From Candidatus Schekmanbacteria bacterium (GTDB taxonomy: Bacteria > CSSED10-310 > JACPHN01), in NCBI GenBank assembly GCA_016188575.1, contig JACPHN010000006.1:1-64000 (forward strand): a stretch of DNA of 64,000 nt. The letters run 5' to 3'. Each line of letters opens with the position of its first letter. The first letter of the stretch is position 1. The notes beneath the pieces were generated by a model. It had not been told where the DNA came from. It searched no databases and saw nothing but the letters and a program-made list of their open reading frames with translations. Made by a program: the position numbers and the translations under genes. Below are positions 1-64,000 of the stretch, piece by piece.

Positions 1-1
1 C

Positions 2-2338
2 GTCGACGTCACCGTGTGGACCGACGAGTCGGTGGTGCCGGGGTCCCATTACGAGTATATCTTGCGCGTCGTTTTTCAGGACCCGGGAGCCGCGCGGCGC
101 GCGGGCGACAGCGGGACGGTCGAGCGCGAGAGCAACGTTGTGCCGGCCCGCGCCGACGACCTGCTCGAGCGCTGGGATCTGACGTTCGAGTGGCGTGACG
201 AAGTCGAGGACGACCTCGATTGCCCGGAATGGGCGACCAAGGCCGTGCCGATGAAGGCGGAGCTCACCGGGACCTTCTCGCTGAGCTGGGTGCTGTACGA
301 CTGCCTGAATTCGGCGGTTCCCTACTGCCGCCACCACGCCGAACCCGAGGACTGGGTGTGGTACGACAAGAATCCGATCCCCGTACGACTGCCTGAATTC
401 GGCGGTTCCCTACTGCCGCCACCACGCCGAACCCGAGGACTGGGTGTGGTACGACAAGAATCCGATCCCCGTTTCGGTGTCCCTGACGAGCTCGGTCGGC
501 GAATGCCTGGAAGAGGAAGAGGGGGACGGCTGGTATCACTTCAACCAGCGCTGGCAGGTGCTGTCCAGCGCGGTCGCGCCGCTCGGGGCGAGGGTCGGCC
601 TGCACCGCTCGCGGTCGGAAGCGATCGACGTCGAGTACGTGTTGATCGACGGCGGTGGGGCGACGGGGGCGACGATCGCCGAGAGGTACGGTTGCGGCAG
701 CGATCTGGTCGACGCGGCGGCCGGCGCGGACCGCCGGGCAGCGTTCCCTGGGACGGAGACGGTGACCTTCCCGGCAGCGATGGACCGCCGGCGCGGGACG
801 AAACCGACGGGGAGACGCGGTGGAGGTTTCGGTACCGCAACGAGACGCCGCGCAGCTTCGTGCCGCTCGGAGACATCGCCGCGCCGGGCCGGCCCGCCGC
901 TGCCCTGACCTACCGCATCGAGGCAGTGCCGAAATTCGCCGCGGACCGCGCCAAGCTCACCTTCGCCACGGCGAGCACGGCTTTCCCGGGCATCGCGACC
1001 AACTACCCGGCGGACGCTCGTGGCTCCGAGGACGACGTCCAGTATCGGGTGACATACGAGCGGGGCGGGGAGCCGATGGAGCTCGCGCTCGGCTCGGCCA
1101 GTGGATTCGCGCACGCAGATCTTCTCGAAAGCCACGTCGCGCCGCTCTTCTGGAAGCCCAGCTTCACGGTGCCGATGCGCTACCAGCGCGGCGGCCCGCT
1201 TGAGGAGAGCCGTGACACGCTCGAAACCGTGCGCATCGAGGCGAGCACCACCGACTTCGGCGCCCACGGGCATTTCGCGGTGCAGGTCGACGTCGAGGGC
1301 GAGAAAAGCTACGTCGGGCTTGCTGCCCGGGGGAGCGCTCCGGCGAAGGAATTGCTCCAGCTTCCCCTCGACAACGACAAGACGGGCTTTCCGGACGACG
1401 GCTAGGCGGTGCTCGTGGATTCAGACACAGGGCAGACGGTGCCCGTGAAGGACCAAGGGCTCGACCCGGCAGCCGACGGGGACGGCCAGCCGGCGCCAGA
1501 CGAGCTGTTTCCCTGGACCGGCCGCCGCGGCGACGGGCTGACGGCCTACGAGGAGTTTCGCGGCTTCGTCGTGCGCGGCCATCATCGGCGCACCCAGCCG
1601 GACCTGAAAGATCTGTTCCTGTTCGTCAAGGAGCCCGACAACGTGCTGCACTACGGGACGGGGTTCCTGTTCGGCAGCGGGGTCACCGTCCACCGCGTGC
1701 ACGCGGACGAGCACGCGGCCAGGCTCGTCAACCGCACCGGCAGTGGCGCGCTTCCCGGCCATCGCGACCAGCATCTCGCCTTCATCGAGGTCGTTCAAGG
1801 GTACGGGGCTGACGAGCCCACCTACGGAAACACCTTCAGCAATCCGAGCACCCCCTGGGCGGACAGCCTATCTCGACGCTTTTGTCGACGGGGCGATCGT
1901 GCCGCCGCCAGGGCAGCGGTTGACAACGGTGGTCGCCCCCGGGAGCGATGAGGAGCTGATCAGCGGCGAAGCGACGCGCAAGTTTCGTTTTCCGGATGGC
2001 AGCTCGCCGCTCGAGCTGATCGTGCCTGTCAACCGGAAGGCAAGAGTCGCGTCGACACTGGCGGGCGGCGACCGCTACGCGGAGCTCGCGTATCCCTTCC
2101 AGGACCCGGGATCCACGGAATACTACGTCCTGCTCACCGAGGAACACAAGGACGATCAGGTCGCGCCGTGATCGGACACGAGGGCGGGCACTACGTCCAC
2201 GTCGAGGACTACGACCGCTGGGCCGTTCCCCCGAGCAACGGCGGCGCAACGCTGATGATCAGCGGGTTGCTGTACCCGCCGCCCAGCGCCTTCGGCCGGG
2301 CCGACCTCGGCCAGGTCCGCCTGCACCAAGACCCATGA
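2..2338 (+). pseudogene. Left-truncated, multiply frameshifted gene; possible secreted metalloprotease
   Basis: No family is named with confidence. Coding sense runs through the whole stretch but in changing frames: frame 2 from the window edge to about 470, frame 0 after an 88-bp duplication, frame 2 again from about 740, an in-frame TAG at 1403 where TGG (Trp) would read on, frame 0 after about 1855 near a run of five C, a TGA at 2169, then frame 2 from GTG 2168 to 2338. The early part has a fibronectin-III-like look (VVPGSHYEYILRVV). Around 750 and 1550 it carries Asp/Gly calcium-loop-like stretches (DGDGD; GDGLTAYEEFRGF). The last segment contains HEGGH, which fits the HExxH zinc-protease motif. 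Either a decaying gene or several sequencing/assembly errors; the genes downstream are intact, so damage is local. The last segment could instead be a separate 56-codon gene starting at GTG 2168. Confidence 0.6.
295..470. repeat. Exact 88-bp tandem duplication inside a coding region
   Basis: Bases 295-382 are repeated without mismatch at 383-470. Because 88 is not a multiple of three, the duplication shifts the frame by one and breaks the gene that contains it. A perfect two-copy repeat implies either a very recent duplication or an assembly artefact. Confidence 0.95.
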
Positions 2339-2347
2339 GAGGATGAC

Positions 2348-3421
2348 ATGAGGAAGCTTGGAATCATCGCCGTGCTGGTCTCGATGCTCGCGGGGGTCGC
2401 GGAGACGCCGGCGGCGCAGGGCCGCTCGCGCCCGAATCGCTATCTGCGCTTCGGGACTTATGACGGCAGGCCGAGCGGCCCTGACGTCATTCCTGAATAC
2501 GCCTTCGCCACTCGCGTTATCGGCTGGGTCTCGCTGAGAAATGGCAGCAGCGTGGGAGATCCCTACCCGGTGAGCGCCCGCGGCGTATCCTGGCGGGACT
2601 TCCTGCGCTTGGAGATCCGGCACGACGGCCAGCGCGCCGAGTCCTGGGTGGAGCTAAGCTTCGATGTCGATACTACGACCGAATCCGGTCTGGCCTTTAG
2701 TAGTCTCCCCAGTGGCATCCGGCGCTGGGAGAAGGCCGAGAAGCTGCACCCGTCAAGCGAGCTGCGCCCGGACAGCTCGGTCTCGATTCCCTTCGAGGTG
2801 CACCTGCGAGACGGCTGCCCGTTGAGGCTGGGCTCCTACGAGGTGGTGGCATCGTTCGACCCAGCAATCGCGCGGGTGCCGGAGCTCGCGTGGATCGCGG
2901 AGCTCCCGCCGCAGCCCGAGCCCGCCGTGTGGCGGGTGGGCCTCACCCCGGCGGAAGCCGCCATCCCGTGGCACAAGTTCACGCTTTTTCAGCGCGATCT
3001 GAACAAGCAGCGCATGAGGCGAATTGATCGCTGGTCGCACTACGTGCGTTTTTGGCTCGCGGAGGCCGAGAAAGACCCGGCCAGTCCTTTTCTCGTAGCC
3101 CAGGCTATCAACTGGATGACCGACTGGGACGAGATCGAGCGCCTCCTGCTCGAGAAGATCGCCTGGGTCGGGGGCGGGGGCACGTTCCGCAAAATGTACT
3201 CCCTGTATCGTACGCAAGCCGAGAGCATCGAGCTTACCTTGAATCGGCTCCAGAGCTACAGGGCCGAAGGGAAAACGGGCGAAGAATGGATGTTCATCCT
3301 CGGGGACGAGCTGGAGGTCTACAGTGTGCATCGCCGAGACAAGGCCCAAGACGACATCATGGTTGGGGGTCCGCAGCCCCCGAGTTTCCCCGCGTCCTGT
3401 CAGTTGCCGATGCCGGAGTGA
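2348..3421 (+). CDS. Secreted hypothetical protein, 357 aa
   Basis: I do not recognise the family. The protein begins with a typical Sec signal peptide (MRKLGIIAVLVSMLAGV, residues 1 to about 22) and continues as a soluble protein with a beta-rich first half (about 40-190) and an alpha-helical, Trp-rich second half (about 210-330). No catalytic motif is evident and there are only two cysteines in the mature part, so periplasmic or extracellular location is likely. The ATG at 2348 follows an AGAGG ribosome-binding site and lies 9 bases after the final reading frame of the damaged upstream gene, so the two were probably co-transcribed and may act together. Confidence 0.75.
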   Translation: MRKLGIIAVLVSMLAGVAETPAAQGRSRPNRYLRFGTYDGRPSGPDVIPEYAFATRVIGWVSLRNGSSVGDPYPVSARGVSWRDFLRLEIRHDGQRAESWVELSFDVDTTTESGLAFSSLPSGIRRWEKAEKLHPSSELRPDSSVSIPFEVHLRDGCPLRLGSYEVVASFDPAIARVPELAWIAELPPQPEPAVWRVGLTPAEAAIPWHKFTLFQRDLNKQRMRRIDRWSHYVRFWLAEAEKDPASPFLVAQAINWMTDWDEIERLLLEKIAWVGGGGTFRKMYSLYRTQAESIELTLNRLQSYRAEGKTGEEWMFILGDELEVYSVHRRDKAQDDIMVGGPQPPSFPASCQLPMPE

Positions 3422-3910
3422 CGCATCTGTCAACCCGAGCTCCCGAACCAGATCGACCGCTCCGGCAACCGTCGATGGCGGCGAGGAAGCTCTTCGCCGC
3501 GAGCGAGCTCGGCCGGATCGGCTACTGCGAGGCGGAGTACTATCATCCGACATTCGGCACGTTCGGCCACCCGCTGTCCTACCGAGGCACAGCACCCCCT
3601 ACCGCAAGTGTGAACGACGATCGCCGCCGAGACCCGTCGACGTCCACTTGCGGAGCACGCCAGGCCCGATCGCGACGCACGCGGAAAGCCGCGCGAAACG
3701 TCTGTGCGCGCCAGGGGAGCGACCTCGAGTGATGGACCAGCGGAGAATTGCCACCACGCCCACGATGCACGGCGTTGACGGCCTGCCGCGGGTGCGGTAG
3801 GCTAGTAGGAACAGGCGTGGCCGTACCGGTTGGGCCGCCCGCGCCGGCGCGCTTTCGGGTCGCGGATCGCGGCGGCGGAAACGCGCATCACCCGAGAGGA
3901 GGTGGAGCTT
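3422..3910. other. Gap with a possible coding remnant
   Basis: No gene is well supported here. A frame starting at ATG 3475 begins with protein-like sequence (SELGRIGYCEAEYYHP) but turns into Arg/Ser-rich translation typical of non-coding GC-rich DNA after about 40 codons. It may be the end of a broken gene. The last 20 bases hold the ribosome-binding site of the following Uma2 gene. Confidence 0.35.
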
Positions 3911-4759
3911 ATGGCAGATGTCGCCCTGGCGGCCGAGCCGGTCCTCGCCGCGCCCCCGGTGCTCCGACCGGAGGATATGCCCGATATCGACAGCCTGGTT
4001 ACCGAGGATGATGCACCCGTGGACAACATCTTTTCCGAGAAGCAGATGCGGCTGCTCACCGAGCCGCTGTATGCGAGCTGGCCGGGGCCGGGTGCGGGCC
4101 GCACGTTTCAGGCCACGGCCAATGTCGGAGTCGTCACCTCGGTCCGCGAGCCGCCCGTGGTGCCGGACGTCTTGCTGAGCCTGGACGTCCACCTCCCACC
4201 ACACCTTCACGAAAAGCGGTATCGCAGCTACTTCCTCTGGGAGGCCGGAAAGCCGCCGGACGTGGTGATCGAAATCGTCTCGAATCGCGTGGGCGGGGAG
4301 CTTGACGTCAAGTTACGGCGCTATTGCCGCATGCGGGTGCTCTACTACATCATCTTTGACCCCGAGGCCCACCTTTCGGGCGAGCCCCTGAAATGCATGG
4401 AGGTCAGCGGCGCAGAAACCTACCGACCCGTGGCTCCCGAGCTGCTGCCGGACGTGGGGCTCGGCGTGACGATCTGGCGCGGCACGTTCGAGGGGCTGAC
4501 GGGAGAATGGCTGCGGTGGCAGGACAGCGAGGGGCGGCTCATCCTGACTGGCGCGGAGCGGGCGGAGCGGGAGCGGGAGCGGGCGGAGCTCGAGCATGAA
4601 CACGCACGGATCGCGAGCACGGAAGCGGCGCGGGAGCGGGAGCGGGCGGAGCTCGAGCGTGAACACGCACGGATCGCGAGCACGGAAGCGGCGCGGGAGC
4701 GGGAGCGGGCGGAGCGCCTGGCGGAGCGTCTGCGCGCTCTGGGCGGTGACCTCGATTGA
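3911..4759 (+). CDS. Uma2-family (DUF820) putative nuclease with coiled-coil tail
   Basis: Restriction-endonuclease-fold protein of the Uma2/DUF820 family, 282 aa. The PD-(D/E)XK-type core lies at about 75-190: PVVPDVLLSLDVHL supplies the acidic residue and PPDVVIEIVSN the E of the ExK-like strand, followed by the Arg/Lys-rich helix GGELDVKLRRYCRMRV and the YYIIFDPE strand. The C-terminus (about 215-275) is a highly charged helix made of a 21-residue repeat (RERERAELEHEHARIAST). The ATG at 3911 has a strong GAGAGGAGGTGG Shine-Dalgarno; an upstream in-frame ATG at 3830 has none and its translation looks non-coding. Family members are abundant and mostly uncharacterised; a nuclease role is inferred from fold. 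A second, shorter Uma2 gene lies at 39357-39941. Confidence 0.85.
   Translation: MADVALAAEPVLAAPPVLRPEDMPDIDSLVTEDDAPVDNIFSEKQMRLLTEPLYASWPGPGAGRTFQATANVGVVTSVREPPVVPDVLLSLDVHLPPHLHEKRYRSYFLWEAGKPPDVVIEIVSNRVGGELDVKLRRYCRMRVLYYIIFDPEAHLSGEPLKCMEVSGAETYRPVAPELLPDVGLGVTIWRGTFEGLTGEWLRWQDSEGRLILTGAERAERERERAELEHEHARIASTEAARERERAELEREHARIASTEAARERERAERLAERLRALGGDLD
4571..4715 (+). repeat. 63-bp in-frame tandem repeat (2.3 copies)
   Basis: The unit starts at 4571, 4634 and 4697 with a 63-base period, the third copy covering about 19 bases. It encodes 21 residues of Arg/Glu/Ala-rich helix, so copy-number change would lengthen or shorten the coiled coil of the Uma2 protein without a frameshift. Confidence 0.9.
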
Positions 4760-5059
4760 GGTCCGAGAAAGCGGGACACGGAGGGCACGTTCGGGACGAC
4801 GAATAGCGCCCCTGCAAGCTGCCGGAAGTTGAAGACGGTGCGACACCTGGGTGCACCGGCCGCTGGCCCGCATTCTTGGGCCCGACAACGCTGCGACCAG
4901 AGGTCCGCGCACACTGGCAATGCAGCTCCGAACGCCCAGCTTGTAAGGAAGCGCCCTTCCGCCATCTTGCCGGCGCCGAAAAACGGCGCCGGCGGAATGT
5001 GGTTTGCACCATGGCGGGCGCAATGCGCGTGGACACTTGTAAAGGAGCATCACCCGATA
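4760..5059. other. Gap without recognisable gene
   Basis: Lies between the end of the plus-strand Uma2 gene and the minus-strand genes that follow. I see no convincing coding frame, hairpin with T-tract or repeat. Confidence 0.4.
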
Positions 5060-5389
5060 CTAGGCCGACGCCGAAAATTCCGGGCCTCCCCCTTCCCGGA
5101 GTCGCTGCCGAAGGGCGTTTCGCTGCTCGGCGACCCGGTCTATCTCGAGCTGCAGTCGTGTCGCAATGTCCCCGCTCCGCTCGTAGCCGAGCCGCGGCGC
5201 TTCCGCCCGGCCCCGGTGCCTGCTGCAGTCAGCTCCCGGCGTTCCCTGCGCCGCTTCTGCCTCCGGTAGATTGCGGGATAGCGCCTCGCGCTCGCGGCGG
5301 AGAAAGGAGAGTGCGCGCTCAAAGAGGCGCAACCGCCGCTGGTCCGTCCACTGGGTCGTCATCGTTCGTGACACCGTCCGCGGGTCCAT
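5060..5389 (-). CDS. Possible small charged helical protein
   Basis: A frame of 109 codons starts 9 bases after the stop of the DNRLRE lipoprotein on the same strand. The translation (for example RLRLFERALSFLRREREALS, and LEIDRVAEQRNALRQRLREG near the end) is heptad-like and rich in Arg, Glu and Leu, as in a short coiled coil. Neither the ATG at 5389 nor the one at 5362 has a clear ribosome-binding site, and the middle part looks less protein-like, so this may be a real small gene or a remnant. No family recognised. Confidence 0.35.
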   Translation of the reverse strand: MDPRTVSRTMTTQWTDQRRLRLFERALSFLRREREALSRNLPEAEAAQGTPGADCSRHRGRAEAPRLGYERSGDIATRLQLEIDRVAEQRNALRQRLREGGGPEFSASA

Positions 5390-5397
5390 GGCAGCGC

Positions 5398-6075
5398 TCA
5401 GAACAGCTCGATCGGACTGCCGATGGAATAGCACACTTCGAGCCTGGGTTGCAGGTCTGAGGCGCCGCACGTTCCTGAGGTTGCGCACTCGCTGCTGGCG
5501 AACACCGTGCTGCCGCCGGTAACGCGGTTCAGCAGCATGCCCCGGTTCATGAAACCAGGCGTTCCCGCGCCTGCGAACCGCACCCACTCCTGTACCAGCG
5601 CCGTGAGGTCTGCCGACGTCGGGCTGCTTCCTGGCAGAGTCGTCCAAATCTCGGTGCGATCGTAGTTGCTGCCAAAACTGTTCCACGTTACCGTGCCCTC
5701 GCTCCAAGGCTCCTTGATGCGGTACACGTCGACCGGCGCTCCCCCATAGAGAAGCACGTTCAACGTGAGCGTCGCCGACTCGACAACCGCGTCTTGCGGA
5801 ATCGCGCTGGTGTCGAAGTACAGCAACGCTTGCCGATCACCGACCGAGCCGCGGCTGGTGGTGAGGGAGTTTGAGCCGCCCCAGTTCTTGTCCGGCTTCT
5901 GCTGCCAGACATGCGCATCGGCCACGGTGCCCTCGTTGCGGTCAATGACCACGCAGGTGCTGCCGACCGAACGCACCACACCCGCTTCATCCTCTCCGCC
6001 GGGCAGCTCCGCACACCCCACCGCCAGCGCGACTGCTCCCGTGACGACGAATAGGCGGCTCGCTCTTGCTCTCAT
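5398..6075 (-). CDS. DNRLRE-domain lipoprotein
   Basis: Surface or periplasmic lipoprotein of 225 aa. The N-terminus has an Arg-rich start, a hydrophobic stretch and a lipobox-like AVGC (Cys about residue 21). The rest is one DNRLRE/disaggregatase-related beta domain: it opens with EGTVADAHVWQQKPDKNWGG, continues with RQALLYFDTSAIPQDAVVES and the TWNSFGSNYDRTEIW strand, and ends LQPRLEVCYS. Such domains are usually adhesive or carbohydrate-binding modules of large surface proteins; here it stands alone. The ATG at 6075 is preceded by AGGAGAAG. Specific role unknown. Confidence 0.8.
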   Translation of the reverse strand: MRARASRLFVVTGAVALAVGCAELPGGEDEAGVVRSVGSTCVVIDRNEGTVADAHVWQQKPDKNWGGSNSLTTSRGSVGDRQALLYFDTSAIPQDAVVESATLTLNVLLYGGAPVDVYRIKEPWSEGTVTWNSFGSNYDRTEIWTTLPGSSPTSADLTALVQEWVRFAGAGTPGFMNRGMLLNRVTGGSTVFASSECATSGTCGASDLQPRLEVCYSIGSPIELF

Positions 6076-6444
6076 CTGTTGCTTCTCCTGGGTTGTCTAT
6101 CGACTCTGGGGCCAAGCCGCTCCGTGGACTTTTTCATCACAATTTGGTCAGGCTGTGACCGGAGCAGACTCGCTGGCCTACATGCAACTCCCGGACCAAC
6201 ACACGCACGGGGGCTCGCCGCGCATCGCAGCCAGGCGCCCCCGCCGCCTGGAGGTTCCACCGGCTGCTCGGCGTCGAGGCGACAATGCCTCCATCCGGCC
6301 ATCCCCCGCGGGCGAGGGGAGGTGAGGTGGACGGGTGTTCGCGATGCGCCTACGCCGCAGCTTGCAGGCGAACTGGCGGTGGTTCGGGGGCGGCGCGCCC
6401 ACCCGAAAACTTGTACAAATTTGCCTTGCTTTGCGCAAACCGCG
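6076..6444. other. Intergenic region upstream of the DNRLRE gene
   Basis: About 370 bases downstream of tex and upstream of the lipoprotein gene. It includes a GC-rich block near 6225-6330 that resembles purine-rich intergenic sequence also seen near 30880-30920. No gene, clear promoter or terminator was identified. Confidence 0.4.
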
Positions 6445-8760
6445 CTACGATTGCCTCTTGAGCTGCGAGGCGAGCGCGCGGTTGCGGAATGCGGGCTGGG
6501 ATCCGCGGGCGTCGCGGCCACCGCCGCGGTCTCCCCCGCCGCGCCCATCCCGCGGCGGCCGCTGCGCTCCTTCGGCTCGCGCCGACCGCTCGTTCGCCAC
6601 CGGCGCACTCTGCTCCGACCGCGCCGACAACGCGATTCGGCGCCGCGCCAGATCCACCTCCAACACCCGCACGCGAATCTTCTGGCCCGCCTGCACGACT
6701 TCGCTCGGATCTTTCACGAACCGGTCCGCGAGCTGCGAGATGTGCACGAGCCCGTCCTGATGCACGCCGATGTCGACAAAGGCCCCGAAGTTGGTGACGT
6801 TTGTGACCACGCCTTCGAGCACCATGCCGGGTTGCAGGTCGGCGATCTCGCGCACATCGTCGCGGAAACGCGGCGCCTCGAAGGCGTCCCGCGGGTCGCG
6901 CCCCGGCTTTTTCAGCTCGGCAACGATGTCGCGTAGTGTCGGCAGGCCGACATCAGCCCCCACGTATCGCTCCAGCGGAATGCGGTCGGCGATGCTCGTG
7001 CCGCCGACGAGCTCGCCGACGGCCACGCCGAGGTCCACGGCCATCCGCTCGACGAGCTCATAGCGCTCGGGGTGAACCGCCGAGGCATCGAGTGGGTGCT
7101 CACCGTTGGCGACGCGGAGGAATCCCGCAGCCTGCTCGAACGTCCGGGGGCCGAGCCCGGAGACGTCGAGCAACTCGCGGCGGCTGCGGAAAGCCCCCGC
7201 CGTCTCGCGATGCCGCACGACCTTGCGCGCGAGCGCCGGGCCAATGCCGGAAACGCGCGCCAACAGCGGCGCCGAGGCGGTGTTCAGCTCCACGCCCACG
7301 AGGTTCACGCAGCTCTCGACCACCTCCTCCAGCTTCCGGTGCAATAGCGGCTGGTGGACGTCGTGCTGATACTGGCCGACGCCGATTGCCTTGGGGTCGA
7401 GCTTGACAAGCTCGGCGAGCGGGTCTTGCAGGCGCCTCGCGATGGAGATCGCGCCGCGAATTGTCAGGTCGAGGTCCGGAAACTCCTCGCGGGCAATGTC
7501 CGACGCGCTGTAGACACTCGCACCGGCCTCGTTGACCTGCACGGTGATCACGTTATCGAGGTGGGCCGCCGCCAGGATTTCGCGCACGAAGGCAAACGTT
7601 TCTCGGCCGCCCGTGCCGTTGCCTACGGCCACGGCATAGGGTTTGTGGCGAGCGAGGAACCGCAGCAGATCGGCGCGGGCGCGCTCAACACCGCCCGGTA
7701 TTGTCGGGTAGATGGTGATCGTCTCGAGAAACTTTCCGGTCGCGTCCACGGCAACGGACTTGCACCCGGTGCGTAGGCCGGGGTCGATGCCGACCACCGA
7801 TCGCTCGCCGAGCGGGGCCGCCATAAGCACGCTGCGAAGATTGCTCGCAAATACGTCCACGGCGTCGCGGTCCGCCTGCATCTTCGCATCGACCCGCACG
7901 TCGGATTCCACACTCGGCAAGAGCAGGCGCTTGAACCCGTCACGCACCGCGGCCTCGAGGTGGGAGGCGTATGGAGATTCGCGGCGCATCCCGGCGAGGC
8001 GCAAGACCGAGCTGATCAGGGCCTCCGTATCGAGCTCGATCGCTGACCGCAAGACACCGTCGCGTTCTCCGCGCTGGATGGCCAGATATCGGTGGGAAGG
8101 AATCGTCGCGAGCGGCTCGCGGAAGTCATAGTACTGCTCGAACTTGGTCGGTTCGGCGGTGGCGTCAGGAACGGCGGCAGAGACCAGCACGCCGTCGCGA
8201 GCCATCGAGGTACGGACGGTGGCGCGCACCTCCGCGCGCTCGGCGACGATCTCGGCGACGATGTCACGGGCGCCTGCAAGGGCGCTGCCGCTGTCCGGAA
8301 CGTCCTTGACCGCATCGACGTAGGTGGCGGCCTCGGCGTCGGGGTCCGCCGCCGGCGACTGCTCGAGGATGCGCATCGCCAGGGGCTCGAGGCCGCGCTC
8401 GCGAGCAATTGTGGCGCGCGTGCGCCGCTTCGGTTTGTACGGCAGATAGACGTCCTCGAGGGCCGCTTTGGTGTCACAACCGGCGATCTGCGCCGCGAGC
8501 TCGGGCGTTAGCTTGCCCTGTGCCGTAATGGAATCGAGAATTGTCGTTCTGCGCTCCTCGAGCTCGATGAGGTAGGCCACGCGCTCCTGGATGGCGCGGA
8601 TCTGGACTTCGTCGAGGCTTCCCGTCACTTCCTTGCGGTAGCGCGCGATGAAGGGCACGGTGGCACCGGCATTGAGAAGCTGCACTACGGCCGCAACGCC
8701 GGCGCGAGGCAGGGTCAGAGCAGTCGAGATAATCTCAATCGGATCAGGCAATAAAGGCAT
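6445..8760 (-). CDS. tex: Tex, RNA-binding transcription accessory protein
   Basis: Cytoplasmic nucleic-acid-binding protein of 771 aa, normal length for Tex. Order of domains: N-terminal helical Tex region (PFIARYRKEVTGSLDEVQI), a YqgF/RuvX-like domain starting VVGIDPGLRTGCKSVA, helix-hairpin-helix repeats (LLARVSGIGPALARKVVRHR and LLDVSGLGPRTFEQAAGFLR), and a C-terminal S1 domain (PGMVLEGVVTNVTNFGAFVD). The last ~45 residues are an Arg/Gly-rich tail (RDGRGGGDRGGGRDARG), likely extra RNA contact. The start at ATG 8760 gives the family's usual N-terminus; the frame is open further upstream but that part looks non-coding. Tex influences transcription and stress tolerance in other bacteria; its exact reaction is unsettled. 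Confidence 0.95.
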   Translation of the reverse strand: MPLLPDPIEIISTALTLPRAGVAAVVQLLNAGATVPFIARYRKEVTGSLDEVQIRAIQERVAYLIELEERRTTILDSITAQGKLTPELAAQIAGCDTKAALEDVYLPYKPKRRTRATIARERGLEPLAMRILEQSPAADPDAEAATYVDAVKDVPDSGSALAGARDIVAEIVAERAEVRATVRTSMARDGVLVSAAVPDATAEPTKFEQYYDFREPLATIPSHRYLAIQRGERDGVLRSAIELDTEALISSVLRLAGMRRESPYASHLEAAVRDGFKRLLLPSVESDVRVDAKMQADRDAVDVFASNLRSVLMAAPLGERSVVGIDPGLRTGCKSVAVDATGKFLETITIYPTIPGGVERARADLLRFLARHKPYAVAVGNGTGGRETFAFVREILAAAHLDNVITVQVNEAGASVYSASDIAREEFPDLDLTIRGAISIARRLQDPLAELVKLDPKAIGVGQYQHDVHQPLLHRKLEEVVESCVNLVGVELNTASAPLLARVSGIGPALARKVVRHRETAGAFRSRRELLDVSGLGPRTFEQAAGFLRVANGEHPLDASAVHPERYELVERMAVDLGVAVGELVGGTSIADRIPLERYVGADVGLPTLRDIVAELKKPGRDPRDAFEAPRFRDDVREIADLQPGMVLEGVVTNVTNFGAFVDIGVHQDGLVHISQLADRFVKDPSEVVQAGQKIRVRVLEVDLARRRIALSARSEQSAPVANERSARAEGAQRPPRDGRGGGDRGGGRDARGSQPAFRNRALASQLKRQS

Positions 8761-8829
8761 GGCGAATTTGTTCCCGGAATAGAAGTAACGTCGTCCCGTG
8801 GGCAACCGCGCGTCTTGGAGCCCGGCGCG

Positions 8830-10377
8830 CTACCTTTTGGCGATGCGGACCTCGCTCAAGGCCGTGTAGTCTCCGGTCGGGTACGGCTTGAACCCGGTAA
8901 CGAAGTCTCGGCGCGCGACGACTTGCCGGGGATGCCAGAGATAGATGTAGGGCAGGTCCTGGGCGAGTATGCGCTGGATTTGCTGGTAGGCAGCGGCTCG
9001 CGTCGCGTCGTCCGATCGCGTTCGCGCCTCGTCCGCCAGACGGTCCACATCGGCGTTGCGGTAGCGCCCGCGGTTCGCCCCGCCTGGGGGGACGCGGGCG
9101 GAATGGAAAACCATGTGGAAGAGGTCAGGGTCGCTGACCCCCACCCACTGCAGGGAGAACATCTGGAAACGCCCTTCCTGGACGTCGGAGAAGAACTTCC
9201 CCCACTCGTACGTCTGAATCTTCATGTCGATTCCGATCTGGCGGAGATCGTTCGCGAGAAACTCGGCGACGCGCTGGCGGAATGGATTTTGGCTGGTCTT
9301 GAGCGCAAGCGACAGACGGGGAAGCGGCCCGTCGCCATCGGGATCGCGGAGGCCTGCCTGCTCGAGCAGCGTCCTGGCCGCCACGACGTCGCGCTTGAGG
9401 GGAGGAAGATCGGGCGCATGTGCCCAGTGAATGGGTGCGAGGAGGCTGTCTGCCGGGGACGCCTGTCCATCGAGCAAAGAGCGGATCAGGCCGGCGCGGT
9501 CAACGGTGAGTGCGATCGCCCTGCGAACTTCTGCCTTTGCGAGCGCTGGATCATCGAGATTGAAAGCGAGGTAGGCGACATCGGTGCCTTCGGACTCGTC
9601 GACGACGATCCCCGCCGTCGTTGCGAGCCGCCTGGCGTCGGCCGGAGGGATATCGTTCTGCAGGAAATGGATACTGCCCTTTTCGAGCTCCAGAACCCGC
9701 GTCGTGTCCGAAGGTATGGCGCGAAAGACGATGCGGTCCACACCGGCCCTTGGGCCAAAATATTGGTCGTGCGCGCGCACGACGACCGTCTCGCCATCCT
9801 CGATGCTGTCGACCTTGAAAGGACCCGCACCGGGTGGCGGTATGACATCCTGAGGCGGCGTCCCCGAAGGCACGACGCCGAGGACGCAGTTGATCGGAAA
9901 CGATGCGAACGGCTGCTTGAGCGTGAACGCGACGCGGTGGTCGTCGAGGCTCGTCACGGAGGCGAGTGCCTCCAGTGCCCCGGCCTTGGGCGACGCCACC
10001 GCGGGATCGCGCAGCGACTCATAGGTGTAGGCGACGTCCGCGGCGGTAAGCGGCCGGCCATCGTGAAAGACCACCCCGCTCCGCAGTGTGAAGTTGTAAG
10101 TGAGGCCGTCTTCGCTCACCGACCAGGCAGTGGCGAGATCGGGGTCGAGTCCCAGCTCGCGGTTGCGGCGCAGCAGGCCCGCGTAGACCACCTGGTCGAT
10201 GTGCTGCGCTACGGCATCCGTCGCAAAGCGGGGGTCCAGGCGTCCCGGGAAGTTGACGAGCCCGACGACCAGCTCGTTTTCGCCGCCGGTCTGCGCCCCG
10301 CGGCAGCCAGACGTGGCGCACACGACGAGCACCGCCACCAGCCACGACAAGCAGCGGCGACGTCGCAAGCATTGCAT
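8830..10377 (-). CDS. Family 5 oligopeptide-type substrate-binding lipoprotein
   Basis: Extracytoplasmic solute-binding protein (SBP_bac_5, DppA/OppA/MppA type) of 515 aa. The signal ends in CATSGC, a lipobox with the modified Cys near residue 25. Family marks are visible: ELVVGLVNFPGRLDPRFATD at the start, SEDGLTYNFTLRSGVVFHDG with PLTAADVAYTYES, VRRAIALTVDRAGLI and the C-terminal LPYIYLWHPRQVVARR. No permease or ATPase gene lies next to it, so it must share transporter subunits encoded elsewhere or act as a sensor. It follows the GH3 gene by 6 bases; with a NagZ-like hydrolase and a DacB-like protein upstream, a murein-peptide ligand (as for MppA) is a reasonable inference. Confidence 0.9.
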   Translation of the reverse strand: MQCLRRRRCLSWLVAVLVVCATSGCRGAQTGGENELVVGLVNFPGRLDPRFATDAVAQHIDQVVYAGLLRRNRELGLDPDLATAWSVSEDGLTYNFTLRSGVVFHDGRPLTAADVAYTYESLRDPAVASPKAGALEALASVTSLDDHRVAFTLKQPFASFPINCVLGVVPSGTPPQDVIPPPGAGPFKVDSIEDGETVVVRAHDQYFGPRAGVDRIVFRAIPSDTTRVLELEKGSIHFLQNDIPPADARRLATTAGIVVDESEGTDVAYLAFNLDDPALAKAEVRRAIALTVDRAGLIRSLLDGQASPADSLLAPIHWAHAPDLPPLKRDVVAARTLLEQAGLRDPDGDGPLPRLSLALKTSQNPFRQRVAEFLANDLRQIGIDMKIQTYEWGKFFSDVQEGRFQMFSLQWVGVSDPDLFHMVFHSARVPPGGANRGRYRNADVDRLADEARTRSDDATRAAAYQQIQRILAQDLPYIYLWHPRQVVARRDFVTGFKPYPTGDYTALSEVRIAKR

Positions 10378-10383
10378 ATCTCG

Positions 10384-11979
10384 TCACGCTTCTTCAGAGG
10401 GCAGTCGCGGCAGCTCGCGAACGCCGGAGCTTTCCAGGCCGAACAGCACGCGCGCGGCCGCCCACAACGAGGCGCGCGAGGTGCCGTAGGTGCACAGCAC
10501 CGGCAGCCACGGCGGCAGATCGACCGCATCCTGGGGCCGTCCAAGCCACAGGACGTAGAGCTGCCGAACCTTGGCGGCGAGCTCCCGGCACAGGCGCTCT
10601 GCCGACGGTCCGCTCGCCCACAGGAGCACGATGGCGGCGCTGCACCCCTCGGTGGCCTCGCGGGCGCGGTCCAGGTGACTCACCAACCCGCCGACATTCA
10701 CCACTCTGAGCTTGGAATGGTACTCGAGAATAAACTCGGCAAACCAGCCCACGTGACCGCGTATCGGGTCGTTGCCGAAGCGGTTGCGCTGGCTTTGCGG
10801 GAGCACGACCGGCAGCCAGTCATCAGCGGCAACCTGGAGGGGCCGAAAGGCCGTTGGCCCCAGCACGGCGATTGACTGCAAGGCTACGACGCGCGCCAAT
10901 TCCTCGCCGCGACGCCCCAGGGCCTGAGTCGCCTCGGCACTTTCCGCCTCGGCCGAGCGCGGCTCGGCAAGCCGCTCCCGCAGGCCGACCACGATCTGGT
11001 GCGCGGCCTTCACTGCCGCGGCGAGAGTCTCATCGGCTTCGGCCATGCGCGCGAGCGTGTCAACGATTTCTTCCGGGTGCCTTCCCGCGTCGCTGATCAG
11101 CAAGAGCTGTGCACCCGCCAGCAGGGCGCGGCGCGCGAGCTGCGCCACGTACGATCCGGTCCGCTTTACCGCGGTGAGCGTGAGGTCGCTGGTCATCACC
11201 GGGCCGGAGAAGCCAACGTCTTCGCGCAGGAGCCGGGTGATACGCGGATCGAGGGTGGCGGGTAGATGTCCTGAGCCAATCGTGGGGTATGCGGCGTGTG
11301 CTGTCATCATTACGTCGACCCCCGCCGCGACCGCGTCGCGAAACGGGTCGAGGTCTTCGGCGAGCGCCGCGGCGTCGACCAGGACCGTCGGTGTCGCCAC
11401 GTGGGCTTCATCGTGCGCGCGGCCGAGGCCCGGAAAATGCTTGGCAACGGACAGGACGCCGGCCTCTCGATACCCCCGGATCATCGCCGCCCCCAGTCGC
11501 CCCACGGTTCGCGGCTCCGCTGCGAACGTGCGTGTGCCGAGCGAAGACCGCGGCGAAGGCGACGTGCGGTCGAACAGCGGTCCCACGATGCAGTTCACAC
11601 CGAGGCGGGCTACTTCCGCTGCCATCTGCTCCGCCACCTGGCGCGCGAGCTCCTCGCTATTGGTTGCTCCCAACGCCATCGGCGGCGGAAAATGCGTGGC
11701 GATCGTGCCGAAATGGTGCACCGTCCCGCCTTCGTGCTCCACCAAGATGAGCTTCGGGAGAGCGCTTCCAGGGACGTTCGCCGCGCTCTGCTGGCGCGTC
11801 TGCTGAATCGCCGTCGTCAGTGTCGTGAGTTGCGCACGCGAGTGAATATTGTGCCCGCCGAGATACGCTCCTGCCAGTCCTGCGGACAGGAGTCCGCGCA
11901 TTCCCTCGTCGAGTGCGATGCCGGGCACCCCCAGCACCATGAGGCCGGCGATCATTTCCCTCATTTCATCATTGCTCAT
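10384..11979 (-). CDS. Glycoside hydrolase family 3, NagZ-like beta-N-acetylhexosaminidase
   Basis: 531 aa, with a GH3 barrel (1 to about 330) followed by an alpha/beta C-terminal domain that true short NagZ proteins lack. Visible motifs: LILVEHEGGTVHHF (NagZ has D-Q-E-G-G), SVAKHFPGLGRAHDEAHVAT, where the His of the NagZ Asp-Ser-His loop appears as DEAH, and VMTSDLTL, whose Asp is the expected nucleophile. There is no signal peptide, so action on imported muropeptides in the cytoplasm is likely. ATG 11979, 4 bases after the upstream stop and behind AAGGGCGG, is preferred; a TTG at 12000 is an alternative. Substrate could also be another beta-hexosaminide. Confidence 0.88.
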   Translation of the reverse strand: MSNDEMREMIAGLMVLGVPGIALDEGMRGLLSAGLAGAYLGGHNIHSRAQLTTLTTAIQQTRQQSAANVPGSALPKLILVEHEGGTVHHFGTIATHFPPPMALGATNSEELARQVAEQMAAEVARLGVNCIVGPLFDRTSPSPRSSLGTRTFAAEPRTVGRLGAAMIRGYREAGVLSVAKHFPGLGRAHDEAHVATPTVLVDAAALAEDLDPFRDAVAAGVDVMMTAHAAYPTIGSGHLPATLDPRITRLLREDVGFSGPVMTSDLTLTAVKRTGSYVAQLARRALLAGAQLLLISDAGRHPEEIVDTLARMAEADETLAAAVKAAHQIVVGLRERLAEPRSAEAESAEATQALGRRGEELARVVALQSIAVLGPTAFRPLQVAADDWLPVVLPQSQRNRFGNDPIRGHVGWFAEFILEYHSKLRVVNVGGLVSHLDRAREATEGCSAAIVLLWASGPSAERLCRELAAKVRQLYVLWLGRPQDAVDLPPWLPVLCTYGTSRASLWAAARVLFGLESSGVRELPRLPSEEA

Positions 11980-11983
11980 CGGC

Positions 11984-13381
11984 CTACCGCCCTTCCGCAA
12001 TCCTCATCAGCAACCGCTTTTCCAGGTCGCGCCGCTCGGCCTCTACCGCCGTCGACTGATTGATCACCAGCGCGAGCGCCACGCGCTCCCCGGTGTTGGT
12101 TTGCAGGTACCCGGCAATTACGTCGATTCCCGGCGAACGTTCACGAAAAAATCGAGACTGTTCCGCGACCGTAGTACCGCTTTGCGCCGTCTCCTCGTAT
12201 GGTGCCAGACCCCAGGTAAACTCGGGCCACAACTGGAAATCCTTATAGACCCAAACCAGCAACCTTACCAAGTCCCGAGCGGTCAGGGCGCTCCCGGCTC
12301 GCGTCCCGGTAACGTCCAGCAACGCCCGTTGGCCGCTTACGCGGGAAATGAAGGCTTCCAGCGCTTCGACCGCCGAGATCGGGCGGCCATGCTTGTCGCT
12401 TTCCTCCTGGGCGATCGCGCGCAGACCGGCATCGAGCACGACGCGCCAGGCGGCCGGATCCTTCCGGCGCAAGAGAATCGATAGTGGCGACGACACGTGC
12501 GTGGCCAACGTCACGGGTTGACTGGGAGCCGCCCCCTGCCGCACTCGGCCACCGCACGATACCTTTCGCTTGTCGAGCGCATCGCGCAAGGACCAGGCAT
12601 CCGCGAGTGCCGGGTAGCGCGGGGCGAGCGAAAAAACTTGCTCTGGAGCGCCGGGCACCGCCGTGCCGGTAATCACAAATCCCTCGCGGCCGTCCAGCGG
12701 CACGGGGAAAACGGAGATGCCGGCGCCCGGCCCGGCACCCGTTCGCGCCTCATTGAGAAGCGCGAAATAAGTCGACGCCGGCGCGACCGATACCTCCGGT
12801 TGTGTGCCGTCAGCTCCGGGGCGCACATGGATGCGGACCGGGCCGCCATCGCGGCCGACCGCGGGGACCGCCCCTCCGCCGTCAACCGGCGTAGCCTCCT
12901 CCACCGCGACGATGTCACCCCCTATGGCTGTCACGCCGCGCCGCTGGATCAGGTAGGCCAGGGCGTCCATGACCGCCTCACCGGCATCGGGATCCCCTTC
13001 GTTGAGCACGTACACGTTTCCCGAGACGCGGCCGTTGCCATCCGGAGCAGAATCCGCCAGCGCCCGGACGTGAAACAGGTGACTTGTCCCCAGTCGCTTG
13101 AGGCAGTATGCGCGAGAGAAAAGCGAGAGCGCTCTCCCCGTGTATACCGGGCTATCGGGCCGCACCGACAAGAGCTCCCGCTCGTCTGCAAGCGACACCG
13201 CCAGGAAGCTGAAATAGGAGCTGGCTTCAAAAGAGGTGAACGTTTCGGTCGTCGTCCCCTCGGCAGCGCCGCTGCTACCGCTCGGGAGATAGGCGGTAAA
13301 CAGAGCTCCCGCCAGGACAACGGCCAACAAGATGCAACTTGAGCGCTCGCGCCACGTTCCGGCGACGCTGCTCTCGATCAT
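11984..13381 (-). CDS. DacB-like (peptidase S13) protein lacking the catalytic motifs
   Basis: 465 aa, with an N-terminal signal anchor (CILLAVVLAGALFTAYL) and the layout of S13 D-Ala-D-Ala carboxypeptidases: LSLFSRAYCLKRLGTSHLFH matches the helix after the active serine, NVYVLNEGDPDAG and GVTAIGGDIVAVE match the domain-insertion strands, SSPLSILLRRKD precedes the expected SxN, ALTARDLVRLL precedes KTG, and VIAGYLQTNTGERVALALVI is the terminal strand pair. SxxK, SxN and KTG are all absent, so the protein should neither acylate penicillin nor cleave peptides. ATG 13381 has GGAGGAG. It sits three bases after purB and directly before the NagZ-like gene. A peptidoglycan-binding or regulatory role is inferred. 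Family assignment rests on my reading of the pattern. Confidence 0.65.
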   Translation of the reverse strand: MIESSVAGTWRERSSCILLAVVLAGALFTAYLPSGSSGAAEGTTTETFTSFEASSYFSFLAVSLADERELLSVRPDSPVYTGRALSLFSRAYCLKRLGTSHLFHVRALADSAPDGNGRVSGNVYVLNEGDPDAGEAVMDALAYLIQRRGVTAIGGDIVAVEEATPVDGGGAVPAVGRDGGPVRIHVRPGADGTQPEVSVAPASTYFALLNEARTGAGPGAGISVFPVPLDGREGFVITGTAVPGAPEQVFSLAPRYPALADAWSLRDALDKRKVSCGGRVRQGAAPSQPVTLATHVSSPLSILLRRKDPAAWRVVLDAGLRAIAQEESDKHGRPISAVEALEAFISRVSGQRALLDVTGTRAGSALTARDLVRLLVWVYKDFQLWPEFTWGLAPYEETAQSGTTVAEQSRFFRERSPGIDVIAGYLQTNTGERVALALVINQSTAVEAERRDLEKRLLMRIAEGR

Positions 13382-13384
13382 GGG

Positions 13385-14701
13385 TTACTCCTCCGGAGCC
13401 GCGGGGCTCTTGATGCCCGCGCGGTCAAGAATGCCGTGCACGTGAGAAAGATGAGCTCCAAGATCCAGACAGGCCTGGATTTCCTGCGCCGATAGCATAG
13501 CGCGAATCTCCGGATCGGTATCCAGCACCGCCTGGAAGTCCAGACCCTCATCCCAGCAGCGCGCCGCGCCACGCTGCACAAGCGCGTACGCGGCCTCGCG
13601 CGACAACCCCTTGGCGATGAGCGCGAGCAGGACCCGCTGGCTGAGCGCCAGACCGTGAGAAGCCGTCATGTTGGCCAGCATGCGTTCGGGATAGACCACC
13701 ATGTCCGCGATGACGCGCGTCAGCTTTCGCAGCATGTAATGCGCAAGAATCGTCGAGTCGGGAAGAATGATGCGCTCCGCCGACGAGTGACTGATGTCCC
13801 GTTCATGCCAAAGCGCGACGTTTTCGAGCGCCACCGTGAGGTTGCCGCGGAGCAGCCGCGCCATCCCCGCCATGCGTTCACAGAGCACCGGGTTTCGCTT
13901 GTGCGGCATGGCGCTCGACCCCTTCTGTCCCTGGCGAAAGGGCTCCTCCACTTCCCGGATTTCCGGGCGGGCGAGGCTGCGCACCTCGGTGGCGATACGT
14001 TCCAGCGCGGCCCCGATCGCGGCGAGCGCGAACATCAGCTCGGCGTGGCGGTCACGCGGCACGACCTGCGTTGCGACGGGCTCCGGCTTCAGGCCGAACC
14101 GGCTCAGCACCTCGGCCTCGGCCTCGGGATCCGTCGTTCCATGGATGCCGACCGCGCCGCTGAGCTTCCCGACGGAAACCGTACGGATCGCGCGGGCCAA
14201 CCGCTCGCGGCACCGGTTCAGCTCCGCGTGCCACCCCGCGAGCTTGAACCCGAGCGTGATCGGTTCCGCATGCACGCCGTGCGTGCGGCCGATCATCACC
14301 GTGTCGCGATGCCGCCATGCTTGCCCCGCAACGACCGCGACAAGCGCGTCGAGCTCGCGCATGATCAGCGCCCCAGCCTCGCGAAGCTGCAGCGCCAGCG
14401 CCGTATCAAGAATATCCGACGACGTCAAACCGTAATGGAGGTAGCGACCTTCCGGACCGAGCTGCTCGCTGAGCGAAGTCAGAAAGGCGATGACGTCGTG
14501 CTGCACGATCTCCTCGATTTGCGCGGCGCGTGCCGGATCGAGATGGACCTGGCGCCGAATGAGCCCCGGGACCTCGCTCGGAATGACCCCTTTTTCGGCC
14601 AACACATCCAGCCACGCCAGCTCCACCTCAAGCCAATGCTCCAGCTTGAACGCCTCCGACCAGATACGGGCCATTTCCGGCAACGTGTATCGCTCGATCA
14701 T
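13385..14701 (-). CDS. purB: Adenylosuccinate lyase
   Basis: Cytoplasmic enzyme of purine synthesis: splits SAICAR to AICAR plus fumarate and adenylosuccinate to AMP plus fumarate. Length 438 aa is normal for the short bacterial class. The fumarase/aspartase signature is complete (QKGSSAMPHKRNPVLCERM, with the catalytic Ser loop), as are GLTSSDILDTALALQ and GRTHGVHAEPITLGFK, which carries a catalytic His. The N-terminus MIERYTLPEMARIWSE is the family's standard start. Its stop is followed after three bases by the DacB-like gene, whose ribosome-binding site lies inside the purB end. Confidence 0.97.
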   Translation of the reverse strand: MIERYTLPEMARIWSEAFKLEHWLEVELAWLDVLAEKGVIPSEVPGLIRRQVHLDPARAAQIEEIVQHDVIAFLTSLSEQLGPEGRYLHYGLTSSDILDTALALQLREAGALIMRELDALVAVVAGQAWRHRDTVMIGRTHGVHAEPITLGFKLAGWHAELNRCRERLARAIRTVSVGKLSGAVGIHGTTDPEAEAEVLSRFGLKPEPVATQVVPRDRHAELMFALAAIGAALERIATEVRSLARPEIREVEEPFRQGQKGSSAMPHKRNPVLCERMAGMARLLRGNLTVALENVALWHERDISHSSAERIILPDSTILAHYMLRKLTRVIADMVVYPERMLANMTASHGLALSQRVLLALIAKGLSREAAYALVQRGAARCWDEGLDFQAVLDTDPEIRAMLSAQEIQACLDLGAHLSHVHGILDRAGIKSPAAPEE

Positions 14702-14773
14702 GAGCTCACTCCCCAGCGATCAGCGCGCGCTTTGCGCGCACCACCACCCAGGCCCACTGGCACCAGGCCCAGA

Positions 14774-16054
14774 TTAGAGCCGCAGCTCGGCCAACGCCGA
14801 GCAGCTCTCGTCCAGGGGACCCAGAAACACCCCGCATAGCTGCTCCGACCGCAATACGCGATTGGCGAGGTCCTGTACCTGTTGCAGCGTGACCGCCGCA
14901 ACCTCCTGCAAGGTCTCCTCGGGGGGTAAGCGGCGACCGAAGTAGATCTCCTGCTGAGCAATTGAGGTCATCCGCGCACTCGAGCTCTCCTGGCCCAGCA
15001 GAAAACTGCCGCGAAACTGTTGCTTGCATCGCTCAAGCTCGGCTTCCTCGACGCCGTCTCGCTTGAGGTCGGCGATGATGTCGGCAGTGAGGCTCAACAC
15101 TTGCCCTAACACCTCCGGCGCGCATCCGGCGCAGATCGACAGGTAGCCGGTATCGTGAAATGCGGCCCGCGAAGCGTAGATTGAATACACGAGCCCGTGC
15201 TCCTCGCGCACGATTTGAAATAGCCGCGAGCTCATGGTGCCCCCCAGAATCGAGGTCAAGAGGTGGGCGGGAAAGCGGTCCGGATCATCTTGCTGGGGCG
15301 CGGGGAAGCCCAGCGTGAAGTGGATCTGCTCGAGATCGCGCTGGCGAGTGAGCGTGCCGAAGTGCGCGACGGGCGGCGCAACGACCATGCGCACGGACAC
15401 TCCGGTGAGCGGCTGTCGGCTCGCTTGCACGGCCAGCAGCGCCAGCAGTCGATCATGCTCGACGTTGCCGGCAGCCGCAATAACAAACCGATCCGGCTTG
15501 TAGAAGCGCCCGTAGTACCTGAGAACATCGTCGCGTCGCATCGCGCCGACACTCTCGCGCGTCCCCAGGATCGGGCGCGCCAGCGGGTGGTTACCATAAA
15601 ACGCCTCATTGAACTGCTCGTGTACAACCTCCTCGGGATTGTCGTCGACCATGCGAATCTCGTCAATGATGACGGAACGTTCCCCGGTAACGTGCTCTTC
15701 TGCGAACAGTGGCCGCAGCAGAATGTCCCATAGCAGATCCACGGCAGTCTCAAGGTGCTCATCGAGGACCTTGATGAAGAACCCGGTGTACTCCTTGCTG
15801 GTAAAGGCGTCGAAGAGGCCACCGATGGCGTCGATTTCCTGCGCGATGTCGGCACAGCTCCGCCGCGTCGTCCCCTTGAAGAAAAGATGCTCCATGAAGT
15901 GCGACACGCCCGGTGGATCCTCGTTTTCGTCGCGCGAGCCGACCTTGACGAAGACGCTCAGCGCAATGGATTTGAGATACGGAACCGCTTCAGAAACGAC
16001 CACAAGGCCATTGTCGAGTACAGACTTCTGAAAGATGACCCCAAGGTCGTTCAT
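14774..16054 (-). CDS. M16-family zinc metallopeptidase
   Basis: Processing-peptidase-like protease (PqqL/mitochondrial-processing-peptidase family), 426 aa. The inverted zinc motif is intact: PPGVSHFMEHLFFKGT gives HxxEH, and GERSVIIDEIRMVDDNPEE supplies the third ligand Glu. The second, non-catalytic half follows (GFPAPQQDDPDRFPAHLL; IVREEHGLVYSIYASRAAFH). ATG 16054 lies behind AAGGTGG; a GTG three codons upstream is possible. No signal peptide, so cytoplasmic. It comes directly downstream of pnp, a gene order common in Deltaproteobacteria and Firmicutes. Confidence 0.93.
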   Translation of the reverse strand: MNDLGVIFQKSVLDNGLVVVSEAVPYLKSIALSVFVKVGSRDENEDPPGVSHFMEHLFFKGTTRRSCADIAQEIDAIGGLFDAFTSKEYTGFFIKVLDEHLETAVDLLWDILLRPLFAEEHVTGERSVIIDEIRMVDDNPEEVVHEQFNEAFYGNHPLARPILGTRESVGAMRRDDVLRYYGRFYKPDRFVIAAAGNVEHDRLLALLAVQASRQPLTGVSVRMVVAPPVAHFGTLTRQRDLEQIHFTLGFPAPQQDDPDRFPAHLLTSILGGTMSSRLFQIVREEHGLVYSIYASRAAFHDTGYLSICAGCAPEVLGQVLSLTADIIADLKRDGVEEAELERCKQQFRGSFLLGQESSSARMTSIAQQEIYFGRRLPPEETLQEVAAVTLQQVQDLANRVLRSEQLCGVFLGPLDESCSALAELRL

Positions 16055-16130
16055 GAATGCCACCTTGCAGGGGGTGAGGGATAGGCGGGTGCGAGACCTG
16101 AGGTCCCGCCCCGCCGCGACAGCGAACGGC

Positions 16131-18254
16131 CTATCCGTCCGCCAGCATTGCGTGTTGGGGCTCGTCCGAGTTGCTCAAGACGGCCTTCCTGGAGAGCTTC
16201 AGTCGACCTTGTGGGTCGATGGCGATGAGCTTCACGAGCACCTCGTCGCCCTCGCGAATCTCGTCGCGAACGCTCTTGACGCGGTACTCGGCGATCTGGG
16301 AAATGTGCAAGAGCCCGTCTGTTCCCGGCAAGATCTCGACGAAGGCGCCATAGGATTCAACGCGCCGCACCTTTCCGAGGTAGGTCTTGCCGACCTCAGG
16401 AGATTCCGTGAGGCGTTGAATCCAGCTCAGCGCGGCCTTCAGCTTGGCCTCGTCGGAGCTCGCGACGTGCACCGTCCCATCGTCTTCGACGTCAATCTTG
16501 GCGCCGGTTTCGGCGGTAATTTGGCGAATCGTCTTGCCACCTGGGCCGATGATATCACGAATCCGATCCGGGTCGACGTGCAGCGTTTCGATGCGCGGGG
16601 CGTACGGCGACAGCTTGGCGCGCGGCCCGGCCATGACCTCGTCCATGCGGTCGAGAATGTGCAGGCGCGCCTCGCGGGCCTGCTCGAGCGCGACCTTCAT
16701 GATGTCGGCGGTGACGCCGCCGACCTTGATGTCCATCTGAATGGCGGTGACGCCGTTGCGTGTGCCGGCGACCTTGAAGTCCATGTCGCCGAGGTGGTCC
16801 TCGGCGCCGAGGATATCCGTGAGGATCGCGACCTTTGACCCTTCCTTGACGAGCCCCATGGCGACACCCGCCACCGCCGCCTTGATGGGCACGCCGGCAT
16901 CCATGAGCGCAAGTGAGCCGCTGCAGACGCTCGCCATGGAAGAAGACCCGTCGCTTTCCAGGATCTCGGAAACGACGCGGATTGCGTAGGGGAACACCTC
17001 CTGGGAGGGGATCACCGGCTTGATGGCGCGTTCAGCGAGCGCACCGTGCCCGATTTCCCGCCTTCCGGGTCCGCGCAGGAACTTCACCTCGCCGACGCAG
17101 AATGGCGGGAAGTTGTAGTGCAGCATGAAGCGCTTGACGGTCTCCGCTCCGAGGTCATCGATGACCTGCTCATCATCGCTTGTCCCGAGGGTTACCGCTG
17201 CGAGCGACTGGGTCTGGCCGCGGGTAAACAGCGCGGAGCCATGGACTCGCGGCAGCACGCCGACTTCGATGTCCAGCGGGCGCACCTCGCGGGTCAAGCG
17301 ACCACCGATACGAATGCCATGGTCCAGCGCCATGCGCCGTGCGTCTCGGCGCAACACCTCTTCGAAGCCGTCCGCGTACTCCTTCAGCGCGTCTTCGGCG
17401 ACTCCTTGCGCGGCGAGCTCTGCCAGCAGCCCCGAGCGCAGAGCGCGGATCGTGTCCTGGCGCCGGTGCTTGTCACTGACCAGCAGGGCATCTCCGAGGC
17501 GCCGCCCGAGTAGCTCGTCGACCTTCGCCGTACACGTGTCGGGGACCTTGGCGGCGAGCTCCCAGACGGTCTTCGGCTTGCCCACCTCGGCGCGCAGCGT
17601 TTCCTGCGCGGCGATCACCTTGACGACGCCGGCGTGGGCCAGCTCCAGGGCCTCGACGAGGTCCTTCTCGGCGAGCTCGGTGGCGCCGCCCTCGACCATG
17701 ATGATGCCGTCGCGACTACCCGCGACGACAATTTCCACGTCCGCCGCCTGACGTTCTGCAAACGTCGGGTTGAGCATCCACTGGCCCCGCACTCTGCCGA
17801 TGCGTACCGCGCCGAGCGGGCCGTCCCACGGAATATCCGAAACGTGCAACGCGGCGGAGGTCGCGTTCATCGCAAGGATATCCGTGTCGTGCACGCCGTC
17901 GGCAGAAAAGACGAAGCAGACGATCTGGATCTCATTGCGAACCTGTTTGTGGAAAAGCGGTCGCACTGGCCGGTCGATCAGCCGGCTCGTGAGCGTCTCG
18001 CGCTCGGTCGGCCTTCCTTCGCGCTTGAAGAACCCGCCAGGAAACTTGCCGGCGGCGAAAGCCTTCTCACGGTAGTCAACGGTAAGAGGAATAAAATCGG
18101 AGCTGGTCTTGTCATCGGTCGCCACAACGGCGGATAGCACGATCGACTCGCCGCATCGCGCCACGATGGCCCCCTTGGCCTGCCGGGCGAGGCGACCGAC
18201 CTCGAAAACGATCGGCTCCTCGCGCAGTGTACACGCCACCTGTCCATACTTCAT
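16131..18254 (-). CDS. pnp: Polyribonucleotide nucleotidyltransferase (PNPase)
   Basis: 3'-5' phosphorolytic exoribonuclease of the RNA degradosome, 707 aa, full length. Two RNase PH domains (first FEVGRLARQAKGAIVARCGE; second VHGSALFTRGQTQSLAAVTL with the active-site region GDMDFKVAGTRNGVTAIQMD), then a KH domain (IRDIIGPGGKTIRQITAET) and an S1 domain (GKVRRVESYGAFVEILPGTD). ATG 18254 has GGAG 8 bases upstream. It lies 29 bases after rpsO, the classic rpsO-pnp pairing, and is the distal part of the rimP-nusA-infB operon. Confidence 0.97.
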   Translation of the reverse strand: MKYGQVACTLREEPIVFEVGRLARQAKGAIVARCGESIVLSAVVATDDKTSSDFIPLTVDYREKAFAAGKFPGGFFKREGRPTERETLTSRLIDRPVRPLFHKQVRNEIQIVCFVFSADGVHDTDILAMNATSAALHVSDIPWDGPLGAVRIGRVRGQWMLNPTFAERQAADVEIVVAGSRDGIIMVEGGATELAEKDLVEALELAHAGVVKVIAAQETLRAEVGKPKTVWELAAKVPDTCTAKVDELLGRRLGDALLVSDKHRRQDTIRALRSGLLAELAAQGVAEDALKEYADGFEEVLRRDARRMALDHGIRIGGRLTREVRPLDIEVGVLPRVHGSALFTRGQTQSLAAVTLGTSDDEQVIDDLGAETVKRFMLHYNFPPFCVGEVKFLRGPGRREIGHGALAERAIKPVIPSQEVFPYAIRVVSEILESDGSSSMASVCSGSLALMDAGVPIKAAVAGVAMGLVKEGSKVAILTDILGAEDHLGDMDFKVAGTRNGVTAIQMDIKVGGVTADIMKVALEQAREARLHILDRMDEVMAGPRAKLSPYAPRIETLHVDPDRIRDIIGPGGKTIRQITAETGAKIDVEDDGTVHVASSDEAKLKAALSWIQRLTESPEVGKTYLGKVRRVESYGAFVEILPGTDGLLHISQIAEYRVKSVRDEIREGDEVLVKLIAIDPQGRLKLSRKAVLSNSDEPQHAMLADG

Positions 18255-18283
18255 GAGTAGTTCTCCGTCGCCCGTTTTTCGCG

Positions 18284-18553
18284 CTAGCCGCGAATGCCGA
18301 GGCGATCGATAAGATTTCGGTAACTGTCGACATCGCACCGCTTCAGGTAGTTGAGCAGGCGGCGCCGTCTGCCGACGAGGCGGAGCAGACCGCGCCGGGA
18401 GTGGTGATCCTTGGTGTGGGCTTTGAAATGCTCGGTCAGGTATCGAATCCGTTCGGTGAGCAGCGCGACCTGAACCTCGGTTGAGCCGGTGTCGGTTCCA
18501 TGGGTGCGGTAGCCGCCGATAATTCTGGTCCGATCCTCAGTGGTAAATGCCAT
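18284..18553 (-). CDS. rpsO: 30S ribosomal protein S15
   Basis: 89 aa, the usual S15 length. Binds 16S rRNA in the platform and contacts 23S rRNA. Conserved sequence includes [40 protein letters not shown] and [15 protein letters not shown] 18553 is preceded by a strong AAGGAG; its A is the last base of the truB TAA stop, so translation of the two is probably coupled. Confidence 0.98.
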
Positions 18554-19566
18554 TAGTGTGTTCTCCTTAAGTCGTCATGGGCGGTCGGGGCGGCAGGCTC
18601 CGTCGCGGAATGCTGAAGTACCCGCACCGGGTGCAGACTTCCGTTCGTCGTCGTGGCGAGCGCGACCAGGCATCCGGTGGGGTCGTACACCCGCACCCAG
18701 GACTCGGCCGAGGTCACCGCGTACGCCGGCTCCGGTTCGCTGAGTCGGCGGACCGCCTGACCCCGGCACAACCGCTCCGCGTCACCCGCGGTGACGCTCA
18801 GGCGTGGCACGTGGTTCAGGACCGCGTCCATCGGCAGCAATGACTGGAGCAGGCGAGCGCGCAACACATCCGGCTCGAGATCCCGGAACGCTCCTTCCTT
18901 TCCGAAGTCACCAAAGGGAACGGCGTCGTCGGCGCGAAGATCTCCAATTGCTTCTCTGCGCAGCGCGGTGAGAGTTCCGCACGTTCCCAGCTCTCTGGCG
19001 ATGTCCGCGCCCAGAACGCGGACATACGCTCCCCGTGAGCATCGTGTCAAAAAGGTCAGCGCGTTGTCGTCGAAATCGACAAGCGCGAGGGCGTGGATGC
19101 GGATCGTTCTGGGCGACCGCTCCACTTCGATACCGCGACGCGCAAGCTGATACAGCCGCTTGCCGTCGACGTGAGCCGCGGAAAACATGGGCGGCACCTG
19201 GTCGATGTCGCCTACGAAAGCGGCGAGCGCAGACTCGATGAGTTGCCGCGACAGCGCGGGAACAGCGGCGGTCTGCTGGACGCTCCCGTCGGCATCGAGC
19301 GTGTCGGTCTGGTACCCGAGCGCAACGGTCGCTCGATACTCTTTCGGGAGCTCCGTAACGAGCTCCAAGAGGCGCGTGGCCCGCCCGACACCGACAACCA
19401 ACAGGCCCGTGGCGAACGGGTCGAGGGTGCCGGCGTGGCCTACGCGATCGTCCGCACTCGCCTTGCGGCGGCGCGACGCGCGCCCGAACAGCACGGCTCT
19501 CACCCGGCAAACGACGTCGCTTGACGTCCACCCTGCGGGCTTGTCCACGAGGAGAAAGCCGTCCAT
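18553..19566 (-). CDS. truB: tRNA pseudouridine-55 synthase
   Basis: Forms pseudouridine 55 in the T-loop of tRNAs. 337 aa, slightly longer than the ~310 aa average. Begins with the canonical [19 protein letters not shown]; the catalytic Asp is in [30 protein letters not shown] and [19 protein letters not shown] are also typical. A PUA-like C-terminal region follows ([14 protein letters not shown]). ATG 19566 lies one base after the stop of the upstream DHH gene. An open frame extends upstream but overlaps that gene entirely and is not coding. Confidence 0.96.
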
Positions 19567-19567
19567 G

Positions 19568-20575
19568 TCAGCGGAATCCAAAGAAGTGAAAAAGGACGTC
19601 GAGAACCTGCAGTCGAGCGCTGTCGGCGCTGCCGGCAACCGTGGCACCGGCGGCATTGCGGTGGCCTCCACCACCGAACACCCGGGCGACCTGTTGAACG
19701 TCGATGTCTCCGTACGAGCGGAGACTGATCTTGCTGGCATCGCCGTCGGTCTGTCGGACAAGCAATCCGATCTGCACCCCATCGACGGACCGGGCCAGGT
19801 TTGCGAAGTCCTCCGTATCGGCGGGGACGGCACCGCACTCACGCAACATTTCTTTGGTGACGAGCAGTGATGCGACCTTGCCGTCGACGCTGAGCGCGAG
19901 CGATTGCAGGACCACGGCCATGAGCTTCAAGCGCCCGGCAGGGTTGACCTGATAGATCTCTCGCGCCAGCGCATGGGGGTCAGCGCCGAGGTCGACGAGG
20001 CGCGCTGCGGTGCGCAGCACATCCGCCGTGACGTTGCCGTGCTGGAAGGATCCCGTATCGGTAAGAACCGCCGCATAGAGGTTTGCGGCCACGCTCGGAG
20101 TCACCGGCACGGCGAGCTCGTCGAGCAAAGCCAGCACGAGCTGCCCGGTGGCGGCGGCAGATAGGTCCACGAAGTCGATGTCGCCGTAGCGGGTGTTGTC
20201 GGAATGGTGGTCGACGTTGAGCACGGTGGCGCCGGCCCGGCGAACTTGCTCGAGACTGAGGACGTTGCCGGCGCGCTCGAAGGTCGGGCACTCCAACAGG
20301 ACGACGAGGCCCGCGGCAGAGGCCGTAAGCGGCGCGGCGCACAGGATGTCCTGATCGGGCAGCGAGCGATAACGGAAGGGAACGGGATCTTGGAGTGCGG
20401 CGCGAACGTCGTAGTGGGCATCCGCGAGCGCGCGCGCCAGACCGAGAACCGACCCGATCGCATCGCCATCGGGATTTACGTGCGACGTGATTACCACCTG
20501 GCAGTGGGATCGCAAGGCCGCGGCTGCCGCGACGAGCGCGGGGCTTGCGGTCGCGGCCAATTCGACCTGCCTCAT
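19568..20575 (-). CDS. nrnA: DHH/DHHA1 phosphoesterase, NrnA-type oligoribonuclease / pAp phosphatase
   Basis: 335 aa. Manganese-dependent phosphoesterase that degrades nanoRNA and can remove phosphate from 3'-phosphoadenosine 5'-phosphate. Motifs: VITSHVNPDGDAIGS (motif I), NVDHHSDNTRYGD (DHH), LTDTGSFQHGN, and the DHHA1 glycine signature GGGGHRNAAG near the C-terminus. At motif II, where many members have an Asp, the sequence reads VLLECPTFERAG. Four-base overlap with rbfA (stop/start) and one base before truB mark it as part of the translation operon. Confidence 0.93.
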   Translation of the reverse strand: MRQVELAATASPALVAAAAALRSHCQVVITSHVNPDGDAIGSVLGLARALADAHYDVRAALQDPVPFRYRSLPDQDILCAAPLTASAAGLVVLLECPTFERAGNVLSLEQVRRAGATVLNVDHHSDNTRYGDIDFVDLSAAATGQLVLALLDELAVPVTPSVAANLYAAVLTDTGSFQHGNVTADVLRTAARLVDLGADPHALAREIYQVNPAGRLKLMAVVLQSLALSVDGKVASLLVTKEMLRECGAVPADTEDFANLARSVDGVQIGLLVRQTDGDASKISLRSYGDIDVQQVARVFGGGGHRNAAGATVAGSADSARLQVLDVLFHFFGFR

Positions 20576-20967
20576 TCGCCGCCCTCCTGCGGTTCGGCCG
20601 GCGGAGCCGTGCTGAGGCGGTCGAGGGCCTCGACGACGTGATCACCCTGCTCGATGCTCAGGTCATAGATAAAGCGCAATGTAGGCGTGTGTTTGACTCG
20701 GATCCGCTGTCCGATGAGGTGTTGGATAAAGCCGACAGCACTGTTGATTCCATGCTCGACGCTTTTCCGATCCACCGCGGCACCCGACGCGACGTAGTAG
20801 ACCTTGGCGTGTCTAAAATCAGAGCTAAGCGCTACTCGCGTAATCGTTACCGAGTCAGTTCGTGGGTCCTTGACATCGAATTTGACGATGCGGGAAATTT
20901 CTTGATGCAACAGCTCGGCGAGGCGCTCGAGCCGCGCAGACGGTCTTGGGATCATGGAGATAGTCAC
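20572..20967 (-). CDS. rbfA: Ribosome-binding factor A
   Basis: 30S maturation and cold-shock factor, 131 aa from GTG 20967 or 127 aa from ATG 20955. The KH-like fold is recognised from LAELLHQEISRIVKFDVKDP, VTITRVALSSDFRHAKVYY and IRVKHTPTLRFIYDLSIEQG. The GTG overlaps the TGA of the upstream DUF503 gene (GTGA); the ATG four codons later gives the more usual family start. Neither has a strong ribosome-binding site, so translational coupling is likely. Confidence 0.93.
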   Translation of the reverse strand: MTISMIPRPSARLERLAELLHQEISRIVKFDVKDPRTDSVTITRVALSSDFRHAKVYYVASGAAVDRKSVEHGINSAVGFIQHLIGQRIRVKHTPTLRFIYDLSIEQGDHVVEALDRLSTAPPAEPQEGGE

Positions 20968-21245
20968 AAAATCTCGACCACATGGTCGGTTATTTCCGCA
21001 AGATAAGATTGTTCCACGAACTGGAGAGCAAGTGACAGCGTTCGCTCGACAACGCGTTTGTCATTCGAGATGGTGGCAAGCCCGATGCAGGCTCGTTGGC
21101 GATCATCGAGGTCACCGATCTCGGCAACAGAAACGTTGAATCGCGACTTCAGTCGATCTTTGAGAGATTTTACAACTCGCCGCTTGTCTTTTAGCGATTG
21201 TGATTCGTGAACGAGCAAATCGACAGTCAGCGTACCCACGATCAT
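20964..21245 (-). CDS. DUF503 family protein (YlxP-like)
   Basis: 93 aa, the normal size. Sequence is typical: MIVGTLTVDLLVHESQSLKD, KRRVVKSLKDRLKSRFNVSV, AEIGDLDDRQRACIGLATIS. This family sits between infB and rbfA in many genomes, as here, and has been linked to ribosome or translation function, but its molecular activity is unknown. The start at ATG 21245 is 20 bases after infB. Confidence 0.93.
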   Translation of the reverse strand: MIVGTLTVDLLVHESQSLKDKRRVVKSLKDRLKSRFNVSVAEIGDLDDRQRACIGLATISNDKRVVERTLSLALQFVEQSYLAEITDHVVEIL

Positions 21246-21265
21246 GAAACGATGGCGCGACGTGT

Positions 21266-23596
21266 CTACAGCTTCGTCGGCGCGACCTCCTTCATGGCAA
21301 AGGCCTCGATGATATCGCCGACCTTGAGGTCTTGGAAGCCTTCGAAACCGATCCCGCATTCATATCCGGCCAGGACTTCACGGGCGTCGTTCTTGAAGCG
21401 CCGGAGCGACGCGATCTTGCCGGTGTGCACGACGCGACCGTCGCGGACAAGCCGGGCGGTGCTGGCGCGACGCACCAACCCGGAGAGGACGATGCATCCA
21501 GCGATGACGCCGATGCGGGGGACTCTGAACGTCTGTCGCACCTCGGCGCGCCCCAGGCTTTCCTCCTCGAAGGTAGGGCTGAGCAGCCCGGAGAGGGCGT
21601 TCTTGAGCTCCTCGATCAGCTCATAGATGATGGAATAGAGTTTGATTTCGACATTTTCTTTGGCCGCCAGGGTGGCGGCGCTCGGAATCGGTCGAATGCC
21701 GAAGCCGATCACGATAGCGCCGGTGGCCGAAGCGAGGAGGACATCGCTGTCGCTGACCGGCCCGACGGCGCCGTGGAGAATCTTGATGTTGATTTTCTCG
21801 GTCCCGATGCGCAACAAGGCGTCGGAAACCGCCTCGAGGGAACCCTGGACATCGGTCTTGAGAATGATCGTGAGCTGCTTCACCTCATCGTCGCCAACCT
21901 GAAACTGCAGGCCCTGCTGCCCGCCAGGGACGCTGGCGGCGGCAAGCTCGGCCTTGGCCCGGCGATCTTCGACGAGCTTGCGACCATCCTGGTCGGCAGT
22001 GATGACCTCAAGCACCTCACCGGCCTGGGGGACATCGGCGAAGCCGATGACTTCCACGGGGGCAGCCGGTCCCGCCTCCGTTACCTCGCGCCCCTGATCG
22101 TCGAACATGGCGCGCACCCGTCCGGAGACGGTACCGACAACGAAGGGGCTGCCGATGTGCAGCGTGCCGCGTTGCATGAGCACGGTGCCGACGGGGCCGC
22201 GACCGCGGTCGATGCGACTTTCGACGACGACGCCGCGTCCCACGCCTTCAGGGTCAGCGCTGAGCTCAAGGAGCTCGGCCTCAAGCAGGACCATCTCGAG
22301 AAGCTCGTCGATACCGGTTCCGTTCTTGGCGGAACAGGGAACGACCACGGTCTTGCCTCCCCAGGCCTCAGGGACGAGATCGTGCTGGGCGAGGTCCTGA
22401 TAGATGCGGTTGATGTCGGCGCCGGGCAAGTCGATCTTGTTGAGAGCGACGACAATGGGAACGGCGGCTGCCTTGGCGTGGTCGATGGCCTCGACCGTCT
22501 GCGGCATCACGCCGTCGGTGGCGGCGACGACGAGGATCACGAGATCGGTGATACTGGCGCCGCGGGCCCGCATCGCCGTGAAGGCCTCGTGACCCGGGGT
22601 ATCCAGAAACACGATCTTTCCCGAGTGGGTGTCGACCGAATAGGCGCCGATGTGCTGGGTGATGCCGCCGGCCTCCCCGGCCGCGACGCTCGTCTTGCGA
22701 ATGCGGTCGAGCAGGGAGGTCTTGCCGTGGTCGACGTGTCCCATGACGGTGACGACGGGAGCACGCTCGACTCGTGGCGCGCCTTCGCGCGCGCTGCTCG
22801 TGATCTTGGAAACGGTGGCGGCAGTGACCCGCTCCGTCGCGGAGACAGTGAGGCCAAGCTCCTCGGCGACCGCTTTCAGTGCTTCGCTGGCCACGCTCTG
22901 GTTGACCGTGGCCATGATTCCGCGCATGATGAGCCGCTTGCACAGCTCGGGAGCGCTGATACCGAAGAGCTCCGCCGCCTCGCGCACGAGCATGGGGCCG
23001 GCGAGCTGAACCTTGCCGTCAGCGGGCGGTGTCGGCACGTGCCGCTGCTCGGTTTCGGTGGGGGCTGGGCGGCGCTTCCGGAAGCGCTTCGAGGGGCGGT
23101 TGCGGGGGAAAAACTCGCGCCCCGCCTCCTCCTCTCCGCGGGAGCTTCCCCGGTAACCTCGCGTGACCTGCGACTCGCCGGAAGGTTTCCGCGGCGCCGC
23201 GGCAGTTTCCGGCCGGGAGCGCTCAACGACGCGAGGAGCTGCGGGCGCGGACGATGAAGCCGGTCGCGGCCGAGCAACCACGGGAGCAGGTGGAGGGGTA
23301 ACAGGTGGAGCAACGACGGGCTCAGGCGCAGCCTGCCGTTTGCGCGCCCTGACATTAGGCGGTGGCGCGACTTCGGGGCGCTCCTCCGCCACCTCCGCGG
23401 GCTCCGACCGCGGCGGCCGTGTAGTAACCTTATCTGGGGTGCGCGGTTTCTCCGCGAAAACCTGCTCGGCCGCGGAGCGCTCCACGTAGCTGAGATGGCT
23501 CTTTACATCGACACCTGCAGCGGCCAGACGTTCGACGACGTCCTTACTCGACAACCCCAATCTCTTCGCAACCTCGTAGACGCGTACCCGGCTCAC
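21266..23596 (-). CDS. infB: Translation initiation factor IF-2
   Basis: GTPase that places initiator tRNA on the 30S subunit, 776 aa. N-terminal IF2-N domain ([20 protein letters not shown]), a long Pro/Ala/Arg-rich linker (about 50-190), a second IF2-N-like helix ([20 protein letters not shown]), the G domain (G1 [19 protein letters not shown]3 DTPGHEAF, G4 NKIDLPGAD), and beta-barrel and C-terminal domains ending [19 protein letters not shown]. The minus-strand start at 23596 is 73 bases after nusA. The YlxR and ribosomal L7Ae-like genes often found between nusA and infB are absent. Confidence 0.98.
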
Positions 23597-23669
23597 TGGA
23601 AGTACCTCCCTTCAGCACCCTCATCCCGATCCCGCGGCGACTCTCCATATGGCCAGAACCCGCGCCCTC

Positions 23670-24974
23670 TCAGCTCCGCACCTCGCTTGCGCCGTTCCCG
23701 GCGGCGGCGTCGACCTGGCGGCGCAACGCCTGCTCGGCGGCGTGGATCAGCGCTTCCGCCTCGACCTCGGCGACTCCGGTCACCCGGGCCAGCTCCGCCA
23801 CATCCATCTTGACGATCTCGTCGCAGCTCTGGATGTGTCCATGCTGAAGTGCCTCTCTGGTCCGGCTGTCCAGGCCCTGGAGGGCGTCGATGGTAGTCTG
23901 CATCTCGTCACCATCGTCGGCGGCACCCGAGACCGCGGCCGCGACACCGCCTTCGGCACCGATGTCGATGTGCCAGCCGGTCAGCTTGGCAGCCAGGCGA
24001 ACATTTTGTCCGCGTTTTCCGATGGCAAGGCTGAGCTGCGACTCGTCGACGACCACTTCGGCCCGCCGTTCCGCCTCATTGAGCGCGATCCGGCTGATGT
24101 GCGCGGGGCTGAGCGCGTTGGCGATAAAGTCCTTGGGATTTTCGGAAAAAGGAATAATATCTATGTTTTCACCCCGGAGCTCGCGGACAACCGCCTGCAC
24201 GCGACTGCCCTTCATGCCGACGCAAGCGCCGACGGGATCCACGTTGGCGTCGTGCGAGACGACGGAAATCTTGCCGCGGCCACCCGGCTCGCGTACCGAG
24301 CCCAGGATTTCGACGATACCCTCGTAGACTTCGGGTACCTCGAGCTCAAACAGTCGTCGCAGTAGACCCGCGTGTGTCCTCGACAAAATGATCTGATGTC
24401 CCTGGGCGGATTGCCGCACTTCCAGGATGAAGGCCCGGATGCGGTCGCCGCGGCGAAAGTGATCGCGCGGACCGAGCTCGCGGGAGGGCAAGAGCGCCTC
24501 GCACCGCCCGAGATCGACGTAGACGTTGCCGCGATCGACGCGCGCAACGACGCCATTGATCAGCTCGCCTTGGCGATCGCGGTACTTCTCGAACACCAGC
24601 TCGCGCTCGGCATCGCGGACCCGCTGGAGAATGACCTGTTTGGCGGTCTGCGCGGCGATGCGGCCGAGTCCCTCGATTTCCTTGCGAATTTCGATCTCGT
24701 CGCCGATGGCGATGTCCTCGCCGACCAGCGTGCGCGCGTCCTCCAGGCTGATCTGCGTCATCGCGTTCTCGACCGCCGCAACGACCGACTTGAGCGCGTA
24801 AACTTCGATCTCTCCACTATCGCGACTGAGGATGGCCTCGAGATTCTCTCCCGTGCCGAGCCGGCGGCGCGACGCGGAGATAACCGCGGCCTCGACGGCC
24901 TCGATGATGATTTCCCGCGAAATGCCGCGCTCGCGCTCAATCTGGTCAATAACCTGCAGGAGTTCTCGATTCAT
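23670..24974 (-). CDS. nusA: Transcription termination/antitermination factor NusA
   Basis: 434 aa. RNA-polymerase-binding N-terminal domain (MNRELLQVIDQIERERGISR), S1 domain (GELINGVVARVDRGNVYVDL), two KH domains (DPVGACVGMKGSRVQAVVRE; LSLAIGKRGQNVRLAAKLTG) and a single helix-hairpin-helix-like C-terminal region (TREALQHGHIQSCDEIVKMD). It is shorter than the E. coli protein, which has two acidic repeat domains. Located 17 bases downstream of rimP. Confidence 0.97.
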   Translation of the reverse strand: MNRELLQVIDQIERERGISREIIIEAVEAAVISASRRRLGTGENLEAILSRDSGEIEVYALKSVVAAVENAMTQISLEDARTLVGEDIAIGDEIEIRKEIEGLGRIAAQTAKQVILQRVRDAERELVFEKYRDRQGELINGVVARVDRGNVYVDLGRCEALLPSRELGPRDHFRRGDRIRAFILEVRQSAQGHQIILSRTHAGLLRRLFELEVPEVYEGIVEILGSVREPGGRGKISVVSHDANVDPVGACVGMKGSRVQAVVRELRGENIDIIPFSENPKDFIANALSPAHISRIALNEAERRAEVVVDESQLSLAIGKRGQNVRLAAKLTGWHIDIGAEGGVAAAVSGAADDGDEMQTTIDALQGLDSRTREALQHGHIQSCDEIVKMDVAELARVTGVAEVEAEALIHAAEQALRRQVDAAAGNGASEVRS

Positions 24975-24991
24975 TCCGTTGCTTCCGTTTC

Positions 24992-25498
24992 TTATGTCGA
25001 CTGGCGCTTCTTGGGGCGAAACATGAGATCAGGTTCGAGGTTGGCCCGCGCGATGTCGTCGAAAGGGATCTCCACCTGGACGCCTTCGCGATCCGCCAGC
25101 GTGAGCAGCACGCGGCCTTCATGGACTGCCGCGATCGTGCCCGTGAAGCTCCTTGCCCCGTTTATAGGCGTGTGCGCCTTGATCTTGGCGCGCTCGCCGA
25201 GAAAGCGCTGGAAGTGCTCTGGCTTCGTCAGCGGGCGGGCGACACCCGGCGAAGACACCTCCAAGTAGTAGCGCCCCGCAATCACGTCGGCCGCGTCCAG
25301 CAGGAGACTGAGCTCCTCGCTTACGCGCTCGCAATCATCCAGGCCGATTCGCCCGCCGACGCGATCCAGGTACACCGTGAGGAAGCGGCGCCCCGATTCG
25401 ACGCGAATCTTCACGTCGAGCGCCTGCATATCGGTACCCGCGAGCGCTTGCTCGACGAGCTCGGTCACCTTATTTTCGACATCGGTTGGGCCAGGCAC
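24992..25498 (-). CDS. rimP: Ribosome maturation factor RimP
   Basis: Assists assembly of the 30S subunit. 168 aa from GTG 25498, which has AGGTGG upstream; a GTG ten codons earlier (25528) is less likely. Both domains are visible: VRVESGRRFLTVYLDRVGG and LEVSSPGVARPLTKPEHFQR (the conserved SSPG(V/L)xRPL signature), then the C-terminal SH3-like part (FTGTIAAVHEGRVLLTLADR). First gene of the operon that runs to pnp. Confidence 0.95.
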   Translation of the reverse strand: MPGPTDVENKVTELVEQALAGTDMQALDVKIRVESGRRFLTVYLDRVGGRIGLDDCERVSEELSLLLDAADVIAGRYYLEVSSPGVARPLTKPEHFQRFLGERAKIKAHTPINGARSFTGTIAAVHEGRVLLTLADREGVQVEIPFDDIARANLEPDLMFRPKKRQST

Positions 25499-25560
25499 AG
25501 TTCCACCTGCAAAAAGCGGACTTCGCACACATCCAGGGATGTATGCGTATTCGCTGCCGA

Positions 25561-25589
25561 AGTATAGCAGCGCATGCCCGTTCGCGCAA
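25561..25589 (-). promoter_or_regulatory. Sigma70-type promoter of the rimP-nusA-infB operon
   Basis: On the minus strand TTGCGC (25589-25584), a 17-base spacer and TATACT (25566-25561) stand 62 bases before the rimP start. The -10 box matches the consensus in five of six positions; the -35 box in three. Direction and position fit the operon. Confidence 0.6.
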
Positions 25590-25682
25590 CGGTCAGCCCG
25601 CGCGGCGGCAGCTCTGCTCGCCGATCCGCCGCCGCACCCCGCTGCGCCCCCGCTGCCAGGCCACCCGCAGCCCGGGCTCCGC

Positions 25683-26666
25683 CTAGCGCTGCCGGGCGTA
25701 CTCCGGAGACTCCAGCACGTCTTCGATGAGCTCCGATCGGCTCATGTGCCCCGAGCTCAGACTCCCGAGGTAGTGCCGCAGCCCGGACGCGTCGGGGTCC
25801 CTTCTGAGCAAGGCGCGATATACCGAAATCACGTAGTACTCGTCAGAGCCCAGCAGCCGGCCCACCAAGCGCTCACGCCCATCGCGCCCTCGCGCCGCCT
25901 CCATCGCCTCGCGCATCTCCTCGCGGCTGGGCCGGCGGTTCAATACGTTGCGGTAGCAGTCCTCCACAAACTCTTCCCCGTATCCGTGTCGCGGGCCCTC
26001 GATGATCACCCCCGGTTCTGGGTCGTCGCTGTGCCCCCGCCGGCCAACCGTGAAGCGCACCGTGTCGACCGCCCGCTCACTCGGCGGGATGATCTGAATG
26101 CGTTCGACTGTCTGCCGCTGGCGACCTTCCGGGACTTGCTCGTAGTCCTCATCGCTCTCATGGCGGAGGTGAAAGTCCTTGCGCGACGTGGCGTAGATGG
26201 TGAGCTCCTCGGTGCCCGAAGGTCCCGTCACCCGCAAATCGTAGTCGCCGCTCGGGATGCGATATGAGCGATCCGCGCGTACGAAGTTGTCCGGGTCCCA
26301 GCGGTTCGGAAACAGGCGCACGATGCTGCCATCGGTGGAGCGATCGTAGATGGTCACGTAGGCGTCGCGCGACGCGCGGAAGTAGACCCGAATCGGTTCA
26401 CCGATGCGATAGCGCGCGGGCTGCCTCTTGTTCACCCAGATCTTGACGTCGAAGCGGTCGGGGACGATGACAATTCCGAGGGCCGAGGGGTTGCTCGCAT
26501 CGATCCTTGCCTCCGGCTCTTCTCCGGGTTCCTCATCGTCCGCCCCTGCGGCCACCGGCATCAGCACCGCACCGATCAGACAGCCGAAGGCCAGGATGAC
26601 AGGCACCGTCACGCTCTCGAAGAAATGAGTCCATCGGGAGATCCAGAAAAAAGATGTGCATTTCAT
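25683..26666 (-). CDS. DUF4384 - DUF4214 secreted protein
   Basis: 327 aa, last gene of the amidase/actin/CPBP operon. N-terminal signal peptide or anchor (VPVILAFGCLIGAVLMPVAA). The DUF4384 domain spans about 60-175 (VKIWVNKRQPARYRIGEPIR; RDAYVTIYDRSTDGSIVRLF; PNRWDPDNFVRADRSYRIPS). The C-terminal third (about 235-327) holds two DUF4214-type repeats (CYRNVLNRRPSREEMREAME and VYRALLRRDPDASGLRHYLG), found in surface and S-layer-associated proteins. ATG 26666 has CGGAGG; the much longer open frame extending upstream overlaps the CPBP gene and is not coding. Function unknown; an envelope role is inferred. Confidence 0.85.
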   Translation of the reverse strand: MKCTSFFWISRWTHFFESVTVPVILAFGCLIGAVLMPVAAGADDEEPGEEPEARIDASNPSALGIVIVPDRFDVKIWVNKRQPARYRIGEPIRVYFRASRDAYVTIYDRSTDGSIVRLFPNRWDPDNFVRADRSYRIPSGDYDLRVTGPSGTEELTIYATSRKDFHLRHESDEDYEQVPEGRQRQTVERIQIIPPSERAVDTVRFTVGRRGHSDDPEPGVIIEGPRHGYGEEFVEDCYRNVLNRRPSREEMREAMEAARGRDGRERLVGRLLGSDEYYVISVYRALLRRDPDASGLRHYLGSLSSGHMSRSELIEDVLESPEYARQR

Positions 26667-26686
26667 GATCAAACCTCCGGTTAGGA

Positions 26687-27571
26687 TCAGCCGCCGCTCA
26701 CGCCCAACTGTCCGCTCAGCGGTAGCAGCACGAGCAACTGGACACCGTCGATGAGGCCATGCGCGATCATGGGTGCCGCCAGGGAGCGCGTAGCGCTGCG
26801 CAGCTTGCCCAGACCGAGTGAGTAAAGGAACGCGCCCACGACATTGGCGAGCGCGCCGTGTCCGAGGTGGGCAACGGCAAAGATCGTCGATGTTGGCACA
26901 TTTCCCAGTCCCTTCTGCAGCACGCCGCGAAAGAAGAGCTCCTCGCCGACTGCCGCCGCGACCGTAATGAGCGCGAGCTCGAGGAGCGAGCGCTGCCGCA
27001 ACCACGGCAGCAGCTGTGTCACATCCTCGTTGGCAGTATAACCAACGCCCGCCGCAAAGCGTTGACTCGCCGCGACGAGCAGCCAACCGCCGAGCTCCAT
27101 CACGAGCAGCAGGGCCGCACCGGTGGCAAGACCGCGCCCCACGATTGCAGCGATATCCCGCCGCCCGCAGCCCATCTCTGGCCCGAGGGCGGCAGCGCCG
27201 CCGCCCGCGAGCCCGTAATACCAGATCGCGAGGGCGCTGAGCGCCACCTGTAGCCCGACGATATCGGCCATGCTTCCGGAACGTGGTGGCGACAGGCCGG
27301 CAAATGCCGCGCCGAGCGGCGAGAGCAGGAGAAACAGGGCGGCGCTGATCGCCACCAGAAAGGCGGCGTGCGCCGGCTCTGCCGTGTCGATGCCATAGTG
27401 CGCGCCGAGCCACCGCGCCAGTGGGCGCCAACCCGCGGCCGCAACCAGTAACAGCGCGCCTGGCAGGATCGCTATGGGCCATGCCGCCAATGGCAGCGAC
27501 GCGGCAGCCCATGCCAGGCCCATCGCGGCAGCCCCGCCGAGCAGCAGGCGCGCATGCAGGTTGCCAGCCAC
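26687..27571 (-). CDS. CPBP-family intramembrane glutamic protease
   Basis: 294 aa polytopic inner-membrane protein with about eight hydrophobic segments. The Abi/CPBP active-site signature is present: EExxxR in VGEELFFRGVLQKGL (E210, E211, R215) and the downstream His in FAVAHLGHGALANVVGAF. Homologues include the CAAX prenyl protease Rce1 and bacterial proteins that cleave membrane substrates or act as bacteriocin immunity. GTG 27571 directly follows the TGA of the MamK-like gene, which implies translational coupling and a shared function. Substrate unknown. Confidence 0.88.
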   Translation of the reverse strand: MAGNLHARLLLGGAAAMGLAWAAASLPLAAWPIAILPGALLLVAAAGWRPLARWLGAHYGIDTAEPAHAAFLVAISAALFLLLSPLGAAFAGLSPPRSGSMADIVGLQVALSALAIWYYGLAGGGAAALGPEMGCGRRDIAAIVGRGLATGAALLLVMELGGWLLVAASQRFAAGVGYTANEDVTQLLPWLRQRSLLELALITVAAAVGEELFFRGVLQKGLGNVPTSTIFAVAHLGHGALANVVGAFLYSLGLGKLRSATRSLAAPMIAHGLIDGVQLLVLLPLSGQLGVSGG

Positions 27572-28621
27572 TCACAAGGTCCGCAGGCGGTCCCAGTCAT
27601 CCGCAGGGGTGTCGCGCGCGATCGCCAGCGCCCCGTCGGCACCCGCGTACAGCGGATCCTCGACCGTCGACACGTGTCCCCCGCCGAGATCGGCGAGGTC
27701 CGCCTCCAACCACTGCCGGAGCCCGCGGATCTGACTGCCGCCACCAGCGAGCACCACGTTCTGCCGCACCTCAACCTGAAACTCGGGATCGAACGAGGCA
27801 ATCAGGGTGCGCAGCTCTTCCCTGAGGAAGGGGAGGATGGCGCTGCACGCCCGCGACAGCTCGTCGGTGATGTCGTGGGAGGTGGGGCGTCCACCGACGG
27901 GGATCGAAACGATGATCTTGTCCTGAGGTGAGCCGTCGACGCGGACAAAGGCATGCTCCTCCTTCCACCGTTGCACCATGGTCTCGGTAAACTGCGCACT
28001 GGGGTACCGTTCCGTCAGCATCTCAAAGAGCTGCTGGTCGATGAAGTCGCCGGCCTGCACCAGCGTCTTCTGGTCTTCCGCGGCCGGCACCGTTCCGTGC
28101 ATGATGCACAGGTCGATCGTACCGGCGCCGATGTCGACTACCAGGGTATTGAACAGCATCTCCAGACCATACGCGATGGTGAACGGTTCGCTGACGATCA
28201 GGCACGCGTCCGCGACGTCGGAAACCGCTTCGCGGATCAGTTGCTTGTTGAAGGTGCTGGCTTCCGCGGGAGCACCGACGACGGCGTAGACGCTCTGTCC
28301 AGGTTCCGGTTTTGCCATGGAAATGAGGTGCTTGACCAGCGTCCTGGCGGCTTCTTCGTCGCGGTCGGTGCCCGTCTTGATCACTCCGGCCGCGAGTGGG
28401 CGAAAGACGTCCAGGGCGAGTCGATGTTTGAGACACGCCTCGCCGAACACGATGTCGCGCTTGAGGAATTTCTTGGCGATAATGTCCTTGGGCCAGCCGA
28501 CGAGACTGCGCTCCCACTCGCGGACGCCGTTGGAAGCGGACACCGCGCTTCTTGACGTCCCGAGATCGACGCCGATGTATAGGATATTGTCGGATTCTTT
28601 TTTTCTTTGGGCTACCAACAC
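27572..28621 (-). CDS. MamK-like bacterial actin
   Basis: 349 aa, the size of MamK and MreB. Actin-fold ATPase motifs: phosphate 1 YIGVDLGTSRSAVSAS (16-30), connect/catalytic region LIVSEPFTIAYGLEML with E145, phosphate 2 NTLVVDIGAGTIDLCI with D163, adenosine motif VVLAGGGSQIRGL (289-301). The closest match I know is MamK, the magnetosome-chain filament: shared stretches include the start, VGWPKDII, the ISDRD/TDRDEE-type segment, HGTVPAAEDQ and the EDPLYAGADGAL tail; E145 and D163 sit two residues from MamK E143 and D161. No membrane-binding helix is obvious, also as in MamK. Start GTG 28621 behind GGAGGGG. No magnetosome gene accompanies it. A filament-forming, envelope-related scaffold is inferred. 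Confidence 0.85.
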   Translation of the reverse strand: MLVAQRKKESDNILYIGVDLGTSRSAVSASNGVREWERSLVGWPKDIIAKKFLKRDIVFGEACLKHRLALDVFRPLAAGVIKTGTDRDEEAARTLVKHLISMAKPEPGQSVYAVVGAPAEASTFNKQLIREAVSDVADACLIVSEPFTIAYGLEMLFNTLVVDIGAGTIDLCIMHGTVPAAEDQKTLVQAGDFIDQQLFEMLTERYPSAQFTETMVQRWKEEHAFVRVDGSPQDKIIVSIPVGGRPTSHDITDELSRACSAILPFLREELRTLIASFDPEFQVEVRQNVVLAGGGSQIRGLRQWLEADLADLGGGHVSTVEDPLYAGADGALAIARDTPADDWDRLRTL

Positions 28622-28647
28622 GTCCCCTCCTCAGAATTTTCGACCGA

Positions 28648-29820
28648 TCACGTGCGGCCTTCAACGTAATGCCTCACGCCTTCGAAAACAAGATCCGCGA
28701 TGCGGTTCCGATACGAGTCGTCGGCGAGCCGCAGTTCCTCGGCAGGGTCGTTGAGGTAGGAAACCTCGGTCAGCACACTCGGCATTTTCGCCCCCATGAG
28801 CACGACGAACGGCGCCCGCTTGATGCCCAGGTCGCGCAGGATACCGCCGTGGAGCCCATTCATGCCCGCGTATAGGTGGTCGTGAATTCCGGAAGCGAAG
28901 GTATAGCTCTCTTCCTGCTTGAGGGTGGTCATCATGCGGTCGACGAGACCGGCAAAATCGGCGATGGTGCCCTCGCCGACAGCGTTTTCGCGCGCTGCCG
29001 TCGCCTCGGCCTCCTTGGTCGTGGGGAAACCCAACAGGAAGGTCTCGACGCCGCGCTGGGAGTTGTTGGGGAAGAAATTGATGTGAATGCTCAGGAAAAG
29101 ATCCGCCTCGAGCGCGTTGGCGCGACGGGTGCGCTCGCGCAGGCCGAGCGAGCTGTCGTCGTCGCGGGTCAGGAACACCTGGAGTCGAAGCTCCGCGGCA
29201 ATGCGATCGCGCAGACGCCTGGCAATGGTGAGCGTGATATCCTTTTCGAGCAGACGCAGCGTGGTCCCGACGGTGCCGGGATCGCGCCCGCCGTGGCCGG
29301 GGTCAATGACGATGCGATTGACGCGCAAGTGGAACAGCTCTGACAACGACATCCTCTTCTTGCCGGAGAGGAAAGCCAGAGCGCGTTCGGCTTGCGTGGC
29401 ATCGACGCCGGTGTCGTGGCGAGGCGCGAGCACCGGTCCCGCCGCCTCGCGGGAAAGCGCGTCCCAATCCTCCGCCGTGGCCGGCGCCGGGGAGCGTGCC
29501 GAGGAGGCCGCGCGGGCGGCGAGCGGCGGTGATTGCCTGGTCAGGGCAAGGTCGGAGTAGCCGAAGACCGACGCCGTAGGAAATACGGCGCGAGCGCCGA
29601 CGAGAAAGAACGAAGCCACGAGCGCCGAGATGGCGCCGACGAGCGACCCGCGCGCGGCTCTTCCGCGCGCCGGTGGCGCGGCCGCGGGATGCGCGTGGGC
29701 CTCGGCGGCCTCCCGCCCGCGAGCACGCGGCACCACTCGGCTCGGCTGCATGTTATTCTGGACAAGGTCGCTGATCAGCCTCCGCCGGAGATCTCCTGAC
29801 CGCGATGCCTCAGCGCTCAC
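28648..29820 (-). CDS. Membrane-anchored N-acetylmuramoyl-L-alanine amidase (Amidase_3, AmiC type)
   Basis: 390 aa. Zinc amidase that cuts the bond between N-acetylmuramate and L-Ala. One transmembrane helix (about 59-80, LVGAISALVASFFLVGARAV) follows a ~57-residue cytoplasmic, Arg/Ala-rich N-terminus, so the enzyme is tethered to the inner membrane with its catalytic domain outside, unlike soluble AmiA/B/C. Catalytic domain about 165-390: H176 in VIDPGHGGRDPG, E192 in LLEKDITL, H246 in LFLSIHINFF, catalytic Glu E352 in VLTEVSYLND. GTG 29820 has AAGGAG 8 bases upstream. First gene of the four-gene operon with the MamK-like actin, which suggests spatially controlled wall cleavage. Confidence 0.92.
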   Translation of the reverse strand: MSAEASRSGDLRRRLISDLVQNNMQPSRVVPRARGREAAEAHAHPAAAPPARGRAARGSLVGAISALVASFFLVGARAVFPTASVFGYSDLALTRQSPPLAARAASSARSPAPATAEDWDALSREAAGPVLAPRHDTGVDATQAERALAFLSGKKRMSLSELFHLRVNRIVIDPGHGGRDPGTVGTTLRLLEKDITLTIARRLRDRIAAELRLQVFLTRDDDSSLGLRERTRRANALEADLFLSIHINFFPNNSQRGVETFLLGFPTTKEAEATAARENAVGEGTIADFAGLVDRMMTTLKQEESYTFASGIHDHLYAGMNGLHGGILRDLGIKRAPFVVLMGAKMPSVLTEVSYLNDPAEELRLADDSYRNRIADLVFEGVRHYVEGRT

Positions 29821-29873
29821 CCGCTAGTCTCCTTCTCCTTTGTGCGCCCCGAGCTCAGTTGGCCCTGCCCTGG

Positions 29874-29902
29874 ATTGTAGTATGCGCCAGGCGTCATAAC
29901 AA
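29874..29902 (-). promoter_or_regulatory. Sigma70-type promoter of the amidase/actin operon
   Basis: On the minus strand TTGTTA (29902-29897), 17 bases, TACAAT (29879-29874), 53 bases before the amidase start codon. Four of six and five of six consensus matches with ideal spacing. Confidence 0.65.
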
Positions 29903-30064
29903 CGCCCCACCGGCTAATTCAACGGCAGCCGGAAGACCGGCCATTAGCCGATTAAACCATCGTCGCTCCTGCCAGTCTATATTTGCGATTGCCGGATCGC
30001 CGCGGGCAGCGCGCCAGGCGAGGAATCCGGTCGGAGCGACCACGACTTATCGAGGAGAAACGAG

Positions 30065-30817
30065 ATGAACGAGAAGATCACGGCTTCGTACGGCATCGCG
30101 AACACCCGGAGAGAAGCGGCCTCAGGGCAGCGGCGTACCCGCCGCGTGCTGGCAGTCGCAGTGTCGCTCGTCGCGCTGGCAGCGGTGGCGCTGGCCACGG
30201 TGGTCTCGACGCGCAACGCGGAGGCAGCCCGGAGCGACCGCGGGAAGACGGGAACGTTGATGGCTGCGGCGGGTCCGGGAGGGCGCGGGCACCAGATGGG
30301 AGGCGAAGGTCCCCGGAGCGACCGCAGGCCGGGCCGCGGCCATGGACCCGGTGGCCCGGGGCACATGCTCGAACGCCTGTTGGATCCGGGGTTCATCGGT
30401 GGCCTGATCGAGCTTACGGATGAGCAGGGCGAGAAGATTCGCAAGCTGAACCTCGACATTCGCAAGGGTGAGATTCAGCGGCGAGCCGACCGCGACCTGG
30501 CGCACATGGAGCTCTTGGAGACGCTGCGCGCGCACCACCCCGACCGTAAGGCAGTGGATGCGCTCGTGAAACGGCTCGACGACTCTCATGCCGCGGAGAT
30601 GCGCACCAAGATCGATGCCGTGTTGGAGCTCAAGAAGGTGCTCACGGAAGAGCAGCACGCCAAGTTGCTCAAGGCGCTCGACGAGCGGCCCGGGCGGCGC
30701 GGCGGCGACCGCGGCCCGCGGGGCCGGGCGCCAATGCCGCCGGCGGCGCCGGCCCCCGACGAGATGCCGGAACCTCCGATGCCACCGGATGCTCCCGATC
30801 CGGATGACGCCGAGTAG
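30065..30817 (+). CDS. Spy/CpxP-like periplasmic protein (heavy-metal sensor family)
   Basis: 250 aa. A signal anchor (VLAVAVSLVALAAVALATVV, about 29-50) leads to a His/Gly/Arg-rich stretch and an all-helical core with the two LTxxQ motifs that define the family: LTDEQGEKIRKLNLD and LTEEQHAKLLKAL. The end is Pro/Asp/Met-rich (PMPPAAPAPDEMPEPPMPP). Relatives act as ATP-independent chaperones or as periplasmic inhibitors of envelope-stress kinases; metal binding by the Met/His-rich flanks is possible. ATG 30065 is preceded by GAGGAGAAAC. Divergent from the amidase operon across 244 bases. Confidence 0.8.
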   Translation: MNEKITASYGIANTRREAASGQRRTRRVLAVAVSLVALAAVALATVVSTRNAEAARSDRGKTGTLMAAAGPGGRGHQMGGEGPRSDRRPGRGHGPGGPGHMLERLLDPGFIGGLIELTDEQGEKIRKLNLDIRKGEIQRRADRDLAHMELLETLRAHHPDRKAVDALVKRLDDSHAAEMRTKIDAVLELKKVLTEEQHAKLLKALDERPGRRGGDRGPRGRAPMPPAAPAPDEMPEPPMPPDAPDPDDAE

Positions 30818-30996
30818 CCCTCAATCCACCGCCGGTTAGCCCGCAAGCCGCGCGAAAAGCGCATCATGAAGACCATCCACCTCACCTCCCACCGCAAGCG
30901 GGGGGAGGGGCGGAGGGGGCGTTCTCGCGTCGACGCCGAGCAGGCGGTGGATCCAGGTAGCCGGCCCCGTCCGCCGCGCTCGCGGCAGCGAGGGCC

Positions 30997-32694
30997 TCAG
31001 CTCCCGCTGCCGCTGACTTCCGGGCGCAAAAAGCCGACGCGGAGCACGGCCTCGAAGTCATCGGGCGGCAGCGGCCGGCTGTAGTAGAAACCCTGCACCA
31101 TGTGGCAGCCGTGTTGGCGCAAGAAGGCCACGTGCTCGCGGGTCTCCGCACCCTCAGCCACGACTTCCAGGGCGAGTCCCCGAGAGAGCCCAATGATCGC
31201 CCGAGTGATCTCCGCGGTCACCCGGTTCCGCTCGAGATCCCGCACAAAGCTGCGGTCGATCTTGATCGTGGAGATCGGGAAGCGGCCGAGGTAGCTCAGG
31301 CTCGAATACCCCGTGCCGAAATCGTCGAGCGACAGGTGCACTCCGAGCCGGTGCAGGCGATCGAGCTTCTCCGCCGAACGTTCAACCTCTCCCATCAGCA
31401 GCCCCTCGGTAATCTCCAGCTCCAGATGCGCGGGGGCCATGCCGGTCTCCCGCAGCGCAGCGGCGATTTCGTCGACGAGATCGTGCGCCCAAAACTGGCG
31501 AGGCGAAACGTTCACCGACACGCGAATCGCCTTGAGGCCGAGTGTCTGCCAGGAGACGTTCTGCCGGCACGCCTCGCGCAGCACCCACAGGCCTAGCGGC
31601 ACGATCTGGCCACTGTGCTCGGCGGCGGGGATGAACTCCCCGGGCGCGACGAGGCCGCGTTGCGGGTGTTGCCAGCGCACGAGCGCTTCAGCGCCGACAA
31701 CGGCGCCCGTTTCCACGTCGATTTTCGGCTGATAATGCAGGATAAACTCCCCGGTCGCCAACGCTCGCCGGATCTGGGTCTCCAAGCGAATCCGCTGCAT
31801 GGCGCGTTCGTTCATGGCGTTGGAGTAGAACTGGCAGAGGTTGCGGCCACTTTGCTTGGCAAAGGACATCGCGCTCATCGCGTGCGAAAGGATCTCCACC
31901 GCGACCGCACCGTCCGTGGGGAAAATACTGACACCCATGCTCGCTGTGGCGTTGATGTCGGCACCGCCGATGGTGAACGGCCGGCGGATCGTGTCAAGGA
32001 CTTTCTGGGTGACCAGCACCGCGTCGTCGTCGGCGCGCATTGGCATGATCATGGCAAAGCGATCGCCATCGAGGCGCGCCACTGTGTCGCTGCGGCGCAC
32101 GCTCTGCTGGAGGCGGAGCGCCACCTGTCCGAGGAGCTCGTCGCCGACCTCGTAACCGAGGCCGTCATTGATGTGCGTGAGGCCGTCGATACCGACGGCA
32201 ATGACCGCGACCGACCGCCGATCACGGGGCGCCGCCGAGATCGCCTGCTCGAGACGATCCAGGAACAGGTCGCGGGTCGGCAGACCGGTCAGCGAGTCGC
32301 GGCCGGTGGCGGCGCCGGCGGTTGCGGCGGCGGGCGTCGCCGCGTGCGGTCGCAGCACGCCGATCCACCCTGCGCTCTGGCCAGCCTCGGCGGGGTACGT
32401 CCGCACGCTCAGCGAGGTCGGAAACTCCTGCCCTCCCGCGTGGCGGTGCCAGACCGTGCCGGACCACTTCCCCGACGTCTGCAAGGCCGCCTCGACAGCC
32501 GACCAGAACGCCTCGCCGTGCCGCTCGTGGCACAGCGCCGACGGCGTCTCTCCGAGCGCCGCGCCGGCGCGATATCCGGTGGCGTGCTCGAAGGCCGCGT
32601 TCACCTGGACGATACGGCCATCGCGGTTGGTGATATAGATCGGCTCCTCGAGACTATCGAGAAGCGCGTCGAGAAGAGATCGCGTAAGCTCCAT
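30997..32694 (-). CDS. PAS-GGDEF-EAL protein, probable c-di-GMP phosphodiesterase
   Basis: 565 aa soluble signalling protein. PAS domain 1-115 (LLDSLEEPIYITNRDGRIVQ), GGDEF domain about 130-295, EAL domain about 300-555. The cyclase signature is degenerate: RLDGDRFAMI gives DGDRF (209-213) in place of GGDEF, so no synthesis is expected. The EAL site is intact: EALVRW at 336, NVSPRQF, LEITEG, LSLDDFGTGYSSLSYLG, IKIDRSF and VAEGAET. Net activity should be hydrolysis of c-di-GMP, with the PAS domain sensing and the GGDEF domain perhaps binding GTP. Start ATG 32694. Confidence 0.93.
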   Translation of the reverse strand: MELTRSLLDALLDSLEEPIYITNRDGRIVQVNAAFEHATGYRAGAALGETPSALCHERHGEAFWSAVEAALQTSGKWSGTVWHRHAGGQEFPTSLSVRTYPAEAGQSAGWIGVLRPHAATPAAATAGAATGRDSLTGLPTRDLFLDRLEQAISAAPRDRRSVAVIAVGIDGLTHINDGLGYEVGDELLGQVALRLQQSVRRSDTVARLDGDRFAMIMPMRADDDAVLVTQKVLDTIRRPFTIGGADINATASMGVSIFPTDGAVAVEILSHAMSAMSFAKQSGRNLCQFYSNAMNERAMQRIRLETQIRRALATGEFILHYQPKIDVETGAVVGAEALVRWQHPQRGLVAPGEFIPAAEHSGQIVPLGLWVLREACRQNVSWQTLGLKAIRVSVNVSPRQFWAHDLVDEIAAALRETGMAPAHLELEITEGLLMGEVERSAEKLDRLHRLGVHLSLDDFGTGYSSLSYLGRFPISTIKIDRSFVRDLERNRVTAEITRAIIGLSRGLALEVVAEGAETREHVAFLRQHGCHMVQGFYYSRPLPPDDFEAVLRVGFLRPEVSGSGS

Positions 32695-32935
32695 GGGCAG
32701 AGGCGCAAGCGGTCAGCCGGGGTTGGTTCTGGACACGAGTTCCGATTCTATCCTAGTGCTGAAGTCCGGGCGAGGCTACAGAGCCGCGCGACTTGACGCC
32801 CGCTCCGCGCGCACCTAGCCTGCGCCTACGTGTCATGCGGTCCGCGTGCGGCACGGCGGTGCGGCGATCCGCCTCGGGCTCCGCCCCTTGCGGGCCAGGC
32901 CAGCGGGGCTCGCGTTTTCGACCAGGAGACAAGTC

Positions 32936-33322
32936 ATGTCCTACTTTTTCAGCAAGCGCGTGACCACGTCGTACGAGCAGGCGATTGCCGAGGTGACGGC
33001 CAGGCTCAAGGAAAAGGGCTTCGGCGTGCTGACCGAGATCGACGTCAAAGCGACACTGAAGCAAAAGCTCGACGTCGATTTTCGCCCGTACAAGATCCTC
33101 GGCGCCTGCAACCCTCAGTACGCAAACCGGGCGCTGCACCTGGAGAACCACATCGGGTTGATGCTGCCCTGCAATGTGGTGGTGCAGCAACTGCCGGACG
33201 GTGGCGTAGAGGTTTCCGCGATCGACCCGGTGGCCTCGATGCAGGCGATTGACAATCCCGGGCTCACCGAGGTTGCCGCGAGCGTGCGCGGGCTACTGGC
33301 CGAGATCGTGGCGGCGCTGTAG
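32936..33322 (+). CDS. DUF302 family protein
   Basis: 128 aa. Typical DUF302 sequence: SYEQAIAEVTARLKEKGFGV, LTEIDVKATLKQKLDVDF, YKILGACNPQYANRALHLEN, IGLMLPCNVVVQQLPDGG. The family has a dimeric TM1287-like fold of unknown function and often occurs near redox or heavy-metal genes. ATG 32936 has CAGGAGAC upstream; translation further upstream is non-coding. No operon partner is obvious; the next gene starts 94 bases on. Confidence 0.93.
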   Translation: MSYFFSKRVTTSYEQAIAEVTARLKEKGFGVLTEIDVKATLKQKLDVDFRPYKILGACNPQYANRALHLENHIGLMLPCNVVVQQLPDGGVEVSAIDPVASMQAIDNPGLTEVAASVRGLLAEIVAAL

Positions 33323-33416
33323 TCGCGCGCCGGCGCACCGCACGGCATCACGTTCTTTTTTCTTCTCCCTCGCCGATGGCGGCGCGCCGTGCGGTGACGG
33401 ACAGGGGTGGTTGGTA

Positions 33417-35486
33417 GTGCGCATGGGCCCGGGCGGCATCGCGGTGGCGGCGGCGGCGGTAGTGGGTCTGGTTGAGGGCGCGGTGGCGCTCGACTGGCTC
33501 AACTTCTGGGACGAGGGGGTGCTGTGGTCAGGGACTGAACGGCTGCTCGCGGGAGAGTGGCCGCAGCGTGATTTTCAGGCGTATGCACCCGGACGATACT
33601 TGCTCGTAGCCGCGCTGGTCCGCGCCGGCGTTCCCCTGATCGCGGCGGCGCGCGCGGTCGGCGTCGCCGCCGCGGCGGTGATCGCGGGACTCGCGGCGGC
33701 GCTCTACTGGCGGCTCGCCGCCGCGGCCGGGGGCTGGAGGCGAGCGGCCGGGCTGGCGGTGCTCATCGGCATGCTTCTGGCCGCGCCTGGCGTGTACTAC
33801 GAGCGCTTCGTCACGGTGTCCCTGCTGGGGGTGGCCGTGGCGGTGACCGCGCGCCGCGGCCGGGGATTCTGGGTGCCATTGGCCATGGTTGCGGCGATCC
33901 TGCTGCGAACCGAGGCGGTTGCGCCGGCCCTGGTGGCGCTTGCTGCCGACCTGCTGGCGCGGCGTGGCGCCGCTCGCCACGGCAGTGACGGAACGGTGCT
34001 CGTGACCGCCGCGATTGTCGCGCTCGCGGGCGTCGGCGTGCTCGCCACGGTGAGCGCCGGCGGCGCGCGGTCACCTGGAGCTCAACACGGTATCGCCCAC
34101 CTGGTGCAACTGCTGTTGGCGGGCCATGCGAGCTGGTCCATACCCCTGCTTGGCGCCGCGCCCGCGGGGTACGAATCCGTTGCCTGGTTGCCCGTGCGTG
34201 CCCTGGAGCCGGGCCTGATCATCGCCATGGTTGCGACCCCTGTGGGGGTCGTGGTCGCACGCCTGCGCGGGGGCCGCGAGAGCTCCGCTCGCGGCGACGG
34301 CGCCAGGCTGTTCACGGACGACCTGCTGGCACTGGCAGCGCTCGGCGCCTGCGCCCTGCCCGTCGTGCTTTGGCGCGCGGGGATCGGCAACGCGGTGCGT
34401 CTGCTCCCGCTTTTCCTCCCCGTGTGGCTCGGCCTGTGGTCGCACATCTCGGCGCGCCGCTTCGCGGTGGATGCCGCCGGCGCCATTCTCGTCGCCGGAC
34501 ACCTCGTGCTCTATACCGGGATGTTTCCCGAGACAGTCCAGTCACCGCTGCTGCGCTTCCTCCATCCGCTCGTCCCCTATGACGTGCGGGGATCGCGACT
34601 GTACGTCCATCCCTGGCATCGCGCCGTCGGCCGCGCCGTCGTCCAGACGATCCAGGAATGGGTGCCGCCGCGGGAGCGCATCGCGGTGTTTCCATTTCAC
34701 CCCATCTGGTTCTCGCTGGCAGAGCGGCGCAATGCCACGAGCTTCGAGTGGTTTCTGCCCCCGGATGCGGCGCGCACGGGAGCGGAGGAGCGCCTGCGCG
34801 ACGAGCTTCTCGCCGCGCCGCCCGCGGTCGTCATCGCCGGGACTACCGAAATCGACGGGCTCCCCGAACGGCGCTTCGACCGCTATGCGCCGCGCGTCGC
34901 CGAGTTGCTACGAAGGGACTACGCCCGCCTCGGCAGGGTCGACGAGCTCTGGATCCTTGCCCGGCGAGCGGCGCACGCGGGTCGACGGCCACTTGTCCAC
35001 GAGCTTACGGAAGGAACCGCGGAGGCGGCAGGCCTGGTGCAGATCGCCGAAGAGGACGAAGAGGGGTGGCCAGGACCCGTTCTCTGGTTGGAGCGCGCGG
35101 CGCGCATCGCGTTTTCGACCTCGACAGCGGATGGCGGCGCGCCTGCTGACTCCTGTGTGCTGCTGCTCACAGCGTCTGTTTCTCTGTGGAAAACGCCGGC
35201 GGAGCGCGCCTACGGGACGGTCCGACTGTGGTTGGAGGCGACGGCAGCGGACGGCGCCGAGGGAGAGAGATTCAGCTCCAGGGCCGTCGCCCTGGCCAAT
35301 CCCGTGGCGGAGCTCCCGGTGCGTGTGCGGGTGCCCGCGGCGGCGCGCGTTGGCGGGAACTTCTCGCTGCGATGGTGGGTCGAAAGGAATGGTTTTCCGA
35401 TCGCGGAGAATGTGTGGCTCCGTCTCCGCGAGCCGGCGCTCGACTGCGCCGGTGGGGACCGCCGAGATGGCGGAAGCCGGGAGTAG
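33417..35486 (+). CDS. Polytopic membrane protein, GT-C glycosyltransferase-like
   Basis: About 689 aa. Some ten to twelve hydrophobic segments fill residues 1-390 (for example GLAVLIGMLLAAPGVYYERF and LLPLFLPVWLGLWSHISARR), followed by a soluble C-terminal half with a beta-sandwich character. The first external loop carries an acidic motif, LNFWDEGVLWSGTERLLAGE, then RDFQAYAPGRYLLVAALV, matching the DE...YPPG/APG pattern of PMT/ArnT-like transferases that use lipid-linked sugars. Start: GTG 33417 (behind AGGGGTGG) or ATG 33423. Family inferred; the sugar donor and acceptor are unknown, and a transporter cannot be excluded. Confidence 0.6.
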   Translation: MRMGPGGIAVAAAAVVGLVEGAVALDWLNFWDEGVLWSGTERLLAGEWPQRDFQAYAPGRYLLVAALVRAGVPLIAAARAVGVAAAAVIAGLAAALYWRLAAAAGGWRRAAGLAVLIGMLLAAPGVYYERFVTVSLLGVAVAVTARRGRGFWVPLAMVAAILLRTEAVAPALVALAADLLARRGAARHGSDGTVLVTAAIVALAGVGVLATVSAGGARSPGAQHGIAHLVQLLLAGHASWSIPLLGAAPAGYESVAWLPVRALEPGLIIAMVATPVGVVVARLRGGRESSARGDGARLFTDDLLALAALGACALPVVLWRAGIGNAVRLLPLFLPVWLGLWSHISARRFAVDAAGAILVAGHLVLYTGMFPETVQSPLLRFLHPLVPYDVRGSRLYVHPWHRAVGRAVVQTIQEWVPPRERIAVFPFHPIWFSLAERRNATSFEWFLPPDAARTGAEERLRDELLAAPPAVVIAGTTEIDGLPERRFDRYAPRVAELLRRDYARLGRVDELWILARRAAHAGRRPLVHELTEGTAEAAGLVQIAEEDEEGWPGPVLWLERAARIAFSTSTADGGAPADSCVLLLTASVSLWKTPAERAYGTVRLWLEATAADGAEGERFSSRAVALANPVAELPVRVRVPAAARVGGNFSLRWWVERNGFPIAENVWLRLREPALDCAGGDRRDGGSRE

Positions 35487-35519
35487 CTTTGAAAACAGGG
35501 CTCTGCTAGAGTACGCGGT

Positions 35520-36935
35520 ATGAATCGACGTATTGACACTATGGGAATTCGCGTTTTTCTTGCGTTTGCCACCGTGGCAGCGGTGGGCTACTTCCTGGCG
35601 GCATGCGGTGGCGCCAAGGACGCGGCGGCTCCGGCGGTGGAGGTGGCGGCGACGGCCAGTCCGGACGTTCCGCTCGGCGAGAGCCGCGGTGATGACGCGG
35701 CCGGAGCCGCGGCGACCACGAGTAACGGCGCCGCAGCCAGGGCGAACGAACCGGCAGCAGGAGCGGTTTCGGACAGCGCTTCGGGCGGTGTCCAGCAAGC
35801 TCCCGCCCCAGGTGGGCCCTCGCCCGCGGAGGTCCCGCAGCAAGAGCAAGGCAGTATCGATAGCGGTGCGGCGCCCGCTCCACCGGAAACCGTCAGCGGC
35901 AAACCCACGCAAGCCAGCGCGGAGCGCGCGCCCGCAGCCGCCGAGCCCGCAGACGCGGAGCCCGCAGCTCTGGAAGCCACCGCTTCGGCTCCGGAAAGTG
36001 AGGCTCCGGTGGTTGCCGCGGTGCCGAGCAGCGAGCCGACCGAAGAACCCGACCTCGACGCACTCGATGCGTCGATGGCAGCGGAGCCGAGTGAACCGGA
36101 GGCGACTGGGGCAGCTCCGGAAGCGGCGGCCGAGTCCGTTCCTTCCGGCCCGCACCTGCGACCTGTCGCCGCCGAAATCGCGCTGCCGCGGCCTCCTGAC
36201 CTCTTTCTCGTCGGCGTCGTCTACGGTCCCGGCGAGAAGCGGCGGGCGTGCCTCCGCGGGTCAGCTCTGGGCGGGCGGCAATGCATCTACAAGATTGGAG
36301 ATCACGTTGGCGAGTATACGGTAGCCGAGATTCAGCCGCGTTTCGTGGTGCTCGATCAGGGCGGTACGAGGTCTCTGGTGGCGCTCAACAATCCGTTTTT
36401 TCGACCGACTGCCGGGCTCGCTCCCGTGCCACAGCCTCCGGTGATGCCCCCCGCGGCCCAACCGCAAGCGCCGGATGTGAATCAGGCGGCACCTACCGCT
36501 CCGGTCTCGGGAGCGGCGCCGCCGGACGGCCAGGAGGGGGCGCCCCCGGGAGGCGAGCCGCAGGCCCCAGGCGCTCCCGGTAGGGCTAACCCCAACGTGA
36601 ATGCACCACCAGGCGCCGTGTCGAATGCGGCAGGTGACCAGATTTTCATCGGCCCTGCCGGACCGCAGCCGGTCTTGCCTACCGAGGTCGCTGAGGAAGC
36701 AGGGGTGGGGCGGTCGGGCGCGGTTATTCCGGGGGGGCACCGGCGTCCTCCGGCGGGGCGCCAGCCGAACCAGCCAACGACGCCTACAGATACGATCGTC
36801 ATTCCGCCCGGGTCGGCGGAGGTTCCGCCAGGAAACGGGTCGAGCGGCCCAACCGGCGCAGATGAGAGCGAAAATCCACCCCCCGGCGCGGTCAGTGGCG
36901 CACCAACGCCCGCGGCGCCGGTGAGCGGACGCTGA
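35520..36935 (+). CDS. Pro/Ala-rich lipoprotein with a GspC/PilP-like patch
   Basis: 471 aa. Signal with lipobox-like LAAC (Cys about residue 29, GYFLAACGG). About 30-215 and 300-471 are low-complexity Ala/Pro/Glu/Gly sequence. Between them, about 222-290, lies one folded segment: DLFLVGVVYGPGEKRRACLR, CIYKIGDHVGEYTVAEIQPR, FVVLDQGGTRSLVALNNPFF. The rhythm (L-x-G-V, R-A-x-L, Y-x-x-G-D, V-x-x-I, V-x-L-x-x-x-G) is that of GspC HR and PilP domains of type II secretion and type IV pili. It could be a periplasm-spanning connector. Not next to secretion genes, so this is inference. Confidence 0.6.
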   Translation: MNRRIDTMGIRVFLAFATVAAVGYFLAACGGAKDAAAPAVEVAATASPDVPLGESRGDDAAGAAATTSNGAAARANEPAAGAVSDSASGGVQQAPAPGGPSPAEVPQQEQGSIDSGAAPAPPETVSGKPTQASAERAPAAAEPADAEPAALEATASAPESEAPVVAAVPSSEPTEEPDLDALDASMAAEPSEPEATGAAPEAAAESVPSGPHLRPVAAEIALPRPPDLFLVGVVYGPGEKRRACLRGSALGGRQCIYKIGDHVGEYTVAEIQPRFVVLDQGGTRSLVALNNPFFRPTAGLAPVPQPPVMPPAAQPQAPDVNQAAPTAPVSGAAPPDGQEGAPPGGEPQAPGAPGRANPNVNAPPGAVSNAAGDQIFIGPAGPQPVLPTEVAEEAGVGRSGAVIPGGHRRPPAGRQPNQPTTPTDTIVIPPGSAEVPPGNGSSGPTGADESENPPPGAVSGAPTPAAPVSGR

Positions 36936-37205
36936 CCGCGGCGGCGGAACTGGCGCCAATGCACGTGCGGTTCCGCAGAGACTCGCGGCGCGTTCTGAGG
37001 AGAACGATTCGCGTCAACGGCGACCATTGACGGAAAGTCAACCATTTTCATCGTTGGTCTTCTAGGGGACAACGCCAAAGCATTCCTCTGACCCCGCGCC
37101 CGCGCTCATCCGATGAGCTCCCCAGGCCCCATATTGAGCCTTCTTGAAATATCTTCCCATGAAGGGGTGCGAGGATCAGACGATGGACCGGCCACTTTCC
37201 GATGA
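36936..37205. other. Intergenic region
   Basis: About 270 bases after the Pro/Ala-rich lipoprotein gene. No gene seen. It precedes the inverted-repeat element at 37206. Confidence 0.4.
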
Positions 37206-37369
37206 GATAAAACATCTAACGCGAATTTGGCCGGGAAATTCCTGAAACCCCGGCCATACTTGCCCTAGATACGGCTATCTGCGCGAAGAATGGCCGGAAA
37301 CGGGGCGAATTGAGGCGAATTGGCGGCCAGAATCGCCTCAGATGTTTTATCTGCGGTAAGTATGGCCGG
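37206..37369. repeat. Nested inverted-repeat element beside the helicase remnant
   Basis: GATAAAACATCT at 37206-37217 is matched exactly in inverted orientation at 37340-37351, and the similarity continues inward (GCGA, GGCC) for about 29 bases. A second pair, CCGGCCATACTTGCC at 37250-37264 and its near-perfect complement at 37355-37369 (14 of 15), overlaps the first. The pattern suggests a small non-autonomous mobile element or a strongly structured RNA. Confidence 0.6.
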
Positions 37370-37713
37370 TCCCGGCCGCCACTCACCAGCCACCCGCTCA
37401 CCACCGCATCCAGGGCAGTCGCGCAGCTCCGCCTCCGTCACCTGCAGTGCGCTCGCCGGCCGCAGGCTGTCACCGGCAAGCCGGCGCTTGCTCTCCAGGA
37501 GCTCTGCCAGCCGCACCTCTGCAGTCTTGAAGCGATTGTCGCCCACCACGAGCTGATAGACGTACACGGGCAGCGCCTGCCCGATGCGGTGCGCGCGGGA
37601 GGTTGCCTGCTCCTGCGGCGCCAGGTGCCACCGCCGAGTGTAATTGAGCACGTGGCTGGCGCCGACCACATGGAGCCCCACGCCCGCCGCCTTCGGCGAC
37701 GAGACCAATATGG
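37265..37713 (-). pseudogene. C-terminal remnant of an SNF2/SWI2-type helicase
   Basis: Only motifs V and VI and the C-terminus remain: VGLHVVGASHVLNYTRRWHL, PQEQATSRAHRIGQALPVYV (the Q/ARxHRIGQ motif VI), then LAELLESKRRLAGDSLRP. The family needs about 450 residues of ATPase; everything upstream is missing, and homology stops at about 37713, exactly where the hairpin array begins. The last ~38 codons (below about 37380) read through the inverted-repeat element and are probably not native. A non-functional fragment. Confidence 0.8.
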
Positions 37714-37715
37714 AT

Positions 37716-37828
37716 GCCGGCCTTTAGGCCGGCGACATGTTAGGGCGGGGTTTGGACCCCGCCCTAACCACCGCTGAAACCCCGGCCTTCAGGCCGGGGT
37801 TCCGGGGCGATTCCGCCCTGAAGGGCGG
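37716..37828. repeat. Array of four tandem hairpins (REP-like)
   Basis: Four separate palindromes in 113 bases: GCCGGCC-4-GGCCGGC (37716-37733), a perfect 12-base stem with 4-base loop starting TTAGGGCGGGGT (37740-37767), a perfect 10-base stem AACCCCGGCC with TTCA loop (37778-37801), and CCGCCCT-2-AGGGCGG (37813-37828). None is followed by a T-tract on the plus strand, so simple terminators are unlikely. Stems share GGCCGG and GGGCGG cores, as in repetitive extragenic palindromes. Confidence 0.8.
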
Positions 37829-37892
37829 GGTTTCGGACCGGCTGACGAAGGGATGAGTCCCAACAGTGAAACAGAAAATCCCGACCGGGAGC

Positions 37893-39260
37893 TCAGCGGC
37901 GGCCCGCCACGTTGGCCAGCACGGAGGCCCAGCCGCCGTGGCGCGCCACGTTTGCGAGCTCCGCGACCGCCCACGCGGCGCGGGCGTGCAGGCCCCTGGC
38001 GCGCTCGGCGAGAGTTGCGCCGGTCGCGGAGCGGGAGATGGTCTGCTCGAGCACCGGCAGCAGGGGCGCCACTGCGCGTTCCCAGGTGAACAGCTCGCGG
38101 ACCGCAGCCACCTTCGCCGACGCCGCCTCGCGACTCGCCGCGGTAGCGGAGATCTGCAGAATGCGGGCCGCCAGGCCAGCAGCGTCGCCGGGAGGAGCCG
38201 TCCAGCCGGCCCCTTCGGCCGCCAGATAGTCGGCAATCGGGTCGCCGGCTGAGCCCAAGATCGGGCGCGCGGCCCACAGACAGTCCAGGTAGCGCGCACG
38301 GATCGAGAACCGGCACTCCAGAGTCGCTGCGTGCGTCGAAACGCCGACGTCCGCTCCCGCGAGAACCAGACGATGCTCCTCGTAGGGAATCCACTCGGAA
38401 GCGAAAAGGATCGAAGTGTCCAGCAGGCCCACACGGCGTGCCTGCGCCAGCAGCTCCTCACGGGCGCGAGCCGCGGGAATGTCCGGGTTAGCGGCGGCCC
38501 CACCGCCCAAGAACAGCAGCTTGACGCGCTGGCAGGCGCTACCCTCGAGCCTCGCCATGGCCGAGACGAGAATACCGGGATCCAGCCACGGCCACAGTCC
38601 GCCCCCCCAGAGCAGCACGATCGAGTCCATGCCGATTTGCGGATGGCGCGCCATCAGGTACTCCCGTCCCACCGCGCGCTGCGCGACACCCGCGGCGCTC
38701 CCGAGCGGCTCCAGCGCGCCCTCGAGATTGATCCCATAGGGCACGTTGACCAGCACGTTCGACAACTTTCGGCTGGTGGCATAGAGCCCGTGCAGCGGTC
38801 GCCCGCAGGCGAGTAAGGCACCGAGCAGGAGATCGCGTTGCGGCTCGGTGGCATACAGGACATGGGCGGCACGGCGCAGCAGAAACCGCTGGGTCGCGCG
38901 GAGGTGTCCGAGATGTCGTTCGGTGACCCGCCGCGGGCCGCCGCGCTCGCGTTCCAGAACCTCCAGCGCGTGCGGGTCGTAGAGATCCGCGACGACCGTT
39001 CGCGCCCAGCGCAGCGTCGCCACGAGCGCGAAACCGGCCCCCTGGGTAATGACGGCGTCACTTTCCTGCAGCAGGCGCCGCAAGTCCCCCGTGCGGTGCG
39101 GGACCAGCAGGCTGAAGGCGGCAACGGGCAGGCCCCGATCGGCCGGCGCCGCCAGAGTTGTGGGCCAGTGGCGGGCGAGCATCGCCGCGAGATTCGCGGC
39201 GCGGAGCGCAGGCCCGGCGACGTGCCGGCCGACCTGAACAGGAGAGATGACGGTGATCAC
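37893..39260 (-). CDS. Glycosyltransferase, GT4/GT-B-like
   Basis: 455 aa from GTG 39260; a TTG at 39281 is an alternative and neither has a good ribosome-binding site. Two Rossmann halves: VITVISPVQVGRHVAGPALR at the N-terminus, VVADLYDPHALEVLERERG, LVNVPYGINLEG at the domain border, then DSIVLLWGGGLWPWLDPGIL, RVKLLFLGGGAAANPDIP, VLAGADVGVSTHAATLECRF and LDCLWAARPILGSAGDPIADYLAAEGAGWTA-type C-terminal sequence. The layout is of retaining GT4 enzymes in O-antigen or exopolysaccharide loci, though the canonical E-x7-E is not evident. No other polysaccharide gene is adjacent. Confidence 0.75.
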   Translation of the reverse strand: MITVISPVQVGRHVAGPALRAANLAAMLARHWPTTLAAPADRGLPVAAFSLLVPHRTGDLRRLLQESDAVITQGAGFALVATLRWARTVVADLYDPHALEVLERERGGPRRVTERHLGHLRATQRFLLRRAAHVLYATEPQRDLLLGALLACGRPLHGLYATSRKLSNVLVNVPYGINLEGALEPLGSAAGVAQRAVGREYLMARHPQIGMDSIVLLWGGGLWPWLDPGILVSAMARLEGSACQRVKLLFLGGGAAANPDIPAARAREELLAQARRVGLLDTSILFASEWIPYEEHRLVLAGADVGVSTHAATLECRFSIRARYLDCLWAARPILGSAGDPIADYLAAEGAGWTAPPGDAAGLAARILQISATAASREAASAKVAAVRELFTWERAVAPLLPVLEQTISRSATGATLAERARGLHARAAWAVAELANVARHGGWASVLANVAGRR

Positions 39261-39356
39261 GCCCTGACTCGGTGATTTCAAGGAGAAGACAGAGGAGCCT
39301 TGCGCGCTGCGGTCCAGTGGGCTCCCGGCCCAGGCTACGCGGGTGCGCGCGCGGGT

Positions 39357-39941
39357 CTAACCAAAGATCTCGGCGACGCGGCAAACGAAGCCCGGCAAGA
39401 CAGCGCCGCCTTCGAGAGTATCGCTCTCGCCGAGGACCTCGGGGGCCACGGCATGCCGATACACGGTTACGGTGCGCGCGCTCGGGTCTACGGCCCAAAC
39501 GCGGTCAGTGCCGGCGGCGATCCACTCATTGGCCTTGTCCTTGACCTCCCCCGGGCCGTCCTCCGGCGACAGCACTTCTACCGCCAGGTCGGGGGCACCG
39601 GGTAGAAAACCGGCGGGAGGACCTTCCGCAGCGACACGCTCGGCACGGACAAACAGCACATCAGGCGCGCGTACGCGCCCGTTCGGCAGTTTGCAGCCGA
39701 CTTCGCCTGTTGCCACGCGGCCGCTCCCGGTCCTGCGAACAAAGGCGAGCAGCAGGGCGTAAACGTAGCCTTCAACCTCACCGTGGACGAAACCCGTCGG
39801 ACTCATCGTGACGATCCTTCCGTCGATCAGCTCCGAGCGGCCGTGCTGGTACGCGATACGCTCGAACTCAGCGGCGGTGATAGGCCGCTCTCCAGTCGCT
39901 GTGGTGCTCAAGGTCGGGTCCTTTCGCTCGGCGTGCGACAC
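39357..39941 (-). CDS. Uma2-family (DUF820) putative nuclease
   Basis: 194 aa, standard length. Conserved elements in order: ITAAEFERIAYQHGRSELID (family start), GRIVTMSPTGFVHGEVEGYV, GRVRAPDVLFVRAERV (PD of the PD-(D/E)XK core), APDLAVEVLSPEDGPGEVKD (E and following K), KANEWIAAGTDRVWAVDPSA and TVTVYR. Unlike the copy at 3911 it has no coiled-coil tail. The family is expanded in cyanobacteria, Chloroflexi and Deltaproteobacteria; the target is unknown. Confidence 0.9.
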   Translation of the reverse strand: MSHAERKDPTLSTTATGERPITAAEFERIAYQHGRSELIDGRIVTMSPTGFVHGEVEGYVYALLLAFVRRTGSGRVATGEVGCKLPNGRVRAPDVLFVRAERVAAEGPPAGFLPGAPDLAVEVLSPEDGPGEVKDKANEWIAAGTDRVWAVDPSARTVTVYRHAVAPEVLGESDTLEGGAVLPGFVCRVAEIFG

Positions 39942-40246
39942 TGACGATAGCGCCGGCCGGGCCTGTTGCGCTACTGCGGATGGCTCCCCCTGGTGCGCGG
40001 CGTTTGGCTACTCGCCAGAACGCCGCCATTGTCGTCAGGCAGCCGGCCATTGTGGGCGAGCGCCCGGCCGACAGGATAGAATGGACGATTACGTCCCGTC
40101 GAACGCTTCAGACGAGGTTTCCCGGGACGCTCAGCAAGGTCGCATGATCGCACCGATTGTTGCGACGTCGCCGGCTCCGCGCACGCGGAGCCGGCACCCC
40201 AAGGTCCCATGATTTCGCGGCTTCCGGCCGCGGCGGAGTCTGCTAA
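39942..40246. other. Divergent intergenic region between Uma2 and mpl
   Basis: About 300 bases between the minus-strand Uma2 gene and mpl. It should hold both promoters, but I cannot assign convincing boxes. No gene or repeat seen. Confidence 0.4.
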
Positions 40247-41659
40247 ATGAAGGTCCACATCACTGCAGTATGTGGCAGCGCGATGGCGAATCTCGCAGTG
40301 CTGCTGCGCGAGGCGGGACACGAGGTGCGCGGCAGCGACGCCGGAGCGTACCCACCCATGAGCACGTATCTCGCGGACCAGGGCATCGAGGTCCGCCCGG
40401 CGTATGCCGAGGCGAACGTGCTCGGCGTCGATCTCGTGGTGATCGGCAACGCCGTGGGACGCGGCAACCCCGAGGTCGAAGCGGTACTGGAGCAACGCCG
40501 GCCGTTCATGTCCTTGCCGGAGGCCCTCCGGCATTTCGTGCTGGCGGGGCGGGAGGTCATCGTGGTGGCTGGCACCCACGGCAAGACTACCACCACCTCG
40601 CTGGTCGCCTGGATGCTCGAATGCGCGGGGCGCGCCCCGGGTTTTCTCGTCGGGGGGCTTCCCCAAAACTTCGGCGTGGGGGCGCGACTGGGCAGTGGGC
40701 CACATCTGGTGCTCGAAGGCGACGAATACGACGCGGCTTTCTTTGACAAGGTCCCGAAATTCCTGCACTACTGGCCACAGCGCGCGATCGTCACCAACGT
40801 GGAGTTCGACCACGGCGACATTTACCGCGACATCAAGGACGTGCAGTGGGCTTTCCAGCGACTCTTCCGCATCATACCGCGCAATGGCTGCATCTACGCC
40901 GGCGCTGACAGCCCGTATCTGCGCGAGATCTTGCCGGACACGTTCTGTCCGGTGCGCACATTCGGTGCAGGCGACAGTGTCGATGCGCGCGTGACCGACA
41001 TCGACAGCACACCTGAGGGCGTCGGGTTCCGGTTGCTGAGAGCGGCAGGCGGCGCTTGGGGTTCCTTCTTCCTGCCGCTCAGCGGTGCCCACAACGCCTT
41101 CAACGCCTCCGCCGTCGCACTGCTTGGCATCGATCTGGGCATCGAGCTTGAGGCCATTCACCACGCCTTTTCCACGTTCCGCGGAGTAGCGCGGCGACAA
41201 CAAGCTCGCGGCATCTTTCGCGGAGCGCCCATCGTTGATGATTATGGGCACCACCCGACAGCGGTCGCGGCGACGCTGGCGGCGATCCGCAAGCGATTCC
41301 CGGGGCGACGGGTGCTCGCCGCGTTCGAGTTCCGGTCAAACACCTCGCTTTCGGACGCTTTTCGCGCTCTGTACCCGCGAGCCTTTCAAGACGCCGACGA
41401 GGTCCTGTTCGGCCCGCTGCTGAAGAAACGGTATTCGCAAGGAAACGTGGCCACGGGCGACGTGTCACCGGCGGATGTCGCCCGGGAGACGCGAGCGGCC
41501 GGGATCGCGGCGCGGGCGTGCGAGGACCTGGATGAGCTGATCGCGCACCTGCACCGTTCTGCTGGGCCGGACGCGGTGATCGTGGTGCTTTCGAGCGGCA
41601 GCTTTGGTGGGCTGATCGAGCGGCTGCTGGCGGCGGACAGCGCGGGAGGTGGCAAATGA
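40247..41659 (+). CDS. mpl: UDP-N-acetylmuramate:L-Ala-gamma-D-Glu-meso-DAP ligase
   Basis: Muropeptide-recycling ligase that joins reclaimed tripeptide to UDP-MurNAc, bypassing MurC, D and E. 470 aa. Begins MKVHITAVCGSAMANLAVLL, the Mpl/MurC Rossmann start; ATP loop VVAGTHGKTTTTSLVAWMLE; LVLEGDEYDAAFFDKVPKFL and IVTNVEFDHGDIYRDIKDVQ are Mpl-specific; IVDDYGHHPTAVAATLAAIR is in the C-terminal domain. ATG 40247 is preceded by GGAG. Its stop overlaps the next gene by ATGA. With the NagZ-like GH3 and binding protein at 8.8-12 kb it supports an active recycling pathway. Confidence 0.95.
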   Translation: MKVHITAVCGSAMANLAVLLREAGHEVRGSDAGAYPPMSTYLADQGIEVRPAYAEANVLGVDLVVIGNAVGRGNPEVEAVLEQRRPFMSLPEALRHFVLAGREVIVVAGTHGKTTTTSLVAWMLECAGRAPGFLVGGLPQNFGVGARLGSGPHLVLEGDEYDAAFFDKVPKFLHYWPQRAIVTNVEFDHGDIYRDIKDVQWAFQRLFRIIPRNGCIYAGADSPYLREILPDTFCPVRTFGAGDSVDARVTDIDSTPEGVGFRLLRAAGGAWGSFFLPLSGAHNAFNASAVALLGIDLGIELEAIHHAFSTFRGVARRQQARGIFRGAPIVDDYGHHPTAVAATLAAIRKRFPGRRVLAAFEFRSNTSLSDAFRALYPRAFQDADEVLFGPLLKKRYSQGNVATGDVSPADVARETRAAGIAARACEDLDELIAHLHRSAGPDAVIVVLSSGSFGGLIERLLAADSAGGGK

Positions 41660-42300
41660 CGCGGGGGGGAAACGGCCGCCGCGGGCGGGGACGCGCGGTT
41701 ATTGGCACCGCGCTGCTGTGGGCCTGCGTGGCGTGCGGCGGCGCGCCGGTCATTCCCGTGGCGCGGGAGCCATGGCCGCAGGCGCCCGTTGTGCTGGCTT
41801 GGGTCGGAGACGCGCAGGCCTATCGCTACCGCGATGGCGAGTGGGAGCGCGCTCCGGCGCACGACTACACCTTCAGCGTCGTGCAGCGCCGATATCCTGG
41901 AAAGTGGCTTGCCGTCAAGGACTTGCACCGGAGGCATCCGGACTTTCCGGGCGGCCTCTCCGGCCGCCGGGACAGCACGCTCTATTTTGAGCTGTCGTAC
42001 CGCGAGGCCGAACCAGGTCACGTGACATTCGCCGTGTCGTCGTCCCTCGGGGAGGGACAGGGGAGCACGGAAGACGGCTTTCAGACCTCGACCGTGGAGA
42101 TTCAGACGCCTGGGCGTTTCGCTCCGTTCAACGTGCTCCGCTTGAGGCAGCGATTCGATTGGCCACGAGGCGCGCTCGCGGAGACCGTGGAGCTCGTAAA
42201 GCGCGCGAAGGCGGGCGAGGAGACGCCCTTCATGAAGTTCGAGGAGACGGCGCGGCTGCTGGAGCCGGCGACCAGGGAGCGGCCGCCGGAGCAACCGTAG
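41656..42300 (+). CDS. Hypothetical lipoprotein coupled to mpl
   Basis: 214 aa. Basic N-terminus, hydrophobic stretch and a Cys-containing signal end (VIGTALLWACVACGG), likely lipidated at the second Cys near residue 27. The mature part has a beta-rich middle (YRYRDGEWERAPAHDYTFSV; STLYFELSYREAEPGHVTFA) and a charged C-terminus ending FMKFEETARLLEPATRE. The ATG overlaps the mpl stop codon, so the two are translationally coupled. I do not recognise the family; an envelope role is likely from the signal and neighbour. Confidence 0.75.
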   Translation: MTRGGNGRRGRGRAVIGTALLWACVACGGAPVIPVAREPWPQAPVVLAWVGDAQAYRYRDGEWERAPAHDYTFSVVQRRYPGKWLAVKDLHRRHPDFPGGLSGRRDSTLYFELSYREAEPGHVTFAVSSSLGEGQGSTEDGFQTSTVEIQTPGRFAPFNVLRLRQRFDWPRGALAETVELVKRAKAGEETPFMKFEETARLLEPATRERPPEQP

Positions 42301-42303
42301 TTA

Positions 42304-42500
42304 GGCCCCGTAACGAAATAACTGTTGCATTCGGCCGGCTGCGAAGGCCGCCGGCTTCGTCTCTCCTCCTCACCGTATCGCTCCATTGATACGCTTCGTC
42401 GTCGTTCCTCGAAAGCGGCCTTCTCGCTCGGCCTCGGTGCTTGACACGCGGCCTTCTCGCTCGGCCTCGGTGCTTGACACAGTTCTTTCGTTACGGGTCC
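42304..42500. mobile_element. MITE-like element with 21-bp terminal inverted repeats
   Basis: The left end at 42304-42324 (GGCCCCGTAACGAAATAACTG minus one base) is repeated in inverted orientation at 42480-42500 with two mismatches in 21 positions. The 197-base interior has no gene but contains a perfect 33-bp tandem duplication next to the right end. Size and termini fit a miniature inverted-repeat element; target-site duplication is not evident. Confidence 0.55.
42415..42480. repeat. Perfect 33-bp tandem duplication
   Basis: Bases 42415-42447 and 42448-42480 are identical, each ending in GGTGCTTGACAC. The unit length is a multiple of three and both copies lie inside the MITE-like element. 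Confidence 0.95.
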
Positions 42501-42530
42501 TTTAGCCGCGGAGGCTCTCCGGAGCCTGGT

Positions 42531-42567
42531 GTGATCACCCGTGCACACCGTGTGCGCACGTGATCAC
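42531..42567. promoter_or_regulatory. Pair of GTGATCAC palindromes, candidate operator
   Basis: GTGATCAC at 42531-42538 and again at 42560-42567, 29 bases apart, with a further near-palindrome (GTGCACAC/GTGTGCGCAC) between them. Located about 270 bases upstream of the S8 protease gene. Could bind a dimeric regulator; no proof of function. Confidence 0.35.
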
Positions 42568-42838
42568 TGCGCCGTGCGGTGGCGGGTGGCGTAGTAATCA
42601 TGCGGGGCGCTGGTCATCGCGGTGCGAGGTCCGTAGCATGCGGTTTACACACAGCGGCGTGCCGGCGCCGAACCGCGGCGCGGCGACGGGGCGCTAAAGC
42701 GCTCCACAGCGATCTCGAGCGCGCTGACGACATGTTCGAGCAAGATCGGCACGATCGTTGCAACAACTGGGGACCGCCGGCGTTTCCACGCAGGACCCGG
42801 ACAAAAAGTGCTCAGGTAATGGCGATCGGAGGTTTGCG

Positions 42839-44098
42839 ATGAGAAGGATTTGGACTGTTGCGATGGCGCTTGTGGTTGGCGCCGCGTTGGTAACTTCGGC
42901 CGCGGCGGAGTTCGATACGAGCAAGGTGCTGGTCAAGGTCAAGAATGGAGTGGATCTCTTTGACCTGTCGGATCAGCTTGCGGCGCGCGGCTTCTACATG
43001 GAGTCGGTAACGGCGCTCGGCGGCGGCCGACTTGATGTCGACGAGTTTGCTCTGACCGCTCGTGAAAGCGCTCCGGCCTTCGTCAGCGTGCGCGTGCCTC
43101 AGGGCGCCGACGTCCGCCAAGCCGTCCGCACCATCGGCGGGATCCAGGGCGTCGAGCACGTCGCGCTCAATCAGATCTTTCGCGCCTTCGCCACGCCGAA
43201 TGACTACAACGCCACGGAACAATGGAACTTCGCCAAGATCGGCATGCCCGCGGCGTGGGATGTGAGCTTCGGCGGTTCCTCGAGCACCATCGTGTCCGTT
43301 GTCGATACGGGCCTCTATCGCGGCTACAATGACGGGCCCGCCAACATTCTGCCGGGATACGACGCGGTGGACAACGACAACGACCCGAGCGATGGTAACG
43401 GCCACGGCACGCACGTTTCGGGCACGGTTGCGCAGGCGACGGGCAATGGCACCGGCGTCACGGGCATCGTCTTCAATGCCTCGATGCTGCCGGTCAAGGT
43501 CCTCAGCGACAAGGGTGAGGGCACGCTCGAGCAAGTTGCGAACGGCATTCGCTGGGCGGCGGACAACGGCGCGCACGTCATTAACATGAGCCTCGGATGT
43601 GAAGCCACCGAAGAGGGCTGCGACGACCCGATCCTGCACGAGTCGGTCCAGTACGCCGCGGGCAAGGGCGTATTCATCGCCGCGGCCTCCGGCAACGCGA
43701 GCGCCTCGGTGGTCGGCTTCCCGGCGGCCTACGAGGAGTGCATGGCGGTCGGCGCGACGGGTTCCAGTGATACGCGCGCCAGCTTCTCGAACTACGGCAC
43801 GGCTCTGGACATTGCCGCTCCCGGCGATGGAATCAAGCAGCAGACCCACCTGTTCACCTGCTTTGGCTTCGCGGTCGTCGGCACGCCGAACATCGAGTCC
43901 TGCAGCGGGACGTCGATGGCAAGTCCGCACGTGGCCGGTCTGGCGGGCCTGATCCACTCCGCGGCTTCCTCGACCGTCAATATCCGCGACGTCATCGAGA
44001 GCACCGCAACCGACCTCGGCACCAGCGGCTGGGATCAGTACTATGGGTGGGGCCGCATCAACGCGGCGGCCGCTCTGCAAGCGGTGTCCGGAAACTGA
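42839..44098 (+). CDS. Secreted subtilisin-like serine protease (S8)
   Basis: 419 aa. Signal peptide 1-23 (MALVVGAALVTSAAAE), an I9-like propeptide region to about 120 (KVLVKVKNGVDLFDLSDQLA), then the S8 catalytic domain: D156 in IVSVVDTGLY, H192 in GNGHGTHVSGTVAQ, oxyanion N286 in AAASGNASA, S359 in CSGTSMASPHVAGLAG. It ends shortly after YYGWGRINAAAAL, so there is no C-terminal accessory domain. Cysteines near 254/261 and 301/341/355 may form disulfides. ATG 42839 has CGGAGG. A strong terminator follows. General extracellular proteolysis is the likely role. Confidence 0.93.
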   Translation: MRRIWTVAMALVVGAALVTSAAAEFDTSKVLVKVKNGVDLFDLSDQLAARGFYMESVTALGGGRLDVDEFALTARESAPAFVSVRVPQGADVRQAVRTIGGIQGVEHVALNQIFRAFATPNDYNATEQWNFAKIGMPAAWDVSFGGSSSTIVSVVDTGLYRGYNDGPANILPGYDAVDNDNDPSDGNGHGTHVSGTVAQATGNGTGVTGIVFNASMLPVKVLSDKGEGTLEQVANGIRWAADNGAHVINMSLGCEATEEGCDDPILHESVQYAAGKGVFIAAASGNASASVVGFPAAYEECMAVGATGSSDTRASFSNYGTALDIAAPGDGIKQQTHLFTCFGFAVVGTPNIESCSGTSMASPHVAGLAGLIHSAASSTVNIRDVIESTATDLGTSGWDQYYGWGRINAAAALQAVSGN

Positions 44099-44178
44099 TT
44101 GACCTCCAAGGCGGGGCATTTTCCGCTCGCCCCTCCTGAGAACACATGGCCGAACGGCAACGACCGCCGTTCGGTGTC

Positions 44179-44208
44179 GCGGCCATCCCGAGGGATGGCC
44201 GCTTTTTT
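44179..44208 (+). terminator. Rho-independent terminator after the S8 protease
   Basis: A 10-base perfect stem (GCGGCCATCC, 44179-44188, paired with 44193-44202), a 4-base CGAG loop and a run of six T (44203-44208). A further 9-base stem (CCGAACGGC, 44150-44158/44166-44174) stands just before it. Confidence 0.92.
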
Positions 44209-44238
44209 GTTTTCGCGCCATTGACGGCGACCGGCCAA

Positions 44239-44267
44239 TTGAGCGCCGCACTCTCCGGTGCTATCGT
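44239..44267 (+). promoter_or_regulatory. Candidate promoter of the EAL/HDOD gene
   Basis: TTGAGC (44239-44244), 17 bases, TATCGT (44262-44267), 60 bases before the start codon. Four of six matches in each box; weak but well spaced. Confidence 0.35.
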
Positions 44268-44326
44268 GATGTACGGGTGGCGATGAACCGCCCGAGGCGA
44301 TTCGCAATCTTCATCAGGACAGCCCG

Positions 44327-45544
44327 ATGAGCAACATCTTCATGGCCCGCCAGCCGATTTTCGACAAACAGGAGGAAGTTTACGCCTACGAGCTGCTCTT
44401 TCGCAGCAGCTTGGAAAACTTCTTCAGTCACGTCGATCCAGACGCGGCGTGCTCCACGGTCATCGCCGACAGCTCACTGATTTTCGGCATGGACAAGCTC
44501 GTCGGCGGGCGTAAGGCCTTCGTCAACATCACCCGCCAGGCGCTGGTCAACGAGTATCCGACGTTGCTCCCCAAGGACATCTGCGTCATCGAGCTGTTGG
44601 AGACCATCGAGCCAGACGAAGAGGTCGTTGAAAAGGTCATCAAGCTCAAGGAGCTCGGCTACCTCATCGCCCTGGACGACTTCGAATACTCGCCGGCCTA
44701 CGATCATCTGCTCCGCTATTCGGACTTCGTCAAGGTGGATTTCATTCTCAGCAGCCCCGAGCGGCGCTGGGAGATTCCGCAGTTGGTACCCCCGGGCGTG
44801 CGGCTGCTCGCGGAAAAGGTCGAAACCCGGGAAGATGTCGAGCAGGCGAAGGAGATGGGGTACGAGCTCTTCCAGGGATACTACTTCAGCAAGCCCGTGG
44901 TGCTCACCAAACAGACCCTGACCGGGAATCGCCTCAACTATATGCGCATGCTTCGCGAGATCAATCTGCCGGGTATCGATCTCAAGAGCATGGAGGACAT
45001 CATCAAGCCTGACGTTGCGCTGTCATACAAGCTGCTCCGTTATATCAACTCGGCGTTCTTTAGTTTTCGGAGCGAGATTCGCTCGATCAAGCACGCGCTT
45101 GTGCTGATGGGAAACAACGAGATCCGGAAGTGGGCGACGCTGGTCGCGCTCGCCACGGTCGGCGAGGACAAGCCGCGCGAGCTTCTCCTCAATACCGTTA
45201 TTCGCGCGCGCTTCTGCGAGGAGCTCGGAAACCATGCCGGCTTCAAGAAACAGGAGCAAGACTTCTTCATGATGGGGATGTTCTCGCTGATTGACGCGAT
45301 CATGGACCGCAATCTCGCGGACATTTTGGCGGAGCTGCCGATCGCCCAGGAGATCAAGGGGGCGCTGCTCGGGGAGCTCACCAACGCGTATCGACAGGTG
45401 CTCGACGTGCTGCTCGCCTATGAGCGCGCGGACTGGGAGACCGTCTCCGGCGTCGCGGCACAGCTCAACGTCGCCGAAGCCGTCATCCCGCCAGCGTACA
45501 TGGAGGCGGTAACCTGGTCTCAGGAGCGGCTGGAAGGACTCTGA
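44327..45544 (+). CDS. EAL-like/HDOD signalling protein (YuxH/CdgJ type)
   Basis: 405 aa. The N-terminal EAL fold is degenerate: FMARQPIFDKQEEVYAYELL reads YEL where active enzymes have EAL, and IALDDFEYSPAYDHLL replaces the DDFGTG metal site, so no c-di-GMP hydrolysis is expected. The C-terminal HDOD domain (about 195-390) is clear: INLPGIDLKSMEDIIKPDVA, LSYKLLRYINSAFFSFRSEI, IKHALVLMGNNEIRKWATLV. Relatives regulate motility, biofilm or natural competence through protein contacts. ATG 44327; the following gene starts two bases after its stop. Confidence 0.93.
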   Translation: MSNIFMARQPIFDKQEEVYAYELLFRSSLENFFSHVDPDAACSTVIADSSLIFGMDKLVGGRKAFVNITRQALVNEYPTLLPKDICVIELLETIEPDEEVVEKVIKLKELGYLIALDDFEYSPAYDHLLRYSDFVKVDFILSSPERRWEIPQLVPPGVRLLAEKVETREDVEQAKEMGYELFQGYYFSKPVVLTKQTLTGNRLNYMRMLREINLPGIDLKSMEDIIKPDVALSYKLLRYINSAFFSFRSEIRSIKHALVLMGNNEIRKWATLVALATVGEDKPRELLLNTVIRARFCEELGNHAGFKKQEQDFFMMGMFSLIDAIMDRNLADILAELPIAQEIKGALLGELTNAYRQVLDVLLAYERADWETVSGVAAQLNVAEAVIPPAYMEAVTWSQERLEGL

Positions 45545-45546
45545 CG

Positions 45547-47622
45547 ATGGCCACCATCGCGGCGCCGCAGCGTTGGAGCGCGGACGGTCCTACCCAACAG
45601 GTCGTCGTTGCCATCGCCGGCCGCGATCGCCCGGGAATCACGGCGGCGGCGTGGGTTGGGCTTCTTTTCGCCGCGATTGTGCCGCCATGCGTGCCGGCGC
45701 CAGCGGCGGTGGCGGCGGCGCCAGCGCTCACTTCCTGGGGATACCAGCTCAACGGTCTCGGCGGCTCGGCTCTGGCACAGCTCGACGCCTCGCTCTACGG
45801 CCTGCTGGTCATCGACTACTCCACGGAAGGGGACGCGGCCAGCGAGCTAACGCCCGCGCAAGTGGCGATGCTCACCGACAGCGCGTGCGGCCGGCGCCAG
45901 GTGCTGGCGTACATGAGCATTGGCGAGGCTGAAGACTATCGGTTCTATTGGGATCCGGCGTGGGTGGATCAGGGAAACGGTGATCCGGACCGGCCTGCCT
46001 GGCTGACCGCGGCGAACCCGGACTGGCCTGGCAATTACAAGGTGCGGTACTGGATGCCGGAATGGCAGCAGATTATCATGGGCGATCCCGGGACCTACGG
46101 CCCGTCCTACCTGTCTCGCCTGCTCGGGCAAGGGTTCGACGGCGTTTATCTCGACATCATCGACGCCTACGAGTATTTCGGACCCGACGGCAATGGAGAG
46201 AACCCGAACGCGGCGGCGGACATGGTGGCTTTGGTGCACGCGATCGCGGCAGCGGGTCGTGCCGCGCACCCGGGGTTTCTGGTCTTCCCGCAGAACGGCG
46301 CTGGGCTCGGGGCGCTCTTTCCCGACTACGTGCAGATGGTCGACGGGATCGGCGTCGAGGACACCTTCTTTGATGGAGACGTCGCCCAGCCGCCAGAGGT
46401 GGTCGCGGCGGCGACGGAGAACCTCAACGCGTTTCGCGATGCAGGCCGCCTCGTGCTGTCGATCGACTATCCGACCCTAGCAGCGAATGTCGACGCATTC
46501 TACGCCCAGGCCGCCGGCGAGGGATACGTCCCCTACGTCGGGCCACGCGAGCTCGACAGCCTGCTGATTCACCCCGGCCACGAGCCGCAGTGCGAGACCG
46601 AACCGACCGCCACGCCCACGGCGACGCCACTCGCGACCGCGACGGCGTCCGCCACCCTGACTCCCGCGGCCGGGCCGCGGCAACTGACCGAAGTCGGCGC
46701 CCCGGCGTCCGCGCAAAACCCCTGCTGGATCGGGACGGACTCGTTGCTGTACACCGTCTGGCCGGCCGGCTACAACCAGGGGCTGGCCGAGCTCTGGCTG
46801 GTGCCGCTGACGGGCGGAAACGGCACGCGGCTGCTGGGTGGCGACGGCACGACCAACGTCAACCTGCCGGGAGCTTGCTATTCTCCCCGGCGCGACCGCA
46901 TCGTGTTCAGCCGGGAGGAGGGTGATGGCGACGAAATATGGACTCTGCCTTCCGCGGGTGGCGCTCCGGCGCGGCTCCTGGCGGAGCCCGGCATGAACCT
47001 GATCGAACCGAGCTGGTCACCGGACGGTGAGTGGGTCGCGTACGAGCGGAACGACCCGGGCATCGACCGATCCGCCATCTGGAAAGTCCGATTCGACGGC
47101 ACCCAGGCCACCGCGCTTACGGACGGCAGTGGCGACGACCGCGAGCCCAACTGGTCACCGGGCGGCGATCGCCTCGTTTTCCAGTCGCAGCGCACCGGCG
47201 ACTGGGAGATCTGGACGATGACGGCGGCTGGCGGTGCGCTGGTAAACATCAGCAGCGAGGCCGTGGCGGAAGACACGGACCCCGCGTACTCCCCAAGCGG
47301 CGCGAGCATCGTCTTTTCGTCCGACCGCGGCGGTCTGGACCAGGCGAAGCTGTTCGCGGTGGGTGCGCTCGGGGGAGCTCCCGAACGCGTTACGGACGCC
47401 TCGGGCACCGAATACGAGGGAGCGCCGGCGTGGTCGCCGGAAAGTGGCGCCTGGATCGCGTACGAGTCGGCCGCGGGGGATCCGGACGCGGGGCGGACGC
47501 AGCTTTGGGTGGCCCCGGCGCCAGGCTCGGCGCCCGTGCCCGCAGCCGGGTGGCTGGCACTCGGCGCCGCTGCCGTGCCGGTGCTGGTCAAGCGCAGAGT
47601 CGGTCCGCGACCCCGGTCGTGA
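45547..47622 (+). CDS. GH114 (endo-alpha-1,4-polygalactosaminidase-like) fused to a TolB-type beta propeller
   Basis: 691 aa. Residues about 60-345 form the TM1410/GH114 barrel: SWGYQLNGLGGSALAQLDAS, YGLLVIDYSTEGD, VLAYMSIGEAEDYRFYWDPA, FDGVYLDIIDAYEYFGPDG (acidic catalytic region) and YVPYVGPRELDSL. A Thr/Pro linker (TPTATPLATATASATL) leads to a six-bladed-type PD40 propeller (NLIEPSWSPDGEWVAYE, REPNWSPGGDRLVFQS, DTDPAYSPSGASIVFSS). The protein ends PVPAAGWLALGAAAVPVLVK plus an Arg-rich tail, like a C-terminal sorting signal. The N-terminus before the signal region reads QVVVAIAGRDRPGIT, resembling the first strand of ACT domains. Likely surface enzyme acting on galactosaminogalactan-like polymers. 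Confidence 0.82.
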   Translation: MATIAAPQRWSADGPTQQVVVAIAGRDRPGITAAAWVGLLFAAIVPPCVPAPAAVAAAPALTSWGYQLNGLGGSALAQLDASLYGLLVIDYSTEGDAASELTPAQVAMLTDSACGRRQVLAYMSIGEAEDYRFYWDPAWVDQGNGDPDRPAWLTAANPDWPGNYKVRYWMPEWQQIIMGDPGTYGPSYLSRLLGQGFDGVYLDIIDAYEYFGPDGNGENPNAAADMVALVHAIAAAGRAAHPGFLVFPQNGAGLGALFPDYVQMVDGIGVEDTFFDGDVAQPPEVVAAATENLNAFRDAGRLVLSIDYPTLAANVDAFYAQAAGEGYVPYVGPRELDSLLIHPGHEPQCETEPTATPTATPLATATASATLTPAAGPRQLTEVGAPASAQNPCWIGTDSLLYTVWPAGYNQGLAELWLVPLTGGNGTRLLGGDGTTNVNLPGACYSPRRDRIVFSREEGDGDEIWTLPSAGGAPARLLAEPGMNLIEPSWSPDGEWVAYERNDPGIDRSAIWKVRFDGTQATALTDGSGDDREPNWSPGGDRLVFQSQRTGDWEIWTMTAAGGALVNISSEAVAEDTDPAYSPSGASIVFSSDRGGLDQAKLFAVGALGGAPERVTDASGTEYEGAPAWSPESGAWIAYESAAGDPDAGRTQLWVAPAPGSAPVPAAGWLALGAAAVPVLVKRRVGPRPRS

Positions 47623-47734
47623 GCCTTGACCGAGCTCATGGACACCGATATGCTCGCGTCGGCAGTCTGGCCCAAGAGCCCCGAAATTACGGTCTTCGTG
47701 GAGCTTCGGGCGGCAAGCTCAGAGGAGTGGAAAC

Positions 47735-47977
47735 ATGGGTGTTCGCCTTTATAACACTGAAACCGGTTCCATGATCGGCACTGCATCAGACGAAGACATG
47801 CAGTTTCTCGTAGACAACCTCGAGGAGGAATCCTCATCCGACACCGATTACTTCATTGATTCCGATACAGTCGACATGCTGGAGGAGTCGGGAGCCAGCG
47901 CCTCGCTCGTCGGCATTCTGCGGGCGGAAGTCGCAACGTCGGAGGGTTTCGAGATGCGGTGGGAGACCTATAGATAG
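47735..47977 (+). CDS. Small acidic conserved-type protein, 80 aa
   Basis: Acidic, with no signal peptide or membrane segment. Sequence features: MGVRLYNTETGSMIGTASDE, MQFLVDNLEEESSSDTDYFI, VDMLEESGASASLVGILRAE. It resembles short uncharacterised proteins I know from other Deltaproteobacteria that begin with the same RLYNTETG block. ATG 47735 has GAGGAG nine bases upstream. It lies 53 bases before the reductase-like gene on the same strand. Function unknown. Confidence 0.75.
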   Translation: MGVRLYNTETGSMIGTASDEDMQFLVDNLEEESSSDTDYFIDSDTVDMLEESGASASLVGILRAEVATSEGFEMRWETYR

Positions 47978-48029
47978 GGCGGAGCGCGTGCGCGAGCTCG
48001 AAAGCGCCTCCGGCCAAGGAGACAAACAC

Positions 48030-48656
48030 GTGAAAATAGCGGTCATTGGCACCGGGAATGTCGGGAAGGCCCTGGGTCTCGCGTGGGCCGGTGCTGGACA
48101 CGAAGTGGTTTTCGGCTCGCGCGAGCCCCATGCGGATGGCGACGCGGGTGGCAACTTGGGCGGGCAGCCGGTGCGCTCCCAGCGTGACGCTGCGGCCGCT
48201 GCGGAGGTAGTTGTGCTCGCCACCCCGTGGGCCGCGACGCGCTCGATCCTGGCTGGCATCGGCGAGCTTTCGGGGAAGATCGTCGTCGACTGCACCAATC
48301 CGCTCCTGCCGGGCTTCAACGGCCTGGACAGCGGTGGCGGTAAGTCGGGCGCCGAGCGCGTGGCCACGTGGGCCACGGGAGCCCACGTGGTGAAGGCATT
48401 CAACACGACCGGCGCGAGCAACATGGCGAAGGCGCGTGCGCTTGCGGGTCCTGCACTGTGGATGCCGATCTGCGGCGACGATCAGAGCGCCAAGGACAAG
48501 GTCGCGGCGCTGGCGCGGGAGCTCGGATTCGAGCCGATGGACGTCGGTCCGCTGGCGAACGCGGGGCTGCTCGAGAGCCTGGCCATGTTGTGGATCACCA
48601 TCGCGTACAAGCAAGGAGTGGGACCCGGGTTCAGTTTTTCCGTGGTCCGCACGTGA
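48030..48656 (+). CDS. NADPH-dependent F420 reductase-like dinucleotide-binding protein
   Basis: 208 aa. Rossmann fold with KIAVIGTGNVGKALGLAWAG and VVFGSREPHADGD, then VVVLATPWAATRSILAGI, KIVVDCTNPLLPGFNGLDSG, HVVKAFNTTGASNMAKAR and a short helical C-terminus with LESLAMLWITIAYKQGVGPG. This matches the NpdG/YcdB-like group annotated as NADP oxidoreductase, coenzyme F420-dependent; several members use other partners, and no F420 biosynthesis gene is in the window. GTG 48030 has AAGGAG. Followed after 13 bases by the GST gene. Confidence 0.87.
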   Translation: MKIAVIGTGNVGKALGLAWAGAGHEVVFGSREPHADGDAGGNLGGQPVRSQRDAAAAAEVVVLATPWAATRSILAGIGELSGKIVVDCTNPLLPGFNGLDSGGGKSGAERVATWATGAHVVKAFNTTGASNMAKARALAGPALWMPICGDDQSAKDKVAALARELGFEPMDVGPLANAGLLESLAMLWITIAYKQGVGPGFSFSVVRT

Positions 48657-48669
48657 CCGGGAGAGCGAC

Positions 48670-49422
48670 ATGAGCAGTAGCGGCGTCGTCTTGTATCAGT
48701 ATCCGCGCGCCGGGCGGCTTGAATCCGTTTCGCCGTTTTGCGTGAAGGTGCACCTGGCGCTCAAGTACAAGCGCCTGCCCTATGAGGTCGTGGACGTGCA
48801 CAACCGCTTTCTGCTCGGGCGAATCACGCCGCGCGGGCGGCTGCCGGCCGCGGACGTCGGCGGCGAGCGCGTCGTGGACTCGAGCGACATCGTGGCGGCG
48901 CTGGAACGGCTCGCTCCCGATCCGCCGCTGTATCCCGCCGAGAGTTTGCTGCGCGCGCGCGCCCAGGTCTACGAAGATTGGGCCGATGAGGTTCTCTACC
49001 CATACGTGCTGTATTGGCGCTGGCTGATCGAGCCGCCTCACCCGACGCGGGCCTTCGCATTCCTTCCGATCTTTCTTCGGCCGGCGGCGATCGCGTATTA
49101 TCGGCACACCGTTCAGCAACGCCTGCGCTACCAGGGAACGGGAACGAAGCCGGAGAGCGTCGTGCGGAACGAAATAGCGGCGGAGCTGGCGGCGCTTTCA
49201 GCGCTGCTCGCGGGCGCCGGGGGGCCGTTCCTGCTGGGCACGGCAGAGCCTACGATTGCCGACATCGCGGTCTTTGCGCAGATCGACGGCCTGTACTGGA
49301 AGCCGCTGCCGCAGGCCATGGCGCTGCTCGAGCGGCACGAGTCGATCATGACGTGGTATCGGGCCGTCGATGAGCGGACGCGTGGCCGCGAAGGTCTCAA
49401 TTCCCCCCGAGACACGCCATGA
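48670..49422 (+). CDS. Glutathione S-transferase-like protein
   Basis: 250 aa. Thioredoxin-like N-terminal domain (VLYQYPRAGRLESVSPFCVK, VHLALKYKRLPYEVVDVHNR, GGERVVDSSDIVAALERLAP with the conserved acidic-Ser glutathione contact) and an all-helical C-terminal domain (GPFLLGTAEPTIADIAVFAQ, the N-capping box and hydrophobic staple region). Its first domain resembles the metaxin/Tom37-type GST_N_3 group. ATG 48670 behind GGGAG. The last 26 bases overlap the convergent transglycosylase gene. Substrate unknown. Confidence 0.87.
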   Translation: MSSSGVVLYQYPRAGRLESVSPFCVKVHLALKYKRLPYEVVDVHNRFLLGRITPRGRLPAADVGGERVVDSSDIVAALERLAPDPPLYPAESLLRARAQVYEDWADEVLYPYVLYWRWLIEPPHPTRAFAFLPIFLRPAAIAYYRHTVQQRLRYQGTGTKPESVVRNEIAAELAALSALLAGAGGPFLLGTAEPTIADIAVFAQIDGLYWKPLPQAMALLERHESIMTWYRAVDERTRGREGLNSPRDTP

Positions 49423-51310
49423 GACGCGACACGTCGCCGCGCCGCACGGACTGAAACTTCGTCCAGAACAGCTCGTCGATTTGGCGGAGCGAGGGCTTTT
49501 CCTCCGGATCGCGATAGCGCCGCAGGTGTCCCGGGCCACCGTTGTAAACGGCGTACGTGGCACGCGCCAGGTTATCGTTGTTGCCGGTAGTGGTGTGCTC
49601 GCCTTTCTTGATGGCGTAGTCGCGCAAGTACAGGAGCAGAATCTCGGCTCCGGCGCCCGCGTTATAGCCGGCGTCGCGCGCCAGAGCGTCGAGATCGTAC
49701 AGCCCTCGCCATACCCTCTTGTTGATCTGCATGAGCCCGACCGCACCCGCCGCCGATTCGATCGGCACCGGGCGGCCTTTCAGCGCGACAAACTGGCGCC
49801 AGCAGCTCTCTTGCCAGGCCGTGGCGAGAACCATGTGGTGGTAGAGATCCGCGTAGGCGGCGTCGAGCCGCTCGCGAGCAGCGGCGGTGCGGCCGGACAG
49901 CGTCGCCTTGCCGGTGTCGGTGAGCAGGGTTCGCACGGTGCCCACGTACTCGCGAAGCTCCTTTCGGACCGGGAGCCACCCGGCAAGTCGGCGCGCGGCG
50001 AGCGTGCGCGGGGAGTCGGGTGATGCCCACGCCGTGCCCACGAACAGCTCCAGCAGCGCCAGGGGCGTCGGTTCGCTCGCCGGCGGCGTGATTTCGGGCT
50101 CGGGCCCCAGCCCGAAGAGCTCGCGCAGACGCGCATCGACGCCGAGGTCATAGGCGAGCGGGTCGGCGGTTTCGTCCGGCGCGATCATGAGCGCCAGCCG
50201 CCGCAGCCCGTCCACCGACAGGTCCAACGGGATCTCCGGCCCCGCCTCGTCCAGTGCCCGAAGCGCGTCGGCCGAGCTCACGAACGCCAGATAATGGAGG
50301 GCAGCTTCTCCGGGCAGTGAGGGCACCAGTTGGCGTAGTATCGGCGCCAGGCGATCCCACGTTCGCACGAAGATGCCCCGCACCGGGTCGGGACCGCCCG
50401 CACGCGTGGAGGTGAGAGCCGCGAGCAGCTCGTGGCGCGCCTCGAGCAGAACCGCGGCGAGATCCGCTTGCAGTGCCTCCTCCGTGCTGTCCGGCGTCGC
50501 CGCAAACGCGGCATGCTCGATAACAAACGTCAGGAACGGGTCAAAGCGCCGCCAGGCATTCTCCCAGGCCGCCAGATCCTGTGGGGACAGCTCCGGCTGG
50601 CGATCCGCCGGCACCACCGCCGCGTTGGCACCAGGGGTCGCGGGTAGAGCGGACCGACCGGCGGCGAGCTTGAAGCTCAGCGTTGCCGCAACTCCATCGG
50701 GCACGGCCTGCACCTTGCCAAGGGCCAGGGACGCGAGCAATCGCTCGACGTCGGCGACCTCCTCGCGCGACAGCACTTCCGGCAGCAGCGCGCGCAGCTC
50801 GGCCAGGGCCGGCCCGAGATCGACGGTCACGCGCTCCAGGTACTCCTGCGTTGCCGGTTTGGCGAGGTTCCAGAGCTCGCCGGCAATCCCGGGCTCGCCG
50901 TCTGCGCCGAGCAAATTCGAGTCGACCACGCGGAAATGCACCAGCGGTCGAGCCGGATCGAGCACAATGTCCTCGTAGATTTCAGCCGTCCCCGACCACT
51001 CCACGGGCGTGACGCAGTAGTCGCCGACCGCACCTCCAGCCATTCCCTGGGCGCGAGCACGCACCCGGAGCCGGCCGAGGTTGTGGTCCAGCCGCGGCTC
51101 GGACAGATCGAGGTAGCTACACTCCTGACCGTCGTCCCAGACGCGCGCAGTCGCGCCGGGACCGGTGAACACCTGCTCGACGAGGGCGCGGCGCAGGAAG
51201 GCGTGGTCGAGGAGGATGGGAACCTCGATGACTTTGGCCTGTGCAGGGGCCAGCAGCAGCAGGACGATCGTCAAGGTCGGAAGCGAGCGCGTGGCGAAGC
51301 GGCGAATCAT
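49397..51310 (-). CDS. Lytic murein transglycosylase with large N-terminal region
   Basis: 637 aa. Signal peptide (LPTLTIVLLLLAPAQAKV), a ~470-residue N-terminal part without recognised domain (beta-rich 30-160, helical 250-440), and a C-terminal SLT domain: catalytic Glu about residue 501 in LATAWQESCWRQF, SAAGAVGLMQINKRVWRG (GxxGLMQ), DAGYNAGAGAEILLLYLRDY and ATYAVYNGGPGHLRRY. It should cut the MurNAc-GlcNAc bond with 1,6-anhydro product formation in the periplasm. ATG 51310; translation upstream of it is non-coding. The long N-terminal region may position the enzyme. Confidence 0.92.
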   Translation of the reverse strand: MIRRFATRSLPTLTIVLLLLAPAQAKVIEVPILLDHAFLRRALVEQVFTGPGATARVWDDGQECSYLDLSEPRLDHNLGRLRVRARAQGMAGGAVGDYCVTPVEWSGTAEIYEDIVLDPARPLVHFRVVDSNLLGADGEPGIAGELWNLAKPATQEYLERVTVDLGPALAELRALLPEVLSREEVADVERLLASLALGKVQAVPDGVAATLSFKLAAGRSALPATPGANAAVVPADRQPELSPQDLAAWENAWRRFDPFLTFVIEHAAFAATPDSTEEALQADLAAVLLEARHELLAALTSTRAGGPDPVRGIFVRTWDRLAPILRQLVPSLPGEAALHYLAFVSSADALRALDEAGPEIPLDLSVDGLRRLALMIAPDETADPLAYDLGVDARLRELFGLGPEPEITPPASEPTPLALLELFVGTAWASPDSPRTLAARRLAGWLPVRKELREYVGTVRTLLTDTGKATLSGRTAAARERLDAAYADLYHHMVLATAWQESCWRQFVALKGRPVPIESAAGAVGLMQINKRVWRGLYDLDALARDAGYNAGAGAEILLLYLRDYAIKKGEHTTTGNNDNLARATYAVYNGGPGHLRRYRDPEEKPSLRQIDELFWTKFQSVRRGDVSRLMACLGGN

Positions 51311-51375
51311 GAGCAGCGATCCCCTTGGGGTTGGCTTGCAGGGCAACGTGTCGTTACAGGTAGTGGAAGCTATCC

Positions 51376-51597
51376 GTGTTGTCAAGCCGCAGCGGGGCGG
51401 CAATCGTCGGGCGCCGGCCGGTGTTTGCGAGCTGGCGCGCGGCGGCAGGCAACGTGACGCGCGCGGCCGAGCTCCTGGGCGTGAGCCGGCACCAGGTCCA
51501 CAAGCTGGCGGCCAGACACGGGATCGACACCACCGCCGTCCGCACCCAATCGCGGGACGCTGGCAGGGCCCTGGGCGGCGACCGCGGCGAGGGATAG
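51376..51597 (+). pseudogene. Remnant of a Fis-type helix-turn-helix
   Basis: A 73-codon frame from GTG 51376 contains one clear HTH_8/Fis motif: WRAAAGNVTRAAELLGVSRH followed by QVHKLAARHGID. In intact NtrC-family activators this motif follows AAA+ and receiver domains, which are absent; upstream is the transglycosylase promoter region. The remaining sequence on both sides is low-complexity. Probably a leftover of a response regulator, less likely a small DNA-binding protein. No ribosome-binding site seen. Confidence 0.5.
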
Positions 51598-51636
51598 GGA
51601 GATCTCGACGGCGAGCCACAAGGCGCCGCGGTGCCG

Positions 51637-51764
51637 GACAGTGTTGCCTCGAAGGCAACACTGTCGCCTCGCTGGAAACAGCGGCATAAATGTGAAAATG
51701 AAGCGCTTCCGGGCGCGGGCGCGGGCGCGGGCGCGGGGAGAGTGTTGCCTCCGGGGCAACACTC
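51637..51764. repeat. Two related hairpins with a shared AGTGTTGCC stem, separated by a GGGCGC repeat
   Basis: First hairpin 51637-51665: perfect 13-base stem GACAGTGTTGCCT with a 3-base loop. Second 51740-51764: 10-base stem GAGTGTTGCC with a 5-base loop. The common stem core suggests copies of one repeat family. Between them at about 51711-51738 lies a run of four to five GGGCGC units. No T-tract follows either hairpin. Confidence 0.8.
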
Positions 51765-51938
51765 GTGGCGCCTGTCGCTGGCGGGAGTGGTGGCCGAAAC
51801 CGCTTCGGAGTCGCATCGCACCGAAGCGCCCGAGGTTGGCATGGCGCATGCACCGCGCGTCGCCGGTTGGGCGCACCGCAGCGCCCCAGGGTCCGCGCGG
51901 CACCCACACAACGCACCATCTACAGGAGGTGAAGCGAG

Positions 51939-52028
51939 ATGAAGAAGCAAGCGGCGAAGGTCCGACCCGAGCAGGTCAAGACCGTGAAGGCAGGGCCGAC
52001 TCAGGCTCACTGGATCATAGCCGCCTGA
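51939..52028 (+). CDS. Possible 29-residue peptide gene
   Basis: A 30-codon frame starts at ATG 51939, seven bases after a perfect AGGAGGTGA Shine-Dalgarno, the strongest one in this part of the window. The peptide is basic (MKKQAAKVRPEQVKTVKAG) and ends in a hydrophobic AHWIIAA. Too short for family recognition. It could be a leader peptide, a secreted or membrane-active peptide, or the intact start of a lost gene. No modification enzyme or exporter is next to it. Confidence 0.4.
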   Translation: MKKQAAKVRPEQVKTVKAGPTQAHWIIAA

Positions 52029-52212
52029 CGAGCCGAGCCATCGACCGGCTGACGCCGAGGCGCGACCCGCGACTTGTCGCGGGTCGCGCCATCGACGGAG
52101 GGGATTGCACGCCTCCAGCGGTGCATGGCACAAGGGATCCGGTGAGACCGCAACGGTTCAATGAAGGCCCGCACGATGGCACAGCCCTCGCCTCCATTTT
52201 TCGATCCCAAGG

Positions 52213-52746
52213 CGGTTTCTGACGATCGTGCTCGTGGAAGTGCCAAAGTTCTCCAAGCCCCCCGAGGAGGCGGCGGATCTCGGGGAGCGCTGGATCAGTT
52301 TTCTCAGGGAGGGCAATCGCATGTCATCGGTCGTACTGGAGGAATGGGCGACGCCCGAGCTCAAGAAGGCGATCGAAGAGCTCGAGCGCCTGCGCGGCGA
52401 CGAGAAAATGCACCGTCTGTATGAACGACGCCTACTTGCCGTACAGCTTCTTGCCACCGAGCTACAGGACTCATATCAGCAAGGTCGCGAGAAAGGCCTC
52501 GAGGAAGGACCTGAGAAAGGACTCGAGAAAGGACGCGAGGCAGGGCACCGAGCGGGGTTTGTCGAGTCGGTGCTGTTCGACTTGGAGATCCGCTTCGGAG
52601 AAGCAGCTTTGGGCTTGAAGGCGCGACTCGAGGCCATGGAGGATCTGGCGTCGTTGCGAGCCATCGAGAAGGCGCTTGCCGCAGGGAAAGACCTCGAGAC
52701 GATTGGCGCGATGCTCGACGGTGAAGCCGGCACATCCAAGCTCTGA
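52213..52746 (+). pseudogene. 5'-truncated Rpn-family (PD-(D/E)XK nuclease transposase-like) gene
   Basis: About 172 codons resembling the C-terminal half of recombination-promoting nuclease proteins: LVEVPKFSKPPEEAADLGER, WISFLREGNR (in the family ELPKF...WLYFLK), a helical domain, and the characteristic Gly-Lys-Glu repeats (GREKGLEEGPEKGLEKGREA) before a final helical segment. The N-terminal nuclease core of about 130 residues is missing. The frame opens at about 52213 with GTG 52228 as first possible start and no ribosome-binding site. Likely inactive. Confidence 0.65.
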
Positions 52747-53039
52747 GATGCGTGACCGCCTCGGCGCGGGACCCAACAGACCCGTGCCTCGAAACAGACC
52801 GTTCGCTCGGTAAAGGGTCGGGTGACTGCGGCACAGCATCTCGGTGCACGCCGCGCACGGTTGCCACTTCCGGCGAAAGTACCGACGACTCATTTTTCGG
52901 GCTTTTTGCTCGGTGGTGCCAGGTTTGAAAGACTATGGGGAGTAACAGCGACGCGATTGAAAAATGGCGTACGACCAGCCCGGAGGAAGAAAAAGCATGG
53001 CTGGCCGAGTTTGAGGCGGCGGCGCGACACCCGCTCAGA

Positions 53040-53330
53040 CTACGCTTCCGCCGTCACGAGGTCGATAGCGATGTGGAGTCGGCAATCGGTCCCTTGGCGC
53101 CGGGGGCCTGAACGGTTGTGGCATCGACGACTACGATGCGAGAGCTCCGCAGCTCTTCAGCTTGGGACAGCGTTTTTGCTTCCGACATTTCCGCTACCAT
53201 CGCCCGCAACAGGCCCATGCGCGATCTCCATGCCAACGCTACGCGGTAAGTGGATTGCAGGAGTCCGTGCGGCCAAATGGGCGACTGGAGAATCCAGGCG
53301 GTTTCTTGCATGGTGCTCGTACGCAAGTAA
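53040..53330 (-). pseudogene. IS4-type DDE transposase remnant
   Basis: On the minus strand, 53326 down to about 53054 reads LRAMVAEMSEAKTLSQAEEL and RIVVVDATTVQAPGAKG, the strand around the first catalytic Asp of IS4-like transposases. A one-base shift then gives GTDCRLHIAIDLVTAEA and a stop; the family consensus here is GTDWRLH. Only about 95 of roughly 400 residues survive, with a frameshift and a stop, so it is a fossil. It sits between the Rpn remnant and the VapBC pair. Confidence 0.7.
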
Positions 53331-53418
53331 CCTGGCTGCGTCGCCGCAAGCGGGCTTGCGGTCGGCCGGTGAGCAGGTAATACTCTTACAAATCGGAGTA
53401 CGACCAGGAGGTAGGCAG

Positions 53419-53664
53419 ATGCGAGTCACCGAAAAAGGGCAAGTCACAATTCCGATTGAGATCCGACAGCAACTCGGCATTGTGCCGGAAACAGAGGTCG
53501 AGTTCTACGTCATCGGAAACGAAATTAGGGTGCGTAAGGTCGAAGGACAACAGCGCCGTGGGCGCGACCTGATCAGCCGGCTACGAGGACGGGGTGCCGT
53601 CAAAATGACCACTGAAGAGATCATGGCCTTGACCCGAGATGAAGATGAGCCGCGTACTAGTTGA
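53419..53664 (+). CDS. vapB: AbrB-type antitoxin (VapB/MazE-like)
   Basis: 81 aa. Swapped-hairpin AbrB DNA-binding domain: MRVTEKGQVTIPIEIRQQLG, VPETEVEFYVIGNEIRVRKV. The C-terminal tail (GRDLISRLRGRGAVKMTTEE) should wrap around the toxin. Strong CAGGAGGTAG ribosome-binding site before ATG 53419. It overlaps the PIN toxin gene by 26 bases; as in other pairs, the two proteins together likely repress their own promoter. Confidence 0.9.
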   Translation: MRVTEKGQVTIPIEIRQQLGIVPETEVEFYVIGNEIRVRKVEGQQRRGRDLISRLRGRGAVKMTTEEIMALTRDEDEPRTS

Positions 53665-54049
53665 CAGCAACGTCATTCTTGATGTTCTGACAGAGTCTGA
53701 GGAGTGGTTCGACTGGTCTGCCGCAGCTCTCGCGCGTTGTGCCGACGAAGGCGAGCTGGCGATCAACCCGATTATCTACGCCGAAGTCTCGATTCGCTTC
53801 GAACGAATCGAGGCGCTCGATGACGCTCTGGCGCCAAGTCAGTTCGTACGCCTGGCGTTACCTTGGGAGGCGGCGTTTCTGGCCGGGAAGTGCTTTCTGG
53901 CCTATCGCCGCAAGGGCGGCGTTCGGCGCTCGCCGCTGCCGGATTTCTACATCGGCGCCCACGCTGCAGTCGGCAGCCTGACGCTGCTTACGCGTGACGG
54001 CAGCAGGTACCGAACTTTTTTCCCCAATCTCGAGATTATTTCACCATAG
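53639..54049 (+). CDS. vapC: PIN-domain toxin (VapC)
   Basis: 136 aa ribonuclease of the VapC family. Acidic active site visible: D9 in RVLVDSNVILDVL, E49 in NPIIYAEVSIRF, D102 in SPLPDFYIGAHAAVGS and D120 in LLTRDGSRYRTFFP. A complete PIN domain of normal length, so probably functional. ATG 53639 or 53645. Known relatives cut tRNA or the sarcin-ricin loop of 23S rRNA; the target here is unknown. Position in a relic-rich segment suits a horizontally acquired addiction module. Confidence 0.9.
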   Translation: MKMSRVLVDSNVILDVLTESEEWFDWSAAALARCADEGELAINPIIYAEVSIRFERIEALDDALAPSQFVRLALPWEAAFLAGKCFLAYRRKGGVRRSPLPDFYIGAHAAVGSLTLLTRDGSRYRTFFPNLEIISP

Positions 54050-54391
54050 ACTCAATAAGCAGCCAAAGTAGCCACTCCTCCTTCGTCTACAATCGGACAG
54101 AGCGGCTGGAGGCCTGAGGGTGTGTTGCGTTGCATGCCCACACACCGACCCCGTTGCAGGCTGGACCGATCATGATGAGCCTCGACTGCGGCCCATGGAT
54201 CTCCCGGGTGATTCCCTCTTGCTCCGATCTCCTCATGGATTATCCGTGTTCAATCCGTGAAAACGCGCTGTTTCCCGGGATCCTCGGCTACCGCTCGCGC
54301 TTCATGCTGCGGGACGACACGACGTCCGTGGTCTTCTCGGTGTGACTGAGGTGCCGATAATCGCGGCACCGGTCGCGGGCACAAACGAAAC
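54050..54391. other. Intergenic region after VapC
   Basis: About 340 bases. A 71-codon frame at 54130 has no ribosome-binding site and no protein-like character. I see no other feature before the terminator. Confidence 0.4.
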
Positions 54392-54424
54392 GGGGCGAGC
54401 CACCACGAGAGCTCGCCCCTTTTT
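54392..54424. terminator. Rho-independent terminator, possibly bidirectional
   Basis: Nine-base stem GGGGCGAGC (54392-54400) pairs with 54411-54419 around a 10-base loop and is followed on the plus strand by TTTTT (54420-54424). On the minus strand the hairpin is followed by GTTTCGTTTG, so it may also end the gene at 54460-55077. Confidence 0.75.
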
Positions 54425-54459
54425 GGACTACGAGGAGTCAGGTCAGGAGAAACACCCGA

Positions 54460-55077
54460 CTACCGATGGACATCGTTGAGCTTGGTGGCCGTTGCGGCCG
54501 CCGCGCCGGCCTTGATCTGGCCGTTCTTCTCGAGAGTCACGGCGGTGGCGGAATACATCATGCCGCCGCCCTTACCGCTGCTGTTGACGGCGAGCCGGAT
54601 GTAACCGACGGTGCCGGCCTTGAGCGTGTGAGGGGTATTGGCCGCCTCGTACAGGAAGCCCTTGCCACCGAGCAGGAAGATCAGGTACTCGCTTCCGGCC
54701 TGGACCGACTGGGCGGCGTTGACCTGGAAGGTCTGCTTGCCGATGGTAACGGAACCGCAATTCAGCTTGGCAAGGGCATCGGCAAACGCCTTCGGATCGC
54801 CCTGCGCAGCCTGCAGCGTCGCGAGGTCTTCTTCGGTGATGTATTTGGTGATGTTCATGTTGACGAGAGTGCCGGCGGTCACGGTTCCGCCGACGCCACT
54901 GGCACCGCCACCGCCTGCGCCGATGACCGCACCGCCGCCGGTTGCCCCGGTGGCGCCCATGACGGCCTGGTAGGCCCCGGTAGGCGCCTGCGCGGCCAGG
55001 GCCAGGCTCGTGGCCGCGGAAAAGGCCAGCGCCATGGCGAGAGCGGCAAGCTTTGTAGAACGTAGAGTGAGCGTCAT
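54460..55077 (-). CDS. Secreted Gly-rich hypothetical protein
   Basis: 205 aa. Clear signal peptide (LAALAMALAFSAATSLALAA, cleavage about residue 29), a Gly/Ala/Val linker (GATGGGAVIGAGGGGASGVG, about 42-68), then a folded domain: LVNMNITKYITEEDLATLQA, LNCGSVTIGKQTFQVNAAQS, YLIFLLGGKGFLYEAANTPH and VGYIRLAVNSSGKGGGMMYS. The NITKYxT(x)EE block recalls secreted proteins of unknown function seen in Acidobacteria and Deltaproteobacteria; this link is weak. A single Cys in the mature part. Start ATG 55077. Function unknown. Confidence 0.78.
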   Translation of the reverse strand: MTLTLRSTKLAALAMALAFSAATSLALAAQAPTGAYQAVMGATGATGGGAVIGAGGGGASGVGGTVTAGTLVNMNITKYITEEDLATLQAAQGDPKAFADALAKLNCGSVTIGKQTFQVNAAQSVQAGSEYLIFLLGGKGFLYEAANTPHTLKAGTVGYIRLAVNSSGKGGGMMYSATAVTLEKNGQIKAGAAAATATKLNDVHR

Positions 55078-55371
55078 TCTTCGAACTCCTTGCTAACAAC
55101 CCATCGATTCTCGAGTCGGACAGTCCGGCTCGCTGCCGCCTCTCATAGAGCAAGTCGCGTGCCACTGCAATCCATGGCAATCCTGGGCGCCGAGGGTGGG
55201 AGAGGCCGCAGTGGGAAGAGCAGGGCGGGGGCGGTGGAGCGGAAGAAAAGGTGATTGGAAGCGGAGAGGGGCGGGCCGCGCAAATCCATGGTGCCGTAAA
55301 GACGCCACGAGTCGCCGCCGCCCGGCGGACCGGCTCACCGGGAAGGCGCGATCTTGACCGATTGTTGTCTA
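55078..55371. other. Intergenic region
   Basis: About 290 bases upstream of the Gly-rich protein gene. It presumably holds that gene's promoter; no convincing boxes or repeats were found. Confidence 0.4.
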
Positions 55372-55737
55372 CTACTTGCCGTCCCGGCCCCGCGCCCCCG
55401 ATACCTCCGGCACCGCCGTTGCCGGCGGTTCGCTTGCCGCGCCACCCACTCGGCTCTCGCGCCCCTGCCGCACGACCACGAGCACCAGCCCCAATAACCC
55501 GAAGTCGACGAGCAGCAGGCCAGCGAGCACCAGCCTCCGAAGCAACGACAGCAGCGGGTCCGCCGCGGGATAGTAGGCGGCAGATTCGGCCCAAAGCATC
55601 TGCCCCAGCCACCAGGAGACGCGCAGCCACAGACCGGCAACCGCGGCCAGGATCGCCGGCCGCGCCCGCCGGGAAACCCAGGCGCCAGCCGACCCCGCTG
55701 CCACCGCCGCCGCTGCCGCCTCAACCGCCAGGCTCAT
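55372..55737 (-). CDS. Small membrane protein overlapping the kinase gene
   Basis: 121 aa. Two to three hydrophobic segments: [40 protein letters not shown] and LVLAGLLLVDFGLLGLVLVV, followed by a polar C-terminus. The ATG at 55737 lies 17 bases inside the end of the Ser/Thr kinase gene, so translation is probably coupled. No family recognised; it may be a partner or anchor of the kinase. Confidence 0.65.
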   Translation of the reverse strand: MSLAVEAAAAAVAAGSAGAWVSRRARPAILAAVAGLWLRVSWWLGQMLWAESAAYYPAADPLLSLLRRLVLAGLLLVDFGLLGLVLVVVRQGRESRVGGAASEPPATAVPEVSGARGRDGK

Positions 55738-58048
55738 CGGACTTCCTGGGAAAGCTCAAGTAGACCCCGGGCTTGAACGTCGTCGGATAAACCAGTGGCT
55801 CCACGCCCGGAATGCGATATTGCAGCCGCACCCGGTGAATCTCGGGACCCGCCGCTACCGGCCACTTCAGCAACGGGCTCTCGCCCAGCGGAACGTCATC
55901 CACAAACACGTCGCACGCGGCAGAGCAACTGACATTCAGATATCCATACTGGGGCTCGGGAACCGTCACCGGCACCGGGGTGCCCGCCCGCACCTCGATC
56001 GTCTTGCGAAAGAGGTAATACGGCCGCACCGAAACGAGCACGACTTTGTGGACGCCGGCCTCGAGCCGCACCATGCGGCCGCCGCCGCCCACCTTTCCGT
56101 ACCCCTTGTCGTCGACGGACAGCTCCATGTCCACCGGACTGGTCACCTGGATCGCGGCGTCGGTGCTGGCCGCAAGCTCGACCGCCAGCTCCGCGCTTGC
56201 GGGCAGATCTCTCACCGCAGCCTTGTAGCCGTCAAGCTCGAGCTTGAGCTTGCCGCCGCCACACCCCGCGGGCGGCAGCATGGCAGTCAGCGGCGTCCTG
56301 CCGAGAGCGCGACCGGCAAGAGATACCGCGGCGTGCGCCGGCACGGAAGTCACACGCACCGCTCGCACCTCGGGTTCCAGCCGCAGCTCGAGGGCCTCCG
56401 GTGCCGCGGAATCCAGGGTGATGCGGCGCTGCGTGGCGACGTGACACGGAGTGGAAGCCGTGATGAGATGGTCCGAACCCGCGGCACCGCGGATCGTTAT
56501 CGTTGCCGGTGCCCGCTGCGGTACGGTGCCGCCATCGACGGTGATCGCCGCTCCGGTCGGGTTCGTGGTGAGCGTCAGCTCGCGCTGCAGGATCACCGGT
56601 GCGCCGCCGCTGTCCGGCGCGGGCGTGGCTCCCGGCCTGGCCGTTGCCGCTCCCGGCAGGCTTGGCACCGCAACCACATCAAAGGTCGGCACCCCTGGCG
56701 GCGCTGTCGGCTCACCTGCCTCGCCATCGGCGGCCCGCGGCGTCGCTGGCACGAGCCCAAGCTGGCCGTCACCCGCGCTACCGCGCAGCAGCCCGAGAAT
56801 GGCCGAATCCACGCGACGAAGATCGTACACGGCCGCGCCCAAAACCACGATCAGCGCCCCCATCAGGACCAGGAGCCACGCCGGAATCGCTCTGGCACCG
56901 CGAGGCGGCCCTGCAATGGCTGCTTCATGCGCCGAAACACCGGTCAACGACGCCAGGCTGCCAAGCGCCGTTTCCGACGACAACGGGGTCGCCGCCGGCG
57001 GCGGCACGGCCGTCGATCCTGTCGGTTGCGCCACCGGCGCGCCGGTCGACGCTTCCTTCACCTGGTCGCCGGTGACCGTCGCTACCGGTATGCTGAGACT
57101 TTCTACCGGTCGATCTTCGGGCGCTTCGATGATCTTGTTCTTGCGCAGGTAGGCCATGAAATGCGGGATGTCGCCCGCTCCCGGCGAATCCGCGGTAGCC
57201 CGCTGAATTTCCGCCAGCTCGCGGCGAAAGTGCTCGGCCTGCTGATAGCGCTCTTCAGGGTTTTTGGCCAGAAGCTTCATGACCACTCCGTCGAGAGCAT
57301 CGGGAACTTTCGTGTTGCGTCCGCGGATCGACTCCGGCGCCTCCGACAGAATCTTGAACAGAATTTGGTAATCGCTGTCGCCGCCGAACGGCTGGATTCC
57401 CGTAAACATTTCGTAGGCGAGAATCCCGAGCGAAAACAGATCCGACCGGCCATCGAGCGGCTGGCCGCGGATCTGCTCGGGAGACAGATAGGCGATCTTT
57501 CCCTTGATGATGCCGCTCTTGGTGTTGTAGCTACGGCCCGTCGCCTTGGCGATGCCGAAGTCCATGAGCTTCACCGCGCCTTCGAAGGAAATGAGGACGT
57601 TCTTGCTCGACACGTCCCGATGCACGAGCCGCAATGGTTCGCCCTCGGGGGTCAGAGCGCGGTGCGCGTACCCCAGGCCGGAAGCGATTTCGCTGAGGAT
57701 GGACAGCGACACGGGAAGCGGAAGGACGCGGGACTGCGCTGCAAACTTCTTCATCAGCTCGTGCAGCGACGGACCGGGAATATATTCCATCGCGATGTAC
57801 CACGCGCCGTCGACGCACCCGAAGTCGTAGACCTGCACGATATTCTGGTGCATGAGCTGCGCGGAAATGCGCGCCTCGGTCCGGAATTGCTCGATGAACT
57901 CGGGATCTTCGGAGTTTCCCGGGAGAATCCGCTTGATCGCCACGAGCCGCTCGAAGCCGCCCTCGCGCGCGAGACGTGCCTTGAAAACCTCGGCCATGCC
58001 GCCGGCGCCGATTCGCGATATGAGCTCGTAGTTACCGAAGCGCACCAT
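55721..58048 (-). CDS. PknB-type Ser/Thr kinase with C-terminal PEGA domains
   Basis: 775 aa transmembrane Hanks-type kinase. Kinase domain 1-275: Gly loop [19 protein letters not shown]39 in VAIKR, HRD 143-145 in [16 protein letters not shown] 163-165 in [32 protein letters not shown] Pro/Thr-rich juxtamembrane stretch, one TM helix ([20 protein letters not shown], about 415-435), then an extracytoplasmic part with PEGA repeats ([60 protein letters not shown]). This is common in Myxococcota and other Deltaproteobacteria. ATG 58048 without a strong ribosome-binding site. Divergent from malic enzyme. Confidence 0.93.
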
Positions 58049-58316
58049 CTCTACCGCACTGAGGGGAGAAGTGCTCGCTAGTCTTGGTGATTCGCGCCAA
58101 GATTGCAAGCGGTGGCGCCCGCTGCACCCACCGCCTGTTCTCCGCCGGCGTGACGGCGCCCCCCACCGCATCTCCCCGCAAGCGGCGGGACAGAGGGCCG
58201 GCGGAGTGGGTCATGGCCGGTGCTTGACAGGTGACCGTCAATGGCGCTTTCCTCCACGTCTCAAGCAACGCGCGCGCCGCGCAACCGCGACCGCGCTCCA
58301 CGCAAGAGGACACGCG

Positions 58317-60632
<2,316 letters not shown>

Positions 60633-60653
60633 GAGCCGCACAAGGAGCACCCC

Positions 60654-62042
60654 ATGACCAACATCGCACAGTTGCCGTGCGGAACCACGACCGTCCCGGT
60701 CGAGCTCGACGACCACACCTTCCTCGTGGAGCAGGCGCCGAACCTGCCATTGCCGCCCCAGCCCGATCTCGCCGCCGCTGTCCGCAACGCGCTCGATCAC
60801 CCGCTGGACCGCCCGCCCCTGGACACGCAGGTCGGCCCGCGATCACGCGTGACCATCGCGTTCGATGACCCTACAGTCCCCTGTTTCGCGCCGGTGTGGC
60901 AGGAGGGGCTCGGCCAGATTGTCGAGCAGCTTCTGCGCGGCGGGGCTCAGGAACAGAACCTCACCCTGTTATGCGCGAACGCGTTGCACCGCAAATTCCG
61001 CCGCGAGGAGCTCGCGCGCACCATCGGGCAGCGCCTGGTGGACCGCTTCGGCGACCGGCTGCGCTGTCACGACGCCGAGGATCCGGACAACCTGGTCCAC
61101 GTCGGGGAGACGTCCGGCGGTTTCCCCGTCGAGCTGCACCGCGCCGCCGTGGACGCCGACCTGTGCATCTACCTCAACACCTCGTGCTGGAAGGCCTTCA
61201 ACGGCGGTTGGAAGTCGATCTGCGTGGGGTTGTCGACCTATCGCTCGATCCGGTGCCACCACACGCCGGAGTCGATGTCCATGTCGCTCGAGCGAAACAG
61301 GATGCACGAAATCCTCGATGAAATGGGCGCACTCCTCGACGAGCGGCTCGGTACCGAGCATTTCTTCAAGGTCGAGACGGTGCTCGCAAACCCCTTCCAG
61401 GTGGGGAAAATGTGGTCCGGCAGCATCGCGGCGACGCGGGCCGAGGTGCTGAAGCTGCAGGCGGAGTCCGGCCAGAGCCGCAGGAGCCTGCTCCAGGAGA
61501 AGGCCGACATCGTCTGCTACGGCGTCCCGGCCTGGAGCCCCTACGCAGCCTTTGCGGGCATGAACCCCTTGCTGACCCTGGTTTCCACGGGGCTAGGGTA
61601 CCTGGGCGGGGTGATCGAGGCTCTCGGGAAACCCGGCTGCTCCGTGATTCTCGCCACCCCCTGCCCGGACGAGTGGGACGACGCGCACCATCCGTCGTAT
61701 CGCGAAGTGTGGAACAGGATCCTGCCGCAGACGAAGGATCCGGAGGATATCCGCGTGCGCTTCGAGGAGGAGCTCGCCGCACGACCCGACTACGTGGACA
61801 AGTACCGCAACGGGTTCGGGTTCCATCCCGCGCATGGCATCATGGCCACGTACCCATTGAAGCGCCTCCGACACGCCGCGCGGATCTTCGTGGCCCACGC
61901 ACAGTCCCCCGAGCTGATCACGCATCTCGGCTTCACGCCCGTACCCACCGTCACCGGCGCCCTCGCCCAGGCGCGAGAACTCCACGGTCCCGGGGCAACC
62001 GTGGCGGTCGTCAAATATCCCATGGCGGTCAATCGGCACTAA
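60654..62042 (+). CDS. LarA-like (DUF2088) nickel-pincer enzyme family protein
   Basis: 462 aa. The lactate-racemase N-terminal domain is recognised from TIAFDDPTVPCFAP (LarA: DxTRP), LCANALHRKFRREEL with H112, and NGGWKSICVGLSTYRSIRCHH with K187, the lysine that binds the pincer cofactor, and H202/H203. The Arg of DxTRP is Val75 here, and the His ten residues before the cofactor lysine is replaced by Ser/Cys, so lactate is probably not the substrate; other 2-hydroxyacids are likely. Located directly after malic enzyme in the same direction. Cofactor genes larB, larC and larE are not in the window. Confidence 0.8.
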   Translation: MTNIAQLPCGTTTVPVELDDHTFLVEQAPNLPLPPQPDLAAAVRNALDHPLDRPPLDTQVGPRSRVTIAFDDPTVPCFAPVWQEGLGQIVEQLLRGGAQEQNLTLLCANALHRKFRREELARTIGQRLVDRFGDRLRCHDAEDPDNLVHVGETSGGFPVELHRAAVDADLCIYLNTSCWKAFNGGWKSICVGLSTYRSIRCHHTPESMSMSLERNRMHEILDEMGALLDERLGTEHFFKVETVLANPFQVGKMWSGSIAATRAEVLKLQAESGQSRRSLLQEKADIVCYGVPAWSPYAAFAGMNPLLTLVSTGLGYLGGVIEALGKPGCSVILATPCPDEWDDAHHPSYREVWNRILPQTKDPEDIRVRFEEELAARPDYVDKYRNGFGFHPAHGIMATYPLKRLRHAARIFVAHAQSPELITHLGFTPVPTVTGALAQARELHGPGATVAVVKYPMAVNRH

Positions 62043-62152
62043 GGACGCAACTCACAACAACCTGAACAAATCAGGGTTGGCCAGCCGAGAGAACCGCGGA
62101 GCTCGCCGAGGCCGCAGAGGTCCATGGTCGAACCAGCGGTGGATTTGGACCT

Positions 62153-63070
62153 CTACCGCGCCCGCGCCGAGAGCCCCAACGCCGGATACACATCTTGCCA
62201 CGTGGCCTGCTTGAGCGACGTAGTATGGACGTACTCGAGCGCCGCGATCCCTTCCGCGGAGGTATTGATTGTCTCGACAGCGGTCCGCAGCGCGACGACC
62301 TCGCCTGCGCTCAGGTTTCCCGCGCCGACAAAGAGATTGATGGGGATCGGCTGAGATTCGTGGATGGACTCGATCACGCGCCACATCTGCGGAAATCGCT
62401 CCCGAAACAGCTCGAAAACGCGATTGGACACGAGCGCCGCATCCGCCTGCTTGAAGGCCATGCCGGTGAGGGCGCTAATCGATGACGACGCGGCCTCGAG
62501 CTTCGCGAAGTCGGTCAGCGATAGCTTGTTTTCAAAGACGACCTCTCGCGGTCGCTTCGAGGCCGGGTCCCAGAACTCTGGCGTCATCAGCACGCGGCCG
62601 CGCAGGTCCTCGAGCGACTTGATCCCGGATCCGCGCCTGACGACCACGCAGATAATCTGCGTGTCGCCTGTTGCCTCGACGACGGCTCGGGCAAACACCT
62701 GCAGCTCCCAGGCGTCCTTCTTTTCCAGCGCCAGTTCAGCGTGGAGCATGCCTCCCAGCGGAAACTGCCCAATGACACGCCCGCAATGGTCCATGAAAGT
62801 CTCGAGGTCGTGCCGTCGGGTGAAGTAGAAACCCTGGAGCTGTTTGCCAAAACGCGCCGAGAGTGGGCCGTGGATGACCGAGAGCACGCGCCGGGCGATC
62901 TCCCCGTGATCGCGACCAACCGTGTCGGGATAGTAGAAGACCAGGCTGCGCCGGCAGTCCTCCCGGGTGCGAGGCAAGCCGTCGCCGGCCGCGACATCAG
63001 ACGCGATCGCGACGAGAACGGTCGACACGAGCCATGCAAGTAGATGTGAGCATACGGATGCAGTGCGCAC
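62153..63070 (-). CDS. PhnD-like periplasmic substrate-binding protein
   Basis: 305 aa from GTG 63070 (behind GGGAGGAC); the upstream open frame is non-coding. Signal peptide (LLAWLVSTVLVAIASDVAAG). The type II periplasmic-binding fold is seen in LVFYYPDTVGRDHGEIARRV, IGQFPLGGMLHAELALEKKD, VVRRGSGIKSLEDLRGRVLM and AALVSNRVFELFRERFPQMW, matching the phosphate/phosphite/phosphonate-binding group (PhnD, PtxB). No transporter genes adjoin it, so it may feed a permease elsewhere or a sensor kinase. Ligand unknown. Confidence 0.78.
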   Translation of the reverse strand: MRTASVCSHLLAWLVSTVLVAIASDVAAGDGLPRTREDCRRSLVFYYPDTVGRDHGEIARRVLSVIHGPLSARFGKQLQGFYFTRRHDLETFMDHCGRVIGQFPLGGMLHAELALEKKDAWELQVFARAVVEATGDTQIICVVVRRGSGIKSLEDLRGRVLMTPEFWDPASKRPREVVFENKLSLTDFAKLEAASSSISALTGMAFKQADAALVSNRVFELFRERFPQMWRVIESIHESQPIPINLFVGAGNLSAGEVVALRTAVETINTSAEGIAALEYVHTTSLKQATWQDVYPALGLSARAR

Positions 63071-63346
63071 TTGTCCTCCCTGAGTGATGCGGCAATGAGC
63101 GAGCGAAGGGGCGCTACCGTCCCCTGCTTGTGGCACCAGGCGCGCACGGGCGACCTGGCGAAAAAGGGGCGGTGAGGCGAGGAGACTGGGAAAGAAGGGT
63201 GATAAGGAGATACGGTACGCGGGTGTGCGCAATCTGTCAAGAAGAACATGGTCAGCCGACTTGCGTTGCGTGCTCGCTCGCTGCTACAGTGGTACCTGAC
63301 CGGCCGGCCAGTCACCAACCTTCTCCCCGGCAAAGGGCCTCGCTCC
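63071..63346. other. Divergent intergenic region
   Basis: About 275 bases between the PhnD-like gene and the TetR gene. It is the natural site for a TetR operator controlling the divergent genes, but I could not pick out a palindrome. Confidence 0.35.
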
Positions 63347-64000
63347 ATGACCATTGTTCGCGTCGCACCGCCGCGTTTCCCTCTCATCGCCGCCACCGTC
63401 GACACGGAAAACGAGTCCGTTCTGAGTATCCTTCGCGCCGCCGAATGCTGCTTCTACGGCAGCGGCTATGCCGCCGCCTCCATGCGCGAAATCGCCGAGA
63501 CCGCCAACGTCTCCAAAAGCCTCCTTCACTACCATTTCAGCTCCAAGGAGCACCTCTTTCTCGAAATGCAGACGCTCGTCTACAACCGCCTGGCGGAGCG
63601 CATCCGCGCGGCAATGCAGCGCGACGCGCATTCCCCCGAAGAGGGGCTGCGCATGCTCGACACGTTCATTCAGATCCTGCGAGAGCACGTAGAGATGCCC
63701 GTTCACGTCGAGCTTTGGGCTCGCGCGCTCATGAATGACAAGCTGAAACGCCACGTGATCCTCTTGCGGGATTTCCTGACGGACGCTCTCGTCGCCACCG
63801 CGGAGCGTATCTTTTCCGCCAACCGTGAGGACCTCCCCATCAACGTGGGAGTGGCGGCCGACCTGCTCTGGGCTGCACTTACCGGAATGGCACTCATGGA
63901 GGCGTTCGATCCCAATCCGCAGCGCGTGGAGAACGCGTTCGCAGGGCTCAGAGAAATGGTCGTCCTGGCACTCAACTCGGGAGAATCGCATGGAAACTCA
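63347..64000 (+). CDS. TetR-family transcriptional regulator (cut by the window end)
   Basis: 218 codons are present and the frame is still open at 64000. The N-terminal helix-turn-helix is typical: LSILRAAECCFYGSGYAAAS, MREIAETANVSKSLLHYHFS and SKEHLFLEMQTLVYNRLAER. The helical ligand domain follows (LRMLDTFIQILREHVEMPVH; VAADLLWAALTGMALMEAFD). A 33-residue extension precedes the HTH, longer than usual. ATG 63347 has AAAGGG upstream. An ATG at 63991 could begin an overlapping next gene. Target genes may lie to the right or be the divergent binding-protein gene. Confidence 0.88.
   Translation, partial: MTIVRVAPPRFPLIAATVDTENESVLSILRAAECCFYGSGYAAASMREIAETANVSKSLLHYHFSSKEHLFLEMQTLVYNRLAERIRAAMQRDAHSPEEGLRMLDTFIQILREHVEMPVHVELWARALMNDKLKRHVILLRDFLTDALVATAERIFSANREDLPINVGVAADLLWAALTGMALMEAFDPNPQRVENAFAGLREMVVLALNSGESHGNS

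Follow-up and report, generated by a model that had tools for sequence, protein, structure and literature searches.

The conserved core of the locus described here is, on sequence grounds, a two-gene module that pairs a MamK-family actin with a single-pass inner-membrane amidase. A conserved peptide at the N-terminus of the amidase probably docks this wall enzyme onto a MamK-family filament, with the pair kept across phyla, the peptide lying consistently on the predicted cytoplasmic side of the membrane, and the same peptide recurring on unrelated proteins encoded next to related actins.

Results and Discussion

Gene Layout of the Locus

The window (the whole stretch of DNA analyzed, 64,000 nucleotides from a Candidatus Schekmanbacteria bacterium) contains the four open reading frames given in the preliminary description, at the places and spacings claimed and all on the minus strand (table 1): the order is amidase, actin, CPBP, and DUF4384/DUF4214, with gaps of 26, 0, and 20 bp. 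Judged by its spacing, the CPBP gene is part of the same transcription unit as the amidase–actin pair. The one strong promoter proposed at 29874–29902 was ruled out as operon evidence: the match (29902–29874, minus strand) agrees with the consensus at 9 of 12 positions, which is within chance expectation, as shuffled sequence yields 0.7 such sites on average. The four genes are followed on the same strand by the rimP-nusA-infB translation operon (window 21266–25528).

Table 1. Features of the amidase–actin locus; positions are those of the window.
Feature	Position	Strand	Description
Amidase gene (Amidase_3)	28648–29820	minus	390 aa; PF01520, E 4e-44
Candidate actin-docking peptide, amidase residues 12–27, RRRLISDLVQNNMQPS	29740–29787	minus	Position and invariant Asn (Asn23) in alignment
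Predicted transmembrane helix of the amidase, about residues 58–79	29584–29649	minus	AF2 helix; hydrophobic after basic stretch in homologues
MamK-family actin gene	27572–28621	minus	349 aa; NF040964, 413.6 bits (cut-off 400)
CPBP/Rce1-like intramembrane protease gene	26687–27571	minus	294 aa; PF02517, E 6e-15
DUF4384 + DUF4214 protein gene, product probably secreted	25683–26666	minus	327 aa; PF14326, E 3e-23; PF13946, E 3e-15

A MamK-Family Actin outside a Detected Magnetosome Island

The proposal that the actin is nearer to MamK than to MreB is borne out by family models and by comparison with solved structures. The window actin passes the NCBIfam MamK model with 413.6 bits and fails both MreB models, TIGR00904 (51.6 bits, cut-off 365.75) and PRK13927 (64.2 bits, cut-off 293); it passes the broad Pfam cut-off of PF06723 (67.8 vs. 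27 bits) and lies far under the cut-off for FtsA. Among solved structures, phmmer ranks the MamK entries 5ljv and 5jyg best (E 9e-86 for 5ljv), followed by BeeR 8r2n (2e-40) and MreB 1jce (3e-11). The BeeR model NF053558 gives 205 bits against a cut-off of 530, and about 13 residues precede the first strand of the window actin, as compared with the N-terminal extension of 30–50 aa that characterizes BeeR. Residues E145 and D163 align with the MamK active-site residues E143 and D161 at an offset of 2, as previously claimed, and an AF2 model of one member of the actin family aligns to MamK 5ljv with a TMt of 0.96. The organism's own MreB is encoded by a separate gene of the genome (9.2 Mb, 93.8% complete).

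A genome-wide check for mam genes with two family models, MamB and MamQ, returned a best MamB match of 184.8 bits (cut-off 350) and no match to MamQ, so that with these two models the description stands: the actin is of the MamK family, and no magnetosome island was detected to which it could belong. Phylogenetic analysis places the window actin with the amidase-linked MamK-family actins (support 99/98 in our careful tree), separate from two magnetosome MamK clades that are supported at 100/100 each. It therefore belongs to magnetosome MamK neither by its clade nor by a MamB or MamQ over cut-off in its genome, and we conclude from these comparisons that the window actin is a genuine MamK-family actin and not a magnetosome protein.

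A Wall Amidase with a Predicted Membrane Anchor

The Pfam match of the amidase (table 1), its intact ligands, and its AmiA-like fold place it in the Amidase_3 family: the His-Glu-His zinc ligands and the catalytic Glu (H176, E192, H246, and E352) are invariant in an alignment of 41 actin-linked homologues, and an AF2 model of the window amidase matches Escherichia coli AmiA 8c2o (Foldseek E 2e-18, TMt 0.85). The same order of a 16-residue motif, a basic stretch, a hydrophobic helix, and the amidase domain is found in all 65 scorable amidases (full-length, with a readable PGHG motif), and their mean net charge is +4.4 before the transmembrane helix and −0.6 after it. In the window amidase, AF2 models a helix at residues 58–79 with a pLDDT of about 70–85. 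This predicted helix and the charge bias in the homologues agree with the earlier claim of an inner membrane anchor, and the predicted topology is that of a cytoplasmic N-terminal peptide, one transmembrane helix, and an AmiA-like domain in the periplasm.

Distribution of the Amidase–Actin Pair

A scan of the genomes of 84,980 species gave at least 80 related loci among the matches listed, most of them from organisms that are not described as magnetotactic (Planctomycetota, Nitrospirota, Acidobacteriota, marine group II archaea, and others). With the window actin as query, matches were found in 46 of 345 genomes in the phylum of the Nitrospirota genome, in 41 of 396 in that of the Acidobacteriota genome, and in 94 of 246 in that of the planctomycete genome; in the window's own phylum, only two of eight genomes encode the actin. 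Two further groups should be noted among these loci. The marine group II archaea (Poseidonia-type, L069–L116) encode MamK-family actins with a conserved zinc-ribbon-like protein of ∼340 aa upstream, which is without the peptide motif, and in one planctomycete-type genome (G071; L127 and L218–L220), MamK-related actins occur as four paralogues, of which one is placed nearest to BeeR by the tree.

The amidase gene lies directly upstream of the actin gene in at least nine loci among the 80 matches listed, the two genes overlapping or lying up to about 140 bp apart. Among the survey loci, the arrangement recurs in 75 of 104, where re-fetched copies from the first set are counted as well. The 76 tree rows with an Amidase_3 gene directly upstream come from Nitrospirota, Acidobacteriota, one Rhodothermales genome, and the window. 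The amidase-linked actins form one clade (support 99 in the large tree, and 99/98, as above, in the careful tree), which takes in the window and one sequence from the same phylum whose contig ends upstream. For neither the CPBP nor the DUF4384 protein of the window was a homologue found in the 80 related loci among the matches listed, and in a genome of the same phylum the actin gene is directly followed by a different gene. The four-gene module of the preliminary description is not upheld by these data: of the envelope module proposed there, what stands is the actin tied to a membrane-anchored amidase, as a pair kept across phyla, and what falls is the inclusion of the CPBP and DUF4384 genes, which by their distribution are local neighbors of the pair without conserved linkage.

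A gene for a receiver-SPOR protein comes next after the actin in 22 Nitrospirota loci. These proteins (e.g., L130:2536–3765, L149:2558–3691, and those of about 20 other Nitrospirota loci) appear to consist of a receiver domain, a transmembrane segment, and a C-terminal SPOR domain; Pfam identified the SPOR domain in four of them and a receiver domain over the cut-off in three. SPOR domains recognize amidase-processed (stripped) glycan (PMC6895207), and the receiver-SPOR protein is likely a third component in the Nitrospirota.

A 16-Residue Peptide Shared with Unrelated Upstream Proteins

The N-terminal peptide of the amidases can be written approximately as [KR]xx[IL]LRG[VA][YV]E[DE]N[LV]. It is basic and amphipathic and lies some 10–25 residues ahead of the transmembrane helix, and its Asn is present in 65 of 65 scorable amidases and invariant in the alignment of 41. 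A search matrix trained on nine amidase N-termini only was run on 1004 other open reading frames from the 81 loci listed: 23 of the top 30 are the gene just upstream of an actin, a class that makes up 62 of the 1004 (hypergeometric P 3e-24, a value that ignores the relatedness of the loci). In the Planctomycetota, the peptide-bearing upstream proteins are coiled-coil-like or receiver-domain proteins, and the motif is mostly found near their C-terminus.

A three-frame translation of the 450 nt upstream of the actin (threshold 10 bits), with downstream and reverse-strand windows as controls, detected the peptide in 42 of 70 loci of Planctomycetota and others versus 4 of 267 control windows, and in 15 of 20 Nitrospirota/Desulfamplus loci of the deep-branching MamK clade versus none of 80 controls. 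By the same test, it was found in none of 21 marine archaea loci and in none of 10 loci of alphaproteobacterial-type MamK, a group including gammaproteobacterial and magnetococcal loci. One Nitrospirota locus of the deep-branching group is a magnetosome island, with MamM over its cut-off and relatives of MamB, MamP, MamA, and MamQ below theirs; the other members of the Nitrospirota/Desulfamplus group were counted as such from their position in the tree and the downstream genes they have in common. A Methanoperedens contig with a MamK-family actin encodes a downstream protein of 203 aa (L081:11057–11668) with a motif-like C-terminus, KNNMYRDLMDQNIRLK.

Amidases without actin linkage score at most 8.9 bits, and linked ones with a complete N-terminus at least 16.3; in 40 actin-less genomes, every amidase match begins at query residue 73 or later. 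We ruled out that the peptide is a general feature of Amidase_3, with other amidases from the same or from actin-less genomes reaching the same maximum of 8.9 bits. An artefact of overlapping reading frames is unlikely, because the amidase peptide lies ∼1 kb from the actin start and the two genes are unlinked in a second genome of the window's phylum (G002).

In G002, the actin and the amidase are encoded on different contigs; the amidase is 43% identical to that of the window and keeps the peptide (RKALVRDLVRQNRDQL, 14.5 bits) despite being unlinked from the actin. The window peptide itself (RRRLISDLVQNNMQPS) is divergent and comes to 9.8 bits when its own sequence is left out of the matrix, a value reached by 16 of 5000 shuffles of the N-terminus of the window amidase; by itself it is a weak candidate, supported by where it lies, by its copy of the invariant Asn, and by its relative in G002. 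Across the family, the conserved cytoplasmic peptide, which the preliminary description had missed, is in our reading the best evidence for a physical link between amidase and actin.

Structural Models

In the AF2 model of the window amidase alone, the peptide region has a pLDDT of about 54–81. We also modeled a fusion, the natural read-through of a planctomycete partner C-terminus into its own actin, with stops read as Ser as a modeling device only; here the peptide forms a helix with a pLDDT of 90–95, joined by a linker with a pLDDT of 48–64 to an actin with a MamK-like fold (TMt 0.96, 5ljv). The support of these models for docking, judged by pLDDT and fold match, is weak, as the two are of different proteins and a helix on its own may also reach high values. 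The actin positions that track the presence of the peptide fall, by sequence position, mainly in domain IIB, a pattern confounded by ancestry, and the scan of such positions gave no signal at the IA–IIA groove used by arcadin-2, with the same confounding. Showing no groove signal and being inseparable from ancestry, these positions were dropped as a map of the binding site.

Proposed Mechanism and Alternatives

We infer binding, filament formation, and control of cleavage from the above. The cytoplasmic N-terminal helix of the amidase would carry a short peptide by which the enzyme docks onto the actin filament, the transmembrane helix would span the inner membrane, and the AmiA/B/C-type zinc amidase would lie in the periplasm. 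The filament, as a track on the cytoplasmic side, would thereby place, cluster, or gate the cleavage of peptidoglycan. A precedent for the mode of action is given by the C-terminal 17-residue helix of arcadin-2, which binds crenactin as ParR binds ParM (PMC5173319). Both of these are short helices from a gene neighbor that bind an actin, an analogy of working and not a claim of homology; they differ from the peptide described here, which is part of a transmembrane wall hydrolase and is found again on several proteins unrelated to it. Since it recurs near the C-terminus of unrelated upstream-encoded proteins, the peptide may be a reusable cargo-docking signal of the MamK-related actin family. 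We give even chances to the wider proposal of a general docking code, in which one helical peptide on unrelated proteins would link MamK-family filaments to the wall amidase or to coiled-coil-type proteins in several bacterial lineages, and to a candidate magnetosome adaptor in magnetotactic Nitrospirota and Desulfamplus.

A small amphipathic helix could instead serve dimerization or membrane binding, and the best surviving alternative is a membrane-proximal or dimerization helix that makes no contact with the actin, the genes being merely coexpressed. The basic, amphipathic character of the amidase peptide, its short distance from the membrane, and the coiled-coil-like appearance of the planctomycete partners would all suit such a helix; we nevertheless regard it as unlikely, given that partners of unrelated type, encoded beside MamK-family actins, have in common a 16-mer whose Asn hardly varies and which mostly lies close to a free terminus, that the peptide is missing from other amidases, and that it persists in G002 where the two genes are unlinked. 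Somewhat more doubtful is a reversed direction of control, with the peptide lowering or capping actin polymerization by arcadin-2-like sequestering and the amidase regulating the actin: the C-terminal helix of arcadin-2 does depolymerize crenactin (PMC5173319), but an enzyme that spans the membrane once and keeps its catalytic residues would suggest the wall as the output, to which the downstream SPOR protein of many Nitrospirota loci may also point. An envelope-remodeling module of all four genes, in which the CPBP protease and the DUF4384 protein would also have functional roles, would fit the gaps of 0 and 20 bp seen in the window but is highly improbable in view of the absence of both neighbors from the 80 related loci (among the matches listed) and the different downstream gene in the same-phylum genome.

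Relationship to Magnetosome Filaments and Other Known Systems

The window actin resembles MamK (NF040964, PDB 5ljv) in passing the family cut-off and in the fold of a family member, and differs in its separate clade, in a genome without MamB or MamQ over their cut-offs, and in its partner, which is a wall amidase in place of MamJ and MamE. BeeR of the Verrucomicrobiota (PDB 8r2n) is likewise a MamK-related actin of non-magnetotactic bacteria (PMC11929497), whereas the window actin remains far below the BeeR cut-off (205 vs. 530 bits) and BeeR forms an outlying branch in the large tree. The division amidases AmiA, AmiB, and AmiC share the zinc amidase fold (AmiA 8c2o being the best match) and the zinc ligands with the window amidase, which differs from them by its predicted cytoplasmic peptide and transmembrane anchor. 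The literature searched contains no such actin link for AmiA, AmiB, or AmiC and no link of MamK to an amidase; in the text covered by that search, the reports on BeeR (PMC11929497) and on the coiled-coil/actin network of strain RS-1 (PMC12748827) describe neither this peptide nor the amidase pairing.

The amidase clade, the deep-branching MamK, the alphaproteobacterial-type MamK, and the planctomycete actins form a radiation without a resolved branching order. Approximately unbiased (AU) tests of two groupings, namely a single origin of magnetosome MamK and a clade uniting the alphaproteobacterial-type MamK with the amidase-linked actins, gave p values of 0.14 and 0.15, and neither was rejected. 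On this tree, the earlier suggestion that magnetosome filaments were recruited from such a setting is no more than possible.

Orthologues of MamJ have not been identified outside the magnetospirilla, and less similar or unrelated substitutes are expected there (PMC10653835). In magnetotactic Nitrospirota and Desulfamplus, the peptide-bearing protein whose gene lies immediately upstream of that for MamK is a candidate for an adaptor replacing MamJ. In a Nitrospirota magnetosome island (L310:10091–10606), and also in L063 and L187–L201, this position is taken by a small uncharacterized protein that ends in the peptide found on the amidases (e.g., KKSFLKSIVMENVELR), and that is a candidate MamK adaptor.

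Significance

In the MreB–RodZ and FtsA–FtsN systems, a cytoplasmic actin-like filament is coupled via a single-pass membrane protein to wall enzymes; the system proposed here differs in that the membrane protein would itself be the hydrolase and the actin is of the MamK type. To our knowledge, MreB and FtsA are the main bacterial actins for which a connection to wall enzymes has been described. If true, our reading would add a third, MamK-type actin–wall link, with the hydrolase itself serving as the membrane anchor. The peptide common to the partner proteins would then offer a direct, mutable handle on the role of MamK-like actins in non-magnetotactic bacteria, and on the replacement of MamJ as the magnetosome-to-MamK adaptor outside the magnetospirilla.
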